A DNA stretch of 64,000 nucleotides from Stomoxys calcitrans. Taxonomy: Eukaryota > Arthropoda > Insecta > Diptera > Muscidae. Of the stretch, positions 1-64,000 are shown piece by piece. Below the pieces are notes generated by a model. It had not been told where the DNA came from. It saw only the letters and a program-made list of their open reading frames with translations, and made no database searches. Positions within the stretch are counted from its first letter, which is position 1, and each line of letters opens with the position of its first letter. A program made the translations under genes and the position numbers. The stretch covers positions 196,430,598-196,494,597 of the forward strand of contig NC_081552.1 of assembly GCF_963082655.1 (NCBI RefSeq), given 5' to 3'.

Positions 1-918
1 ACCATATCTGTACGCAGCTACCATATAGCCCAGTTTTACGATTGAAAGCTTTGAACGCACATAAGCTGCATTTGTTACCTAGAGTTCACGTACAGCTTAC
101 AGCCAATATCAGAGCTTTTCCTAAAGTTTGAAGCAGTGAGACCTCTTGTAACAGTACTTGGCTCCTCAACATCCATGGTTTTATTCTGCACTCTTTACAA
201 ATACACAGAAACGAGAGGAAGTGATATATTTTGAGTTATCCGCATCGATATTTTCCATTAAATAACTTGGCATTTACCTGTTGGAAAAACCTACCAAAAA
301 TCGAGGTCAGCCTACCAACCTACCAAGAGAATTAAAATCTATTAATTTTGGTAGGAATATACCAAAAAACGGGCGAGAGATAGCTTGATATAGCCGCTAT
401 ATCCAAATCTGAACCGATCTGTGCCATATTCAAGGAAGATGTCGACTGGCCTAACACAACTCACTGTCCCAAATTTCGGCGAAATCGGACAATAAATGGG
501 CCTTTTATGGGCCCACTACCTTAAATCGGGATATAGGTCTATATGGCAGCTATATCCAAATCTGAACCGATCTGGGCCAAATTGAAGAAGAATCTCAAAG
601 GGTCTAGCACAACTCACTGTCCTAATTTCGGCGAAATCGGATAATATGTGCGCCTTTTATGGGCCAAAGACCTTAAATCGCGAGATCGGTCCTTATGGCA
701 GCTATATCAAAATCTGAAGCGATCTGGGCCAAATCGAAGAAGGATGTCGAAGGGCCTAGCACCAACTTTGGCGACATCGGACAATAAATGCGCCTTTAAT
801 GGGCCCAAGACCTTAAATCGAAAGAACGGTTCATATGACAGCTATAACCAAATCTGAACCGATATGGGCCGTATTGAGATATCGAGTTGCCTAACACAAC
901 TCACTGTTGCTTTTATGG

Positions 919-1233
919 GCAAATTGCAAATTTTGCCCATGAACATGCCACTAAGGAACAGGGGCAAACTTCTCACATATCAATGAGTGCAGTTCGATTC
1001 AAGTTGAAGCTCAAAGATAAGGGGCCTCCTTTTTATAGCCGAGTCCGAATGGCGTGCTGCAGTGCGACACCTCTTTGGAGAGAAGTTTTAACATGGCATA
1101 GTAGCTCCCAAATGTTGCCAGCATTAGGAGGGGAAAACTACCGCTGAACATTTTTTCAGATGGTCTCGCCAGAATTCGAACCCAGGCGTTCGGTATCATA
1201 GGCGGACATTCTAACCTCTGCGCTACGGTGGCC
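919..1233 (-). mobile_element. tRNA-derived SINE, copy 1
   Basis: Read on the minus strand, the copy starts with a tRNA-like head: an A-box-like 'TAGCGCAGAGG' and a B box close to GGTTCGAA. It continues through a conserved body of about 230 bp and ends in an A/T-rich tail. The same body occurs about ten times in this window in both orientations. Together with the next copy it is enclosed by a 12-bp direct repeat (909-920 and 1674-1685). Confidence 0.8.
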
Positions 1234-1360
1234 TCCAGCCTAGTATAGGCAAAGATCCTAATATTGGATCATCAGGCAGTGCAGTGCCTAGCGAGCAGGG
1301 AACCGATGATGGAACCTTTACTGACTTTCTCAAGATTCAGAAGACTGAGATAGGCAAAAA

Positions 1361-1669
1361 TGCAAATTTTGCCCATGAACATGCCACTAAATAACAGGGG
1401 CAAACTTCTCACATATCAATGAGTTCAATTCGATTCAAGTTTAAGCCCAATGCTAAGGGGCCTCCTTTTTATAGCGGAGTCCGAACGGCGTGCCACAGTG
1501 CGACACCACTTTGGAGAGAAGTTTTAACATGGCATAGTACCTCACAAATGTTGCCAGCATTAGGAGGGGAAAACCACCGCTGAAAATTTTTTCAGATGGT
1601 CTCGCCAGGATTCGAACGCAGGCGTTCGGTGTCATAGGCGGACATTCTAACCTCTGCGCGACAGTGGAC
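1361..1669 (-). mobile_element. tRNA-derived SINE, copy 2
   Basis: This is the same family and orientation as the copy at 919-1233, separated from it by about 125 bp that is not SINE. The head keeps the B box but its outer A-box region is mutated (GCGCGACAG). It interrupts a DINE-like tandem array: the array phrase 'GCTTTTATGGGC' lies on both sides of the two-SINE block. Confidence 0.78.
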
Positions 1670-1996
1670 TCCGGCTTTTATGGGCCTATGACCTTAAATC
1701 GGCAGATCGGTCTATATAGCCCCCATATAGACCGACCTTAAATTCGGCAGATCGTTCTATATGGGGGCTATATCAAGATATATTCCGATATGGATAGTAC
1801 TGCCTATGGAATTTTTAAAGACTGTAGCGTGATTTGAGCAGACAGGCAGGCAGACGGACAGACTTGGCTAGAGCGTCTTAGATTTTGAAGATGATCAAAA
1901 ATGTATATACCTAATAGGGTCGGAAATGGATGTTTAGTGGCATTGCAAACGGAATGACAAATTGAATATGCCCCCATCCTTCGGTGGTGGGTTCAG

Positions 1997-3903
1997 AAAT
2001 GGCTTTGTTTTAACCAGGTAGAATCTTCAGCTGGTGTATTGTGTAGTGGCAAGCGGAAGGAGCTTCAAATTAGACTCATAGTTCTATTGATTTGTATAAC
2101 AGATCTAAAGCTTTGCAGGACGATCTGTAACAAACATTCTTCATTCTATGGTACAGCAGTGCAATTCATATGCTACAAAGTTTGGATTTTGACAATCATG
2201 GTCTTAGAGAGTACGTCGAATCAGCAATTCCCACAACCTAATCATATCATCTTGACAAATGTGACGTTAAATTTTAAATTATCTTAAGAGTTTCCATTTT
2301 ATTTCCCTCCAGACGCCACTGAACTTCGGCAAAAGCATTGCACATCATAAAGTATGATTTGAATTTCTTCGTTTAAACAATTAATTCCATTATCAACATT
2401 CAAGGCTTGAATTGCGAACATTTTAACTCATAATCTTCTTAATGTCCTTTTTGTTGCAGTTGTTCTCGCAAAAGCTTTTGAGTAAACGTGATTTATTTAA
2501 ATGGCAAAAAAATTAAATAAATTTTAATTGTATAAGTAGTAACAGAAGTGTTTTTTGAAAACTCATAACAACACAAAATACAGTTGTATATATAAACCAA
2601 TAAACGTTTGTTAAACATAAAAGAAAACGGGGAAAAATTATCACAAAAAAAAATGAAAATTAAAACGCAACAAAACACATAAAAACAATTTTTAGATAAA
2701 GTTGATTTTTTTTTGTGGTTTAATCAATTCTCTGTGTTTTCTTTTTATTTTTGCCAACAACGTCACATAGACACGCACACACATAAGGCTGCAAACACAA
2801 ATTTATATGGCAACAAAAACGAAAAACCAAAAAGTCGTTAAAAGTGGTGAACGCAACATGGAACGCCTTTAAATGGTATTTAAAAAATTTTTCTAATTTT
2901 TTGTTTGGTTTTCATAAATTGTGTGATTTTTAAATTTGAACATAACTAAAATCGGTTAAATGGTGGTAGTAATTGAGATAAAAGAGAAAAAAATTATTTT
3001 TTTTAAAATAATAATAAAAAAATTAAAGTAACGTAAAGTAACGTAAGGCAACGCAACGCAACGTAACGTAATGTATGAACAAAGAAATAATGAACTTTTT
3101 TGAAAACGTAAACGGTAACGTAAACTAGGAACGAAAACGAAATGTTTAGTTAGAGTTTATACGGTACTGACTGACTGACTGACTGAATGACTGACTAACT
3201 GCTCTCTCGTTGTTGTCGTCACATTGTTGACATCTTCATCGCCGCTCTGGTCAGAGTATGGAATTTTAACACCGTTACGTGAGCTACACTAACTCTTGCA
3301 ATGTTAAGCTCTCTCTTTTCCACGCGCGAATTCACACACACACACACACACAGGGAAGTTCTCTATTTGATAGCCTTAAGCAAATGACATATAGCGCTTT
3401 GACCACTACAAGGCCGTTCAAGTTATATGCTAAACTCACCAAAAATAGGGAGAGAGAGAGAGAAGAAGATCGAAAGGTAGTGGCAAAAAATGCATGTGTG
3501 TGTGTTTCAAGTTTTTTTTTTTTTTTTTTGGTTTTAAGAAAAATCAAGAAAATGAAAAAGAAGAAATAATTTTGGTATTAATAGATTTTCCGATTTTTTT
3601 TTTTTTTTTTTTTTTTTTGAGAAAAATTTGTTTTCCTTTGAAAACTAAATACAGCATTTACAAGTCTTTTTTGTTTTGGAAAACATAAAACCAAAAAGAA
3701 ATTATGTATTTAAAACAAAAATAATATGAATTTTATTTTCTGTTGCTCTAAAATTCTAAATCATGATGCAAAAAGCCAAGTTTGGTAAGGATATTTGGAA
3801 TTTGGTATGGATTCAGTTGGATAGTTTGGGGAGGTTTGATTTTTGTTGAAGGTATTTGGTGGATACAACATAAAGCTTTAGTGATTAGAATTGAATTACT
3901 TAC
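1997..3903. other. Noncoding, inferred bol intron sequence with microsatellites
   Basis: No supported exon was found here. The region is A/T rich and low copy within the window. It holds an AACGTAA/AACGCAA pentamer-like stretch (about 3029-3073), a CTGA run (about 3166-3199), a CA run (3332-3352) and long T runs near 3514-3530 and 3594-3620. The bol exon to its right ends with GTAAGT on the minus strand, so this should be intron. The next DAZ-family coding segment was searched for by eye and not found between 1 and 3900. Confidence 0.6.
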
Positions 3904-4057
3904 ATCAGTTTGCAGCCTTTGCGCCTCCTGTTCCGTTTCGAAGGTTACAAAACCATAGCCTTTACTAACACCAGCACGATCCACTATGATTTTCGTTGAT
4001 TTGACATTGCCGTAGGCGGAGAAGACGCGACACAAATCGGATTCCGTTGTGTCGCCA
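3904..4057 (-). CDS. bol: boule coding exon 2 (RRM with RNP1)
   Basis: On the minus strand an acceptor with a T-rich tract ending TTCTGCAG precedes an exon of 154 nt. The exon ends at a GTAAGT donor (3903-3898). One nucleotide completes a Ser codon begun in exon 1, and 51 codons follow. They encode the RRM from GDTTESDL through RNP1 (KGYGFVTF) to EAQRLQTD. This matches the DAZ/Boule RRM closely; 'IIVDRAGVSKGYG' is a family hallmark. Boule is a cytoplasmic RNA-binding translation regulator needed for male meiosis in Drosophila. The last RRM strand and the C-terminus are missing and should lie left of the window. Phase and splice sites agree with the exon at 20036-20148. The family match comes from memory, not from a search. 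Confidence 0.95.
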
Positions 4058-4432
4058 CTGCAGAATTAAACAAAACAAAAAAAAAACACATAAATAAGTA
4101 AGCAAACAGCAATCAATATATAAGTAAGTATGCAATACTTTTTCCATTTGTAAATTAAAGCCCCTGCAGGCTATGCTACATTTTTCTCTTAATTAATTAA
4201 ACCCTTTTTAAAGTACAGAGTGCCATTTGCAAGTGTCCTTAACATACGAGTACATTAATATTATGAATGTTATGTCCATTTCCAATTTAAATCTCTCTTC
4301 CAACCAACATTCATCGTTGTATTCGAACGAGTCTGCTTCACAGCTGTGCAACATTTTCTTAATTAAGTCCATATCAAGGCTTTATTTGCTCTGCTTGTGC
4401 AGCAAATAATATTTAATTGATGTCTTTTGCAT

Positions 4433-5017
4433 TGGACAAATTTGAATTTGTCCCTTTAAATTTAAGAATATAAGGTAGAATAAGTGCCATGAATTTTAAT
4501 TGAATTGTGAATTATTATTATGAATTGTATAGCGTATAAGATATCCCCCTTTTTTGCCATCCGTACTAATCTGGAATAGAGTGTAAGACTATTGTGAATT
4601 GTTAGCTATAAGCCTTTTAGTACTGCAGCTCACTTGCCCTTTTTCAAATGTATACAATTTCACTTCTTTCACAACCGCAGCCAGGTGAGCATCCACATCT
4701 CTTTTCCCCTCTCTGTTTTTCCCAATAAAACCCAACGTTGTACCTCTCATAACCCGACACTTACCGTCTTCTTATTTTTTTTCTTTTCGTTTTGGATACT
4801 TCATTTTCCTATTTAACTCATTATTCCTCTGTGTACGAGGAATAATAAGTTAAAAAAACTCCCGCACTTACAGTCCACTTAACATCCACAGCCACACAGG
4901 GAATTCCTACAGTGACGTCACATCGCCTCTCATCATTTCATCGCTAGCACCACAAATCCCCAAGTGATCTCAATCACCCCCGCTCCGTCTAGCTAGGAAA
5001 CCCCCCAGTCTTGTGCA
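4433..5017 (+). repeat. 5' LTR of the Pao/BEL element
   Basis: The LTR is 585 bp and bounded by TG...CA. Just inside its left end is a perfect palindrome-like inverted repeat (4434-4453; GGACAAATT and its complement around TG). AATAAA lies at 4724-4729. Positions 4813-4853 form a 17-bp stem with one mismatch around a 7-nt loop. The matching 3' LTR is at 12105-12689. Confidence 0.95.
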
Positions 5018-5916
5018 TGGTCCATCGAAGCCGTTCACTGAGAGTACCATCGATTAAGGTAATCCCCGTCTGCATTGTCTAACATACTTAGTTGTGTGTC
5101 ATCGGTTCGCCTTTATGTGAACTTGTTTAACAAGTTGAAGATTTTTATGAATTAATCAGAGATATTTGAAGAAATTTCTGGAGTAACAAAGACGTATGTG
5201 TTTTTTGCGGTTTTACAACATTCATTTTCACATATGGTCAAGAAATCAACTCCAAAAAATTTCAACAAATGTCATTTGACTATCTTGTGAATTACTAAAT
5301 ACCCTAATTGCTCACAGTAAAGTTCAAGAAATTCTCTTTATGCGCTCCTCCTCTACAGTAGAGGTTGTTCCTTTTTAATTAGAGTGCGATTCGAGTAGAG
5401 GTTTATCTCTCTATTGAACTACATTTCATGAATTTGGTACAATTCCTCTGACTTGAATTTGCGGACACCACTTGTCCTTACTATTATGCCCATCTCAAGA
5501 ATTTCAGTCCCTCACCTTTAGTAGTATGAATTATTTGGGTTAACTCTAAGATCTTGCCTTTGGTACTCTCGCTTTAAGTCTAAGACTACTCTTTAGACGC
5601 CCGCTAAGATTCTGATTTTTAATCTATATTTGGCATTTAATGCGGGAACCGCTTCTTTAATTATTCAGAATCTTATCACCTCTTACCGGCGGAACAATTT
5701 GGTTATTCATCGGAGCTTTACGCTTGCACTCAATTCAATCGCAAATCAAAATTGTCTCGATCTCACTGGGTTTCCAAAGGCAAACAGATTTTCTTACGAC
5801 ATTCTACCAAATAATTCTTCTGCATTACTTTCTCAGACAGGAGTTGAAAGCTCTTTCCACTTCGCTTACCTACTCTATTTCTCATTGTTCACTTTATTTT
5901 ACGGATTCAGTACAAA
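5018..5916 (+). promoter_or_regulatory. Pao/BEL leader with putative primer-binding site and candidate splice donor
   Basis: The sequence directly after the LTR begins TGG, as a tRNA-primed binding site should; I could not assign the tRNA. An AAG|GTAATC sequence at 5056-5064 is a plausible splice donor that could join the leader to the acceptor at 11429 before ORF2. No convincing protein is encoded in these roughly 900 bp; the short open frames overlapping the gag start look accidental. The gag start is taken as the ATG at 5917. Confidence 0.5.
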
Positions 5917-8900
5917 ATGAGCTTAGAGAACGCGACCGCAGACATGGCTTCCCAGTCTTCAGGATCCAATCCTTTATCAGATCCCGCTTCCGCAATTAAG
6001 AGGTCTTTGAATCATGACAAGTTTCTATTTGACTGCGACCACTTGATCAACTTTTGTACTCAATTTGAACAGAGCGACATTCAGGATCAGACTGATTCTG
6101 TTTTGGAGGTGAAATTGGAAGACCTCGAGAATCGGTGGCAACGACTTCAAGCTACCTATGAAGGTCTCATGCTAGCTCCAAGAAATGTCAACACCAAGGA
6201 CTTTAGGGAGAACGCTAGAATTAATTTCAACGCCAGCTCTGAAGCCTATTACACGGCAAGGTCCCAAATCCTAGATATTCTAAGAATATCAGGCGGAAAT
6301 GCTCGCCAAAACGCGAGGCACAGCCTTATTCCGGCTTACCTTCCCCAGCCTTCGGTTAACCACTCGTCTCAAGATGTAGCTGACAGTTACATCAAGGTCC
6401 CTCCGTGTGATACGGAAATTTTTAAAGGAGGTTACGAAGAATGGCCGTCTTTCCGTGACATGTTCACGGCGGTCTACGTCAACCATCCGAAATTAACAAG
6501 AGCTCAGAAATTGTATCATCTGCGGAACAAGACTAGGGGTGCGGCCGGCGCCATAGTCAAAAGATACACGCTTTGCGATGAGAACTTTGAGCTCGCTTGG
6601 AGTGCTCTAAAGGCTCGCTATGAGAACAAGCGAGTCTTAGTGGACAACCAATTGAAGATTCTCTTCAACATTCCGTCAGCTTCTGTGGAGAACAGTGAGG
6701 CAATTCACAAAATTCAAGCCACCGTGAATGATTGTCTGTGCACTCTCAAGACTCTGGACGTCAATGTAGAAAGCTGGGACCCCATATTGTTATATTTGGT
6801 TTCGACCAAATTGCCAGATGAAACGCTGGCTCTGTGGGAACAATCCCTCAGATCTCATCGCGATCTTCCTACCTGGAACCAGCTCGATGAATTTCTCATC
6901 AACAGGTACGAAATTGTGGAACGGCTCTCGAGCATAAAGGCCACAAAGACCAGAAGTTCGCTCCCGTCTCAAAGCAGTGGTAAGATCCAAACTTATCACT
7001 CGCAAGAAAAGCTAAGCTCTTCTTGCCCCCTTTGCAGTTCCGACCACACAATAAGGAGTTGTGGACAGTTTCGGAAATACACTGCACAACAACGCATAGA
7101 TTTTGCATACAAGCACAAATTGTGCATAAATTGTCTCTCCTCATCTCATCTCAAGACAAATTGCAAGAGTGTAAACACTTGTATTATTTGTCATAAGCCA
7201 CACCACACTCTGCTTCATCTAAGAAGTAAGCCAGAAGAGAAAACTGAAGATCATGTAACCCATTCTGGTCACGAGGATGACAAGGGTCAAATTAAGTCCT
7301 CTGGCATGAATTCAAAAAGCACATCTCACAATGAGACTCCCTCAACTTCAGCCGCAAGGCGATCCTCGCATGTTCAGGCAAATTTTTCGGCCAACAACGA
7401 CATGATTTTGTTACGAACAGCTCTAGTTCGTGTTGAACATCAAGGGGAGTTGTTTACGCTAAGAGCTCTTATTGATCCCGGTTCTCAACGAACCTTTATA
7501 ACACAAAGAATTCAGAGGCGCTTGCAAATTCCCACCTCTAAAGCGCACTTTGAGATTTCTGGAATTGGCGAACAGACTCAAACATCGAATAAAGAATGCC
7601 AACTAGTCATTGTTGCGGAGAAATACGATGTCCGCTTTTCAGTCTCAGCAATAGTATTGCCTAAAATGACAAAATGGCTTCCTTCCGTCTCGTTCGAAAT
7701 CTCAAATCCCTCAGAGTTGGAGGAGCTAGATCTGGCCGATCCAAATTTCAACAAATCCGCTCAAATTGACCTGATTCTAGGCAATGATTCGGAACGATTC
7801 ATAAACATTGAAGGAATCAGAAAAAATATATGTGGCGATACCTCAGCATACAATACAGTTTTTGGCTGGGTATTGAGCGGTCCAATGCAAACGGAAAGAA
7901 TTTTCTCATTCTCCACGAACGTGGTTGAATCCGAAGATGTAAGGATCAGCAAACTTCTGAGGAAATTCTGGGAGCAAGAAGAGGTACCCATGGCTCCCCC
8001 TCTTTGTGAAGAGGATCAGTTTTGCGAAGAGTTTTACTCTAAAACTACCTCCAGATCCCCGGACGGTAAATACGTCGTGAGACTGCCTTTCAAAGCAGAA
8101 TTCTCCGACTCCCTTTCTCTTGGCTCGTCTCGCTTTCTGGCTCTAGCTCAGTATAATCGGATGGAGACAAAGCTCTCTAATGATCCCGAGCTAAAAACCG
8201 AGTACAACTCGGTTTTAAACGAGTACATTTCTCTTGATCATGCTCAGGAGACCTCGTCTCAGGAAATCCACTGCGATGGACGATACAATTCCTTTTATCT
8301 CCCACACCACGCAGTCGTCCGTCCAGAACACAAGTCCACAAAGGTGAGAGTTGTGTTCAACGCATCTCGTAAGAGCAAATCTGGTTATTCGCTTAATGAT
8401 GTGCTCCACACTGGACCTACACTGCAAACCGATTTGACATCTGTGATCCTCAATTGGCGCAGATACCGATATGTGTTCTGTGGCGACATTCAAAAGATGT
8501 ATAGGCAAATATGGCTACATCCGATCGACAGAGCATATCAGCGCATTCTTTTCAGGCCGGATCCAAAGGGACCGGTAAAGGATTTTGAGCTAAAAACGGT
8601 TACCTTTGGTCTGAATTGCGCACCGTTTTTGGCTATTCGCACACTCTTGCAACTTGCATCTGACTCTGAGAACGAATTTCCCAATGTCGCGAAAGCATTA
8701 AGGAAAGAGACATATGTCGATGACATTTTGTCCGGCGGCTTCTCTATAGAGGACACCATTCGAGCGCAAGAGGACTTGATATCAGTCCTTAAGCAGGCGG
8801 GCTTTCCTCTCGTCAAGTTGACTGCGAACGACCCACATTTGCTTGCACATCTCCCACAGGAGAGTCTGTATGACTCTGATTTCCTACGCTTCGATGAGTC

Positions 8901-11280
8901 AAGCACTACTAGGACACTGGGTATCAAGTGGAACGCACTAACTGATTCGTTCAGTTATACCCTCGGCTCTATATCAACAGACCAGCCCATGAGCAAACGC
9001 AGAGTCCTCTCTGCCGTCGCGCAATTATTTGATCCTGCGGGATGGGTGACCCCTGTAGTGATAAGATCAAAGATACTGATGCAGCAACTTTGGCTGGAAG
9101 GACTGGATTGGGATGACGAACTCGGCCCAGAGACCCTGCTGAAGTGGAATGCTCTAGTGACTGACTTGAATCACATAGGAGAAATTTCCATACCCAGATG
9201 GCTACAGTATCATCCCTCTGATACAGTAGAGATTCACGGGTTCTCTGACGCGTCTCAGGCAGCAATGTGCGCATGTGTGTACATTCGGTGTCAAACTTCC
9301 AAATCGGGTGTCTTCTCAAATTTGCTCGTCGCAAAGAGTAAAGTAGCCCCACTGAAGCCTGTATGCCTGCCACGTCTAGAGCTCAACGGAGCCTACCTTC
9401 TCGCAAAGCTTGTCAATTTTGTACTATGCACTGTCGATCTAGACATTAGTGGCATAACTCTTTGGACGGACTCATCCATTGTCCTTGGCTGGTTAACAAA
9501 ACCACCATGGACATGGGAAACATACGTGGCAAATCGAACGTCCAAGATTCATGACTTTCTTCCAGGGGGGACATGGCGACACGTCCCTACTCATGACAAT
9601 CCAGCCGACCTCGGCACAAGAGGTTGTAGGCCGCAGGACCTCACCTGTAACTCATTGTGGTTTCATGGCCCAAATTGGCTGACGAACCCACCGTCAGAAT
9701 GGCCCAACAGGAACCCTTTGGTCTCCCCGGAGATAGGAAAGCGCCTAGATATCCAGGTTATGCACGAGACAGTAGAGGATTCAGACATCTTGCTCAGATT
9801 CTCTTCGTACCCCCGAGCATTGAGGGTGGTCTCCTACGTGTTCAGATTCTATTATAATTGCCTTGCTAAATCTAGAGGTACCACGAGAAACTCCTCTCCA
9901 ATTCTTACCCAGGATGAGGTTATACACACGAAATTCCGCCTAATAATGTTAGCCCAGATGAAATGGTACCCAGATGAATACAAGCAAGTTAGTAGGTCTG
10001 AAGAATTGTCCAACAAAACCTCACTGCAATGTTTGAACCCCTTCCTAGATCGGGACAAGGTCCTACGTGTTAATGGTCGACTCGCAGCTAGTTCTTTACC
10101 CTACAACGAAAGGTTTCCCATCATACTTCCTGGGAACTCTCGGCTTTGCCACCTCTATTTGCTCCATTTGCATGAATTTCTCGCCCACGGTGAGTGCATC
10201 CTAATGTGTCGCATGATTCAGACAGAATTTTACATCTCACGTCTCAAGCCGAGAGTGAAGAACGTCATTCATAAGTGCAAAACTTGCATCATTTTTAGGA
10301 AGAAACCTTGCGTCCAAATAATGGCTCCGCTCCCTCCGGACAGATGCACTATAACACCACCATTTCACGTGACCGGTATAGATTTTGCAGGACCCTTTGA
10401 AATTAGGAGTTCATCCCTGCGCCGATCCCCTCTCTTAAAAGGCTATGTGAGCATCTTCGTGTGCTTCGCCACCAAGGCCGTACATTTGGAGCCATGTTCC
10501 GAGCTTTCCACGGCGGCATTTGAGGCCGCATTTTGTCGATTCGTTGGGAGGCGAGGCCTACCTCGGAAGGTAGTATCTGACAATGGCAGAAATTTCGTAG
10601 GTGCTAGTCGAAAGATGCTGAGGGAATTTAGGAGTTTTATTCAGACTGCGGCAAGCGACATTGCTGAGAGGTACTCCACACAGGGCTTTGAGTGGCAGTT
10701 TATACCCCCTCATGCTCCACATATGGGTGGGCTTTGGGAATCAGCCGTAAAATGTTTCAAACACCATTTCAGGAGAGTGGCTGGCGCTCATTTATTTACA
10801 TTCGAACAATTTGCGACATTACTTGCTCGGATTGAAGGAGTTCTAAACTCTCGCCCTATCTCTGCCGTCTCTGAGGATCCAAATGACCTCACGGCGTTAA
10901 CTCCAGGACACTTTTTAAAAGGCGCTCCGATAATGTCATTTCCAGAGCCCTTAGCTGAAGATATCTCCTTGGTAAACAGGTGGCTGAAATTGAAGGCAAT
11001 CCATCACCAGTTTGCTATTAGATGGAAAGAGGAATATCTGAAAGCACTGCAGAAACGATACAAGTGGAAGACCACATCTCCAGATATAGAAGTTGGTGAT
11101 CTAGTAGTCGTAATGGACGATCTACTACCACCTAGCGACTGGCGACTAGGAAGAGTGACTAAGACTCACAGCGGTTCCGATAAGAGGACTAGAATTGCGG
11201 ATGTAAGAATTGCATCAGGAGTCATTACTCGACCAATTGTTAAATTATGCCACTTACCTTTGCTCAATCAACCCCAATGA
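5917..11280 (+). CDS. Pao/BEL Gag-Pol polyprotein, 1787 aa, single frame
   Basis: The order fits Pao/BEL. A Gag region of the DUF1759 type covers about residues 165-345. Three zinc-knuckle units lie at residues 370-382, 403-416 and 422-434. The aspartic protease has its active Asp at 520 in a Asp-Pro-Gly-Ser context. The reverse transcriptase has Asp857 and YVDD at 933-936. RNase H includes Asp1111. An integrase zinc domain of HHCC type lies around 1417-1457, with an integrase core of Asp1489, Asp1555 and Glu1608. The C-terminal domain (about 1705-1785) resembles DUF5641. No stop or frameshift interrupts it, and Gag and Pol share one frame. Together these activities would package, copy and integrate the element. 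The ATG at 5917 gives the longest sensible frame. All catalytic positions I could place are present, so the copy may be active. Confidence 0.96.
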   Translation: MSLENATADMASQSSGSNPLSDPASAIKRSLNHDKFLFDCDHLINFCTQFEQSDIQDQTDSVLEVKLEDLENRWQRLQATYEGLMLAPRNVNTKDFRENARINFNASSEAYYTARSQILDILRISGGNARQNARHSLIPAYLPQPSVNHSSQDVADSYIKVPPCDTEIFKGGYEEWPSFRDMFTAVYVNHPKLTRAQKLYHLRNKTRGAAGAIVKRYTLCDENFELAWSALKARYENKRVLVDNQLKILFNIPSASVENSEAIHKIQATVNDCLCTLKTLDVNVESWDPILLYLVSTKLPDETLALWEQSLRSHRDLPTWNQLDEFLINRYEIVERLSSIKATKTRSSLPSQSSGKIQTYHSQEKLSSSCPLCSSDHTIRSCGQFRKYTAQQRIDFAYKHKLCINCLSSSHLKTNCKSVNTCIICHKPHHTLLHLRSKPEEKTEDHVTHSGHEDDKGQIKSSGMNSKSTSHNETPSTSAARRSSHVQANFSANNDMILLRTALVRVEHQGELFTLRALIDPGSQRTFITQRIQRRLQIPTSKAHFEISGIGEQTQTSNKECQLVIVAEKYDVRFSVSAIVLPKMTKWLPSVSFEISNPSELEELDLADPNFNKSAQIDLILGNDSERFINIEGIRKNICGDTSAYNTVFGWVLSGPMQTERIFSFSTNVVESEDVRISKLLRKFWEQEEVPMAPPLCEEDQFCEEFYSKTTSRSPDGKYVVRLPFKAEFSDSLSLGSSRFLALAQYNRMETKLSNDPELKTEYNSVLNEYISLDHAQETSSQEIHCDGRYNSFYLPHHAVVRPEHKSTKVRVVFNASRKSKSGYSLNDVLHTGPTLQTDLTSVILNWRRYRYVFCGDIQKMYRQIWLHPIDRAYQRILFRPDPKGPVKDFELKTVTFGLNCAPFLAIRTLLQLASDSENEFPNVAKALRKETYVDDILSGGFSIEDTIRAQEDLISVLKQAGFPLVKLTANDPHLLAHLPQESLYDSDFLRFDESSTTRTLGIKWNALTDSFSYTLGSISTDQPMSKRRVLSAVAQLFDPAGWVTPVVIRSKILMQQLWLEGLDWDDELGPETLLKWNALVTDLNHIGEISIPRWLQYHPSDTVEIHGFSDASQAAMCACVYIRCQTSKSGVFSNLLVAKSKVAPLKPVCLPRLELNGAYLLAKLVNFVLCTVDLDISGITLWTDSSIVLGWLTKPPWTWETYVANRTSKIHDFLPGGTWRHVPTHDNPADLGTRGCRPQDLTCNSLWFHGPNWLTNPPSEWPNRNPLVSPEIGKRLDIQVMHETVEDSDILLRFSSYPRALRVVSYVFRFYYNCLAKSRGTTRNSSPILTQDEVIHTKFRLIMLAQMKWYPDEYKQVSRSEELSNKTSLQCLNPFLDRDKVLRVNGRLAASSLPYNERFPIILPGNSRLCHLYLLHLHEFLAHGECILMCRMIQTEFYISRLKPRVKNVIHKCKTCIIFRKKPCVQIMAPLPPDRCTITPPFHVTGIDFAGPFEIRSSSLRRSPLLKGYVSIFVCFATKAVHLEPCSELSTAAFEAAFCRFVGRRGLPRKVVSDNGRNFVGASRKMLREFRSFIQTAASDIAERYSTQGFEWQFIPPHAPHMGGLWESAVKCFKHHFRRVAGAHLFTFEQFATLLARIEGVLNSRPISAVSEDPNDLTALTPGHFLKGAPIMSFPEPLAEDISLVNRWLKLKAIHHQFAIRWKEEYLKALQKRYKWKTTSPDIEVGDLVVVMDDLLPPSDWRLGRVTKTHSGSDKRTRIADVRIASGVITRPIVKLCHLPLLNQPQ

Positions 11281-11403
11281 AAATCCTAGCCTAATACTAT
11301 ATCGATGCATCATTTTGCATAGGGGCATACTAACCCCTTTTATCACTCATCTCATTGTATCTCGTTCTCATATGATCTGTGTCACTTGTTGCTTGCATTG
11401 CCA

Positions 11404-11429
11404 AATTATTAACCTCTGTTAACTTTCAG
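11404..11429 (+). promoter_or_regulatory. Putative 3' splice site before ORF2
   Basis: A pyrimidine-leaning stretch ends in AACTTTCAG at 11429, only seven bases before the ORF2 ATG. In many LTR elements and retroviruses the third ORF is expressed from a spliced subgenomic RNA, and this placement suggests the same. Use of the site is inferred, not shown. Confidence 0.5.
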
Positions 11430-11436
11430 ATCTACA

Positions 11437-12087
11437 ATGCGTGTCCAAGACGTCTACAAGTGCATGGTGTGCCAAAACCGCCACGCCCTCAGGTACTGCC
11501 CATCTTTTATTTTGATGACTGTCGAAGATAGAAGGACGGCAGTTAGACAACACAAGTATTGTCGAAATTGCCTTGCCAAAAGCCACACCGTGGAAGATTG
11601 CCAGTCGACGGAGACGTGTAGGAAATGTGGGTTCCAGCACCACACCATGCTGCACCCACGAAAACTAGCACCAAAGCCGAAAAGCTCCAAGGCAGCCACC
11701 AGAACGCCCATGGCACAGCCTCGGCGACAAGAGCCAAAAAAAACCAACAATGGCCAATCCACATCCGCTCAGGCCCAACGAGACCAACCAGCCAAATCAC
11801 GACTAGGCCGACGTCAAAATACAGCTGCCGCCCGCCAACAACAGCCACACCCCAAAAGACACAACGGGCCCCAGAACCACCGAAACAACAAACAGGCAAA
11901 CCAACGCAACACTCAACAAAGAATCAACCGAAAGCCAAAGCGCAAACCCCAGCGAAAACCCACCAAGAAACCACAACACCAACCAACAAACCAACCACCA
12001 ACTCTCCAACCTAATTATTTGATTTTGTCTGAAGCGATCAAGTCGCTGGCAACCGTCTTGTGTGCAACTCCCTCAAACTTTGCGTGA
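11437..12087 (+). CDS. ORF2 of Pao/BEL: second nucleocapsid-like zinc-knuckle protein, basic tail
   Basis: The protein is 216 aa, in the place where env lies in errantiviruses. Residues about 9-71 hold three Cys/His units, CX2CX3HX4C, CX2CX4HX4C and CX2CX3HX4H, separated by spacers of 20 and 5 residues. The Gag-Pol of the same element has the same three units with the same 20 and 5 spacers, although most other residues differ. Residues about 72-190 are very rich in Lys, Arg, Gln, Asn and Pro. A short hydrophobic end follows (LILSEAIKSLATVLC). There is no signal peptide or membrane span, so it is not an envelope protein. Likely role: RNA binding or RNP condensation (inference). It starts 156 nt after the Pol stop and ends 17 nt before the 3' LTR. 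It could also be a captured host zinc-knuckle gene. Confidence 0.85.
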   Translation: MRVQDVYKCMVCQNRHALRYCPSFILMTVEDRRTAVRQHKYCRNCLAKSHTVEDCQSTETCRKCGFQHHTMLHPRKLAPKPKSSKAATRTPMAQPRRQEPKKTNNGQSTSAQAQRDQPAKSRLGRRQNTAAARQQQPHPKRHNGPQNHRNNKQANQRNTQQRINRKPKRKPQRKPTKKPQHQPTNQPPTLQPNYLILSEAIKSLATVLCATPSNFA

Positions 12088-12104
12088 ACGCAAGGCCGGC
12101 GCCA

Positions 12105-12689
12105 TGGACAAATTTGAATTTGTCCCTTTAAATTTAAGAATATAAGGTAGAATAAGTGCCATGAATTTTAATTGAATTGTGAATTATTATTATGAATTGT
12201 ATAGCGTATAAGATATCCCCCTTTTTTGCCATCCGTACTAATCTGGAATAGAGTGTAAGACTATTGTGAATTGTTAGCTATAAGCCTTTTAGTACTGCAG
12301 CTCACTTGCCCTTTTTCAAATGTATACAATTTCACTTCTTTCACAACCGCAGCCAGGTGAGCATCCACATCTCTTTTCCCCTCTCTGTTTTTCCCAATAA
12401 AACCCAACGTTGTACCTCTCATAACCCGACACTTACCGTCTTCTTATTTTTTTTCTTTTCGTTTTGGATACTTCATTTTCCTATTTAACTCATTATTCCT
12501 CTGTGTACGAGGAATAATAAGTTAAAAAAACTCCCGCACTTACAGTCCACTTAACATCCACAGCCACACAGGGAATTCCTACAGTGACGTCACATCGCCT
12601 CTCATCATTTCATCGCTAGCACCACAAATCCCCAAGTGATCTCAATCACCCCCGCTCCGTCTAGCTAGGAAACCCCCCATTCTTGTGCA
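12105..12689 (+). repeat. 3' LTR of the Pao/BEL element
   Basis: It has the same length as the 5' LTR and differs from it at one visible base near the right end. The polyadenylation signal AATAAA is at 12396-12401. The 17 bases between the ORF2 stop and this LTR contain no clear polypurine tract, which is unusual for an LTR element. Confidence 0.95.
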
Positions 12690-12694
12690 TGCAT

Positions 12695-13250
12695 TATACA
12701 GCATTTCACCATGTTTTGTATAGTACGCAGAATATGTTAGAGCAAATGGCAGAGAGATGCTGATTGCCAATTCAATGGGAATTAAAAGAAAAAAAAAAAA
12801 AGTTCAATTGGAAAATGTGAGCTTAAATTTAAAAGCCCCAAAGGCTATTGAGCAAAATATTTTTCAAAACTCCACCAAAAGATGTCGTTTCCAATTATAG
12901 AACAAAAAAACCACAATGTATATGTAAATTTTTAATCGCTAGAATATTTAAAGGCAAACTGGCAATGTTCCACAGTGGGATGGGGGGGGGAAAAAAAAGT
13001 TGTGAAAATAAGTCAGCCATTTGTGAACTGATAGAGATCACTTAGAAACCCGCAGAAGTTTTCAATATAGAGTGACAAACGATACACCCAAATTATTTTA
13101 AATTTTGTAAGCTCTCCAATTCAGCATTCAGAATAAAAATCTGTTCTCAAATGTTTGCACAAATCACAAAATGCGGGGTCAGCCTCGGTACAAAATCCAA
13201 AAAAAAAGTAAAAAGGCAATAAGTTCGCCCCGGCCACCACCTCGGGTGTA
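12695..13250. other. Noncoding intron sequence
   Basis: The sequence is A/T rich with short homopolymers: A run near 12790, G run near 12982. No exon, RNA gene or clear repeat was recognised. A phrase near 13008 (AAATAAGTCAGCCAT) recurs near 33573, so part of it may be an unrecognised dispersed repeat. Confidence 0.5.
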
Positions 13251-14393
13251 TATGTAAACCCCCTTTCGTCACAATCCGGTGAAAATTGGATAACTTATGC
13301 ACCCAAATTCGCTACTGACATTGAGTGGTATAATAAATATAAGTCACTGTTGAATTTGGATCAAAAATAAAGCATGGAAGCTATATCTAAATATTGTCCG
13401 ATACAAGACAGAGACAAACGTCGGGAGACCTTAAACTACCCACTGTTCCACATTTAAACGAAATCGGGTAATAAATAGAGCTTTTTTGGGATTCAGATCC
13501 TTTATCGGCAGATCGGTCAATATGGCAGCTATATCTTAGTATAGTCCAATCTGAACCATATTTGGGTCCTATGAGGCGTCACACTACTCACTGTTCCAAA
13601 TTTCAGTAAAATCGGATAAAAAATAAAGCTTTTATGGCCTTCAGACCCCTTATCGGGGGATCGGTCTATATGGCAGCTATATCTAAATATGGTCCGATTT
13701 CTCCAGTTCAAGAACTTAACCAGCGTGCTTCAAAAAGACGTATGTGTCAACATCTCAATTTTTTAAGGCTCTAGAGCGATTACAACAGACGGACGGACAG
13801 ACACACGGGCATCGTTGAATTTTTGAATTTTGAATTTTTTTACAACGATTTGACAGTATTTGGCACAGTTTTTGGAAGTCATAACAGAACATCGCATCCA
13901 AAATGTCAGCCAAATCGGACAAAAATTGCGGCTTGTAAGGGCTCAAGAAGTCAAATCGGGAGATCGGTTTACATGAGAGTTATATCAGGTTATAGACTGA
14001 TTTGGGCCGTATTTGGCACAGTGGTTGGAAGTCATAACGGAACTCCACATGCAAAATTTCAGCCTAACCGAATGAAAATTGAGGCTTCCAGGGGCTCAAG
14101 AAGCCAAATCGGGACATAGGTTTATATGGGAGCTGTATCCAAATCTGAACCGATAAGGCCCATTTGCAATCTCCAATGACCTACATCAGTAATAAGTATC
14201 TGTGCAAAATTTCAAGAGGCTAGCTTTATGCGTTGGACCGCTATCGTTATTTCGACAGACAGACATGGCTAGATCAACTCAGAACGTGGAGACTTTCAAG
14301 AATATATATACCTGATGGGGTCTTAGACGAATATTTCGAGGTGTTACAAACGGAATGATTACATTAGTATACCCCTATCCTATGGTGGTGGGT
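13251..14393 (-). mobile_element. DINE-like arrays, two joined pieces
   Basis: The tandem units carry 'GGTCTATATGGCAGC' phrases. Two GAC-rich microsatellites occur at about 13785-13806 and 14255-14270, each the complement of (GTCY)n. The terminal phrase 'CCTATGGTGGTGGG' ends near 14393. The two microsatellites and a change of unit type near 13815 suggest two elements fused or nested, both with minus-strand sense. Confidence 0.6.
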
Positions 14394-14403
14394 GTAACAT
14401 TAC

Positions 14404-15370
14404 CATTGCCATTACGCTACGACTAGCGTTCGAAGCCATCAATACCAATTCCAACAGATGTACAGAATCATGTGTACCACGTGTAATTGTCGCAGAAAAA
14501 ATGTCTGTCTTTACACAAAAAATACATGCATTGGGAAAAAGTACAGCTAATAGACAAGGTTTTCGAGCGTTATTAATGTGGTAATTAAATCATAGAGAGG
14601 TTTTCGCTACTAATACTATTCAAAAACAACATACAAACGCACGGCCCATCACACCTAATATGGTTGAAAAGTCTGCTAACCAAAAACGAAACGCGTCCCA
14701 TAGTGGTTGGTGTGTGTTCCTACCTTTTCAATTTGCATCTCCTATCATTGAGCTCGTCTCGAAAGAGAAACAAACAAAAATTGTAAAATTTAATAATCAT
14801 TGCCCTAACAGGCAAACAACTTGAAAAATTAAAAATTCGGCAGAGCCCGGACGGGATTCGAACCTGGGCACATGGAGCAGCGGCGAGAGCCATTGCCGTT
14901 ATCTTAGCGTTCGAAGCCATCAATACAACTTCCAACTGATGCACTAAAACATGTGTAGTACGGAAGAAGTGTAATTTGTCACAGAAAGAATGTCTGTCAT
15001 TACACAAAAATACATGTATTGGGAAAAAGTACAGCTAATAGATGGGGTTGTCGAGCGTAGTTAATGTGGTAATTGTAACAAAGATGCGTTTTCGCTATTA
15101 AAACGATTCAAATACAACATACCAACGCACGGCCCTTGAAGCTATCACACCTAATATGATTGAAAAGTCTTCTAACCAAAGACGAAATGCGTCTAACCAA
15201 AGACGAAATGCGTCTAATAGTGGTAGGTGTGTGTTGCTATCTCTGACTTTCCTTTTCCGTTTGCAAAGAAAATCTCCAATCATTGAGCTCGTCTCGAAAG
15301 AGAAACAAACAAAAATTGTACAATTTAATGTTCTTCGCCCTAACAGGCAAAAAACTTGGAAAATTTTAAG
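14404..15370 (-). repeat. Direct duplication of ~480 bp with a tRNA-like segment between copies
   Basis: The segment starting near 14425 (AGCGTTCGAAGCCATC) repeats from about 14906 with many scattered differences, a period of about 481 bp. Between the copies, on the minus strand, lies a B-box-like GGTTCGAATCCC at 14864-14853, in a tRNA-like context at about 14833-14905. The second copy also contains a short tandem duplication at about 15175-15216. It may be a second SINE family or a dimer of one; no clear poly(A) or target duplication was found. Confidence 0.5.
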
Positions 15371-15564
15371 TTAGGAATTCCGTGCTACTTACAATATCCC
15401 TAATTGTTTTCTATACCACGCCCCAAATTTGGTTCATGAGTCGATTTAGCTTCAATATACATCAATCCCTCCATTTGACTCTTCGTGGCCTGAACTTTTT
15501 TCCTGGTGACTATATCAGATTACCTAAGAACGTAACTGTAAAAACATAATTTAATGACTATGAC

Positions 15565-15873
15565 TACCGTAGCGCAGAGGTTAGCATGTCCGCCTATGAC
15601 GCTGAAAGCCTGGGTTCGAATCATGGCGAGAAAAAATTTTCAGCGGTGGTTTTCCCCTCCTAATGCTGGCAACATTTGTGAGGTACTATGCCATGTAAAA
15701 CTTCTCTCCAAAGAGGTGTCGCACTGCAGCACGCCGTTCGGACTCGGCAATAAAAAGGAGGCCCCTTATCATTGAGGTTAAACTGAATCGGACTGCACTC
15801 ATTGATATTTGAGAAGTTTGCCCCTGTTCCTTAGTGGAATGTTCATGGGCCAAATTTGCAATTGTAGGTCCCA
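15565..15873 (+). mobile_element. tRNA-derived SINE, plus orientation
   Basis: The head reads CCGTAGCGCAGAGG followed by a B box GGTTCGAAT, then the shared body and the tail ending near 'GGGCCAAATTTGCA'. This is the one separate SINE copy seen in plus orientation. It directly abuts the 5'-truncated LINE that starts near 15874. Confidence 0.8.
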
Positions 15874-17335
15874 CAAGTTGTCTACAGTGGAACCTGTCTG
15901 CTTGGAAGGAAAGAATGTTCCATTTACAGAAAGCGCAAAATACCTGGGTGTTTTCCTGAACAGGAAATTGTACTTCAAATCCTACATTTTGCAAAGGGCA
16001 AGGAAGGCAATTTTTGCCCTATATACCTGCAAGAAAGCCATTGGCATAAGTTGGGGGGTTTAGACCGCGTGTCATGCATTGGGTATATACTGCAGTTGTT
16101 AGACCTATAATGCTATATGGTGTTGTGGTTTAGTGGACGGCGCTTCAAAAGTCCACCTACTGCTCAATACTCAACCAGATCCAAAGGATGGCTTGTTTGT
16201 GCATCACATCTGCGCTGTGGACGACACCATCTGATGCACTGAATTTAATGCTACACCTACTGGCTCTGGACATTGAGGCTAGACAAATTGCTGCGACCAC
16301 TGCCATGAGGTTAAGGGAGCTTTCTCATTGGTCATGTGGCTGCTATTGATACTGTGTTATCTTTGATACAATATCCGATGTTCCAGGCAGTGTGGATTAC
16401 ACCTTAACTGAGCCGCTTTCTGATAAAAAGTACTGTACCACTATTCCTGATAGAACCGATTGGAACTACGATAACCCTGGTAACAGAAGTTACATAGACT
16501 TATATACGGATGGATCCAAACTAAACGACCAGGAGGGTTTTGGGGTGTACTCTAAGATTTAGAACTGGACACATCAAAAAAGTCACCCGACCACTGCAGT
16601 GTGTATCAAGCGGAGATCCTTGCATTTAAGGAAGTGGTGGAATGGCTAAGATATAATGTGCTAACGACGATTAGCATAAATATCTTCTCAGACAGCCAGG
16701 CATCCATTACATCCCTGGAGCACGTATTTCTGAACACAAAAACCACACTCGACTATCGCAGATCTTTCAACGAGATGGCTGAACAGTTTAAAATTCATCT
16801 GTCCTGGGTGAGGGGCCACAGAGATATCCCAGGGAATTGTAAAGCGGACGAGCTTGAGAGAATAGGAACTCCCCTTCACATTCCAGGGATAATGAAATGT
16901 GTGTGTATGCCTCCAGCGACATGTAAGCTAAGTTTTCAGGTCCAGGCCCGAGGGACATCGAATGATAGATGGTCACAAAGAGTGGGATGTGAGCATTCCA
17001 AAACTATGTGGCCTAATCTAGATTTGAAGAAGTCCACCGCTTTGTTATCATTGGCTAGACCGACGTCTCAGTCACTGTGTCCGTCATGACAGGTCACTGT
17101 CTAATCGGAAAACATGCTGACAGACTGAAGGTTGCCAGCAACGACTTTAGCAGAAGCTGTGAGGACATCGAAGAAGAAGAGTCTATAGAACATCCGCTGT
17201 GTGTGTGTACCGCACTGGCAGTCAGAAGGAGTTCCCCTTTAGGTTCTCATTTCTTTGAGAACCAAGTTATTGGGGTTCTTATAGCGAAAACGTCTAATTG
17301 AATCTGATGACAAACTGCCACTAAAACCTAACCTT
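15874..17335 (+). pseudogene. Decayed non-LTR retrotransposon: RT C-terminus and RNase H
   Basis: Translated pieces in different frames show the end of a reverse transcriptase (YLGVFLNRKL, then RPIMLYGVVV). An RNase H domain follows (YTDGSKL, FSDSQAS, WVRGHRDIPGNCKADE), then a cysteine-rich C-terminal region (CRSCEDIEEEE-like). Frameshifts and stops interrupt it, for example near 16060, 16350 and 16560. The RNase H after the RT suggests an R1/LOA/I-group LINE. A second, inverted copy is at 51367-52955. Not functional. Confidence 0.8.
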
Positions 17336-17424
17336 ACCTAGGGGGTTTTGATAAAGAAATCGGAGTTTTACATTTCTTTGCAAATTTGTATGGCATTCCT
17401 TATAATCAGAGCCTGCAAAGAATG

Positions 17425-19935
17425 TCTGAGGGTATCATAACTTGGTTAATTCGTGTGTAACACCCAAAAGGAAGAGAGGTAGACCCATTGATAAGTATAC
17501 CGATCGACTCAGGATCACTTTCTGATTCGATTTAGCTATGTCCGTCTGTCCATGTTAATTTCTGTACAAAATACAGGTCGCATTTTTCTTCCGATCGTCT
17601 TAAAATTTCACACAAGCATTTTCTTGGGCCTAGAGACGAAGCCTATTGAAATTGGAAAAAATCGGTTCAGATTTGGATATAGCTCCCATATATATGTTCG
17701 TCCGATTTGGACTAAAATTGCAATTATATAGTCAATTATGAACCGATTTTCACGAAATTTAGCACTAGTGATTCTCTTATTAAGCTCGACATTATTGGTG
17801 AATTTCATAGAAATCGGTTCAGATTCAGATATAACTCCCATATATCTGTTCGTCCGATTTGGACGAAAATTGCAATTACATCGTTACTTGTAAACCGATT
17901 CTCACGAAATTTTGCACGAGTGATTCTCTTATAAGACTCCACATTATTGGTGAATTTCATAGAAATCGGCTCAGATATGGATATAGCTTCCCTTTATATG
18001 TTCATCCGATTTGGACTAAAATTGCAATTATATCGTAATTTGTAAACCGATTCTCACAAAATTTGCACGAGGGAATCTCTTATCAGCCTCGACATTGCTG
18101 GTGAATTTTTTAGAAATCGTCTCAGATTTTGATATAGCTCCCATATATATGTTGATCCGATTTGGACCAAAATTGCATTTATATCGTTTTTTGTAAACCG
18201 ATTTTCACGAAATTTTGCACGCGCAATTCTCTGACAAGGCTCGACATTATTGGTGATTTTCATATAAATCGGTTCAGATTTAGATATAGCTCCTATATAT
18301 ATGTTCGCCCAATTTGGACTTAAATTCCAATTATACCGTTATTTGTAAACCGATTCTCACGAAATTTTGCACAAGTGGTTCTCTTATAAGTTTTGATATT
18401 ATTGGAGACTTTCATAAAAATCGGCTCAGATTTGGATATAGCTTCCACATATATGTTCGTCCGATTTGGACTAAAATTGCAATTATATCGTTATTTGTGA
18501 ACCGATTCTCACGAAATTTTGCACAAGTGGTTCTCCTATATGTCTTGACACTTTCATAGAAATCGGCTCAGATTTGGATATAGCTTCCCTTTATAAGTTC
18601 ATCCGATTTGTACTAAAAATGCAATTATATCGTTATTTGTAAACCGATTTTTACAAAATTTTGCACGAGTAATTCTTTTATAAGGCTCGACATTATTGGT
18701 GATTTTCAAATAAATCGGTTCAGATTTAGATATAGCTCCCATATATATGTTCGTCCGATTCGGACTAAAATTGCAATTACATTGTTATATGTGAACCGAA
18801 TCTAATGAAATTTTGCACGAGGTAATCTCTTATAAGCCTCGACATTATTGGAGAATATAATTGAAATCGTCTCAGATTTTGATATAGCTCCCATAAATAT
18901 GTTCGTCCGATTTGTACCAAAATTGCATTTATATTGTTTTTTGTAAACCGATTTTCACGAAATTTTGCACGAGCAATTCTCTTATAAGGCTCGACATTAT
19001 TGGTAATTTTCATAGAAATGGGATCAGATTTCCATATAGCTCTCATATATATGTTCGTCCGATTTGGTCTAAAATTCCAATTATATCGTTATGTGTGAAC
19101 CGATTCTCACGAAATTTTGAACAAGTGGTTCTCTTATAAGTTTTGACATTATTGGAGAATTTCATAGAAATCGGCTCAGATTTGGATATAGCTCCCATAT
19201 ATATGTTCGTCCGATTTGGACTAAAATTGCAATTATATCGTTATTTGTATACCAAAATCACGAAATTTGCCACAAGTGGGTTTCTTATAAGTCTCGACAT
19301 TAGTGGTGATTTTCATAGAAATCGGCTCAGATTTAGATATAGCTCCCATATATATGTCCGTCCGATTTGGCCTAGTATTGCAATAATTTGGTCCTTTCTT
19401 AACCGATTCACACGAAATTTCGCACGAATGATTCCCTTATAAGTCTCGACATTATTGGCGAATTTCATAGAAATCGGTTCAGATTTAGATATAGCTGCCA
19501 TATATATGTTCGTCCGATTTGGACTAGTATTGCAATAATCTGGTCATTTGTTAACCGATTCACACGAAAATTGGCACAGAGGATTCCCTTATGATTCCCG
19601 CTATTGTTATAGAATTTAATAGAAATCGGTTCAGATTAAGATATAGCTCCCATATATATGTTAGTCCGATTTTGAATAATACTTAATAATTTAGCAATTT
19701 GTTGACAGATCTTCACAAAATTTGGCATGAAGGTTTCTGTTATAACTCTTCTGATGACTTATGAATTCCATAGAGATTTGTTCAGTTTTGGATTAAGCTC
19801 CCATATATATGCCTCTTCCTTTGCTTACCCAATCATCAATTCATCTTCTCAAAAAATCATAATCGACTTAGCCTGTATATCCAATGTGATGTAGGGTATC
19901 ATAAGGTCGGCTTTAGCCTACTTTAGCTCGTCCAA
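17425..19935 (+). mobile_element. DINE-like element (type B) with 14 units of ~152 bp
   Basis: The left end carries a short GTCCGTCTGTCC tract (about 17548-17559). The phrase TTCGTCCGATTTGG or a variant recurs near 17698, 17848, 18000, 18150, 18303, 18455, 18599, 18749, 18901, 19054, 19207, 19357, 19508 and 19660, a period of 150-153 bp with one shortened unit. The right end (about 19890-19935) has a GGTCGGCTTTAGCCTAC-type hairpin. This differs from the CGGCCGGGCCG hairpin of the other elements here, hence type B. Confidence 0.65.
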
Positions 19936-20035
19936 ATTTTTAATAAAAAACTAGTATGCATGCATAGCATTTCCAAAAAAAAAAAACGTATATCTGAGCT
20001 ATTTAGGTTTGTAGAAGTAAAAATTTTTAACTTAC

Positions 20036-20148
20036 CTTATTCCACCAACAAAAATCCGATTTGGTATCAGCGTACCATATTTCGGGGCAGATAGCGGTGC
20101 CTCCAGCGCCGTCGGCGCTGTTCCAGCGGGTGCTGCCATTTTGTGCAT
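20036..20148 (-). CDS. bol: boule coding exon 1 (start codon to RNP2)
   Basis: The ATG at 20148 is the first in its frame. It starts MHKMAAPAG, then an Ala/Pro-rich stretch, then APKYGTLIPNRIFVGGI, which is the Boule N-terminus with RNP2 (IFVGGI). The exon holds 37 codons plus two bases and ends at a GTAAGT donor (20035). Those two bases (AG) and the first base of the exon at 4057 (T) make Ser, restoring GGISGDTTE. The protein starts as in Drosophila Boule as I remember it. Upstream sequence has no in-frame ATG before a long A/T-rich stretch. Together the two exons give 89 residues of the protein. Upstream noncoding exons are likely but were not located. Confidence 0.94.
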
Positions 20149-20934
20149 AGGCTGTGGTTGAAGTTTGAAATTTGTTATGGGCAGAATTTTGAAAGAGTTT
20201 CTATTTAACGGGGGGTCAACAGGAAAATTTATACAATGGGCGGCAGCTAGCAAAATGTAGCTGCGGCTGGATGATTTTTTATGGTTGTGTATAAGAGAGC
20301 GGGTTGCGGTTAGCGTGGCCTTTTTGAATGCTTTTTTTTCTATTGCAAGTTGTTATGAAGTAAAATTATAGCGTTGTAGTATTTTTAAATTTATCGTTTA
20401 CTTTTTTTTTGGTTGGTTTAAGCGTTATATGCTTGGTCTTCTTCTTCTTCTTATTGGTTGGCTCTTGGTTGTTTTTTTTTTGTTTTATTTCTCTAATGGC
20501 TTGGTTGGTTTTTTATTTTTGAGCTTGATATTCACAACTTAAATGTGGCAAATAAATTACTGTTGTTTTTGAAAAAGAGGGGAAAAAGAGATAAGAGGAG
20601 TAAAAGAGAAATTATTTATTTAAGGGAGTCAATTATATTGTGTTTTATATAAAAATGTTTTTTTTTTTTATAAAAAAGACGAGTATATTGTGCCGGAACT
20701 TTGGTTTTATCTTTAACGGCTAATTTTAAAAGTATTTCTCTTTATTTATTATTTTTTCTAAGCCAAAATTGCTTTTTTCCATTTTATTGTTCAAGTACTT
20801 TAGTTTTTAGTTCAACACTCATTTTAAAAATGTTTTATTTTTTTTTTTATTTTTTTAAGCTTAAATTGCCTTTTCCATTTTTTTCACGTATTTCAGTTTT
20901 TAGTTCAGAACCACGTTGAATATTGGCATTTAGA
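20149..20934. other. bol 5' region: UTR, intron or promoter, not resolved
   Basis: On the minus strand this leads into the bol ATG. It has many T runs on the plus strand, and the sequence near the ATG (AACCACAGCCT) contains a possible splice acceptor. No coding sequence is supported. Without RNA data the 5' end of the transcript cannot be placed. Confidence 0.5.
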
Positions 20935-22394
20935 CGCTTTATATTTAATTGCTACACTATTGATCGTTTCGATCCAAATCACAGTTTCAGTGAAAATGGA
21001 ATATATATCAAAATATGTCCAATTTGAACCATTTTCAGTTTGGATGTCGGAAGGATTAATGATCGGTCTAAAAGACATTTCGTAATATGGTCCGATTTTA
21101 GCGAAATCGAGTAACAAATTCAGTTTCGATAGGCTAAGGACCCTAATTGCCAGAGCGGTGTAAATGGCAGCTGTATCTTAACATGGACCAATCAAGACCA
21201 GAATTGGATTGGATATTGGGAATTTTAAAACAACTCAATGTATCCAAATTCCAGCGAAATCGAATAATAATGCTCCTTTTATGGGCTTTAGACCCTATGT
21301 CGGAAGGTCGGTCAATAGGGCAGCAATAGCGAAATATGGTCTGATGTGGTTCATTTCCGGTTCAAACAAAGGGAGGCCTAGCCCAACTCACTTTTCTAAA
21401 TAACAGCGAAATCGAGTAATAAACGAGGCATTTAAAGAGCGCAGACCCTAAATCGTCAGATCGGTCTATATCAAAATAGGATCTAATCTGGACAATTTTC
21501 AGTTTGAATGTCGGAAGGCTTTATTCTCTTAACTCACTGAACAAAATCAGCTGTTATGGACTTTAGTCCCAAAATCGGCTGATCGATCTCCAAGGCATAT
21601 ATATCGAAATATGCTCCGATCTGGACAAACCACCTATGACCTTGAAATTTTGCACATTATCCCGCTAGCACCACAGCTCGAACCATTTCAAATTTCAAGG
21701 AGATATCTCTATCCGTTCTCGGGTAATCAATATGCCTGTTATGGTCTTAAGACCCTAAATGGGAAGATATCTCTATATAGTAGCTATGCCCAAATATGGT
21801 TCGAATCAGCACGTTCAAGAACTTTACCTGTATAAAAAATATTGAATAACTAATGCCCACATAGCAGCTACATCGAAATATGGTCTGATTTGGACCAAAT
21901 TCGGCACGGACTTTGAGTACAAGTCATTGTTCAATTTTTTAGAAAAAATATTGGTCTTTTTGGTAGCTATATCCAAATATAGACCGATCTGATCAAGCCC
22001 AACATAAGTCACTGTGTCAAATTTTAGCGAAATCGAATTATAAATGCGGCTTTTAGGGGGCCAAGACTTTAAATCGAGAGATCGGTCTATATGGCAGCTA
22101 TATCCAAATCTAGACCGATCTGTGTCAAATTGAAGAGGCATGTCGAAGGGCCTAACACAACTCACTGTCCCAAATTTCGGCAAGATCGAACAATAAATGC
22201 GAATAAATTGGAGGACATACAAAAACGACATCTGCAAAGGGTCAAGAAGTCCAATAGGGATATCGGTTTACATGGCAGCTATATCAGGTTATGAACCGAT
22301 TTACATCATACTTGGGGTAGTTATTGAAAGTCACAACAAAACACTTTGTGCAAGGTTCGAGGTTCAAGAGGCCAAGCTCCAAGTTTTTTTATAC
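20935..22394 (-). repeat. DINE-like tandem units, degenerate
   Basis: Diverged units of about 150-170 bp carry the phrases 'CGAAATATGGTC' and 'GGTCTATATGGCAGC'. At 22080-22120 one unit has a perfect 10-bp stem (GATCGGTCTA with TAGACCGATC) around 21 nt. The end near 22394 meets the start of an oppositely oriented element. No coding capacity. Confidence 0.55.
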
Positions 22395-23986
22395 CGGTTT
22401 TTTTTATACCTACAGGATGGGGGTATACTAATCTAGTCATTCCGTATGAAACACCTCGAAATATTGATCTAGGACCCCATAATGTATCGTCTCGACATTC
22501 TGAGTCGAACTAGCCATGCCCGTCCGTCCGTCTGTCGAAATCACGATAGCGGTCGAACGCATGAAATTTTGCACAGATACTTAATATTGATGTAGGTCGT
22601 TGAGGAGTGCCAATGGGCCATATCGTTTCAGATTTGGATAAATCTCACAAAAAGCTATATAAACCGATCTCCCGAATTGACTTCTTGCCTCCTTGGAAGC
22701 CGCAATTTATTATCCCATTTGGCTGAAATTTTGCACAAAAGGTTATGTTATGAGTTCAAACAGCTGTGACAGATACGGTTTAAATCGGCGAAGATCTTGA
22801 TATAGCCCCCATATAAACCGATCTCCCGATTTGACTTCTTGAGACCTAAGAAACCTTCATTTTCATCCGATTTGGCTGAAATTTGGAACAAAGACTTGAG
22901 TTATGACTACCAACATCCATACGAAGTATGATCCGATTTGGTCTATAAACAGATATAGCTCCCATATAAACCGATCTCCCGATTTGACTTTTGAGTCTTT
23001 ACAAGCCGCAATTTTTGCCCGATATGGCTGAAATTCTGCATGTAGTGTTCTGTTAAAACTTTCAACAATTGTCCCAAGTACGGTCCAAATTGGCCAAGAA
23101 CCGTAAATAGCTCCCATAGAAACTGATTCCCAGATATCACTTCTTGACCCCTTAGAAGCCTCATTTTTCATCTGATTTGGCTTAAATTTGGAGGATTTGA
23201 GTTATGACTTCCAACATCCGTACCGAGCATGATCCGAATCGGTCTGTAAACAGATAATGCCACCATAAAAATCGATCTCATGATTTGATTTCGTGAGCCC
23301 TTACAAGTCGCAACTTTCGCCTGATTTGGCCGAAATTTAGAAAAAAGATTTGACGTTGGAAGTCATACTTCCAACGTCCGTGCCAAGTATGATCCGAATC
23401 GGTCTATACACAGATATAGGCCCCATATAAACCGGTCTCCCGATTAAACTTCTTGAGACTTTAGAAGCCTAAATTTTCATCTGATTTGGTTAAGCTTTGA
23501 AATAAAGACTGACTTCCAAGATCCATGTCAAGTATGATTCGAATCGGCTAAGAACCTGATGTAGCTGCCATATATACCGATCTCCCGATTTGACTTATTG
23601 AGTCCTTACAAGCCGCAATTTTTATCCGATATGGCTGAAATTTTGCATGCGACACTTCCGACTTCCAACAACTGTGCCAAATACGGTTTAAATGGGCCAA
23701 GAACCTGATATAGCTCCCATAAAAACCGATCTCCCGATTTGATTTCTTGAGTCCTTACAACCCCCAATTTTTGCCCGATTTGGGCAAATACGGTCCAAAT
23801 CGGTCTATAACCTGATAAAGCTTCCATCCAAACCGGTCGCTCGATCACCCTTGTTCGGTTCCTAGAAGCTTAAATTTTTGCTGGTTTGACAAAAGTTTGG
23901 TATGTAGAATGAAATTATGTAGAATCCATGGTTGTGGGTTACCAAGATTCGGCCGAACGAACTTAGCACGCTTTTACTTGTTTTTT
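22395..23986 (+). mobile_element. Full DINE/Helentron-like element (type A)
   Basis: Left end: 'GGATGGGGGTATACTAAT', then 'CATTCCGT' and a GTCCGTCCGTCTGTC tract (22520-22536). The middle holds about eight diverged units. Right end: the hairpin GATTCGGCCGAACGAAC followed by TTAGCACGCTTTTACTTG. A microsatellite near the 5' side, tandem units, and a hairpin near the 3' end match the known layout of Drosophila DINE-1/Helentron-associated elements. Family placement is by structure. Confidence 0.68.
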
Positions 23987-24029
23987 AACTGTATAGGCAA
24001 AAGATGGGTTTAGCTTTATTTTTTTCTGG

Positions 24030-25468
24030 AATTTGTATACCACCTTCCACCCCCCTATGGTGGAAGGTGGTATACAAATTTCGTCATTCCGTTTGTAACG
24101 CCTCGCAATATACGTCTAAGACCTATAGATGCATGGCAAGATCGACCCATTTCAAGTCGATCTAGCCATGTTCGTCCGTCCGTCTGTTTGTCCGTCCGTC
24201 CCTCCGTCTGTTGAAAGCACGCTAACTTTCGAAGAAGTAACTCTTATTAGTGTGGGTCGGTTGGGATTGTAAATGGATCAAATCGGTCCATGTTTTGATA
24301 TAGCTGCCATATAAACCGATATTGGGTCTTGCCTTCTTGAGCCTCTAGAGAGCACAATTCTTATCCGATTTGTCTGAAATTTAACGTGACTTGTTTTGTT
24401 ATGATTTTCAACAACTGTGTAAAGTATGGTTTAAATTGGTTCATAACCTGATATAGCTGCCATATAAACCGATCTGGAATCTTGACTTCATGAGCCTCTA
24501 GAGGGCGCAATTATTATTCAATTTATCTGAAATTTTGAGCAACAGCTTCTCCTATAACTTCCATCGTACGTGTCGAATGTGGTCCGAATCGGTCTATAGT
24601 CTGATACAGCTCCCATATAAACCGATCTCCCTAGTTTACTTCTTGAGCCTCTAGAAGGCACAGTTCCTATCCAATTTGGCTGAAATTTTGCATGACGTGA
24701 TTTGTTATGACTTTCAACAATTGTGCTAAGTATGGTTTAAATCGGTCCATAACCTGATATAGCTGACATATAAATCGATCTGGGATCTTGACTTCTTAAG
24801 CCTCTAGAGGGCGCAGTTCCTATCCGATTTGGCTGAAATTTAGCACGACTTGGTTTGTTATGACTTTCAACAACTTTACTAAGTAAGGTTCAAATCGGTC
24901 CATAACCTGATATAGCTGCCATATAAACCGATCTAGGGTCTTGATTTCTTGAGCCTCTAGAGGGCGCAATTCTTACCCAATTTGGCTGAAATTTAGCACT
25001 ACTTGGTTTGTTATGACTTCCAACAACTGTACTAAGTATGGTTTAAATCGGTCCATAACCTGATATAGCTGACATATAAATCGATCTGGGATCTTGACTT
25101 CTTAAGCCTCTAGAGGGCGCAGTTCCTATCCGATTTGGCTGAAATTTAGCACTACTTGGTTTGTTATGACTTGCAACAACTGTACTAAGTATGGTTTAAA
25201 TCGGTCCATAACCTGCTATAGCTGTCATATAAACCGAACTGGAATCTTGACTTTTTCAGCCTCTAGAGGGCGCAATTATTACCCGATTTGGCTGAAATTT
25301 TGTTCTCTCATGACCTTCAACATACATGTCAAACATGGTCTGAATCGGTCTATAGCCAGAAACAGCACAACAGAGATACCGGGAAAGAACTTGACATATT
25401 TCATTCATGGTGGAGGGTATATAAGATTCGGCCCGGCCGAACTTAGCACGCTTTAACTTGTTTTTTTC
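24030..25468 (+). mobile_element. Full DINE/Helentron-like element (type A) with terminal inverted repeat
   Basis: The left edge is a perfect 22-bp inverted repeat (24030-24051 and 24059-24080) with a 7-nt loop. Then come CATTCCGTTTGTAACG, an extended (GTCY)n tract (about 24172-24212), and about seven units of 150 bp containing TATAGCTGCCATATAAACC. The last part has GGAGGGTATATAAG and the hairpin TTCGGCCCGGCCGAA. The tail is TTAGCACGCTTTAACTTG. Units are more alike than in most neighbours. Confidence 0.7.
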
Positions 25469-27450
25469 TGGATTCAGATTCTTGACTGCTTTCAATATTA
25501 TTGAAATTTTGTTTAAATTTTTATTATCAATTGTAAGTCTTTGATTCATTCACACAGTTTTTTGTCTTTTATGGAAATTCCCAATGTCGTTGGGTTTAAA
25601 GCACGTGTTTGACGCCCTAGCATAGGCTTTAAATTTTTTCTTTCGAAGTTATGCAGTTAAAAATATATATAAAAACACTATAGGACTATCACATGTTCTT
25701 AATTCACATTGTGTGTTACTTTTCTGTGTCTTTGTTGTTTATTTTTTAACTGTTATTCAATTTACGATTTATTTAAAATTGGATTTTAAGTTTTCAATTT
25801 TTTTTTATATATTTTTTTCGGCACTCGTGTTTCGAGAATATTGCGTTGCCTATACTTTATCAAAGTGGTAAAAATATATTTCTAGTGGTTCTTCTATGTT
25901 TGATTCCTTCTTTTTGTTTCGTTTACAAAATCTATTTTATTACTTTTTTCTTATGTTGCCATAAGATACGGTGGATGTTTTTTTCTATATGCAGCACATA
26001 TAGGTTTGTTGTGTTGGTTTTGATTTTTATTTTGTTTTTTAAATTAGGTATTAAGCAGATTTGGTGTGTTTTATAGGCTTTGTCACACGACGACGACGAC
26101 GAGGACGAGACGAGAACACAGCAAATACTATTTTCGAAATTTTTATAGACGCGTTGCAATAGCTGGCAGACGTTCTGCGTATTATCACCGCGGCAATACT
26201 CTTCTTTTATTTTTTTTTTGAGGTATTTAAAATGTTTTTCTTGGTCTCCCTCGACTAAAGAAGAAAGCCAAGCAACAGCAATGACAGACAGCAGTGGCAC
26301 AACTAATTGCGGTCTTCTTAGCACGAAAATGCTGCGTCTGCTGCTGCTTCTACTGTTGGTGGCCTCTCTTGAGGGGAACTTCTGATGATGAAGGCGATGC
26401 TGCTGCTGCTGCTCTGGATGCACGTTAAGTGTTATTTTTGGGATTTCAACACTCAAGCAGGGGCAGCAAAGGAAATATTTTTTCTGTTCTGTTCTGTTCA
26501 GTTTTTTTTTTTTTTTTTTTGTTAGGTGGCCAGCAAAAGCGTCTAATTGTTAGCACGTCTTAGGTTAGTGAATGCTGTTAGTCAGGGATTTAGTATATGG
26601 TATGGACTGATTTTGAGAGAATTTACAAACAAAACAACAACAAAATTTGACTCAAAGAATTTGTCATTTCGAAAAATTATTTCTTTTTTTTTGTCAAATT
26701 TTTCTTGTTGCTTGCCTTGTCTATGCTTCGTTGTTAGTTCTTTGTGTGTTTGTTTTTTGTTTTGAATAGAAAAGAAATTTACGTGTATTATTGGCAAAAG
26801 TGATGAAATTTTGCTGTGCTTCTTCTTTTTCCGGGGGGGCGGGTGGGTGGAGAGCTTCTATGGCTGTACGAGTATTCCTTAATATTGCTTTGCTGGTATT
26901 AAAATTGCTTTAGCGGCATCTAGTTTCGGTGTGCTTGGTGGCTGTTGTTCCTTGTCTTTTTTTTCGTTTCTTTCAAAAGATTTCAATCGCCTTGTGGGAT
27001 ATTTGTCGTGTTTTCGCTGTGCTTTTTTTCGATATAATTTCTGCGATGTTGTCTTTTGAGGTTCCTTTTTTTCTCTCTTGGTTTATTGAAATGCTTTAGC
27101 GTTTAGAGCAGGGGGTTGGGCAAAGGCGACGGCAGGGTTCTGTAAGTACATTAAAATGACAAAAACACTAAGTAAATATACAAAGAAAAACAAAAAAAAA
27201 AAGAATATTAATACACACACACACACACACACATGAAAAAAAACATCTATAGATACCAAAGTATCTACACCAAAAAAAAACTAAAATAAGAATAAAAAGC
27301 TGTAGTAAATATATGACTTAATGACTAATAAAACTATTTTTTGTTGTTTTTAAGCTTGTCCTATTGACCTAGAACTGGCAAATAGGGTGAAGAAGGTGCC
27401 TATTAGCACCCAAATCGTTTCAAATCTCAGTGAAATGCCGATGCGTGGGC
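25469..27450. other. Low-copy A/T-rich sequence; possible upstream bol noncoding exon
   Basis: No coding exon is supported. T runs are common on the plus strand. On the minus strand 26460-26090 is richer in G+C than its surroundings and holds CAG and CGT/CGA trinucleotide repeats. It gives an open frame of up to 174 codons with no recognisable domain. This could be a 5'UTR exon of bol or of another minus-strand transcript. A CA run lies at 27215-27232. Confidence 0.35.
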
Positions 27451-27454
27451 CATT

Positions 27455-27740
27455 TTATACCCACCATCCACCATGGCATGGGGGTATACTAATTTCGCCA
27501 ATCCGTTTGTAACGTGAAGCGTGATATTAGCAGTCAATGAAGACACTGCAAATAAACTGCAGTCAAATGGCTATCGTATAAGCGTAAGACTGACAAGCTC
27601 CATCGCAAGGCCCATTTCGTATATGGAGGATGGAAGCAGGACCACTGTAAGTATCGAATGATTAAGGTGATACTAATCTATACCACAGTATAGCGGACAC
27701 TAACAAACTTATCCTACGTGGAGTTGAATCAAGAAGGATA
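27455..27740 (+). repeat. Truncated DINE-like 5' end and unclear sequence
   Basis: Positions 27455-27515 start like the plus-oriented DINE elements (CCACCATGGCATGGGGG, then CCGTTTGTAACG). The element is then lost; no (GTCY)n tract or units follow. The rest to 27740 is unrecognised. Confidence 0.45.
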
Positions 27741-28632
27741 CAAATTATGGGGGGTGGGGGGATATCAAATACTCTTCATTTGAGCTCCATTTTTTCCTAG
27801 TCGGCAAACATGACCGATTTAGGGGGTGTTTTGGGGGATGGGGCAGCCACTCAGTGACTTGGCTTTGAAAATATCTGTCAGATACGTGATCTATTCTAAC
27901 AACCCTCTTATTTGAGCCTCATATTGCAATAGTCAGCAAACACTTCCTACTTGGGTGGTGTTGTGGGGGTGGGGTGGCCCCATAGACACTTTTCCCGAAT
28001 ATTGATATCAAATTCGTGCTTTACTCCCGAAGACCTTTCATTTGAGCCCCACATTGCTATGGTCGTAAATTTGTCTTCTTTGGGGTATATTTTCGGGGAT
28101 TGGATTGGATTTCAGATTTGTATTCTACACTCAAATACCTTTTATTTAACCCCCCAAGTTCAGTAAATAAGTCCTGTTTGGGGGGTGTTTTGGGAAAGGG
28201 GTGGACCCCCAGAAACTTTGGCCCAAAATTTGGATATCAGATTCGTATTTTACTCGCAAATACCATTCATTTGAGTCCCATATTGCCATGGTCCGTAAAT
28301 ATGTCCGATTTGGGGTGTTTTGGGGGTTGGGGTGGTCCCCCTTTGCTTGGTCCGACAATTGAATATCAGATACGTTTTCTTATCCTAAATACCTTTCATT
28401 TGAGTCCCATATTGTCGTGATTGGTCTAAATATATGTTTGGTAGGATTTAGGGTGGGGCAGCCCCCCTAGGTATCCCATCCGAAATTTGGATAACAAATT
28501 TTTTGTTTTTAGGTTACTATAAGAGAGCACACAAAATTTCGACTAAATCGCACCACCCATCGCCGAGATCTGGCGTTTCTGAAAATTAGGGTAAGGGGGA
28601 GGGTCCGCCCCCCCTTCAGATATCAAAAAACA
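27741..28632 (+). repeat. Tandem family C, ~130-bp units
   Basis: Units contain CATTTGAGCCCCATATTGC, GGTGTTTTGGGG and TGGATATCAGATTCGT and repeat at about 130 bp with much divergence. The block ends with a non-repeated tail near 28500-28632 (GAGATCTGGCGTTTCTGAAAA). The same order of units and tail appears at 39940-41400, so this is a dispersed element with an internal array, not a simple satellite. Confidence 0.65.
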
Positions 28633-28759
28633 CAAATTGATTTTTATGTATAATATTGTGAAAGGTATTGTTCTTTTAGCTTGTTTTTCGCAGTGTATTA
28701 ATACCTATCTATACATAAGCACAATATTGTTTAGAAAGAGTAGCCAAACACATATAAAA

Positions 28760-29928
28760 AACAAGTATTGGGTTGTCCAAAAAGTAATTGCGGATTTTTC
28801 AAAAGAAAGTAAATGCATTTTTAATAAAACTTAGAACGAACCTTAATCAAATATACTTTTATTACACTTTTTTTCCAAAGGAAACTAAAAGTAACAGCTG
28901 ATAACTGACAGAAGAAAGAATGCAATTACAGAGTCACAAGCTGTGAAAAAATTTGTCAACGCCGACTATATGAAAAATCCGCAATTACTTTTTGGGCAAA
29001 CCATAAGACTGTGCTAAATTCGGCCGGGCCGAATTTTATATACCCTCCACCATGGATCGCATTTGTCGATATATCAAGTTATAGTCCGATTCGGACCATA
29101 AATGAATGCTGAACATTGTAGAAGTCATTGTGTAATATTTCAGTTCATTCGGATAAGAATTGCGCCTTGCAGAGGCTCAGGAAGCAAAATCGGGAGATCG
29201 GTTTACATGGGAGCTGTATCAAGCCATTGATCGATTCTGACCATATTAGACACGTATGTTGAAGGTCATTAGAGAAGCCGTTGTACAAAATCTCTTCCAA
29301 ATCGGATGAGAATTGCGCCCTCTAGAGGCTCAAGAAGACGGTGCCCTCTAGAGGCCAGATCGGTTTATATGGCAGCTACATCAGGTTATGTAGCGATTTG
29401 CGCCATACTCAGCAAAGTAATTGGAAGTCATAACAAAACACTTCGTGCAAAATTTCAGAGGCTCAAAAAGTCAAGACCCAAGATCGGTTTATATGGCAGC
29501 TATAACAAAACATGTATCGATTTGAACCATACTTGGAGCAGTTGTTGGAAGTAATACCAAAACACCACGAGCAAAATTTCAGCCAAATCGGACGAGAATT
29601 GCGCTATAAAGCGCCTCAAGGAGTCAAGACGCAAGATCAGTTTATATGGCAGCTATATCAAAACATGGACCGATTTGGCCCATTACAATCCCAACCGACC
29701 TACACTAATATAAAGAATTTGTGCAAAATTTCAGGCGGCTAACTTCACCCCTTCGAAAGTTAGTGAGCTTTTGATAGACGGACGGACGGACGGACGGACA
29801 GACGGACGGACATGGCTGGTTCAACTTAAAATGTCATGACGATCAAGGGGTCTTAGACGAATATTTCGAGGAGTTACGAACATAATGACGAAATTAGTAT
29901 ACCCTCATCCTATGGTGGAGGGTATAAA
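28760..29928 (-). mobile_element. DINE-like element (type A) interrupted by a MITE
   Basis: Read on plus, its hairpin end is ACAAGTA, then the MITE (28768-29003), then the rest: AGACTGTGCTAAATTCGGCCGGGCC. Joining the two sides gives the usual terminal phrase with one TA, so the MITE came later. The body holds about five units. A long GGAC run (about 29776-29814) is the complement of (GTCC)n. The end near 29928 is CCTATGGTGGAGGG. Confidence 0.7.
28768..29003. mobile_element. Mariner-type MITE, 236 bp, copy 1
   Basis: Inverted ends TTGGGTTGTCC and GGGCAAACCA are flanked by TA on both sides (28766-28767, 29004-29005). The inner part of the inverted repeat includes AAAAAGTAATTGCGG. TA duplication and end sequence fit the Tc1/mariner superfamily. 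There is no coding capacity. A very similar copy is at 41453-41689. Confidence 0.88.
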
Positions 29929-30546
29929 AATGGCAAAAAAAAAAAATAATTTATTTATTTGAAACTACATCAAGCGAATTAATGAAGAAATAAGCACCCA
30001 AAGAAAATACAACACAAGTAAATACTCGTACATACATAAAGAGATGTATACATGACGACTTTACCTAGATATATCTATGCCAAAGTATAACAAAAAAAAA
30101 AAAAATAAATAGAACCGAAAAATTTAATTAATTTCCCACTATGCCATAAGACAAAGAGTAAAAGGGAATTAAGAGACAACAAACAACAGAAACAGACTTT
30201 CAATTTATTTCAAATTTATGTGTCTTCATTTATTAAGGACTCTGCGTTGTTGTTCTCCATCACCGATCACATTATTTTTGGGAAACACAAAAGGAAAATG
30301 CTCTCAATGTGAGTCTTTAGGCCGAAAGTGAAATATGCAATTTTAAGAGACAACTCTCATTTCCTTTGAAGTTAGGCCACAAGAAAATAAGCTGTCAACT
30401 GCAAACTGTCAACTGTGCCAATTTTATTCTTACCTTCAATAAATGAATGTTTTATTCAGAGATTGCCCCATGTATTTTAACAAAAGGAGTCCAAATTAAA
30501 AAACAAAAAAAAAAACAAGATAATGAAAAAATTGCAAACGAAAAAC
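29929..30546. other. Low-copy noncoding sequence
   Basis: A/T rich with short A runs near 29937, 30090 and 30505. No exon or RNA gene was seen. The last 85 bases (from about 30461, GATTGCCCCATG) recur at 31314 as part of a local duplication that includes the next SINE. Confidence 0.5.
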
Positions 30547-30571
30547 TCAGAGCAAGGTTTCAAAACTAAAA

Positions 30572-30829
30572 ATTGTCCATAAAGAAGATGCCACTAAGGA
30601 ACTGGAGCAAACTTCTCACATATCACAGAGTGTTGTCCGATTCAAATTTTAAGCTCAACATTAAGGGGCCTCCTATTTATAGCCGAGCCCGAACGGCGTG
30701 CCGCAATGAGACACCTCTTTGGAAAGAAGTTTAAACAAGGCAAAGCACCTCACAAATGTCGCCAGCATTAAGAGGGAACTACCACCGTAGAACATTTTTT
30801 CTGTTGTTCTCGCCAGGATTCGAACCCTG
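30572..30829 (-). mobile_element. tRNA-derived SINE, head truncated
   Basis: This shows the same body as the other copies but stops inside the tRNA-like head, just after the B-box region (GGATTCGAACCC on plus). There it passes straight into LINE endonuclease sequence. It belongs to a local duplication with the copy at 31409-31634. Confidence 0.7.
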
Positions 30830-30831
30830 TC

Positions 30832-31310
30832 GGCGGGGGTGACCTTGCGATAATTGTAGATGACAGCGACATCGACTGTATGGTGGTTAGCTATAGCCAG
30901 TGGGAAGTCTGCATTTGTGCAGAAGGGCGTTGCGGTAAAATGTTCTTGGCTAGCATCTATAGTAGGTTTAGTGCCGACTTGGAGCCCTATCTTGGATATA
31001 TGAAAACGTGGCTACCACTCATGAGTAGCAATCCGCTCATCCTAAGTCTAGACGCTTACGCAACCTTCCAGATTTGATTCTCGAAAATGGCCCAGCACTT
31101 GCTTGGTCATGAGAATCGCTATCGTGGGCAGTTGCTCAGCGAATGATTGACTTTGAAAGTCTGGACGCTTACGCAACCTCCCTGATGTGATTCTCGAAAA
31201 TAAACCAGCATTTTATTGGTCATAAGAATGGTGTGTTGAACATGCCGAGCGAGAAGTATGCCTTTGATGGGCCTTCAGGCGTTAGTGACATTGACGTTAG
31301 GGCTGCAAGT
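30832..31310 (+). pseudogene. LINE endonuclease fragment
   Basis: The translation resembles an AP-type endonuclease of R1-like LINEs (SYSQWEVCI, then NPLILSLDAYAT, where intact copies would read LDANA). Two stretches beginning AGTCT(A/G)GACGCTTACGC (about 31044 and 31159) are a partial internal duplication. It ends with DIDVR-like residues near 31300. Several stops and shifts make it nonfunctional. Confidence 0.6.
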
Positions 31311-31408
31311 GGATTGCCCCATGCATTATAACAAAAGGAGTCCAAATTAAAAAATAAGATAATGAAAAAATTGCAATTGAAATACTCAGACCAAGGTTTC
31401 AAAATTAA

Positions 31409-31634
31409 AATTTGCCCATAAATATTCCACGAAGGAACTGGGCCACAATTCTTGGTGTCACAGTGGGACACCTCTTTGGAAAAAAGTTTAACCATGGCAT
31501 AGTACCTCAAAAATGTCGCCAGCAGTAAGAGGGGATAACCACCGCTGAAAATTTTTTCTGATGTTCTCGCCAGGATACGAACCCAGGCGTTCAGCGTCAT
31601 AGGCACACATGCTAATCCCTGAGCCACTGTGGCC
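31409..31634 (-). mobile_element. tRNA-derived SINE, internally deleted
   Basis: Tail, central body and tRNA head are present, but about 80 bp around the usual 'CAATGAGTGCAGTCC' part are missing. The head ends at GTGGCC. The right flank CAGAGCAAGGTTTAAAAC (31639 on) matches CAGAGCAAGGTTTCAAAAC at 30549, left of the previous SINE. This suggests one original insertion with a long target duplication, later split by duplication. Confidence 0.7.
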
Positions 31635-31691
31635 TCCCAGAGCAAGGTTTAAAACATCAAGCTAAATTAGAAAAAGTGTAAGTGATTAATA

Positions 31692-32503
31692 ACAAGTAAG
31701 AGCGTGCTAAGTTCGGCCGGGCCGAATCTTATATACCCTCCACCATTGATCGCATTTCTCGAGTTCTATGCGCTGTATCTCTTTTTAGACAAACATAGAA
31801 TATTGAATAAGAACTGTTATGCTATTGGAGCTATATCAAGTTATAGTCTGATTCGGACCATAAATGAATGCTTAACATCGTAGAAGACATTGTGTAATAT
31901 TTCAGTTCATTCGGATAAGAATTGCGCCTTGTAGGGGCTCAAGAAGCAAAATCGGGAGATAGGTCTATATGGGAGCTGTATCAAGCTATTGATCGATTCA
32001 GACCATATTAGACACGTATGTTGAAGGTCATGAGAGAAGCCGTTGTACAAAATTTCAGCCAAATCGGATGAGAATTGCGCCCTCTAGAGGCTCAAGAAGT
32101 CAAAATCCCAGATCGGTTTACATGGCAGCTATATCAGGTTATGAACTGATTTGCGCCATATTTAGTACAGTTATTGGAAGTCATAACAAAACACCTCATG
32201 CAAAATTTCAGCCAAGTCGAATAAGAGTTGAGCCCTCTAGATGCTCAAGAAGTCAAGATCCAAGATCGGTATATATGGCAGCTATACATTAACCAATGTG
32301 GCCCATTTACAATCCCAACCGACCTACACTGATAAGAAGTAGTTGTGCAAAATTTCAAGCGTCTAGCTTTATTCCTTCGAAAGTTAACGATCAAGAATAC
32401 TATTGTATATATACTTTGTTGGGTCTCAGATCACTATTTCGATGAGTTACAAACGGAATGACGAAATAAGTATATCTCCATTCTATGACTGAGAGTTTAA
32501 AAA
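31692..32503 (-). mobile_element. DINE-like element (type A)
   Basis: The hairpin end is AACAAGTAAGAGCGTGCTAAG followed by TTCGGCCGGGCCGAA. A few units follow, then the terminal phrase with GTATATCTCC near 32470-32500. The GAC microsatellite is almost lost. It lies back to back, in the same orientation, with the next element. Confidence 0.62.
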
Positions 32504-33026
32504 ACAAGTAAATGTGTGATGCGTGCTAAGTTCGGCCGCGCCGAATCGGTTTATATGTAAGCTATATCAGGTTATGGATCGATTTCGACAGTACTTGGCA
32601 CAGTTGTTGCAAGTCGTCACAGAACACTAGGTACAAAATTTCAGTCAAATCGGACAAAAATTACGGCTTGTAAGGGCTCAGGAAGCCAAATCGGGAGGAT
32701 TGGACAACAATTGCGGCTTCCAGAGGCTCAAGATCTCAAATCAGAAGATCGGTTTATATGGGAGCAATATCTAAATCAGCGCCGATATGGCTTATTTTCA
32801 TTTTACAACAACCTACATCAGTGTCAAGTATTTGTGCAAAAGTTCAAGTGGCTAGCTGTAAGCGTTTGACCGCTATCGTGATTTCGACAGACCGACGGAC
32901 ACGGCTAGATCGGCTCAGAACATCGAAACAATCAAGAATATATATACTTCACGGGGTCTTATTTCGAGGTGTTACAAACGGAATCACTACTTTAGTATAC
33001 CCCTATCCTAAGGTGGTTGGTATAAA
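32504..33026 (-). mobile_element. Short DINE-like element (type A) ending inside transposase sequence
   Basis: It begins AACAAGTAAATGTGTG, then TTCGGCCGCGCCGAA. It has about two units, a short GACAGACCGACGGAC tract (32887-32901) and ends CCTAAGGTGGTTGGTAT at 33008-33022. The next base starts mariner-type transposase codons. The same junction, with the same unusual AAGG in place of ATGG, is seen at 60088. Confidence 0.65.
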
Positions 33027-33520
33027 AAGTCACAGTTTGGTGCGGTTTATGGGCTGGTGGTATCATTGGACCGTACTTCTTCAAAGATGATACGAATCGT
33101 AACGTAACTGTGTATGGTGAACGCTATCGTGAGATGATATTCAACCTTTTTTTGCCCAACATGCAAGAGCTTGACTTGCATGATATGTGGTTTCAACAAG
33201 ACGGTGCCATATGCCACACAGCACGCGTAACAATGGACTTATTGAGAGGAAAGTTCGGTGAACATTTTACTTCCTATTTGGGACCGCTCAATTGGCCGCC
33301 TGGATCGTGCGATTTAAAGCCTTTAGACCAATTTTTTGTGGGGCTATGTTAAAGCTCATGTCTATACAGACAAGCTCGCTTCAATTGACGCATTGGAAGA
33401 TAACATTGAAGCATTTGCAAAATTTGGTAACAATCCGAGAACAATATCCGGCTGTAACCTCATTACAACATTACATGGAAAGAAAGACAACATAATCAAC
33501 TTTGGAAAAGATTGTCGTAA
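33027..33520 (+). pseudogene. Mariner-superfamily transposase, C-terminal half, broken
   Basis: The codons read VTVW(C), then a frameshifted Gly-rich part, then MYGERYREM, MWFQQDGAICHTARV and the CDLKPLDQF region, which holds the third acidic position. They end in KAHVYTDK and LEDNIEAF. These are core motifs of a DDD-type Tc1/mariner transposase. Frameshifts occur near 33090 and 33345, and the C-terminus is lost. Its 5' side is cut by the DINE-like element ending at 33026. Another broken copy is at 58842-60545. Confidence 0.8.
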
Positions 33521-33589
33521 TAAACAAGAGTCTAGCTCATATCCTGTTTGGCGATGGACAACATTTGTGGAAATAAGTCAGCCATATTT

Positions 33590-34480
33590 TTTTTTTTACC
33601 CACCACCATAGACGGTATACAAATCTTGTCATTTCGTTTGCAAAACCTAAAAATACTGATCTGCAACAACAATCTCATATCCCTGTATCATATTTTGATG
33701 AGTTGCATTTTTTTTTGGCTTAGAGACGAAGCTTATTGAATTTGGAAAAAAATCGGTACAGAGTTGGATATAGCTGTCATATATATATAATTGTCCGATT
33801 TGCATTAATAATGCAATAAAATGGTAATTTCTTAACAGATTCTCTCTCCCTTTGACTCTTGCCTAGTGAATTTAGTGAATTTCATTAAAATCGGTTTATA
33901 TGAGATCGGTCTATATGACAGCTATATCCAAATATGGCCCGATCTGGACGATATTCAACAAAAACGTTTAGAGGGGTACCGCAACTCGCTGTGCCAAATT
34001 TCATTGAAATCGGATAAAAAAAAATGCTCCTTATATAGACTCATTACACTATATCGGAAGATCCGTCTATATGGCAGCTATATCCAAATATGGTCCAATC
34101 TGGACCACATTTAACAGGAATGGGCAGACGTCAACCATAACACACTGTGCAAAATTTCATCGAGTTCGGGTAATTAATGGATCCTTTATGGCCTCAATAC
34201 CCTGTATCGGGAGATCGGGTGGTCGCTCTTTAGGTCAGCTATATCCAAATATAGTACGATCTGAACCACACTTCACAGAAATGGATAGGAGTCTACCAGA
34301 ACTCACAGTACCAAATTTCATCGAAATCGGATGATAAATGATCAATTTATTGCCTCAAGACTTTAAGTCTGGAGGTCGGTCTATATAGCGGCTATAGATA
34401 ACTAAAATCCGATTTTATGAGATCAGAAGGTCGGATTTATGACAAAGAATAAGAAATCATCAACAATTGTTGGGAAAATG
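33590..34480. repeat. Mixed DINE-like pieces
   Basis: Positions 33597-33710 look like a plus-oriented start (CCACCACCATAGACGG, CATTTCGTTTGC). Positions 33715-33895 match the type B units of 17.4-19.9 kb. From 33900 there are about four units of the GGTCTATATGGCAGC type in minus orientation. It is probably several truncated insertions. Confidence 0.5.
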
Positions 34481-34539
34481 TTTTTATACCCTAGATATCA
34501 GCAAAATTATGAATATCCAATAAATAACCAAGCGTTGGG

Positions 34540-35140
34540 TATTTACCCGGTAGAAACCCATCTTTAGCTATATCGGACTATATCTTGATATAGCCCCGAT
34601 CCGACGATTTAGGGTCTTAGGCCCATAAAAGCCACATCTATTATCCAATTTTGCTGAAATTTGGAACAGTGAGTTGCGTTAGGCCCTTCGACATCCTTCA
34701 TCAATTTGGCTCAGATCGGTCCAGATCTGGATATAGCTGTCATATAGACCGATCCGCCGATTTAAGGTCTTAAGCCTATAAAAGCCACGTTTATTATCCG
34801 ATTGTGCTGAAATTTGGGACAGTGAGTTGCGTTAGGCCCTTCGACATCCTTCATCAATTTGGCTCAGATCGGTCCAGATCTGGATATAGCTGTCATATAG
34901 ACCGATCCGCAGATTTAAGGTCTTAGGTCTATAAAAGCTACGTTTATTATCCGATTTTGCTGAAATTTGGGACAGTGAGTTGTTTTAGGCCCTTCGACAT
35001 CCTTCTTTAATTTGGCTCAGATCGGTCCAGGTTTGGATATAGCTGCCATATAGACCGATATCTTGATACAAGGTTTTGCGCCCAAAAAAAACGTATTTAT
35101 TATCCGATTTTGCCAAAATTTTGAATTTTTTATAACCGAG
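34540..35140 (+). repeat. DINE-like array, ~153-bp units
   Basis: Units carry TAGGCCCTTCGACATCC near 34680, 34832 and 34987, a period of about 152-155 bp. The first two are almost identical. The array lacks both ends of a complete element. Confidence 0.6.
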
Positions 35141-35210
35141 TCCGAACGGCTTATTTACTCCCAAATATCATAACTGGACACTGGCTTAGGTGTATGTCCA
35201 TATTGGCAAA

Positions 35211-35524
35211 TACAAATTTTGCCCATGAACATTCCACTAAGGAACATGGGCAAACTTCTCACATATCAATGAGTGCAGTCCGATTCAAGTTTTAAGCTCT
35301 ATGATAAGGGGCCTCCTTTTTATAGCCAAGTCCGAACGGCGTGCCGCAGTGCGACACCTCTTTGGAGAGTAGTTTTACAGGGCATAGTACCTCACAAATA
35401 TTGCCAGCATTAGGAGGGGAATATCACCGCTGAAGAAAAATTTTTTTTCGGATGGTCTCGCCAGGATTTGAACCCAGGCGTTCAGCGTCATAGGCGGTCA
35501 TGCTAACCTCTGCGCTACGGTAGT
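35211..35524 (-). mobile_element. tRNA-derived SINE
   Basis: Full body, B box (GGATTTGAACCC on plus) and head (TGCGCTACGG). The flank 35531 on (CGTTTGGTATTTACCCGG) resembles 34533 (GCGTTGGGTATTTACCCGG), a LINE-like phrase present on both sides of this block. Confidence 0.75.
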
Positions 35525-35540
35525 CTTCACCGTTTGGTAT

Positions 35541-36000
35541 TTACCCGGCAGAAACCATCTCTACCCATGGCTGCTTAGCAGGTAGCACTCCAACCGGTCC
35601 CGTTGCCTTGTGGGGTTCAAACGAATTCACCGCCCAGACTACCTTACTCTTCGTAATTATGATCTCAACCAAGGATAGTGACTCGGCACTGTGTTGTGTC
35701 AGAGGGGCATCAATAGTATACGGGATTATACACTCAGCGGCCATGTCTAAGCACCCAGGAAAGTGTGTAGCAGCCAGTAGCTCCAGCGTCTCATTCCCCC
35801 CACTTACCGTCATCTCTTAGAATGCTTTCAAGAGTTTTCAGATCCTTAGTGAACAATCTGCGGAACCTGGAGGATTCATTCATACCCTCTTTCGACTCGC
35901 AAAAAAGACCCATGACCTATGCCCCTCTTGGACGATTGCACCTTCACCATGCACAGTAACTCGGCACTGTGTTGTTTCAGAGGAACCATCCGGGATAATT
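35541..36000 (-). pseudogene. LINE reverse-transcriptase N-terminal fragment
   Basis: The minus strand from about 35813 gives a frame with VWAVNSFEPHKATGPVG. This matches the start of the RT fingers in R1/I-type LINEs (intact copies have PGPDG). A phrase near 35672 (CTCGGCACTGTGTTGTG) recurs near 35953, so part of this fragment is present twice. No other domain is visible. Confidence 0.55.
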
Positions 36001-36029
36001 GCTTATGCAGTTTATGCAGGACAGTAAGC

Positions 36030-38357
36030 GACCTCAGGTACAACAAGTGCTGTAAGGAGACGCCTTACAGGGATAAAGAGTATTCAGAGATGGAGCCAAT
36101 ACATAAAGAGTAACGCTATTAAAAAAGGTTTTAAGCTTAGGTCTACTTACGGAGTCGCAAATAGCAAACAACTCACAGCCGCAGAGAATGCCAGGAACAA
36201 GATAAGTCTTTGCCAAGAGAGACCTAATCCGCAGCGGAGTAATCGACTGAGTGGCCCTGAGAGCACGCAACTTTGAATGTCCCTAATTAACGACAGAGTC
36301 GATATGATTACTCCAAGTCAGAGTGCTATTAATAATCACGCCCAAGTTCTTTGCATGAGGAACGATTCCCAATCTACCGTCGTTAATGAATATACCGGTA
36401 TCATATGAAAACCAAACAGCCTGTTTCTGATAACAACACAGTTAGACTTTACAGGGTTGCGACACAGGCCATTGGCTTTCGCCCACGTGCTGACTCTTGA
36501 CAGATCATGATTAATCAAGCGTATGTTTTCAGCAATCTCATCCCTCGGACTGCCGATATATATCTGTACATTGTCAGCGTACATATGTACCTCAAAGTCG
36601 TTACGGTACAAGGAAAAGAGTAGAGGACCCAGAATCGATCCCTGAGGAACACCTTTCAAAACAAACAGAGGCGACGATACAGAAGACTTATAACTGACAT
36701 ACTGAGAGCGGTGTGACAGGTACAACAAAATGAGACGAACGGGCGTAGAAGAACAAATTGTAAAGATGTCTCATCTTATCACATAACAAGAAATGATCCA
36801 CTGTGTCAAATGCCTTAGAATGGCCAAAAAGAACAAGGAAATTAATCTTGTCGTTCTCAATTGCTCAAGGAATTTCTCAAAGACCTTTGACAAGTAACAA
36901 AGAATCGCAATTGGTCTATATTCCTAGGAATTCTTAGGCAGTGGGATGAGCCTGCCCACGCTAATGGAAAATAACTCGTGGTCAAAATGCTTTTGAAAAC
37001 ATAGGTTACATGAGGAATAATAAGGGGGAGCAAGAGTCTTACAAATCTAGGATCAATGCCATCAGATCCGACAGCGTTAGACTTTACAGTCGCGACACAC
37101 TCAAGGACATTGGCGGGACCAAAACAGCTGAAGCCAAAACCAGAGTCGTCATCGAGAGAGGGGGAGATATTGAAGTCATAGAAATTGGGGTTAACTGGGA
37201 TCTGTGGGACAATAACATCATTAAGCCCATTGATGTCCAACTTTGTTGAACATCTTTCCCAATTCCTATGTCTCGAATAACCTTCCAAGTTCTCTTGGAG
37301 CTTATTGCAGAAGTAAAGCGTCTATAATAGTAGTCTTCAGGCATCCTCAAAAAGTCTCCACCTGCGATGCGACATATTCCTCTCGTGAATAGGCGAACGA
37401 ATATACCGGTAGAACCACGGTTTCGATCTGGAGGACACTTCTCTAGTCTTGAGTGGAACCGTAAGTTCCTGTAGGTCACGAATATTCCTCTGTAGAAAGT
37501 CAATTTGTTCATCGATAGTTTCCATACGAAATATCAGATACCAGTCGATAAGCACAGCACTCGAAAGCAAAAAATCATGGACGAGACTGGCAAAATCTCT
37601 ATATGAATAAGTTTCCCTAGTCCTGGTGAGTACAAATTCATAACATAAAAAGATCAAGTCATGGTTCGAAAAACATGAGGCTGACAGTTGGTCGTATAGG
37701 AGGACTTTAGAAGTGTCACTAACAAAGAACAGATCGGGAAGCGTGCTGGAGGATGCGGAAAAATGCGTGGGAATTGTTGAATTGACAGGCAAAAGCCCCA
37801 AAGAAATACAATTCACACGTGTCCTGTAAAACGTTAGTCCCCACCACAATGTCTGAGTAAGCAAGAGAGAGAGGTTCGAGGACAGAGAAAAAATCTCGCG
37901 TACCCGTACGGTTGTTCGATCTATAAACGCACCCCACTAGGAGCTTGTTATCGGCAACAGACACCTCAACAAAAACATAGTCAATTGGGCCACCTGGGTT
38001 AGACTTTATACATAACTGAGTATTCAGGTAGTTTCTCACATGCATAGCGGGGCCGCCCCCATAACGTAATCTATCAGCTCTGTGTACACAATATTCTGAA
38101 TGATCAATAAAAGCATCAGGTGTTGACTGATTCAACCACGTCTCCAACTCACACACTATATCAATGTCAGAGTTCTCAAAAATCATCTTAAATTCATCAA
38201 GCTTGTTATTCAGGCTTTGGGCATTAATATGACAGATATTTAATCCATTAATATGACAGATATTTAATCGCTGCATATAGACAACATCAGATTGAAGAGG
38301 AAGAGGTCCGAAAAGGAATGGCCCCTGGCCCTTATAGGGCCCTAAACTTTTGCACAT
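36030..38357 (-). pseudogene. Decayed CR1/Jockey-like LINE: endonuclease and RT
   Basis: From 38300 leftwards on minus: AP-endonuclease start (NICHINAQSLNNK, DIDIVCELETWL), a linker, the RT start (VGSDGIDP), VPQGSILGPLLF, and the active site as YADN in place of YADD. A C-terminal RT part follows near 36270-36034. A short tandem copy of 'ATATGACAGATATTTAAT' at 38227-38266 duplicates the NICHIN codons. Frameshifts near 37720, 37340, 36860 and 36330 disrupt it. The changed active site and the shifts show it is dead. Confidence 0.78.
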
Positions 38358-39940
38358 AATCTGGTTAACACCACAACATCTTTACCCTTCAAAACATGGC
38401 AGATTTATTCCCACTAATTTGTTTACCCATCCCACAGTGCGTTGCAAGAAATTCTTTCTTGCATGACTCCTGTCAGAGTTATGTAAAAAGTAAAGTAAGC
38501 CAAAAATGTTGCATAACGTTTGGCTTATATATAAAAAAGACTCACGAAATTATTTTTTTTTTTTCATTTATTTGGCAACCATTAAATTCCACCAATCTTT
38601 TAACTTTCAACGTAGAAAAATGCCAAATATTTAAGCAATATTGCAAATTGTTTTTTTTTTTCACAACAAAAAAACAAACATAAATACATTACAAATTAAA
38701 TACCACAAGGCCATAGCCATAGAAAAAATTCAAAAAAAAAAAAAATGCATTAAAATAATTGATCTTGTTGCCCGCTATGCTTGGTAGTTGATATCAGCCA
38801 TAAAATATGCAATTATTTATGGCTCAAATGTAATGTACAACATGCATTTCCTCTGTGCTGCACATTATCACAGTAAAGGAAATACATACAGCGGGAGGCA
38901 AGGCTGGCAGGCAGGCATGCGGGCAAACAAATATACATTTCATTTTGCATCCTATAAGTATGCCTCATAGCATTTGGTTAAAACTCCAACAGAAGTATAC
39001 TATAGATGAATGCATTATTTAGCCATACATTCGTAAATGGATGCCATTGAAAGCAGCAACATAATTGCAAATATTCACGCATTAGAAAGCTTTTAAAAGG
39101 AAATTTTCTATAGAAACTCATTTTGTGTAAAATAATGCATGAACAAATTTCAAAAACCATTTCGATTGATTCTTTTTTTAAGATTACATAAAACCCCACT
39201 TGAAGCCTTCAATGAATAAGCCTAGATGCATACAGACATAAATAAAAGAAATTGTAAATGTACAGAAATGTGTACGCATTTGTATGAGGAAATTGTATCG
39301 GAACAATATGCATAAAAATAAAAATTCCTATAAGTTTCCGGAAAAAATATTTCCCTTGTCAAATCATAACACTATTCTGATTTCGATACACTTACGGACG
39401 GCACAGCCTTAGATGGTAAAGATGATCAAGTATGTACATATGTACTTTAGGGGGATTAATGAAAGAGAAAACTGAAATCTGCTTATTTACGAGGAAAACG
39501 AAAATTGGCAAATTTCATCAATTCCCTCATCAGAACGATTTCAATATTCGTTTGGGTTTAATACCTAAGAATGATCTTGAATGGCTAATTAGATCAATTC
39601 CAACTTATGCCTCGGTATTAGGGTGAATATAATGGAGAGAAAGAGCAACATAAGGAAAATGCAACAGCTTGAAAGAACATCTGGAATTGACATAAATGGA
39701 CGGAATACCTTTGAGAATGTCGTAACAATTGACATACAAGATATATAAGAGAAAAAAGTCACCAAAAAATTTGCAATTAAAAATTTTATTGAAAATAAAA
39801 TCGTCTTCAATTAAAAAATTTTTAATTGAATATGATTTTTTTGTCATCTGCAGTTGTGATTGAAATTTTTGCCATTTTCAATTAAAAAATTAATTAGGTC
39901 AATTACACTTGGCCCTTTAAAAATATCAGCATCGTGCTCT
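38358..39940. other. Low-copy A/T-rich noncoding sequence
   Basis: No supported gene. T and A runs lie near 38554, 38650 and 38733. A segment at 39760-39895 has inverted AATTAAAAATTTT-type words. Nothing here resembles bol or another known protein. Confidence 0.5.
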
Positions 39941-41400
39941 TCTCTCAAATACAATTTATTTAAACCCCATATTGCCATAGGCTGAAGAGGAGTTTACAGG
40001 ATGAGGCGTCCCCCAAACACATGGCCCCAAAATAGGTTATCAAATTCGTCTTCTACTCCCAAATACCTTTATTTGAGCCACATATTGCGTTGGTCATTAA
40101 AAAATTGCTGTTTGTGGGGTATTTTGGGAAAGGGGTAGACCCCCAGAAAATTGTTCCCGAAAATGGGTATCAATTCTTGCTCTACACCCCAATACCTTTC
40201 ATTTAAGCTCCACATTGACACGGTCGGTAAATATGTCCGATTTAGGGGTGTTTTGGGGATTGGGGTGGTCCCCCAAACACTAAGCCCGGAAAATATATCA
40301 GCAACGTGCTCTATTCTCATATAGCTACATATCATTTATTTGAACCCCATATTGCCATTGCCCTCAAAATTGGATATCAAATTCGTTTTCTAATCTCTCG
40401 CCCCATATTTCAATTGTCGGCAAACATGACCGGCTTGGGGGGTGTTTTGGGAGATGGGAGGTCACTCTGTGAGTTTGCCTTGAAAATATATGTCGGATTC
40501 GTGCTCTACTCTAAAAACCCTCTTATTTGAGCCCCATATTGCAATAGTAAGAAAATACTTCCCATTTGGGTGGTGTGTGGGGGTGGGGTGGCCCCGTAGA
40601 CACTTTTCCCAAATATTGATATCAAATTCGTGCTTTACTCCCAAAGACCTTTCATTTGAGCCCCATATTGCTATGGTCGTAAATTTGTCCCCTTTGGGGG
40701 AACTTTTTGGTGAGAGGCGGCCCCCCAAACACTTAGTCCCATATTTGCATAGCAGATTCGTATTCTACTTTCAAATACCTTTTATTTAAGCCCCATATTT
40801 CAACGGTCAGTAAATAAGTCCTGTTTGGGGGGTGTTTTGGGAAAGGGGTGGACCCCCGGAAACGTGGTCCCATATTTGGATATCAGATTCGTATTCTACT
40901 CGCAAATACCTTTCATTTGAGTCCCATATTGCCATGGTCGGTAAATATATCCGATTTAGGGGTGTTTTGGGGATTGGGGTGGTCCCCCAAACACTTGGTC
41001 CGACAATTGGATATCAGATACGTTTACTTATCCTAAATACCTTTCATTTGAGTCCCATATTGTTGTGATTGGTCTAAATATATGTTTGGTAGGTTTCAGG
41101 GTGGGGCAGCCCCCCTAGGTACCCCATCCGAAATTTGGAAACCAAATTTTTATTTTTAGGGTACTATATGAGAGCACACATAATTTCGCTTAAATCGCAC
41201 CACCCATCTCCGAGATTTGGCGTTTCTGAAAATTAGGGTAAGGGGGAGGGTCCGCCCTCCCTTCAGAAATCAAAAAATGTACTACCCAATTTTCACCACG
41301 GGGTGATTATGCACCATCTGTGAAATCGGTTCAGCCGTTTCTGAGTCAGTAAGGAACACACAAACATACAAACAAACAAACACAAATTGACAAATTGGCA
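39941..41400 (+). repeat. Tandem family C element, ~130-bp units, with tail
   Basis: CCCCATATTGC/CCCCATATTTC marks recur near 40528, 40655, 40785, 40915 and 41045, a period of 127-130 bp, after more irregular units from 39965. The tail runs through CGGTTCAGCCGTTTCTGAG (about 41327) into a CAAACA-rich microsatellite (41351-41382). It parallels 27741-28632. There is no coding capacity. The class is unknown; an internally repetitive non-autonomous element is likely. Confidence 0.68.
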
Positions 41401-41452
41401 AATTGAAAATACGCTATGAAACAGGGTGATAAATTGCGTGTTCCATGATATA

Positions 41453-41689
41453 TTGGGTTGCCCAAAAAGTAATTGCGGATTTTTTAAAAGAAAGTAAATG
41501 CATTTTTAATAAAACTTAGAATGAACTTTAATCAAATATACTTTTTTTACACTTTTTTTCTAAAGCAAGCTAAAAGTAACAGCTGATAACTGACAGAAGA
41601 AAGAATACAATTCCAGAGTCACAAGCTGTGAAAATATTTGTCAACGCCGACTATATGAAAAATCCGCAATTACTTTTTGGGCAACCCAA
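41453..41689. mobile_element. Mariner-type MITE, 237 bp, copy 2
   Basis: Ends TTGGGTTGCCC and GGGCAACCCAA are perfect inverted repeats flanked by TA (41451-41452, 41690-41691). The interior matches the copy at 28768 with few differences, suggesting relatively recent spread of this MITE. Confidence 0.9.
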
Positions 41690-41942
41690 TAAGATAGGAG
41701 ATTTCAAACACCCATGCGTCCCACATTTCAAATCTATAGCAATCCCTACTCGACACTCGAATATTTTGGAGAACAGCTGAGGGGAGTTTTTATATACGGG
41801 TGTCCACGAATGTACCTCAAGTTCATGTTCCAGGAGGTAAACATCTGTGTACCAAATATAGAAACAAATTGGATCAATAATTGGATCAATTAACAAATTA
41901 ACTGAAAATTTCAAAAATTAAATTATTTTTTAATTGGATCAA

Positions 41943-43552
41943 TAAAAACAAGTAAAAACGTGCTAAGTTCCGCCGGGCCGAATCTAATATACCCTCCACA
42001 ATGGATCGCATTTGTCGAATTCTTTTCCCGGTTGCTCTTTTTAGACAAACAAAGGATAAAGGAAAAGAATTGAACATAATTGAACTGAAAGTTGGAGAGC
42101 ATAGTGTAGAATTTCAGCCAAATCGAATGAGAATTGAGCCCTTTAGGGGCTCAAGACGTAAAATCAGGAGATGGGTTAATATGGGAGCAGTATCAGGCTA
42201 TGGATTGATTCAGGCCATATTAGAAAAGAATGTCGAAGGTCATGGAAGAAGCGGTTGTACGGCCAAATCGGTTAAGAATCTCTTGAGGTCTAAGAGGTCA
42301 AGATCCCAGATCAGTTTATATGGCAGCTATATCAGGTTATGGACCGATTTGAACCATACTTCATTCAGTTGTTAAAAGTCATAACAAAACACTTCATTCT
42401 CAATTTCAGCCAAATCGCTAAAGGCGCAAGAAGTCAAGATCCCAGATCAGTTTATATGGCAGCTATATCCGGTTACGGACCGATTTGAGCCATAACATAC
42501 ACAGTTGTTGAAGGTCATAACAAAACACTTCATGGGCAGTTTCAGCCAAATCGGGTGAGATTTGCGCCCTCTAGAGGCGCAAGAAGTAGAGATCCCAGAT
42601 GAGTTTATATGGCAGCTATATCAGGTTATGGACCGATTTGACTCACACATGGCACAGGTGTTGGAAGTCATAACAGAATACTTCATGGACAATTTCGACC
42701 AAATCGAAAGATAATTGCGCCCTCTAGAGGCGCAAGAAGTCAAGATCCAGGGTGGGTTTATATGGCAGCTATATCAGGTTACGGACCGATTTGAGCCATA
42801 ATTAACACATTTGTTGACAGTCGTAACAAAACACTTCATGCTTATATTCAGCAAAATCGGATAAGAATTGCGCCCTCTAGAGGCCTAGAAAGTCAAGATC
42901 CAAGATAGGTTTATATAGCAGCTATATCAGGTTATGGACCGATTTGAACCACACATTGCACAGGTGTTGGAGAGATCGGTTTATATGGCAGCTACATCAT
43001 GTTATGGACCGATTTGAGCCATACTTCATGCTCAATTTCAGCCAAATCGGATGAGAACTGCGCCCTCTACAAGCCTAAGTAGTCAAGATCCCAGATCAGT
43101 TTATATGGCAGCTATATCAAGTTATGAACCGATTTGAACCATATTTAGCAAAGTTATTGAAAGTCATAATAGAAGACTTCAAGCAAAATTTCAGTCAAAT
43201 CGGATAAGAATTGCGTCCTCTAGTGGCTCAAGTAGTCAAGATCCAATATCGGTTTATATGGCAGATATATGAAAACATGGACCGATATGGTCCATTTACA
43301 ACCCCAACCGACCTACGTCAATATTAGGTATCTGCGCAAAATTTCAAGCGGCTAGCTTTACTCCTTCAAAAGTAAAGCTTTACTCCTTCGGACGGACGCG
43401 TGGACAGTCGGAAGGACATGGCTAGATCGACTTAAAATGTCATGACGATCAAGAATTTATATACTTTATTGGGTCTAAGACGAATATTTCGAGGTGTTAC
43501 AAACGGAATGACCAGATTAGTATACCCCCATTCTATGGTGGAGGGTTTAAAA
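41943..43552 (-). mobile_element. DINE-like element (type A), about eight units
   Basis: Hairpin end AACAAGTAAAAACGTGC, then TTCCGCCGGGCCGAA. Units of about 150 bp contain CCCTCTAGAGGC and TTTATATGGCAGC. A GAC tract lies at about 43388-43424, and the terminal phrase CCATTCTATGGTGGAGGG is near 43530-43548. An inverted element follows at once. Confidence 0.68.
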
Positions 43553-45468
43553 AATCTGAGTCGATCTAGCTATGTCCGTCCGCCCGTCCGTTTGCCGAAA
43601 TCACGATTGCGGTCGAACGGGTAAAGCTAGTCGGTTGAAATTTTGCGCAGATACTTAATATTGACGTAGGTCGTTAGGGATTGTAAATGGACCATATCGG
43701 TTCAGATTTATATATAGCTCCCATATAAACCGATCTCCCGATGTGACTTCACGAGCCCATGGAAGTCACAAGTTTTGTTCTATTTGGCTGAAATTTTGCA
43801 TGTAGTGTTCATTTCCGTTCTTCCAACAAATGTGCCAAATACGACCCAGATCAGTGTATAACCTGATATAGCTCCCATATAAACCGATCTCCCGGTTTGA
43901 CTTCTTGAGCCCTTACAGCCGCAATTTTAGCCTGATTTGGCTGAAATTGAGCATGTGGAGTTCTATTTTGACTTCCATCAACTGCGTCATGTACGGTCCA
44001 CAACCATAGGATGCAAATTGCAATTTTTGCCCATGAATATTCTACTAAGGAACAGGGGCAAACTTGTCACATATCAATGATTGCAGTCCGATTCAAGTCT
44101 AAGCTCAATGACAAGGGCCTCCTTTTTATAGCCGATTCCGAACGGCGTGTCGCAGTGCGATACCTCTTTGAAGAGAAGTTTTACATGGCATAGTACTCAC
44201 AAATGTTGCCAGCATTAGGAGGGGAAAACCACAGCTGAAAAACTTTCCGATGGTCTTGCCAAGATTGGAACACAGACGGTGTGCGTCATAGGCGGACATG
44301 CTAACCTCTGCGATACGGTGGCCTTCATTCATTCCGTTTGAATCGCATCGAAATATTGATCTAAAACTCCATAAAAAATATATGATTTTGATCGTCTCGG
44401 AATTCTCATTCGAACTACCCATATCCGTCCGTCTGTCGAAATCACGATAGCGGTCGAACGCGTACAGCTAACCACTAGAAAATTTGCACTTTATATTGAT
44501 GTAGGTAGTATGGGGTTGCGCATGGGCCACATCGGTTCAGATTTAGATATAGCTCCCATATAAACCGATCTCCCGATTTGACTTTCTTGAGCCCATGGAA
44601 GCCGCAATTTTTGTCCGATTTAACTGAAATTTTGCACATAGTGTTCTGTTATGACATCCAACAACTCTGCCATGTTCGGTCTAAATAGGTCTATAACCTT
44701 ATATGGGTCCCATTTATACCGATTTCACGATTTGACTTCTTGAGCCCCTGAAAGCCGTTATTTTCGTTCTAATTGGCTGAAATTTTGGATGTAGTATTCT
44801 GTTATGACTTCCAACAAATGTGCCAAGTACGGGTTAAATCGATCAAAAACCTGATACAGCTCCCATATAAATCGATTTTCCGATTTGACTTCTTGAGCCC
44901 CTGGAAGTTGAAATTTTCGTCCGATTTGGCTGAAAATTTACATATAGTGTTCTATTTTCACTTCCAACAACTGCCTCATGTACGGTCCAAATCGGTTTAT
45001 GATCTGATATAGCTCCCATTTATACCGATCTCCCGATTTGACTTTTGAGCTCCTGAAAGCCACAAATTTCATCCGATTTGGCTAGAATTTTGCACATAGT
45101 GTTCAGTTATGACTTCAAACAACTGGGTCAAGTACGGTTCAATCGGTCAAGAACCTGATATAGCTCCCTTATAAACCTATCTTTTGTCATATAAACCGAT
45201 CCTGAATCATTATTTCTTGAGCCACTAGAGGGCGCGGTTCTTATTCGATTTGGCTGAAATTCGGCATGACGTGTTTCGTTATGACTTCCAACAACTGTGC
45301 CGAAAATGGTACAAATCGGATTTTTGCTGGTTTGATTGAGAAGCATGGCATGTAGAATAAAATAATGCCCTTCAACTAAATTTGATTTGTATAAATTTTT
45401 TACAGAATCCATGGGGCTGGGTTCCCAAGATTCGGCCCGGCTAAACTTAGCACATTTTTGCTTGTTTT
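43553..45468 (+). mobile_element. DINE-like elements (type A), two plus-oriented pieces split by a SINE
   Basis: The first piece (43553-44011) has GTCCGTCCGCCCGTCCG near 43574 and two to three units. After the SINE a fresh 5' part begins at about 44330 (CATTCCGTTTGAATCG, GTCCGTCCGTCTGTCG near 44424). More units follow, and the end is GATTCGGCCCGGCTAAAC, TTAGCACATTTTTGCTTG. The second 5' end means two elements, not one interrupted by the SINE. Confidence 0.65.
44012..44323 (-). mobile_element. tRNA-derived SINE
   Basis: Complete body. The B box is mutated (GATTGGAACAC on plus) and the head ends in GATACGGTGGCC. It separates two DINE-like pieces. Confidence 0.76.
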
Positions 45469-47530
45469 GAAAACATTTTTCGCCTCCGGCGCTATTTAAA
45501 AAAAAATGTTTACCTCCACGCGGTAATACTTGGGTAACGTCAAAATGGATTCAAAATTTTCAAGGCCCTTCGGCCTCGGGATTGACTTTTATGACTTTTT
45601 TCGTCATATTCGTATTCTACGCAAAGTTTCCTTTAATTAAATAAGTACCATATTGCCTATATTCAGCCCGAGCCCCAAAAATGGTCTGCATATTCGTATT
45701 CCTGGGGTGAGCAGATAATTGGATTTTTCTGTCATTTTCCCCATAAACTGCATTTTTGCCCAAAGTTTTGAGATGTTGCAAGCAGAATCTGAATGTGATG
45801 TGTATACCATTGTTTTTGTGGTGAACAAATGTATGAAAATGTATTTAACCAATTTGTCCATACCATCGGTTACTTTCATTTTGTCAAGCAACTAACTACC
45901 TTTTGTCGCTGCTTTTATATATTCCCTCAAAAGTCCAGGTATTCTTAAGCAGATGAACACATTTTGAAACAAAATCATATTTATGAGTAAAATAATCCCG
46001 ACTCGATTCTTAAGAGATTTAAAAGAGATTTCACTGCCGCATTCTTTGCGTAGGAAAATTTTTGAAATATTCAAGGTCTTACATTTGGGAGATTTATGGC
46101 CGGGTTAGTTAACATTTTAAGATTAGCACGGGTAATTGCGCTAACAACAAAAACAAAAATTGCCAAAAGATTCATAAATTCATTAATTTGTGGATGTGAC
46201 AAAAATGCCCCAAAATGTGCGGCTATGGACAAATACGAAATCTAAAAATAGTTGCTTCAACTTAATGGACCGCATTCAGTTGCCACAGAAAATAGGACAG
46301 AAAAACTTACCGGAATTACAAATTGTAAGCGTTTTTGTTTTTAACCAAATATCTCTCCTTTTAGGCCATTTTCCTTTCAACAAATTCTATCTGACTTGAA
46401 TTTAGTTTTTTATGTCAGACACGTTTTTTCTCCAAATATTCAACAAAGCTAATGTCATGGGCTATGATTTTTGTTTTTCCTTTGTTGTTGTTGTTGTTGT
46501 TGAGGGACGTATGAGGGTTAAGATTTCCCAACTCTTTTTGCTTGAAATGCGCGGCAAATATGTATACAACCGTCTCCAACGTAGCGTTTCTTAACAAAAC
46601 AAATTATAGAGATTTCTTGTTGTTTGCCTTTTGCTTTTCCGTAATGAGAATTTTTAATTTCTCTGTTTTATTTTCTTTTAATATTTGCTCCGTTGTATGT
46701 GCTGCTGCTCTCGTTTGTGCTTGTGTGTGATTTGTTTTTATTGCTCTGGGTTTGACATTTTAAAATTTTGTAGATTTATATGTAGAGAAGAAACAAAAAA
46801 ACAAAAAACAAATACGAAATGTGTACAGTGCTATTGGCTATGAATAAAAGTACAGTGGATCGAAGAAACATGTCTCCCACATTTCTACCATAATTCTAAG
46901 CAAATGGCCAAAGGGTGGGTGGCATTGTATTATGGTAGTGTTTTTTTTTGTCATTATGTAGCACCTTGACATGCATATCCACACATCCATATGGGAGCAT
47001 TGGTGTTATTATTCTTTTCCACCTGCTGCTGCTCCTCCTCCTGGTCCTAATCTAAGCGAAAACAACAAACGTCTGTATTTATCTACTTGGCATACTTTTA
47101 GGCGCAATTCACTTTAATGATTTCTTGTCTACTCTTAGGCCAGCAAGACTGACACCATTTTTACAAAACAATGTGAATTAAAGAAAACAACAACAAGAGC
47201 ATTACAAACGTGTTGCAAACTTTTAGGCTTGGCAAAACGACTAAATAATTGCAGTAATTTGTTGTATTGAAATGGTTCAGCTAATTGCCACTATAATAGT
47301 TGTCGCCCATTGCACAAGACTAGAGTGTGGTAATTGTTTGGCTATGCCGATAATGTCCTGGAAAATCTTGGCACAAAAGCAGGCAAGCTGACATAAACAC
47401 TAAGGGCTTAACACAAAGAAATTAAATACATATACAGACACAATAGATTATGATTTCTATGTCCATTAACAAAAGATGGGAGGTATTTAAATGTTGTCAT
47501 TTCATTGGTAATACTGTTCCGTTATAAGTT
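45469..47530. other. Low-copy noncoding sequence
   Basis: No supported exon. A GTT run lies at 46483-46502 and several A or T runs occur. Open frames here are short and carry no recognisable domain. It could be intron or intergenic DNA. Confidence 0.5.
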
Positions 47531-48735
47531 TCATTAGAGAAAATTTTTTATAAAATGTTTCTACAGAAAATTTTTTATAAAATTTTACTATAGAAAATTT
47601 TTGATAAAATTATTCTATAGAAAATTTTTTTATAAAATTTTTCTATGGAAAATTTTTTATAAAATTTTTCTATAGAAAATTTTTTATAAAATTTTTCTAT
47701 AGAAAATTTTTTATAAAATTTTTCTATAGAAAATTTTTGATTAAGTTTTTCTAAAGAGAATTTTTAGTAAATTTTTCTTTAGAAAATTTTTGTTAAAACT
47801 TTTCACTTAGAAAATTTTTGATAAAACTTTTCCCTTAGAAAATTTTTGATAAATTTTTTGTATAGAAAAATTTTGATAAAATTTTTCTATAGAAAATTTT
47901 TGATAAAATTTTTCTACAGAAAATTGTTGACAAAATTTTTCTATAGAAAATTTTTGATAAAATTTTTTTTAGAAAAATTTTAAAGAATTCTAAAAAAATT
48001 TTTTCTATAGAAAATTTTTGATAAAATTTTTCTATAGAAAATTTTTGATAAAATTTTTCTATGGAAAATTTTTGATAAAATTTTTCTATAGAAAATTTTT
48101 GATAAAATTGTTTTGTAGAAATTTTTTTAATTTTTTTGATAAAATTTTACAATAGAAAATTTTTGATAAAATTTTTCTATAGAAAATTTTTGATAAAATT
48201 TTTCTATAGAAAATTTTTGATAAATTTTTTCTATAGAAAATTTTTGATAAAATTTTTCTATAGAAAATTTTTGATAAAATTGTTTTGTAGAAATTTTTTA
48301 TATTTTTTGATAAAATTTTTCTATAGAAAATTTTTGATAAAACTTTTCTATAGATAATTTTTGATAAAATTTTTTTATAGAAAATTTTTGATAAAATTTT
48401 TCTATAGAAAAGTTTTGTTAAAATTTTTCCATAGATAAAATTTTTCTATAGGAAATTGTTGACAAAATTTTTCTATAGAAAATTGTTGAAAAATTTTTCT
48501 ATAGAAATTTGTTGACAAAATTTTTCTATAGAAAATTGTTGACAAAATTTTTCTATAGAAAATTGTTGACAAATTTTTTCTATAGAAAATTGTTGACAAA
48601 ATTTTTCTATAGAAAATTGTTGACAAAATTTTTCTATAGAAAATTGTTGACAAAATTTTTATATAGAAGATTGTTGACAAAATTTTTCTATAGAAAATTG
48701 TTGATAAAATTTTTCTAAAGAAAATTTTTTAAAAA
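47531..48735. repeat. A+T minisatellite, ~26-27-bp units
   Basis: About forty units of the form TTTTCTATAGAAAATTTTTG plus ATAAAA are present. Left and middle units read TTTTTGATAAAA. From about 48450 rightwards most read TTGTTGACAAAA. Each unit has the CTATAG palindrome. Repetitive Lys/Phe/Tyr-rich open frames on both strands are by-products of the repeat. The array ends against a LINE fragment at 48741. Confidence 0.9.
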
Positions 48736-48740
48736 AGCTC

Positions 48741-49137
48741 GTAGTACTATGTGTCCCGTTATAATACCGAAATCTTCACTAACCTCCTGCATGCTTACTT
48801 TCAGCAATAGCCTCGTTATCTCACGATTTGGATCTCTCCCCATAGAATTTTTGCCGTCCTTTCGACCGTTACATGCGCATTCGTCGCCCACGCGCTTAAC
48901 TCGGACTGCGTCGACCCGAAAGGCTTCGGGTTAACCAAATTTATTGACGGCAGTTCTTCAGCCTTCACTGCCAAATCGTCTGCTTTTTCATTCCTAGTTA
49001 CTCCGCTATGGCCTGGTAGCCAAACTATGCGGATCGTGCCATCCTCAGAGAAGCCGTTAATCTCTTCCGACATTCCAAGGCTGTTTGTGATCTTACCGTC
49101 CTGGTTGTAATTGCCCTTATGGCCTATTTACTATCCG
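48741..49137 (-). pseudogene. LINE RNase H fragment
   Basis: The minus strand shows an IFTDSK-like motif followed by a stop, then IRIVWLPGHSGVTRNEKADD and a Leu/Pro-rich stretch, the C-terminal half of a LINE RNase H. A frameshift lies near 48840. The same LINE family supplies the pieces at 49809-51366. It is 5' truncated at 49137. Confidence 0.75.
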
Positions 49138-49808
49138 TAAAGATGTTCACCCTCGTTTTTCCCTTTAGTCCAAACCCAATTAAAGATACTAAAACCAAAT
49201 ATATGTGGTTTCGGTTTTTTTTTCCTAATGAGATGGTCTTGAACAATGGTTAAGCACAATACGAATGAAAATTTTTGAATATGAATTTTTGCTCTCCAAG
49301 CTGATTGCGAAATGTAATATTCTCCTATAATTGAGATGAGCAGATGACTGGATACAGATCCCTGAATTTGCAAATGCGTCCTTGCCATTTGGCATATACA
49401 TTTCCAGGGCATTTATCATTAAAAGTTTTTGCATACCTTCAGGCTAAGAGACCACAAAATATATTCGGCATACATTTTTGGCAAATGCTATTATGATGGC
49501 GTATTTTTTTAGCCTGCAGAGAAATTTCTGAAAATATTGCTAATGAAAACCACAAATGGTTATTTGGCCAATGCATTTCAATGCAATATGCAATTTTTAA
49601 TAGAAACTTAATGTATGTGAGAGCATTGCATATTGTTGGGCGAAAACTAAAATGTACGAATTTAGGAGTTAAGTCTCTAAAGCAATAAACAATACCAACG
49701 GTAAGGTCACGAACAGTCTAGGGGTGTAAGAAGGAGAGTAACGCATTCTCTGAGGATGGACGATCAGCATCGTTTGGGAGCCGGGCGATAGCGACGTAAC
49801 TACTAAAT
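49138..49808. other. Noncoding sequence, unrecognised
   Basis: A/T rich, with no domain, RNA gene or match to other repeats in the window. It lies between a LINE fragment and the chimeric array. Confidence 0.45.
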
Positions 49809-51036
49809 TTCCCATGAACATTTAGAAACAGGGGACACTTCTCTCATATCAATGAGTGCAGTCCGATTAATATTGAAGCTCAATGATAAGGTGCCTACAT
49901 TTTTATGCCGAGACTGAACGGCGCGCCGCGTAACGACACCACTTGGTAGAGAAGTTCTAACATGGCAGAATACCTCACAAATGTAGCCAGCATAAGTAAG
50001 GGCATAACCTCGGCTAAAAATTTTATGATTTGAACGACGGGATTTGAACCCAGGCATTCGGCGTCATAGGCGAACATAGAGAAGTGAGGAGAAATGAAAG
50101 GGCAGATGATTTGGCGGTGAAGGCCAAAGGATAAGGCGCCTACGTTTTTATGCCGAGACCGAACGGCGCGCTGCGTAGCAACACCACTTGGTAGAGAAGT
50201 TCTAACATGGCAGGATACCTCACAAATGTAGCCAGCATAAGTAAGGGCATAACCTCGGCTAAAAATTTTATGATTTGAACGACGGGATTTGAACCCAGGC
50301 ATTCGGCGTCATAGGCGAACATAGAGAAGTGAGGGGAAATGAAAGGGCAGATGATTTGGCGGTGAAGGCCAAAGGATAAGGCGCCTACGTTTTTATGCCG
50401 AGACCGAACGGCGCGCCGCGTAGCAACACCACTTGGTAGAGAAGTTCTAACATGGCAGGATACCTCACAAATGTAGCCAGCATAAGTAAGGGGATAACCT
50501 CGGCTAAAAATTTTATGATTTGAACGACGGGATTTGAACCCAGGCATTCGGCGTCATAGGCGAACATAGAGAAGTGAGGGGAAATGAAAGGGCAGATGAT
50601 TTGGCGGTGAAGGCCAAAGGATAAGGCGCCTACGTTTTTATGCCGAGACCGAACGGCACGCTGCGTAGCAACACCACTTGGTAGAGAAGTTCTAACATGG
50701 CAGGATACCTCACAAATGTAGCCAGCATAAGTAAGGCGATAACCTCGGCTAAAAATTTTATGATTTGAACGACGGGATTTGAACCCAGGCATTCGGCGTC
50801 ATAGGCGAACATAGAGAAGTGAGGGGAAATGAAAGGGCAGATGATTTGGCGGTGAAGGCCAAAGGATAAGGCGCCTACGTTTTTATGCCGAGACCGAACG
50901 GCGCGCCACGTAGCGACACCACTTGGTAGGGAAGTTCTAACATGGCAGGATACCTCACAAATGTAGTCAGCATAAGTAAGCGGCTAAAAATTTTATGATT
51001 TGAACGACGGGATTTGAACCCAGGCATTCGGCGTCA
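49809..51036 (-). repeat. Tandem array of 245-bp units: SINE fused to LINE RNase H sequence
   Basis: The phrase AAGGCGCCTACG (first unit: AAGGTGCCTACA) is spaced 245 bp apart at about 49887, 50132, 50377, 50622 and 50867. Each unit has a SINE in minus orientation, lacking its 3' tail except in the first unit. It is joined to about 54 bp reading GAAATGAAAGGGCAGATG on plus, which encodes RNase H residues NERADDLAVKA. The middle units are nearly identical. At the right end the LINE frame resumes at 51037. The array apparently grew from one SINE insertion in a LINE. Confidence 0.85.
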
Positions 51037-51366
51037 CAGGCCAGAGGACTGCCGTCAATAAACTTGGTTAACTCGAAGCCTTTCGGGTCGACGCAGCCCG
51101 AATTAAGGACGTGGGCGACGAATGCGCATGCAGAATTGTGGAACAGCGAAACGGTCGGTAGGATGGCGGAAATCCTTTCGGGGGATCCAGATCGTGAGAA
51201 CACGAGGCTATTATTGAAAGGAAGTAATAAGGAGATCAGCATAGCTATTGGTCATGATGGGACACATAGGACTACGACCACACTTATGTAAAATTGGTGC
51301 GGCAAGGGATGGCATGTCTAGGGCATGCGGGGAAGATTATAAGACGTTGGAGCATTACCTTTATCA
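51037..51366 (+). pseudogene. LINE RNase H to C-terminal fragment
   Basis: The plus strand continues the RNase H frame left of the array: LPSINLVNSKPFGSTQ, then a frameshift, TGHIGLRPHL and a Cys/His end (LEHYLYHCP). It stops at a CCCGCGGG palindrome, where another LINE fragment in opposite orientation begins. Confidence 0.7.
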
Positions 51367-52955
51367 TTGCCCGCGGGACACACACACAGAAGGTGTTCTA
51401 TAGTCTCTTCTTCTTCGATGTCCTCACAGCTTCTGCAAAAGTCGTTGCTGGAAACCTTCACTCTGTCAGCATGTTTTCCGATTAGACAGTGACCTTTCAT
51501 GACGCACACTTTGATTGAGACGTCTGTTCTAGCCAATGACAGCAAAGCAGTAGACCTCTTCAAGTCTAGATTGTAAATGCAAATTTTGCCCATGAACTAC
51601 ATCCACTAAGGAACAGGGGCAAACTTCTCACATATCAATGAATGCAGTCCGATTCAAGTTTTAAGCTCAATGATAGGGGGCCTCCTTTTTTAGCCAAGTC
51701 TGAACGGCATGCCGCAATGCGACATCTCTTTGGAGAGAAGTTTTACATGGTAAAGTACCTCACAAATGTTGCCAGCATTAGGAGGGGGAAAACCACCGTT
51801 GAAAACTTTTCTCCAATGGTCTCGCCAGGATTCGAACCCAGGCGTTCAGCGGCATAGGCGAACGTGCCTATGACGCTTCGCTACGATGGCACCTAGATTA
51901 GGCCACATAGTTTTGGAATGCTCAAAGCCCTCTCTTTGTGACCATCTATCATTCGTTGTCCTTCGGGCCTGATCCTGAAAACTTAGCTTACATGTCGCTA
52001 GAGGAATACCCACAGATTCCAGTGTCCCTCGAATGTGTAGGGTAGTTCCTAGTCTCGCAAGCTCGTCCGCTTTACAATTCCCTGAGATATCTCTGTGGCC
52101 CGGTACCCAGAACAGTTGATTATTGAACTGTTCAGCCATCTCGTTGAGAGATCTGCGACAGTCGAGGGCGTTTTTGTGTTCAGAAATACGTTCTCCAGGA
52201 ATTTAATGGCTGTCTGAGAAGATATTTATGTCAATCGTTGTAATGACCAATTCTTCAATTCCACCAATTCTTTAATTGCAAGGATCTCCGCTTGATACAC
52301 ACTGCAGTGGTCGGGTAACCTTTTCGATATGACCAGTTCTAGATCTTTAGAGTACACCCCAAAGCCCACCTGGTCGTTTAGTTTGGACCCGTCCGTCTAT
52401 GTAACTTCTGTTATCAGGAATATCGTAGTTCCAACCGGTCCTATCAGGAATAGTGGTAGAGAACTTTTTAACAAAAAGCGGCACAGGTAGGGTGTTATCC
52501 ACACTGCCTGGAACATCGGACATTGTATCAAGGATAACACAGTGTCCGTAGCCGCCACACGACCAAAGAGAAAGCTTCCTTGGCCTCACGGCAGTAGTGG
52601 CAGCAATTTGTCTAGCCACAATGTCCAGAGGCATTAGATGTAGCATTTAATTCAGTGCATCAGATGGCGTCGTCCTCAGTGCGGCTGTGATGCACAAACA
52701 AGCCATCCTTTGGATGCGGTTGAGTATTGAGTAGTAGGTGGACTTTCGAAGCGCCGTCCACCAGACCACAACACCATATAGCATTATAGGTTTGACAACT
52801 GCAGCATATATCCAAAGCACGCGGTCTAAACACCTTACTTTTGCCAATGGCTTTCTTGCAGGCGTATAGGGAAAGAGTTGCCTTTCTGCCCTTTCCAAAA
52901 TGTTAAATTTGAAGTTAAGTTTCCTGTCCAACAAAACACCCAAGTATTTTGCGAA
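51367..52955 (-). pseudogene. Decayed LINE: RT C-terminus and RNase H, split by a SINE
   Basis: The minus strand from 52955 shows GVLLDRKLNF, KPIMLYGVVV, then a long region, a broken YTDGSK area, and LFWVPGHRDISGNCKADELAR. After the SINE it continues with LDLKRSTALLSLART and CRSCEDIEEEETIEH. This is the same family as 15874-17335 and better preserved. Frameshifts lie near 52645, 52350 and 52190. Removing the SINE with one copy of the 7-bp target rejoins the frame at WPNLDLK. Nonfunctional. Confidence 0.82.
51573..51892 (-). mobile_element. tRNA-derived SINE inserted in a LINE, 7-bp target duplication
   Basis: Flanked by CTAGATT at 51566-51572 and 51893-51899; the uninterrupted LINE copy at 17010-17040 carries this site once. 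The head contains a small internal duplication (GCATAGGCGAACGTGCCTATG). This proves that the SINE is younger than the LINE copy. Confidence 0.88.
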
Positions 52956-53978
52956 ACGTCAAAAAAAGTAAAAGTATTGTATTTTACATAGTACTCCGCA
53001 TAGTTCACATCCAAAATGGTGTAAGACTGAGAAACAATTGTGTGCCCAAGTGTAGCACCTATGTACATATATAACCTATTCTTAAAATTGTTTAAAAACG
53101 AAAATAAAAACACAACTAAAATAAAATGAAGAGAGCAAATCGTTATTTTTGATATACCACCTCATCAACACTAACATCGTCGTTATTCAAAGGCAGCAGC
53201 GTGAACGACATCTCAGAGCACAACAGACCTAAAAATAATATTCCCCCGTAAAGACAAAGAAACACTTCTTCGAGTTAAAAGTCTCTCTGTCGGTCTGCCT
53301 GCCTGCCTGTCAGTCTGTCTGTCTGTCCATTTTTTAAGGCTTATGCAAAACGGGGTGATGTAGGTGAAACAGACGTAGGGCCATAGCAGACGAGAGAAGA
53401 GGCAAACAGACAAACGATGTCAGCTGCTTGCCACCAGTCAGTCTGTCTGTCTCGACCATACAACAACAACAATGAAGTGTCATCCATTGCATGCGGCAAG
53501 CCGGGAGGCATATCAACCGATATGTCTAGAATGCGTTCTATGTAGAAATTAAATAAATACATATGTGTACAATGTACAAACATGCATACATATACAATAC
53601 ATATGTGCAATATTTACTGCACCTTCACAGAGGCATCCAAGCAAATATACAGTGGGAAGCAAAACTGAGTGGATGTTTCACTATATGCATTTATTTTGAA
53701 TATTAAAAATCAAAAACAAAACAAAATCAATAAATTCTTTTTAGCTTAAGGTTCTTCGAGTGGTCTAGTCTTGCTAAAAAATATCGAAAATAAAACCAAA
53801 TGAGAAATGCCCCCAAAAAATTATAACAAAAAAAATTGGCACATTCACTCAGTTCTGCGCTTTTTCGATAATTGTCAAGAATTTTTTGTTTTTCATTCTT
53901 TATTGACTGATATGGGCATAGCTGTTTGCTAGAGTTTTACTATTTGGCAGCACTTAGTGTTAGGATACATAACAGAGA
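52956..53978. other. Low-copy noncoding sequence with GTCT microsatellites
   Basis: No supported exon. CTGCCTGCCTGTC/CTGTCTGTCTGTC tracts lie at 53295-53327 and 53438-53451. The remainder is A/T rich. Open frames on the minus strand at 53213-53610 are driven by the microsatellites and match nothing I know. Confidence 0.5.
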
Positions 53979-56310
53979 ACAAGTAAAAAAGTGTTAAGTT
54001 GAGCCACCACCACAGATTTTGCTAAAAATTTCTACCATATCGGTTCAAAATTTTTATTATAAACCGATTTAGACAATACCTGACACGATTGTAGGAAGTC
54101 GTAACAAAGGAAATCGTAACAGAACACCGCATGCGAAATTTTAGCTCAATCGGATAACAAATGCGGCTTTTAGGGGCTCAAGAAGTTAAATCGGGAGATT
54201 GGTTTATATGACAGCTATATCAGGTTATGAACCGATTCAGACCATACCTGGCACGATTGTCGAAAGTCATAACAGCACACCGCATGCGAAATTTCAGCTC
54301 AATCAGACAATAACTGCGGCTTCTTGATGCCCAAGAAGTCAAATCCGGAGATCGGTTTATATGGAAGCTATATCAGGTTATAAACCAATTTGGACCATAC
54401 TCGACACGATTGTTGAAAGTCGTAACAGAACACTACAATGAAAATTTCATCTCAATCGGACAACAATTGCAGCTTCTAGAGGCTCAAGAAGTCAAATCGG
54501 GAGATCGGTGTATATTGGAGCTATATCAGGTTATGGGCCGATTTGGCACGATTGGAGCTATATCAGGTAATGAGCCGATTTTGCACGATCGTTGGAAGTT
54601 CTAACAGAATACCACATGCAAAATTGCAGCTCAATCGGAGAACAATAGCGGCTTCTAGAGGCTCAAGAAGTCATGTCGGGAGATCGATGTATATGGGAGC
54701 TATATCAGGTTATACACCGATTTCGACCATACTTGGCACGATTGTTGGAAGTCGTACCAGAACACTACAATGAAAATTTCAGCTCAATCGAAGAACAATA
54801 GCGGCTTCTAGGGGCTCAAGAAGTCATGTCGGGAGATCGGTGTATATGGGAGCTGTATCAGGTTATGAACGGATTTCAACCCTACTCGGCACGATTGCTG
54901 GAAGTCGTAACAGAAATTTACAAGCAAAATTTCAGCTCAATCGGAGAACAATAGCGGCTTCTAGGGGCTCAAGAAGTCATGTCGGGAGATCGGTGTATAT
55001 GGGAGTTATATCAGGTTATCTGGAAGCTATATCAGGTTATAGACCGATTTGGACCGTACTTGGCACGATTGTTGGAAGTCCTAGCCCACTTGCAAAATTT
55101 CAGCTTAATCGGACAACAATTGCGGCTTCAAGGGGCTCAAGAAGTCAAATCGGGAGATCGGTTTATATGGGAGTTATATCAGGTTATCTGGAAGCTATAT
55201 CAGGTTATAAACCGATTTGGACCGTACTTGGTACGATTGTTGGAAGTTGTAACGGACAACAATTGCTGGTTCCAGCGGCTCAAGATATCAAATCGGAAGA
55301 TCGGTTTATATGGAAGCTATGTCAGACCGATTCGGACAATTGCAGCTCAATCGGAGAACAATAGCGGCTTCTAAGGGCTCAAGAAATCAAATCGGGAGAC
55401 CGGTTTATATGGGAGCTATATCAGGTTATGAACCGATTTGGACCGTACTTGGCACAATTGTTGGAAGTCGTAACGGAACACTAAATGCAAAATCTCAGCT
55501 CAATCGAACAATAATTGGGAATTCTCCGGGCTCAAAAGGTCAAATCAGGTGATTGGTTAATATGGGAGCTATATCAGTTTATGGATTGTTGGAAGTCGTA
55601 ACAGAACACTACATGCAAAATTTCTGCTCAATCGCACAATAATTGCGGCTTCTAGGGGCTCAAGAAGTCAAATGAGAAGATCGGTTTATATGGAAGCGAT
55701 GTCAGGTTATAGACCGATTCGGTCCATACTTGATACGATTATTGGGAGTCATAACAGAACACTACGTTTCATCCAAATCGGATGAAAATTGTTGCTTGTT
55801 AGGACTCAAGAAGGCAAATCGGGAGATCGTTTTAAAAGAAATTCGAACCGATATGGACCTTTTGCAATCCCCAACGACCTACATCAATAAGAAGCATCTT
55901 TGCAAAATTTCAAGCGGCTTGCTTTACGTGTTTGAACCTTCCACTAAGGAATAGGGGGCGAACTTCTCACATATCAATGAGTGCTGTCCGATTAAATTTT
56001 AAGCTCAATGTTAAGGGGCCTCCTTTTTATAGCCGAGTCCGAACGGACGCTTTGCGGCACCTCTTTGGGGAGAAATTCTTACATGGCAAAGTACCTTAAA
56101 AATGTTGCCAGCATTATTAAGGGGATAACCACCGCTGAACATTTTCCTGATGTTGACGCCGGGGTTTGAACCCAGGCATTCGGCGCCATAGACGGACATG
56201 TTAACCTCTGCGCTATGGTGGCCACAGATCGCAAATCAATATTTCGAGCTGTTACTAAAGGAGTGACTAGTTTAGTATACCCCCTATCTTATGGTGGTGG
56301 CTATAAAAAT
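53979..56310 (-). mobile_element. DINE-like element (type A) with about a dozen units
   Basis: It starts AACAAGTAAAAAAGTGTTAAG with a decayed hairpin. Units of about 150 bp contain GGTTTATATGGGAGC, ATCAGGTTAT and GGCTTCTAGGGGCTC. One unit carries a local duplication of the AGCTATATCAGGTTAT part (55005-55040, again 55170-55210). The end at about 56265-56305 is TTAGTATACCCCC and TATGGTGGTGGC. A SINE interrupts its last part. Confidence 0.7.
55937..56223 (-). mobile_element. tRNA-derived SINE within a DINE-like element
   Basis: Body and head (CTCTGCGCTATGGTGGCC) are present; the tail is short. The B box reads GGTTTGAACCC on plus. It replaced or followed the GAC microsatellite of the host element, which is missing here. 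Confidence 0.75.
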
Positions 56311-56319
56311 TCTTAAAGA

Positions 56320-57650
56320 CCCTGGCTAGAAGAACGCATACCCAATGATTGGAACCTCAGCATACTATGTCCCAAACACAAGAAAGGAGATAAGACGGAA
56401 TGTGTTAACTACAAAGGAATTAGTCTTCTCCCTTCACCCATCGCATAGAAGATACTGTCGAGTGTACTGTGTGAAAGATTAAAGCCTGAAGTCAATGTGG
56501 TAATTGGGTCTTATCAATGCGGCTTTAGTCCTGGTAAATCCATCCTGGACCAGATATTCACACTGCGCCATATCCTGGAAAAGACCCAAGAAGGAGAAAT
56601 CAACACCTACCATCTCTTTGTTGACTACAAAGCCGCTTTCGATAGCCCCATACATTCAAAGGTATTTCAAGCCATGTCTGAGTTTGGTATCCCTGCAAAA
56701 TTAGTGAGGCTCTGCAGGGCGACACTTGCTGATACACGTTCCTCAGTAAGAATAGGAAAGAATCTTCCGAAACATTTAATACCAAACGAGGTTTCAGACA
56801 AGGAGACAGCCTAGCATGTGATCTCTTTAGTATCCTGCTGGAGAAGATTATGCGAGATGCAGATGTGAATTATCTATTCACACACTACTCACAAGAGAAC
56901 ACATGCTACTCGCATATGTCGAAGACATCGATATCGTAGGTCGGTCACCGGAAGTAGCAACTGTAGCTTTTGAAAGAATCTAAAGAGAGTCAGTTAAAAA
57001 GGGGTGGCAGTAAATGGAGATGAGACGAAGTGGGTTGTATCAACTCCCAAACGCCATGTACAACCGAGCACACAAAGTAAATGCAGAATGTTGGGAACCA
57101 CGACTTAGAGATAGTCAGCCACTTTATCCACCTCGGCACTGCAGTAAAGGAAACAAATGACACCAGTTTTTGAAGAATAATACTGGCAAACAGATGCTAC
57201 TTTGGATTGGTAAGCACCTCTCGACAGACGAAGATTACACTATATAATACGCTGATACTATCCTTGTTGTTATATGGTTCTGGTGCATGGCTGCAGACAA
57301 GGCAGTGCTTGGAGTGTTTGAGAGAGAGATTCTTCGTAAAATATATGGAGCAGTTTACGTTAATGGAGGATATAGGTGTCGGTTGAATAACGAGCTGTAT
57401 GAAGACGATAGCATTGTTACACGTATCAAAATACAACCGTTGTGTTGGCTAGGTCATATTGTCAGAATGGATGAAGAAGCTGCAGAAAAGTAGTATTTTA
57501 AAGACAATCCCGATGATTTACGCAAACCGGGACGACCAAAAACTCGAAACTTGGTGTCAGAGATTATAGAATAAGCACAGAAGATCAAGGAGCTTGGAAC
57601 GCTAGTCTGCGTTCGGCTTATGGGACAAATGTTCTGTCATAGCCAATTAA
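56320..57650 (+). pseudogene. Decayed LINE reverse transcriptase
   Basis: Pieces show [55 protein letters not shown] and IPAKLVRLC. The active-site region reads LAYVEDIDIVG where YADD is expected, then AVLGVFEREILRKIYG and CWLGHIVRMD at the end. Stops and frameshifts are at about 56446, 56810, 56980 and 57290. This RT type is common in insects; I do not assign a clade. Not functional. Confidence 0.75.
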
Positions 57651-57831
57651 AGTAAAGTAAAGGCCACATCTTTAGACCAAGCACAGTCGAGTTTTATCTC
57701 ATATGACAGAAATGTCTAAGACCAAAAACTTACCTAAACTTGATACAGTTCCTACTTTCGCAATGGTTATTGAGTTACATACCTGAAAATAAAGTAAGGG
57801 AGAAACATAGTTAATATTTAAACCAGTAAGT

Positions 57832-58770
57832 AAAGGCAAAAGTCGGGCGGAGCCGACTATAAAAAACCCTACACCACCATGTCTACGTATTATTTCTAAT
57901 ACATGGAACCGATTTCTTAATTTTGAATATCTATTGAAATATCAAAAGCAACCTTGGAAGATTTTCTTAGGATAGGATCTAGGATTGTGGCTATTGCAGT
58001 CTTAAAAGCGTATATGGCCTAGCAAAATTTTATACCTAGCAAAATTTTCTTAAGATCAGACCAAAATCCATATCGGATGATAGATATATATGGGAGCTAT
58101 ATCTAAATCTGAACCGATTTTGATGAAATTTTGCACACGCATTGGGGCGTCTTATGAAACATCTCATGCAAAATTTTGCAAAAAAAAACTGACCCAAATG
58201 TGGCCTTTTGGGTCAAATTTTTTGCAAGGGAATCATATTCAAATCTGATTTGATTTTGCTCAAAATCAATAGTGTTCGTCCTTGGACCAAAAAGGGGCTT
58301 GTGAAAAATCTTGAGACAATTGGACAACAAATGGACATGGAAAGACTTACGGCCATAGCTTAATCGTATCAGGAAGCGATTCCTAGCTGATCGACATAAG
58401 GGCAAAAAAAAAGACAGTATGGGGCTAATATGAAAGGTCATTGGAAGTACGAATCTGATATAAATTGTAGACATCAAGGGGAGCCGCTTGACTCAGAAAA
58501 AAAACCCAAAACTTAAATTTATGACGACCAGGACGATATGGGACGTAAGTGAAAAGTCGCTGAAAGTAGTGGTTCTCCAAACATCCTCCAAACGCTCATG
58601 GGGAACGACCGGGACAAAGTAGGACTAAAAAGGACTTTGGAAGTAATATACAAATGTGATATGCGTATTTGGGAACAGGTATCTAGGACAGCCCCAAAAC
58701 CCCTCTAACAGACATGAAGGCCAATCGGGACAGCATGGTACTCAAATTAAGGTACTTTTATAGTAAATGG
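57832..58770 (-). mobile_element. DINE-like element (type B), decayed
   Basis: It starts AAGTAAAGGCAAAAGTCGGG with the hairpin AGTCGGGCGGAGCCGACT, the type B end, then ACCCTACACCACC. Two or three poorly conserved units follow. The far end is unclear because it runs into sequence before the transposase. Confidence 0.5.
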
Positions 58771-58841
58771 TGATTTTTAGCTATTATCTTTTTGGCAACA
58801 CTGTTTAAAACAGCTCAAGCTCATTTCGTGTTTTCTTTCAG

Positions 58842-59093
58842 TATGGCCCATAATTTAACCATGTCTTATCGTCGTACAAACGGACAACGCTTGCAAATTA
58901 TTGAATTTTATTATCAAAATGCGTGCTCTGTTAAGAAAGTTCATCGCGCGCTTCTTCTTCTTCAGCGACGAAGCTCATTTTTGGCTCAATGGGTAAATGC
59001 TGATGTAAATAAGCAGAATTGTCGATTTTGGAGTGAAGATCAGCCAGAAGCATTGCAAAAGCTACCAATGCATCCCGAACAAGTAAAAGTCTG
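58842..59093 (+). pseudogene. Mariner-superfamily transposase N-terminus, internally deleted
   Basis: The ATG at 58842 starts MAHNLTMSYRRTNGQR, then a helix-turn-helix start (EFYYQNACSVKKVHRALL). The frame then jumps to the middle of the protein (SSFLAQWVN, NKQNCRFWSEDQPEALQ), so more than a hundred residues with the first catalytic Asp are missing. At MHPE it is cut by a DINE-like element and resumes at 60089. Confidence 0.78.
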
Positions 59094-60088
59094 TTTTTAG
59101 TTTAGCCGGGCCGAATCTTATATACCCTCCGCCATAGATCACATTTGTCAAGCTCTTTTACCAGTATCTCCTTTTAGGCAAACAAAGGATAAAAGAAAAT
59201 AATTGCTATGCTATTGGAGATATATCAAGTCATGGTCCTATTCGGACCATAATCGAATTGAATATTGGAGACCACAGTAGAAGTCCTTGTGTATCAATTA
59301 TTCAGCCAATTTGAATAAGAATTGTGTTCTTGAGAGTTTCAAGAAGTAAAAATAGGGAGATCGGTTTATAGGAGAGCTGTATTAGGCTAAACACCGATTC
59401 AGACCATATTTGACGCGTATGTTGAAAGTCATGTGAAGCCGTTGTACAAAATGTCAGCCAAATCGGATAAGCATTGCGCCCTCTCGTGGCGTAAGAAGTC
59501 AAGATTCAGGTTAGGGACCGATTTAAGCCATATTTAGCACAGTTTTTGCAAATCAACAAAATACCTCGTGCAAAATTTCAGCGAAATCGGATAAGAATTG
59601 CGCCCTCTAGTGGCGTAAGAAGTCAAGACCCCAGATTAGTTTTTTATATGACAGCTATATCAGGTTATGAACCGATTTCAACCAAACTCAGCATAGTTTT
59701 GGGAAATCATAAAAAATACCACACGCAAAATCTCAATTCAATTGGATAAGAATTGCGCCCTCTAGTGGCTCAAGAAGTCAAGATCCAAGATCGCTTTATA
59801 TGGCAGCTATATCAAAAGAAGAACTGATGTGGCCCATTTACAAGACTAACCGACCTACAATAACAAGAAGTATTTGTGCAACATTTCAAGCGGCAATCTT
59901 CTCTACCACGAAAGTTTGCGTACTTTTGACAGACAGACGGACAGACTGATGGGCATGGCTAGTTTGACTTAAAATGTCGTAAGGATCAAGAATATATATA
60001 CTTTACGATGTCTTAGACGAATATATCGACAAGTTACAAACAGAACGACGAAACACGTATAAGCCCATCCTAAGGTGGAGGGTAAAAA
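59094..60088 (-). mobile_element. DINE-like element (type A) inserted in the transposase
   Basis: It begins AACAAGTAAAAGTCTG and GCCGGGCCGAA. It has about five units with CCCTCTAGTGGC, then a GACAGACAGACGGACAGAC tract (59929-59947), and ends CATCCTAAGGTGGAGGG. Transposase codons lie directly on both sides. The end at 60088 joins at the same codon as the element ending at 33026. Confidence 0.75.
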
Positions 60089-60545
60089 AAGTCACAGTTT
60101 GGTGCGGTTTATGGGCTGGTGGCATCATTGGACCGTACTTCTTCAAAGAGCATGCGAAACGTAAATAATACCCAACTCTTTTTGCCCAAAATGCAAAAGC
60201 TTGTTATATGGTTTCAACATGACGGTGCCACATGCCACACAGCACGCGTAACAATGGATTTATTAAGAGGCGAGTTCAGTGAACATTTTATTTCACGTTC
60301 GGGACCGGTCAATTGGGCGCCTAGATCATGCGATTTAACGCCTTTAGACTTTGGCTATGTTTAAGCTCATGTCTATACAGACAGGAAGACACATTGAGGC
60401 ATTTATTCATGAGATACCGGCCGAAATCTTGGAAAGAGTATGCCAAAATTGCACTAAGCGATTGGAGCATTTGAGGCGCAGACACGGTCAAAATTTGAAT
60501 GAAATAATCTTTAAGCATTAAATTATATGGACCGTACTATCGATT
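60089..60545 (+). pseudogene. Mariner-superfamily transposase C-terminus, broken
   Basis: The codons continue VTVWCGLWAGGIIGPYFF, then with shifts VWFQHDGATCHTARV, SCDLTPLD and EIIFKH at the end (stop near 60519). A region before FQHDG is deleted. With the part at 58842 it is one transposase copy, broken by deletion, frameshifts and the DINE-like insertion. Confidence 0.76.
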
Positions 60546-60689
60546 GAAATAAAGATTTCATGCATTCTTCTGAATTTTATGTGTGTTTGTTTTTTTTTTT
60601 TTTTTGAAAAACTTTCCTATAGGTCTTAAAAATGCATCATTTATAATAAATTTAGACTGATGTTGATCCAAATCACTCTCGAAACCCGG

Positions 60690-62505
60690 TAGACGGGATA
60701 ACACGACTTAACCGTGACTATTCCGAAGAGATGCGCTAGGTTGTTTAACCATCAATTTATTGTGCATCTCAAAAGTGACGGGGCAAGAAGAAGAGCCATT
60801 CGCCGTATTCGTGGTCTCCGAGCCGATGAACAGCCATCACAATTTACCGTGCACGAAGTTACGAATGTCACCCGTGGCGCCAAATCTTCTAAGGCCCCGA
60901 CGGAATCTCTACATTGATGTTGAAGAATTTGGATTTACCTGGAGTTGAGTACCTTACCTTGAGTCCTCAACCTGTCATGAACACACACTACTCAAGCCTG
61001 GAAAGGACTCGAGTTTGGGGTAGTCGTATAGACCGACCTCCCTTCTCTCACCAGTAGCCAAAACGCTTGAGACATTTCTCCTCCCGAGCCTCGTAGGAGA
61101 ATTTCCATTCGCCGAGTATCAACATGGATTTCGAACAACAACTGCTTTGCATGCCATCACTGCACACATTTGCCGTGGCTTCAATCAGCCCAGGCCATGT
61201 GATAAGACGGTCCTGGTAGCACTGGACATATCAAGGGCATTCGGCAGCCATGCCAAACTATTTGAGGACTTCGCAAATACGTCCCTCCAGCCAGACCTGA
61301 CACGCTGGGTCGCGAATTATCTGTGTGGTCGCCAGTCATTTGTGAAATTTAGGGTTAAGAAGTCGAAGCACCGTGGGGTGAAACAGGGAGTTCCCCAAGA
61401 CGGGGTGATATTTCCGGCACTGTTTAACCTCAAAGTTACCCATGAAAATTCCATTAAGGAACTGGAGAGAACTTTTTACATATCAATGAGTGCAGTCCGA
61501 TTCATGTTTAAGCTCAATGATAAGGGCCTCCTTTTATAGCCGTTTATGGCATAGTACCTCACAAATGTCGCCAGCATTAGGAGGGGATAACCACCGCTGG
61601 AATTTTTATAATGGTCTCGCCAGGATTTGAACCCAGGCGGACATGGTTACCTCTGCGCTGCGGTGGTCTCCACTGTTTAACCTCTACCTATTCTGTATTC
61701 CATCCCCTCTAGACGGCATAGAGATCATATCATATGCGGACGATTGTACGATCATGGCAACATGAAGCCCACCAATTGTTGATATCTGCGATAGGTTGAA
61801 CGTCTACCTCAACGAACTTGCCTCATATCTCGCTGCAAGAAATCTGAAGATATCTATCTGCAACCAAATCTTCAGCCACATACGCGTGAGGTGAATGCCG
61901 AGCTGACTGTGATGGTCGATGGAGAAATGTTTCCGACCATCAAGTGTCTCAAAATACTTGGCGTCGAATTTGACAGCTCTTACACATTCTCGCCACAGGA
62001 ATTTAGGATAAAGTCAAAAGTAGAAACAAGGTCCTCAAGTCACTTGCTGGCAGCACTTTGAGTGCAAACAAAGAAACCTTGTTGACCACGTACAAAGCAA
62101 TCATCATCTTGTGAATAGATATCCACCGCCCGAAAGCCTTAAGGTAGATCAACATGATTTAGAGCGTAAGGTTCAGCGCTACAAGAGAGAACCTCTAGAT
62201 CATGCGGTATATCAAGCGCGTCTATACAACATTCATGCAGATGCGGTAAATAGCTACCGGGTGTAGCTATTCCTGAAGAAATTGAGCTCCCACGGCAAAC
62301 CAGAGTAGTTCTGGCTCAATTACGTTCCGGCAGATACGGCCGCCTCAATTCCTACAGAGCAAGTATTGATGCAGACGTGCAAGTTGTATGTCCTGATTGC
62401 GATCAGGGACCAGACGACACACGTCACCAGCTGCCCAGCTAGACCCACTCGACTCAGACTTAGATCCCTCTGGACGCACCCCATCATAGTCGCAGAGTTC
62501 CTGGA
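60690..62505 (+). pseudogene. Decayed Jockey-clade LINE reverse transcriptase
   Basis: Across frames: FAEYQHGFRTTTALHAITAH, VLVALDISRAF, KQGVPQDGVIFPALFNL, then a SINE, then ISYADDCTIMAT with an intact YADD. The C-terminal part includes LNVYLNELASYLAARNLK, KILGVEFD and CPDCDQGPDDTRH. Several stops and a deletion near 62110 disable it. It resembles Jockey/BS-type elements by these motifs. Its 5' half, with endonuclease, is missing. Confidence 0.78.
61432..61670 (-). mobile_element. tRNA-derived SINE in a LINE, 14-bp target duplication
   Basis: CACTGTTTAACCTC occurs at 61418-61431 and again at 61671-61684. Removing the SINE and one repeat rejoins the RT frame at PALFNLYLF. The SINE lacks part of its middle and part of the head. 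Confidence 0.9.
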
Positions 62506-63075
62506 TCTCGAAGGGCCTAACACAACTAACTGTCCCAAATTTCATCAAAATCGGACAATAGGCGCATTTATTGCCCGATTTTGATGAAATTTTGCCTCAA
62601 AACCTTAAATAGAGAGATCGAATCTTTACGGCAGCTATATACAAATCGGAAACGATCAGGGCCAAATTGAAGAGGGATGTCGATTTCTGCGAAATCGGAC
62701 AATAAATGCGCCTTTTATTGGTCCAAGACCCTAAATGGAGAGATCGGTGTATATGGCAGCTATATACAAATCTGGACCGATCAGGGCAAAATTGCACAAA
62801 GATGTCGAGGCGCCTAACGCAACGCACTCTCCCAGATTTCGGCGTCAATGGACAATAAATACGCCTTTATGGACCCATCGAGAGATCGGTCTATATGGTA
62901 GCTTTATCCAAATCTGGACCGTTCTGGTCTAAATTGAAAAATAATGTCGACTGGCCTAACACAACTCACTGCCCTAAATTTCAGCAAAATCGGATAATAA
63001 ATGTGGCTTTTATAGGCCTAAGATCCTAAATTGGATCCTAATATACCCCCATCCTTCGGTGGTGGGTATAAAAAA
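62506..63075 (-). mobile_element. DINE-like units and element end
   Basis: About three to four units contain CGATCAGGGC, TATATGGCAGCTATATACAA and GGCCTAACACAACTC. The end at about 63040-63070 is ATATACCCCCATCC and TTCGGTGGTGGG. There is no GAC microsatellite and no hairpin end; it joins the LINE directly on the left. Confidence 0.6.
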
Positions 63076-64000
63076 CTATCGGTAAAAATTGGAATATATT
63101 TATATAACCAAGAAATTATAGTTAAATTTTTTTTTAATATACCCTACACCATAAAACTCGTTTATAACCTTTCGGCAACAACTTTCAAAGACTTCTCAAG
63201 ACTAAATTTGATGAAAATGCTAAAATCATTTTTCCCTTATTTATATTTTTGAGATTCGAATATTTAAACTTTTGTTTTGCCAATTCAACACCATATGTTG
63301 ATTTTGATTAATGGTCTAGTGCAATGGGCAAATCATACCCTTGTCCAAAGTAAACCCCTGCTGATAACTACAACATCATATTATATTAGGTTAGGCAAAC
63401 CCTACACAAGTTGCTAAAATAATGCGAAAATTTATGTATCCTCAAATACCCTTTTTCTCTATACATTCCTATTCTAATAAACATTGAATCTACCACAACT
63501 GTTATTTTTAAGAAAAATGTTTTAAATTCTTCCTCTTCCGTTCGCATTTTATCTTATTTGCTGGTTATTGCATTTTTCGAATAGTGTTCACCAACAGAAA
63601 CTTTAATATACTATGAAAAATTGCCTTTCGCTCAGCCAAAAAGTATGCAAAACTTTTTCAACACTTCCTCTGTTGTCAAACAAAATAGTGCATGCATATT
63701 CAAATATTGGTTTCTGACCGCAGTGACGACTCAGTCTTAAGTCTGTATGGGGTTGGTGTATGTTTGTGTATGCGTGTGCCATCTAAACCAAAAGTATGCA
63801 AACTTTTATTGAATTTCATCGTTCATTGGGCCATTAACATTGACCCAAAAGTATGCAAAATATTTTTTTTTTTAGTTACAATTAAGCCTAAAAGCATATC
63901 AGAATGACAACAGAGCAGCATCATAATTCTTCTTGTTTCATATGAAAAAAGCAAATCTTTTATCTCTAGCATTTCTATCATGCTCTTAGCAACGGCGGCA
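63076..64000. other. Low-copy noncoding sequence with three octamer-like motifs
   Basis: No coding region is supported. CCAAAAGTATGCAAA or a one-base variant occurs at 63636-63651, 63788-63802 and 63845-63859. The core ATGCAAA resembles POU-domain octamer sites. The rest is A/T rich. Confidence 0.4.

Follow-up and report, generated by a model that had tools for sequence, protein, structure and literature searches.

ORF2, a second nucleocapsid-like gene carried by a complete Pao/BEL retrotransposon of Stomoxys calcitrans, belongs as an accessory gene to a group of Pao/BEL elements and represents neither a decayed Env nor a fresh duplicate. The element lies in a 64-kb stretch of DNA (64,000 nucleotides, hereafter the window, meaning the whole stretch that was analysed), and there is very little doubt that ORF2 belongs to a family of its own that arose by an old duplication of the element's own nucleocapsid.

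A nucleocapsid-like gene behind Gag-Pol

The element spans 8,257 bp in full. Its two 585-bp LTRs (TG...CA; 5' LTR at 4433..5017 and 3' LTR at 12105..12689, both +) differ by 1 mismatch and are flanked by target-site duplications TGCAT at 4428..4432 on the left and 12690..12694 on the right; the insertion is therefore recent. The presumed primer-binding site (PBS; TGG...) is placed at 5018..5035 (+), its position taken from the LTR end and its length assumed to be 18 nt; a match to tRNA-Arg or tRNA-Gly at this site is taken as a Pao/BEL criterion. Gag-Pol, delimited by its open reading frame and Pfam matches, is a single frame of 1787 aa (5917..11280, +) that exceeds the Pfam cut-offs for A17 (1.3e-48), DUF5641 (1.3e-28), DUF1759 (3.9e-28) and RVT_1 (2.1e-8). 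Matches to protease (residues 506-559) and integrase (1412-1581) agree with the expected order PR-RT-RH-IN, yet remain below the cut-offs, and RNase H has no match in the Pfam listing for this protein. With these four domains above cut-off, and with LTR size and total length inside the Belpaoviridae ranges (0.2-1.2 kb for LTRs and 4.2-10 kb in total for Pao/BEL; PMC8742986), the Pao/BEL assignment made in an earlier, sequence-only reading of the window holds.

ORF2, delimited from the list of open reading frames and from its homologues, encodes 216 aa from ATG to TGA (11437..12087, +) between Gag-Pol and the 3' LTR, its stop lying 17 bases short of the LTR; a frame this long occurred in 1 of 1000 dinucleotide shuffles of 11281-12104. 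Its zinc module (residues 9-73; 11461..11655, +), recognized by Cys/His pattern, AlphaFold2 and alignment, consists of three units (C9 C12 H16 C21; C42 C45 H50 C55; C61 C64 H68/H69 H73) that align gap-free and in identical register with those of the Gag module at 7024..7218 (+) (Gag residues 370-434; C370 C373 H377 C382; C403 C406 H411 C416; C422 C425 H429/H430 H434), the units being separated by 20 and 5 residues in both. The Gag module was located by its Cys/His pattern and is also recovered by tblastn of ORF2 on the window (E 1.3e-11). The sequence-only reading was right both about this shared arrangement and about the divergence of most other module residues: identity extends to 26 of the 65 aligned positions, and 12 of these 26 are neither Cys nor His. 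Against Pfam, ORF2 yields nothing above cut-off, with two weak matches (best E 0.054).

Behind the zinc module comes a variable middle rich in Gln, Asn, Pro, Lys and Arg and predicted to be disordered (11656..12015, +; AlphaFold2 and composition). In the window's ORF2 it comprises 122 residues with a net charge of +29 and 2 acidic residues, in keeping with the very basic region of about 120 residues described earlier. The DNA is 81% A+C over 11680-12010, and other frames of this A+C-rich stretch are open as well. The protein ends in a conserved C-terminal helix, ILSEAIKSLATVLC, which the earlier reading had overlooked (residues 194-210, YLILSEAIKSLATVLCA; 12016..12066, +; alignment, AlphaFold2 and pattern). 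AlphaFold2, run with 55 sequences, gave block-mean pLDDT values above 90 at residues 11-60, of 92-94 at 191-210 and below 50 over most of the middle. Hydropathy indicates no membrane segment in ORF2, the top 19-residue Kyte-Doolittle mean being 1.24, at the C-terminal helix; an Env-like gene, from which the sequence-only reading had also distinguished ORF2 by the lack of such a segment, is disfavoured on this ground.

Several other features were seen in the window. Just left of the element lies an RRM-domain exon (3748-4065, -; Pfam RRM_1, E 4.3e-12). DAZL is one of the many RRM proteins with solved structures that are related to this exon, which looks like part of the germline gene boule; the element may sit in or beside this boule-like gene. 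Just to the right, 13425-14139 holds two families of tandem direct repeats, spaced 148 and 153 bp, with two copies per family that are 80% alike. A 162-aa frame at 16601-17089 (+) matches RNase H (E 3.8e-6) and is probably the remnant of another retroelement, and frames of 174-212 aa at 37719-38357 and 37337-37864 (-), 25932-26456 (-) and 54840-55364 (+) have no Pfam match at E 0.01.

The ORF2 family and the age of the duplication

Protein searches with the window's ORF2, which covered lengths up to ~378 aa, returned 17 proteins at E<=1, and a profile search returned 57, its own protein being counted in both; 55 of the 57 were kept as ORF2, and P0056 (Gag) and P0057 (a fragment) were dropped. 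The hosts are Stomoxys, Haematobia, Musca domestica, Musca autumnalis, Lucilia sericata, Lucilia cuprina and, in one record, the moth Eumeta, and the best match, when the window's own protein is set aside, comes from Stomoxys calcitrans. The Eumeta record sits on a 2,828-base contig and may represent fly DNA, because tachinid flies parasitise bagworms. Where the homologues are named at all, they are 'uncharacterized', 'hypothetical' or, once, 'CCHC-type domain-containing protein'.

The earlier reading had left room for ORF2 being confined to this copy or being a single-copy host gene. Neither is the case, since homologues occur in four fly genera and several of them lie behind an integrase tail or beside Gag-Pol. 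Specifically, the DUF5641 integrase tail of P0020 runs on into ORF2 without a change of frame; a 7,116-base contig is listed both for P0074, a Gag-Pol, and for P0017, an ORF2 protein; and in Lucilia the LOC numbers of P0091 and P0054 directly follow each other, both proteins being on 15,404-base contigs. Equal contig sizes suggest that each of these two pairs shares one contig. Among the 120 Gag-Pol matches listed, out of 282 in all, 11 carry another zinc module downstream of the first and nearer the C-terminus, and 5 (P0061, P0065, P0072, P0095 and P0113) have a looser helix pattern, always in the C-terminal tail. In P0113 the helix lies behind the integrase tail and the zinc-module match is absent. 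Six Gag-Pol models have a second module of the short form, and two of these, P0105 and P0106, do not show the helix pattern. The second module follows RT-A17 or RT sequence, not integrase, in P0061 and P0148, and some junctions in third-party gene models, such as these, may be artefacts. A domesticated host gene is ruled out, ORF2 being LTR-bounded here and linked to Gag-Pol in other records.

The sequence-only reading had proposed a tree of the Gag and ORF2 zinc modules, in which the ORF2 modules now form a group of their own. Of 114 Gag, 46 ORF2 and 5 long-form modules (see below), 91, 44 and 5 were retained after removal of near-copies; beforehand, the lack of a complete module had eliminated 15 ORF2 proteins and 7 Gag-Pols. 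In the resulting tree, built from 72 columns, the 44 ORF2 modules lie on one side of a branch, apart from the 91 Gag modules, with a support of 93/79 that is below the tool's star and with recovery in 92% of 200 bootstrap trees. Forcing the element's Gag clade and ORF2 clade together, these clades having been picked post hoc, was 49 log units worse (p-AU 0.035), and a single group of ORF2 and long form is compatible with the data (p 0.523). In 14 Gag/ORF2 pairs, two of which are based on matching contig sizes with a partial module only, mean identity is 0.381 between a Gag module and its own ORF2 and 0.383 between elements, and Gag distances (zinc module excluded) correlate with ORF2 distances (Mantel r 0.62, permutation p 5e-5, the test minimum). 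The correlation is also found when the short form (9 pairs; r 0.42, p 0.001) and the long form (5 pairs; r 0.71, p 0.025) are taken separately. The separate ORF2 group, the equal identities and the correlated distances therefore indicate that the copy predates the split of the lineages and has travelled with Gag. The duplication from Gag claimed earlier thus stands as regards a homologous module in the same register and fails as regards an origin within the present element.

Beyond the shared register, Y7, M27, Y41, A47 and S49 are common to ORF2 modules (84-100% of 44) and unusual in 83 Gag modules; conservation of the Cys/His columns themselves is partly a product of the motif used for picking modules. 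Median module charge is +11 for ORF2 versus +9 for Gag (+8 versus +9 in the window's own element), and the middle ranges across the family from 27 to 148 residues and from -1 to +29 in net charge (median +10). The helix pattern occurs in 54 of the 55 ORF2 proteins, P0004 stopping before the helix position, and in the 52 full-length motifs the A, I and second A columns are invariant (52 each), while V stands in 50 and C in 51, some of these residues being demanded by the search pattern itself. ORF2-typical residues and a conserved end helix therefore make ORF2 more than a spare nucleocapsid, so that the second nucleocapsid-like protein of the earlier reading is retained for its Gag-homologous zinc module and needs amending for the rest.

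In five more distant Gag-Pol models (P0142, P0148, P0156, P0158 and P0164), the second zinc module runs into a homologue of the Gag-Pol protease, a long form whose tail matches the protease with an hhalign probability of 99.6 (E 1.6e-24; best BLAST E per tail 2e-8 to 1e-14). The catalytic Asp of this second copy is gone in P0156, P0158 and P0164; P0142 has kept DSG, and P0148 has kept the Asp and lost the Gly. The first protease copies, examined in the same five models for comparison, all have the Asp motif (DSGS, DPCS, DSGS, DPGS and DSGS), which is present in 106 of the 113 Gag-Pol stretches examined, or in 68 of 113 under a stricter pattern. The C-terminal ~250 residues of P0156, P0158 and P0164 thus hold an Asp-less protease-like domain after integrase sequence, possibly a pseudo-protease of more distant Pao/BEL elements. 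To judge from these sequences, the simplest history would be that nucleocapsid and protease were copied together and the protease decayed, being replaced by, or reduced to, a helix in the lineage of the window.

Splice sites and candidate functions

ORF2 had been called probably spliced, and a likely acceptor just upstream, with a predicted exon start at 11430, agrees with this. The acceptor-like tract (11405..11429, +), ending TTAACTTTCAG, is the top scorer in the 1.1 kb of 10900-12000, by a simple table-based score, and ends 7 nt ahead of the ORF2 ATG. Translated through, it reads F-R-S-T-M, and 11 of the 42 ORF2 N-termini listed, from 55 proteins, have [YF]R at the matching place when compared by eye; P0035, a twelfth match, was excluded because it is not in a pyrimidine tract of that kind. 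Read-through of a pyrimidine tract and a YAG/A acceptor in the window's phase would give just such [YF]R residues.

Upstream, three donor-like sites score best in 4700-7400. The highest, 6980, is out of frame with ORF2. The second, CAG/GTACGA at 6906..6907 (+), is a candidate that falls in gag codon R330, between the capsid domain and the zinc module, and its phase matches the ORF2 acceptor. The third, AAG/GTAATC at 5059, adjoins a candidate first exon or upstream ORF (5017..5058, +) consisting of an ATG at the LTR/PBS junction (CA/TGG) and 14 codons, MVHRSRSLRVPSIK, within a 21-codon frame open to 5079 (MVHRSRS...). The LTR end CA and the PBS TGGT produce ATG GT, hence Met-Val, as in the MV[HLI][SR] starts of 8 of the 42 listed ORF2 proteins. 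Since the 5059 donor is out of frame with ORF2 here, ORF2 should start at its own ATG in the present element.

We tentatively favour, as possible rather than probable, a role for ORF2 as a spliced RNA-binding regulator of export or splicing like CERV or Rev, because ORF2 is probably splicing-dependent and joins a basic tail and a putative docking helix to its nucleocapsid module, which would suit it for acting back on the unspliced RNA, and because CERV is the nearest tested case found. The zinc module of Gag, probably with the adjoining protease, was copied behind the integrase long ago and has since passed down with the element. In the favoured scheme, ORF2 would be encoded by an RNA in which some exon further upstream is spliced onto the acceptor at 11430; its zinc module and basic tail would bind the element's own full-length RNA, and its C-terminal helix would dock a partner, be it ORF2 itself, Gag or a host factor. 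Acting in trans and post-transcriptionally, the product most likely would help unspliced genomic RNA to evade splicing and to arrive in the cytoplasm, where it can be translated and packaged. CERV of the C. elegans element Cer1 is, according to the accessible part of its description, required for the export of unspliced Cer1 RNA, as shown with mutants (PMC10309623). Like ORF2, it is encoded between pol and the 3' LTR and is not Env-like; it is made from a spliced mRNA, as ORF2 probably is, and neither has obvious homologues beyond its own lineage, as far as that part of the paper goes. CERV differs in having 517 aa, with exons 1-3 in the gag frame of a nematode element, and in showing, in the same accessible text, only a possible C4 zinc finger, the triple Cys/His module being a feature of ORF2 (PMC10309623). 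The likeness considered here is one of position and, probably, of splicing, and the export role established by mutants in CERV would extend to ORF2 by analogy. Several observations count against the export reading: a simple nuclear signal K[KR]x[KR] is found in only 14 of 54 ORF2 middle regions, one middle region has a net charge of -1, the helix pattern is missing from P0105 and P0106, and the window's ORF2 module is not more basic than the Gag module of its element. The helix gives no exact fit to standard export-signal spacing when compared by eye, and a shuffle test of its amphipathic character is not significant (0.059). Nor does RNA export offer an obvious reason for the long form with its protease-like domain.

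Ranked second after the export or splicing regulator, a doubtful though serious contender is an auxiliary nucleocapsid, with ORF2 entering the particle, acting there as an additional RNA chaperone in packaging, tRNA annealing and strand transfer, and having no nuclear role. A module homologous to the nucleocapsid, with Gag's Cys/His register, and a basic tail predicted to be disordered speak for it, but ORF2 lies outside the Gag-Pol chain here and would need a separate route into particles, and the ORF2-typical residues, together with a helix found in just those 5 C-terminal tails among the 120 Gag-Pols listed, suggest a new partner. A functionless relic that hitch-hikes with the element, or whose end is conserved merely as DNA near the polypurine tract, is the least probable reading: the helix codons do lie <=90 bases from the 3' LTR, in addition to the other open frames of the A+C-rich stretch, but the zinc ligands and helix are invariant at the protein level across fly families despite low overall identity, and ORF2 distances follow Gag distances. 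Quite improbable, too, is a silencing suppressor or defence antagonist, a basic zinc protein binding RNA of the piRNA or siRNA pathway. The mostly basic, poorly conserved middle of 27-148 residues would suit it, but conservation is confined to the nucleocapsid module and a single helix, no feature specific to silencing was found, and Pfam offers no match above cut-off.

The donor-like site at 6906 raises the improbable prospect that gag is spliced at R330 so as to join the capsid part to ORF2, giving a Gag with a second zinc module and no Pol, and thereby the Gag excess that a one-frame Gag-Pol element needs. The site ranks second among the donor-like sites of a 2.7-kb stretch, falls after the capsid domain but before the zinc module, and has a phase that fits the acceptor; the one-frame plant element BARE produces a spliced Gag-only RNA, according to the accessible part of PMC3735527. 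Against this, the best-scoring donor, 6980, is out of frame, the eight listed MV[HLI][SR] starts are short and not Gag, and Phe after the conserved Arg in many relatives would weaken or spoil the donor; across 115 distinct Gag-Pol rows, with 6 further Gag-Pols left out, the residue following this Arg is F in 42, Y in 33, L in 19, H in 6, C in 5, I in 3, V in 2 and N in 1, with no pattern in 4. A capsid-ORF2 fusion would exceed the ~378-aa range covered by the ORF2 searches. An account that combines several of these readings, and is unlikely as a whole, would have an ancient, co-inherited second nucleocapsid serve as a 3' exon in fly Pao/BEL elements, to which alternative splicing adds the PBS ATG, its own ATG or the Gag capsid, the product being either a regulator of RNA export or a Gag that lacks Pol and has exchanged its RNA-binding head; originally nucleocapsid plus protease, it would later have carried a dead protease or a docking helix.

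Comparison with known accessory genes

The nucleocapsid module of Pao/BEL Gag and ORF2 share an identical three-unit register and common ancestry, and ORF2 is set apart as a separate gene behind pol with residues of its own, a disordered basic tail and a conserved helix. The Env-like third gene of some Pao/BEL elements occupies the same place, between pol and the 3' LTR (PMC8742986 and the accessible part of PMC3118150); unlike it, ORF2 has no membrane segment by hydropathy. The sORF1 and sORF2 of the Drosophila MDG1 group are, like ORF2, small accessory proteins of Env-less LTR elements, but in the accessible part of their description their reading frames precede gag, or follow pol in some Lepidoptera, sORF1 is nuclear with a predicted helix-turn-helix, sORF2 is a membrane protein, and no splicing was seen (PMC11952523). 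The non-Env ORF3s of bdelloid rotifer LTR elements are extra ORFs downstream of pol with a non-envelope role, typically expressed from spliced messages; these differ, as far as the accessible text shows, in having esterase or exonuclease domains and in not being copied from their own Gag (PMC5408684). Gypsy-type elements have spliced env exons, according to the accessible part of PMC12992720.

No earlier description of a nucleocapsid-derived 3' gene in Pao/BEL was found in the open-licence literature. The ICTV Belpaoviridae profile lists gag, pol and sometimes an env-like gene and names no nucleocapsid-derived extra gene (PMC8742986); de la Chaux and Wagner, in the accessible main text, report no such gene, the words zinc, knuckle and nucleocapsid being absent from it (PMC3118150); and the accessible part of PMC12440569 has nothing on point. 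An accessory 3' gene in an LTR element is already known, and what is new here is that it is made from the element's own nucleocapsid.

The relatives behind the enzymes of several related fly elements suggest an overlooked helper gene, and the ORF2 family explains part of the 'uncharacterized' and 'hypothetical' annotation. A conserved nucleocapsid-derived gene would mean a dedicated RNA-regulating protein, as in complex retroviruses, and ORF2 would also matter for the way in which elements with a one-frame Gag-Pol keep splicing, the supply of Gag and the export of their genomes in balance.
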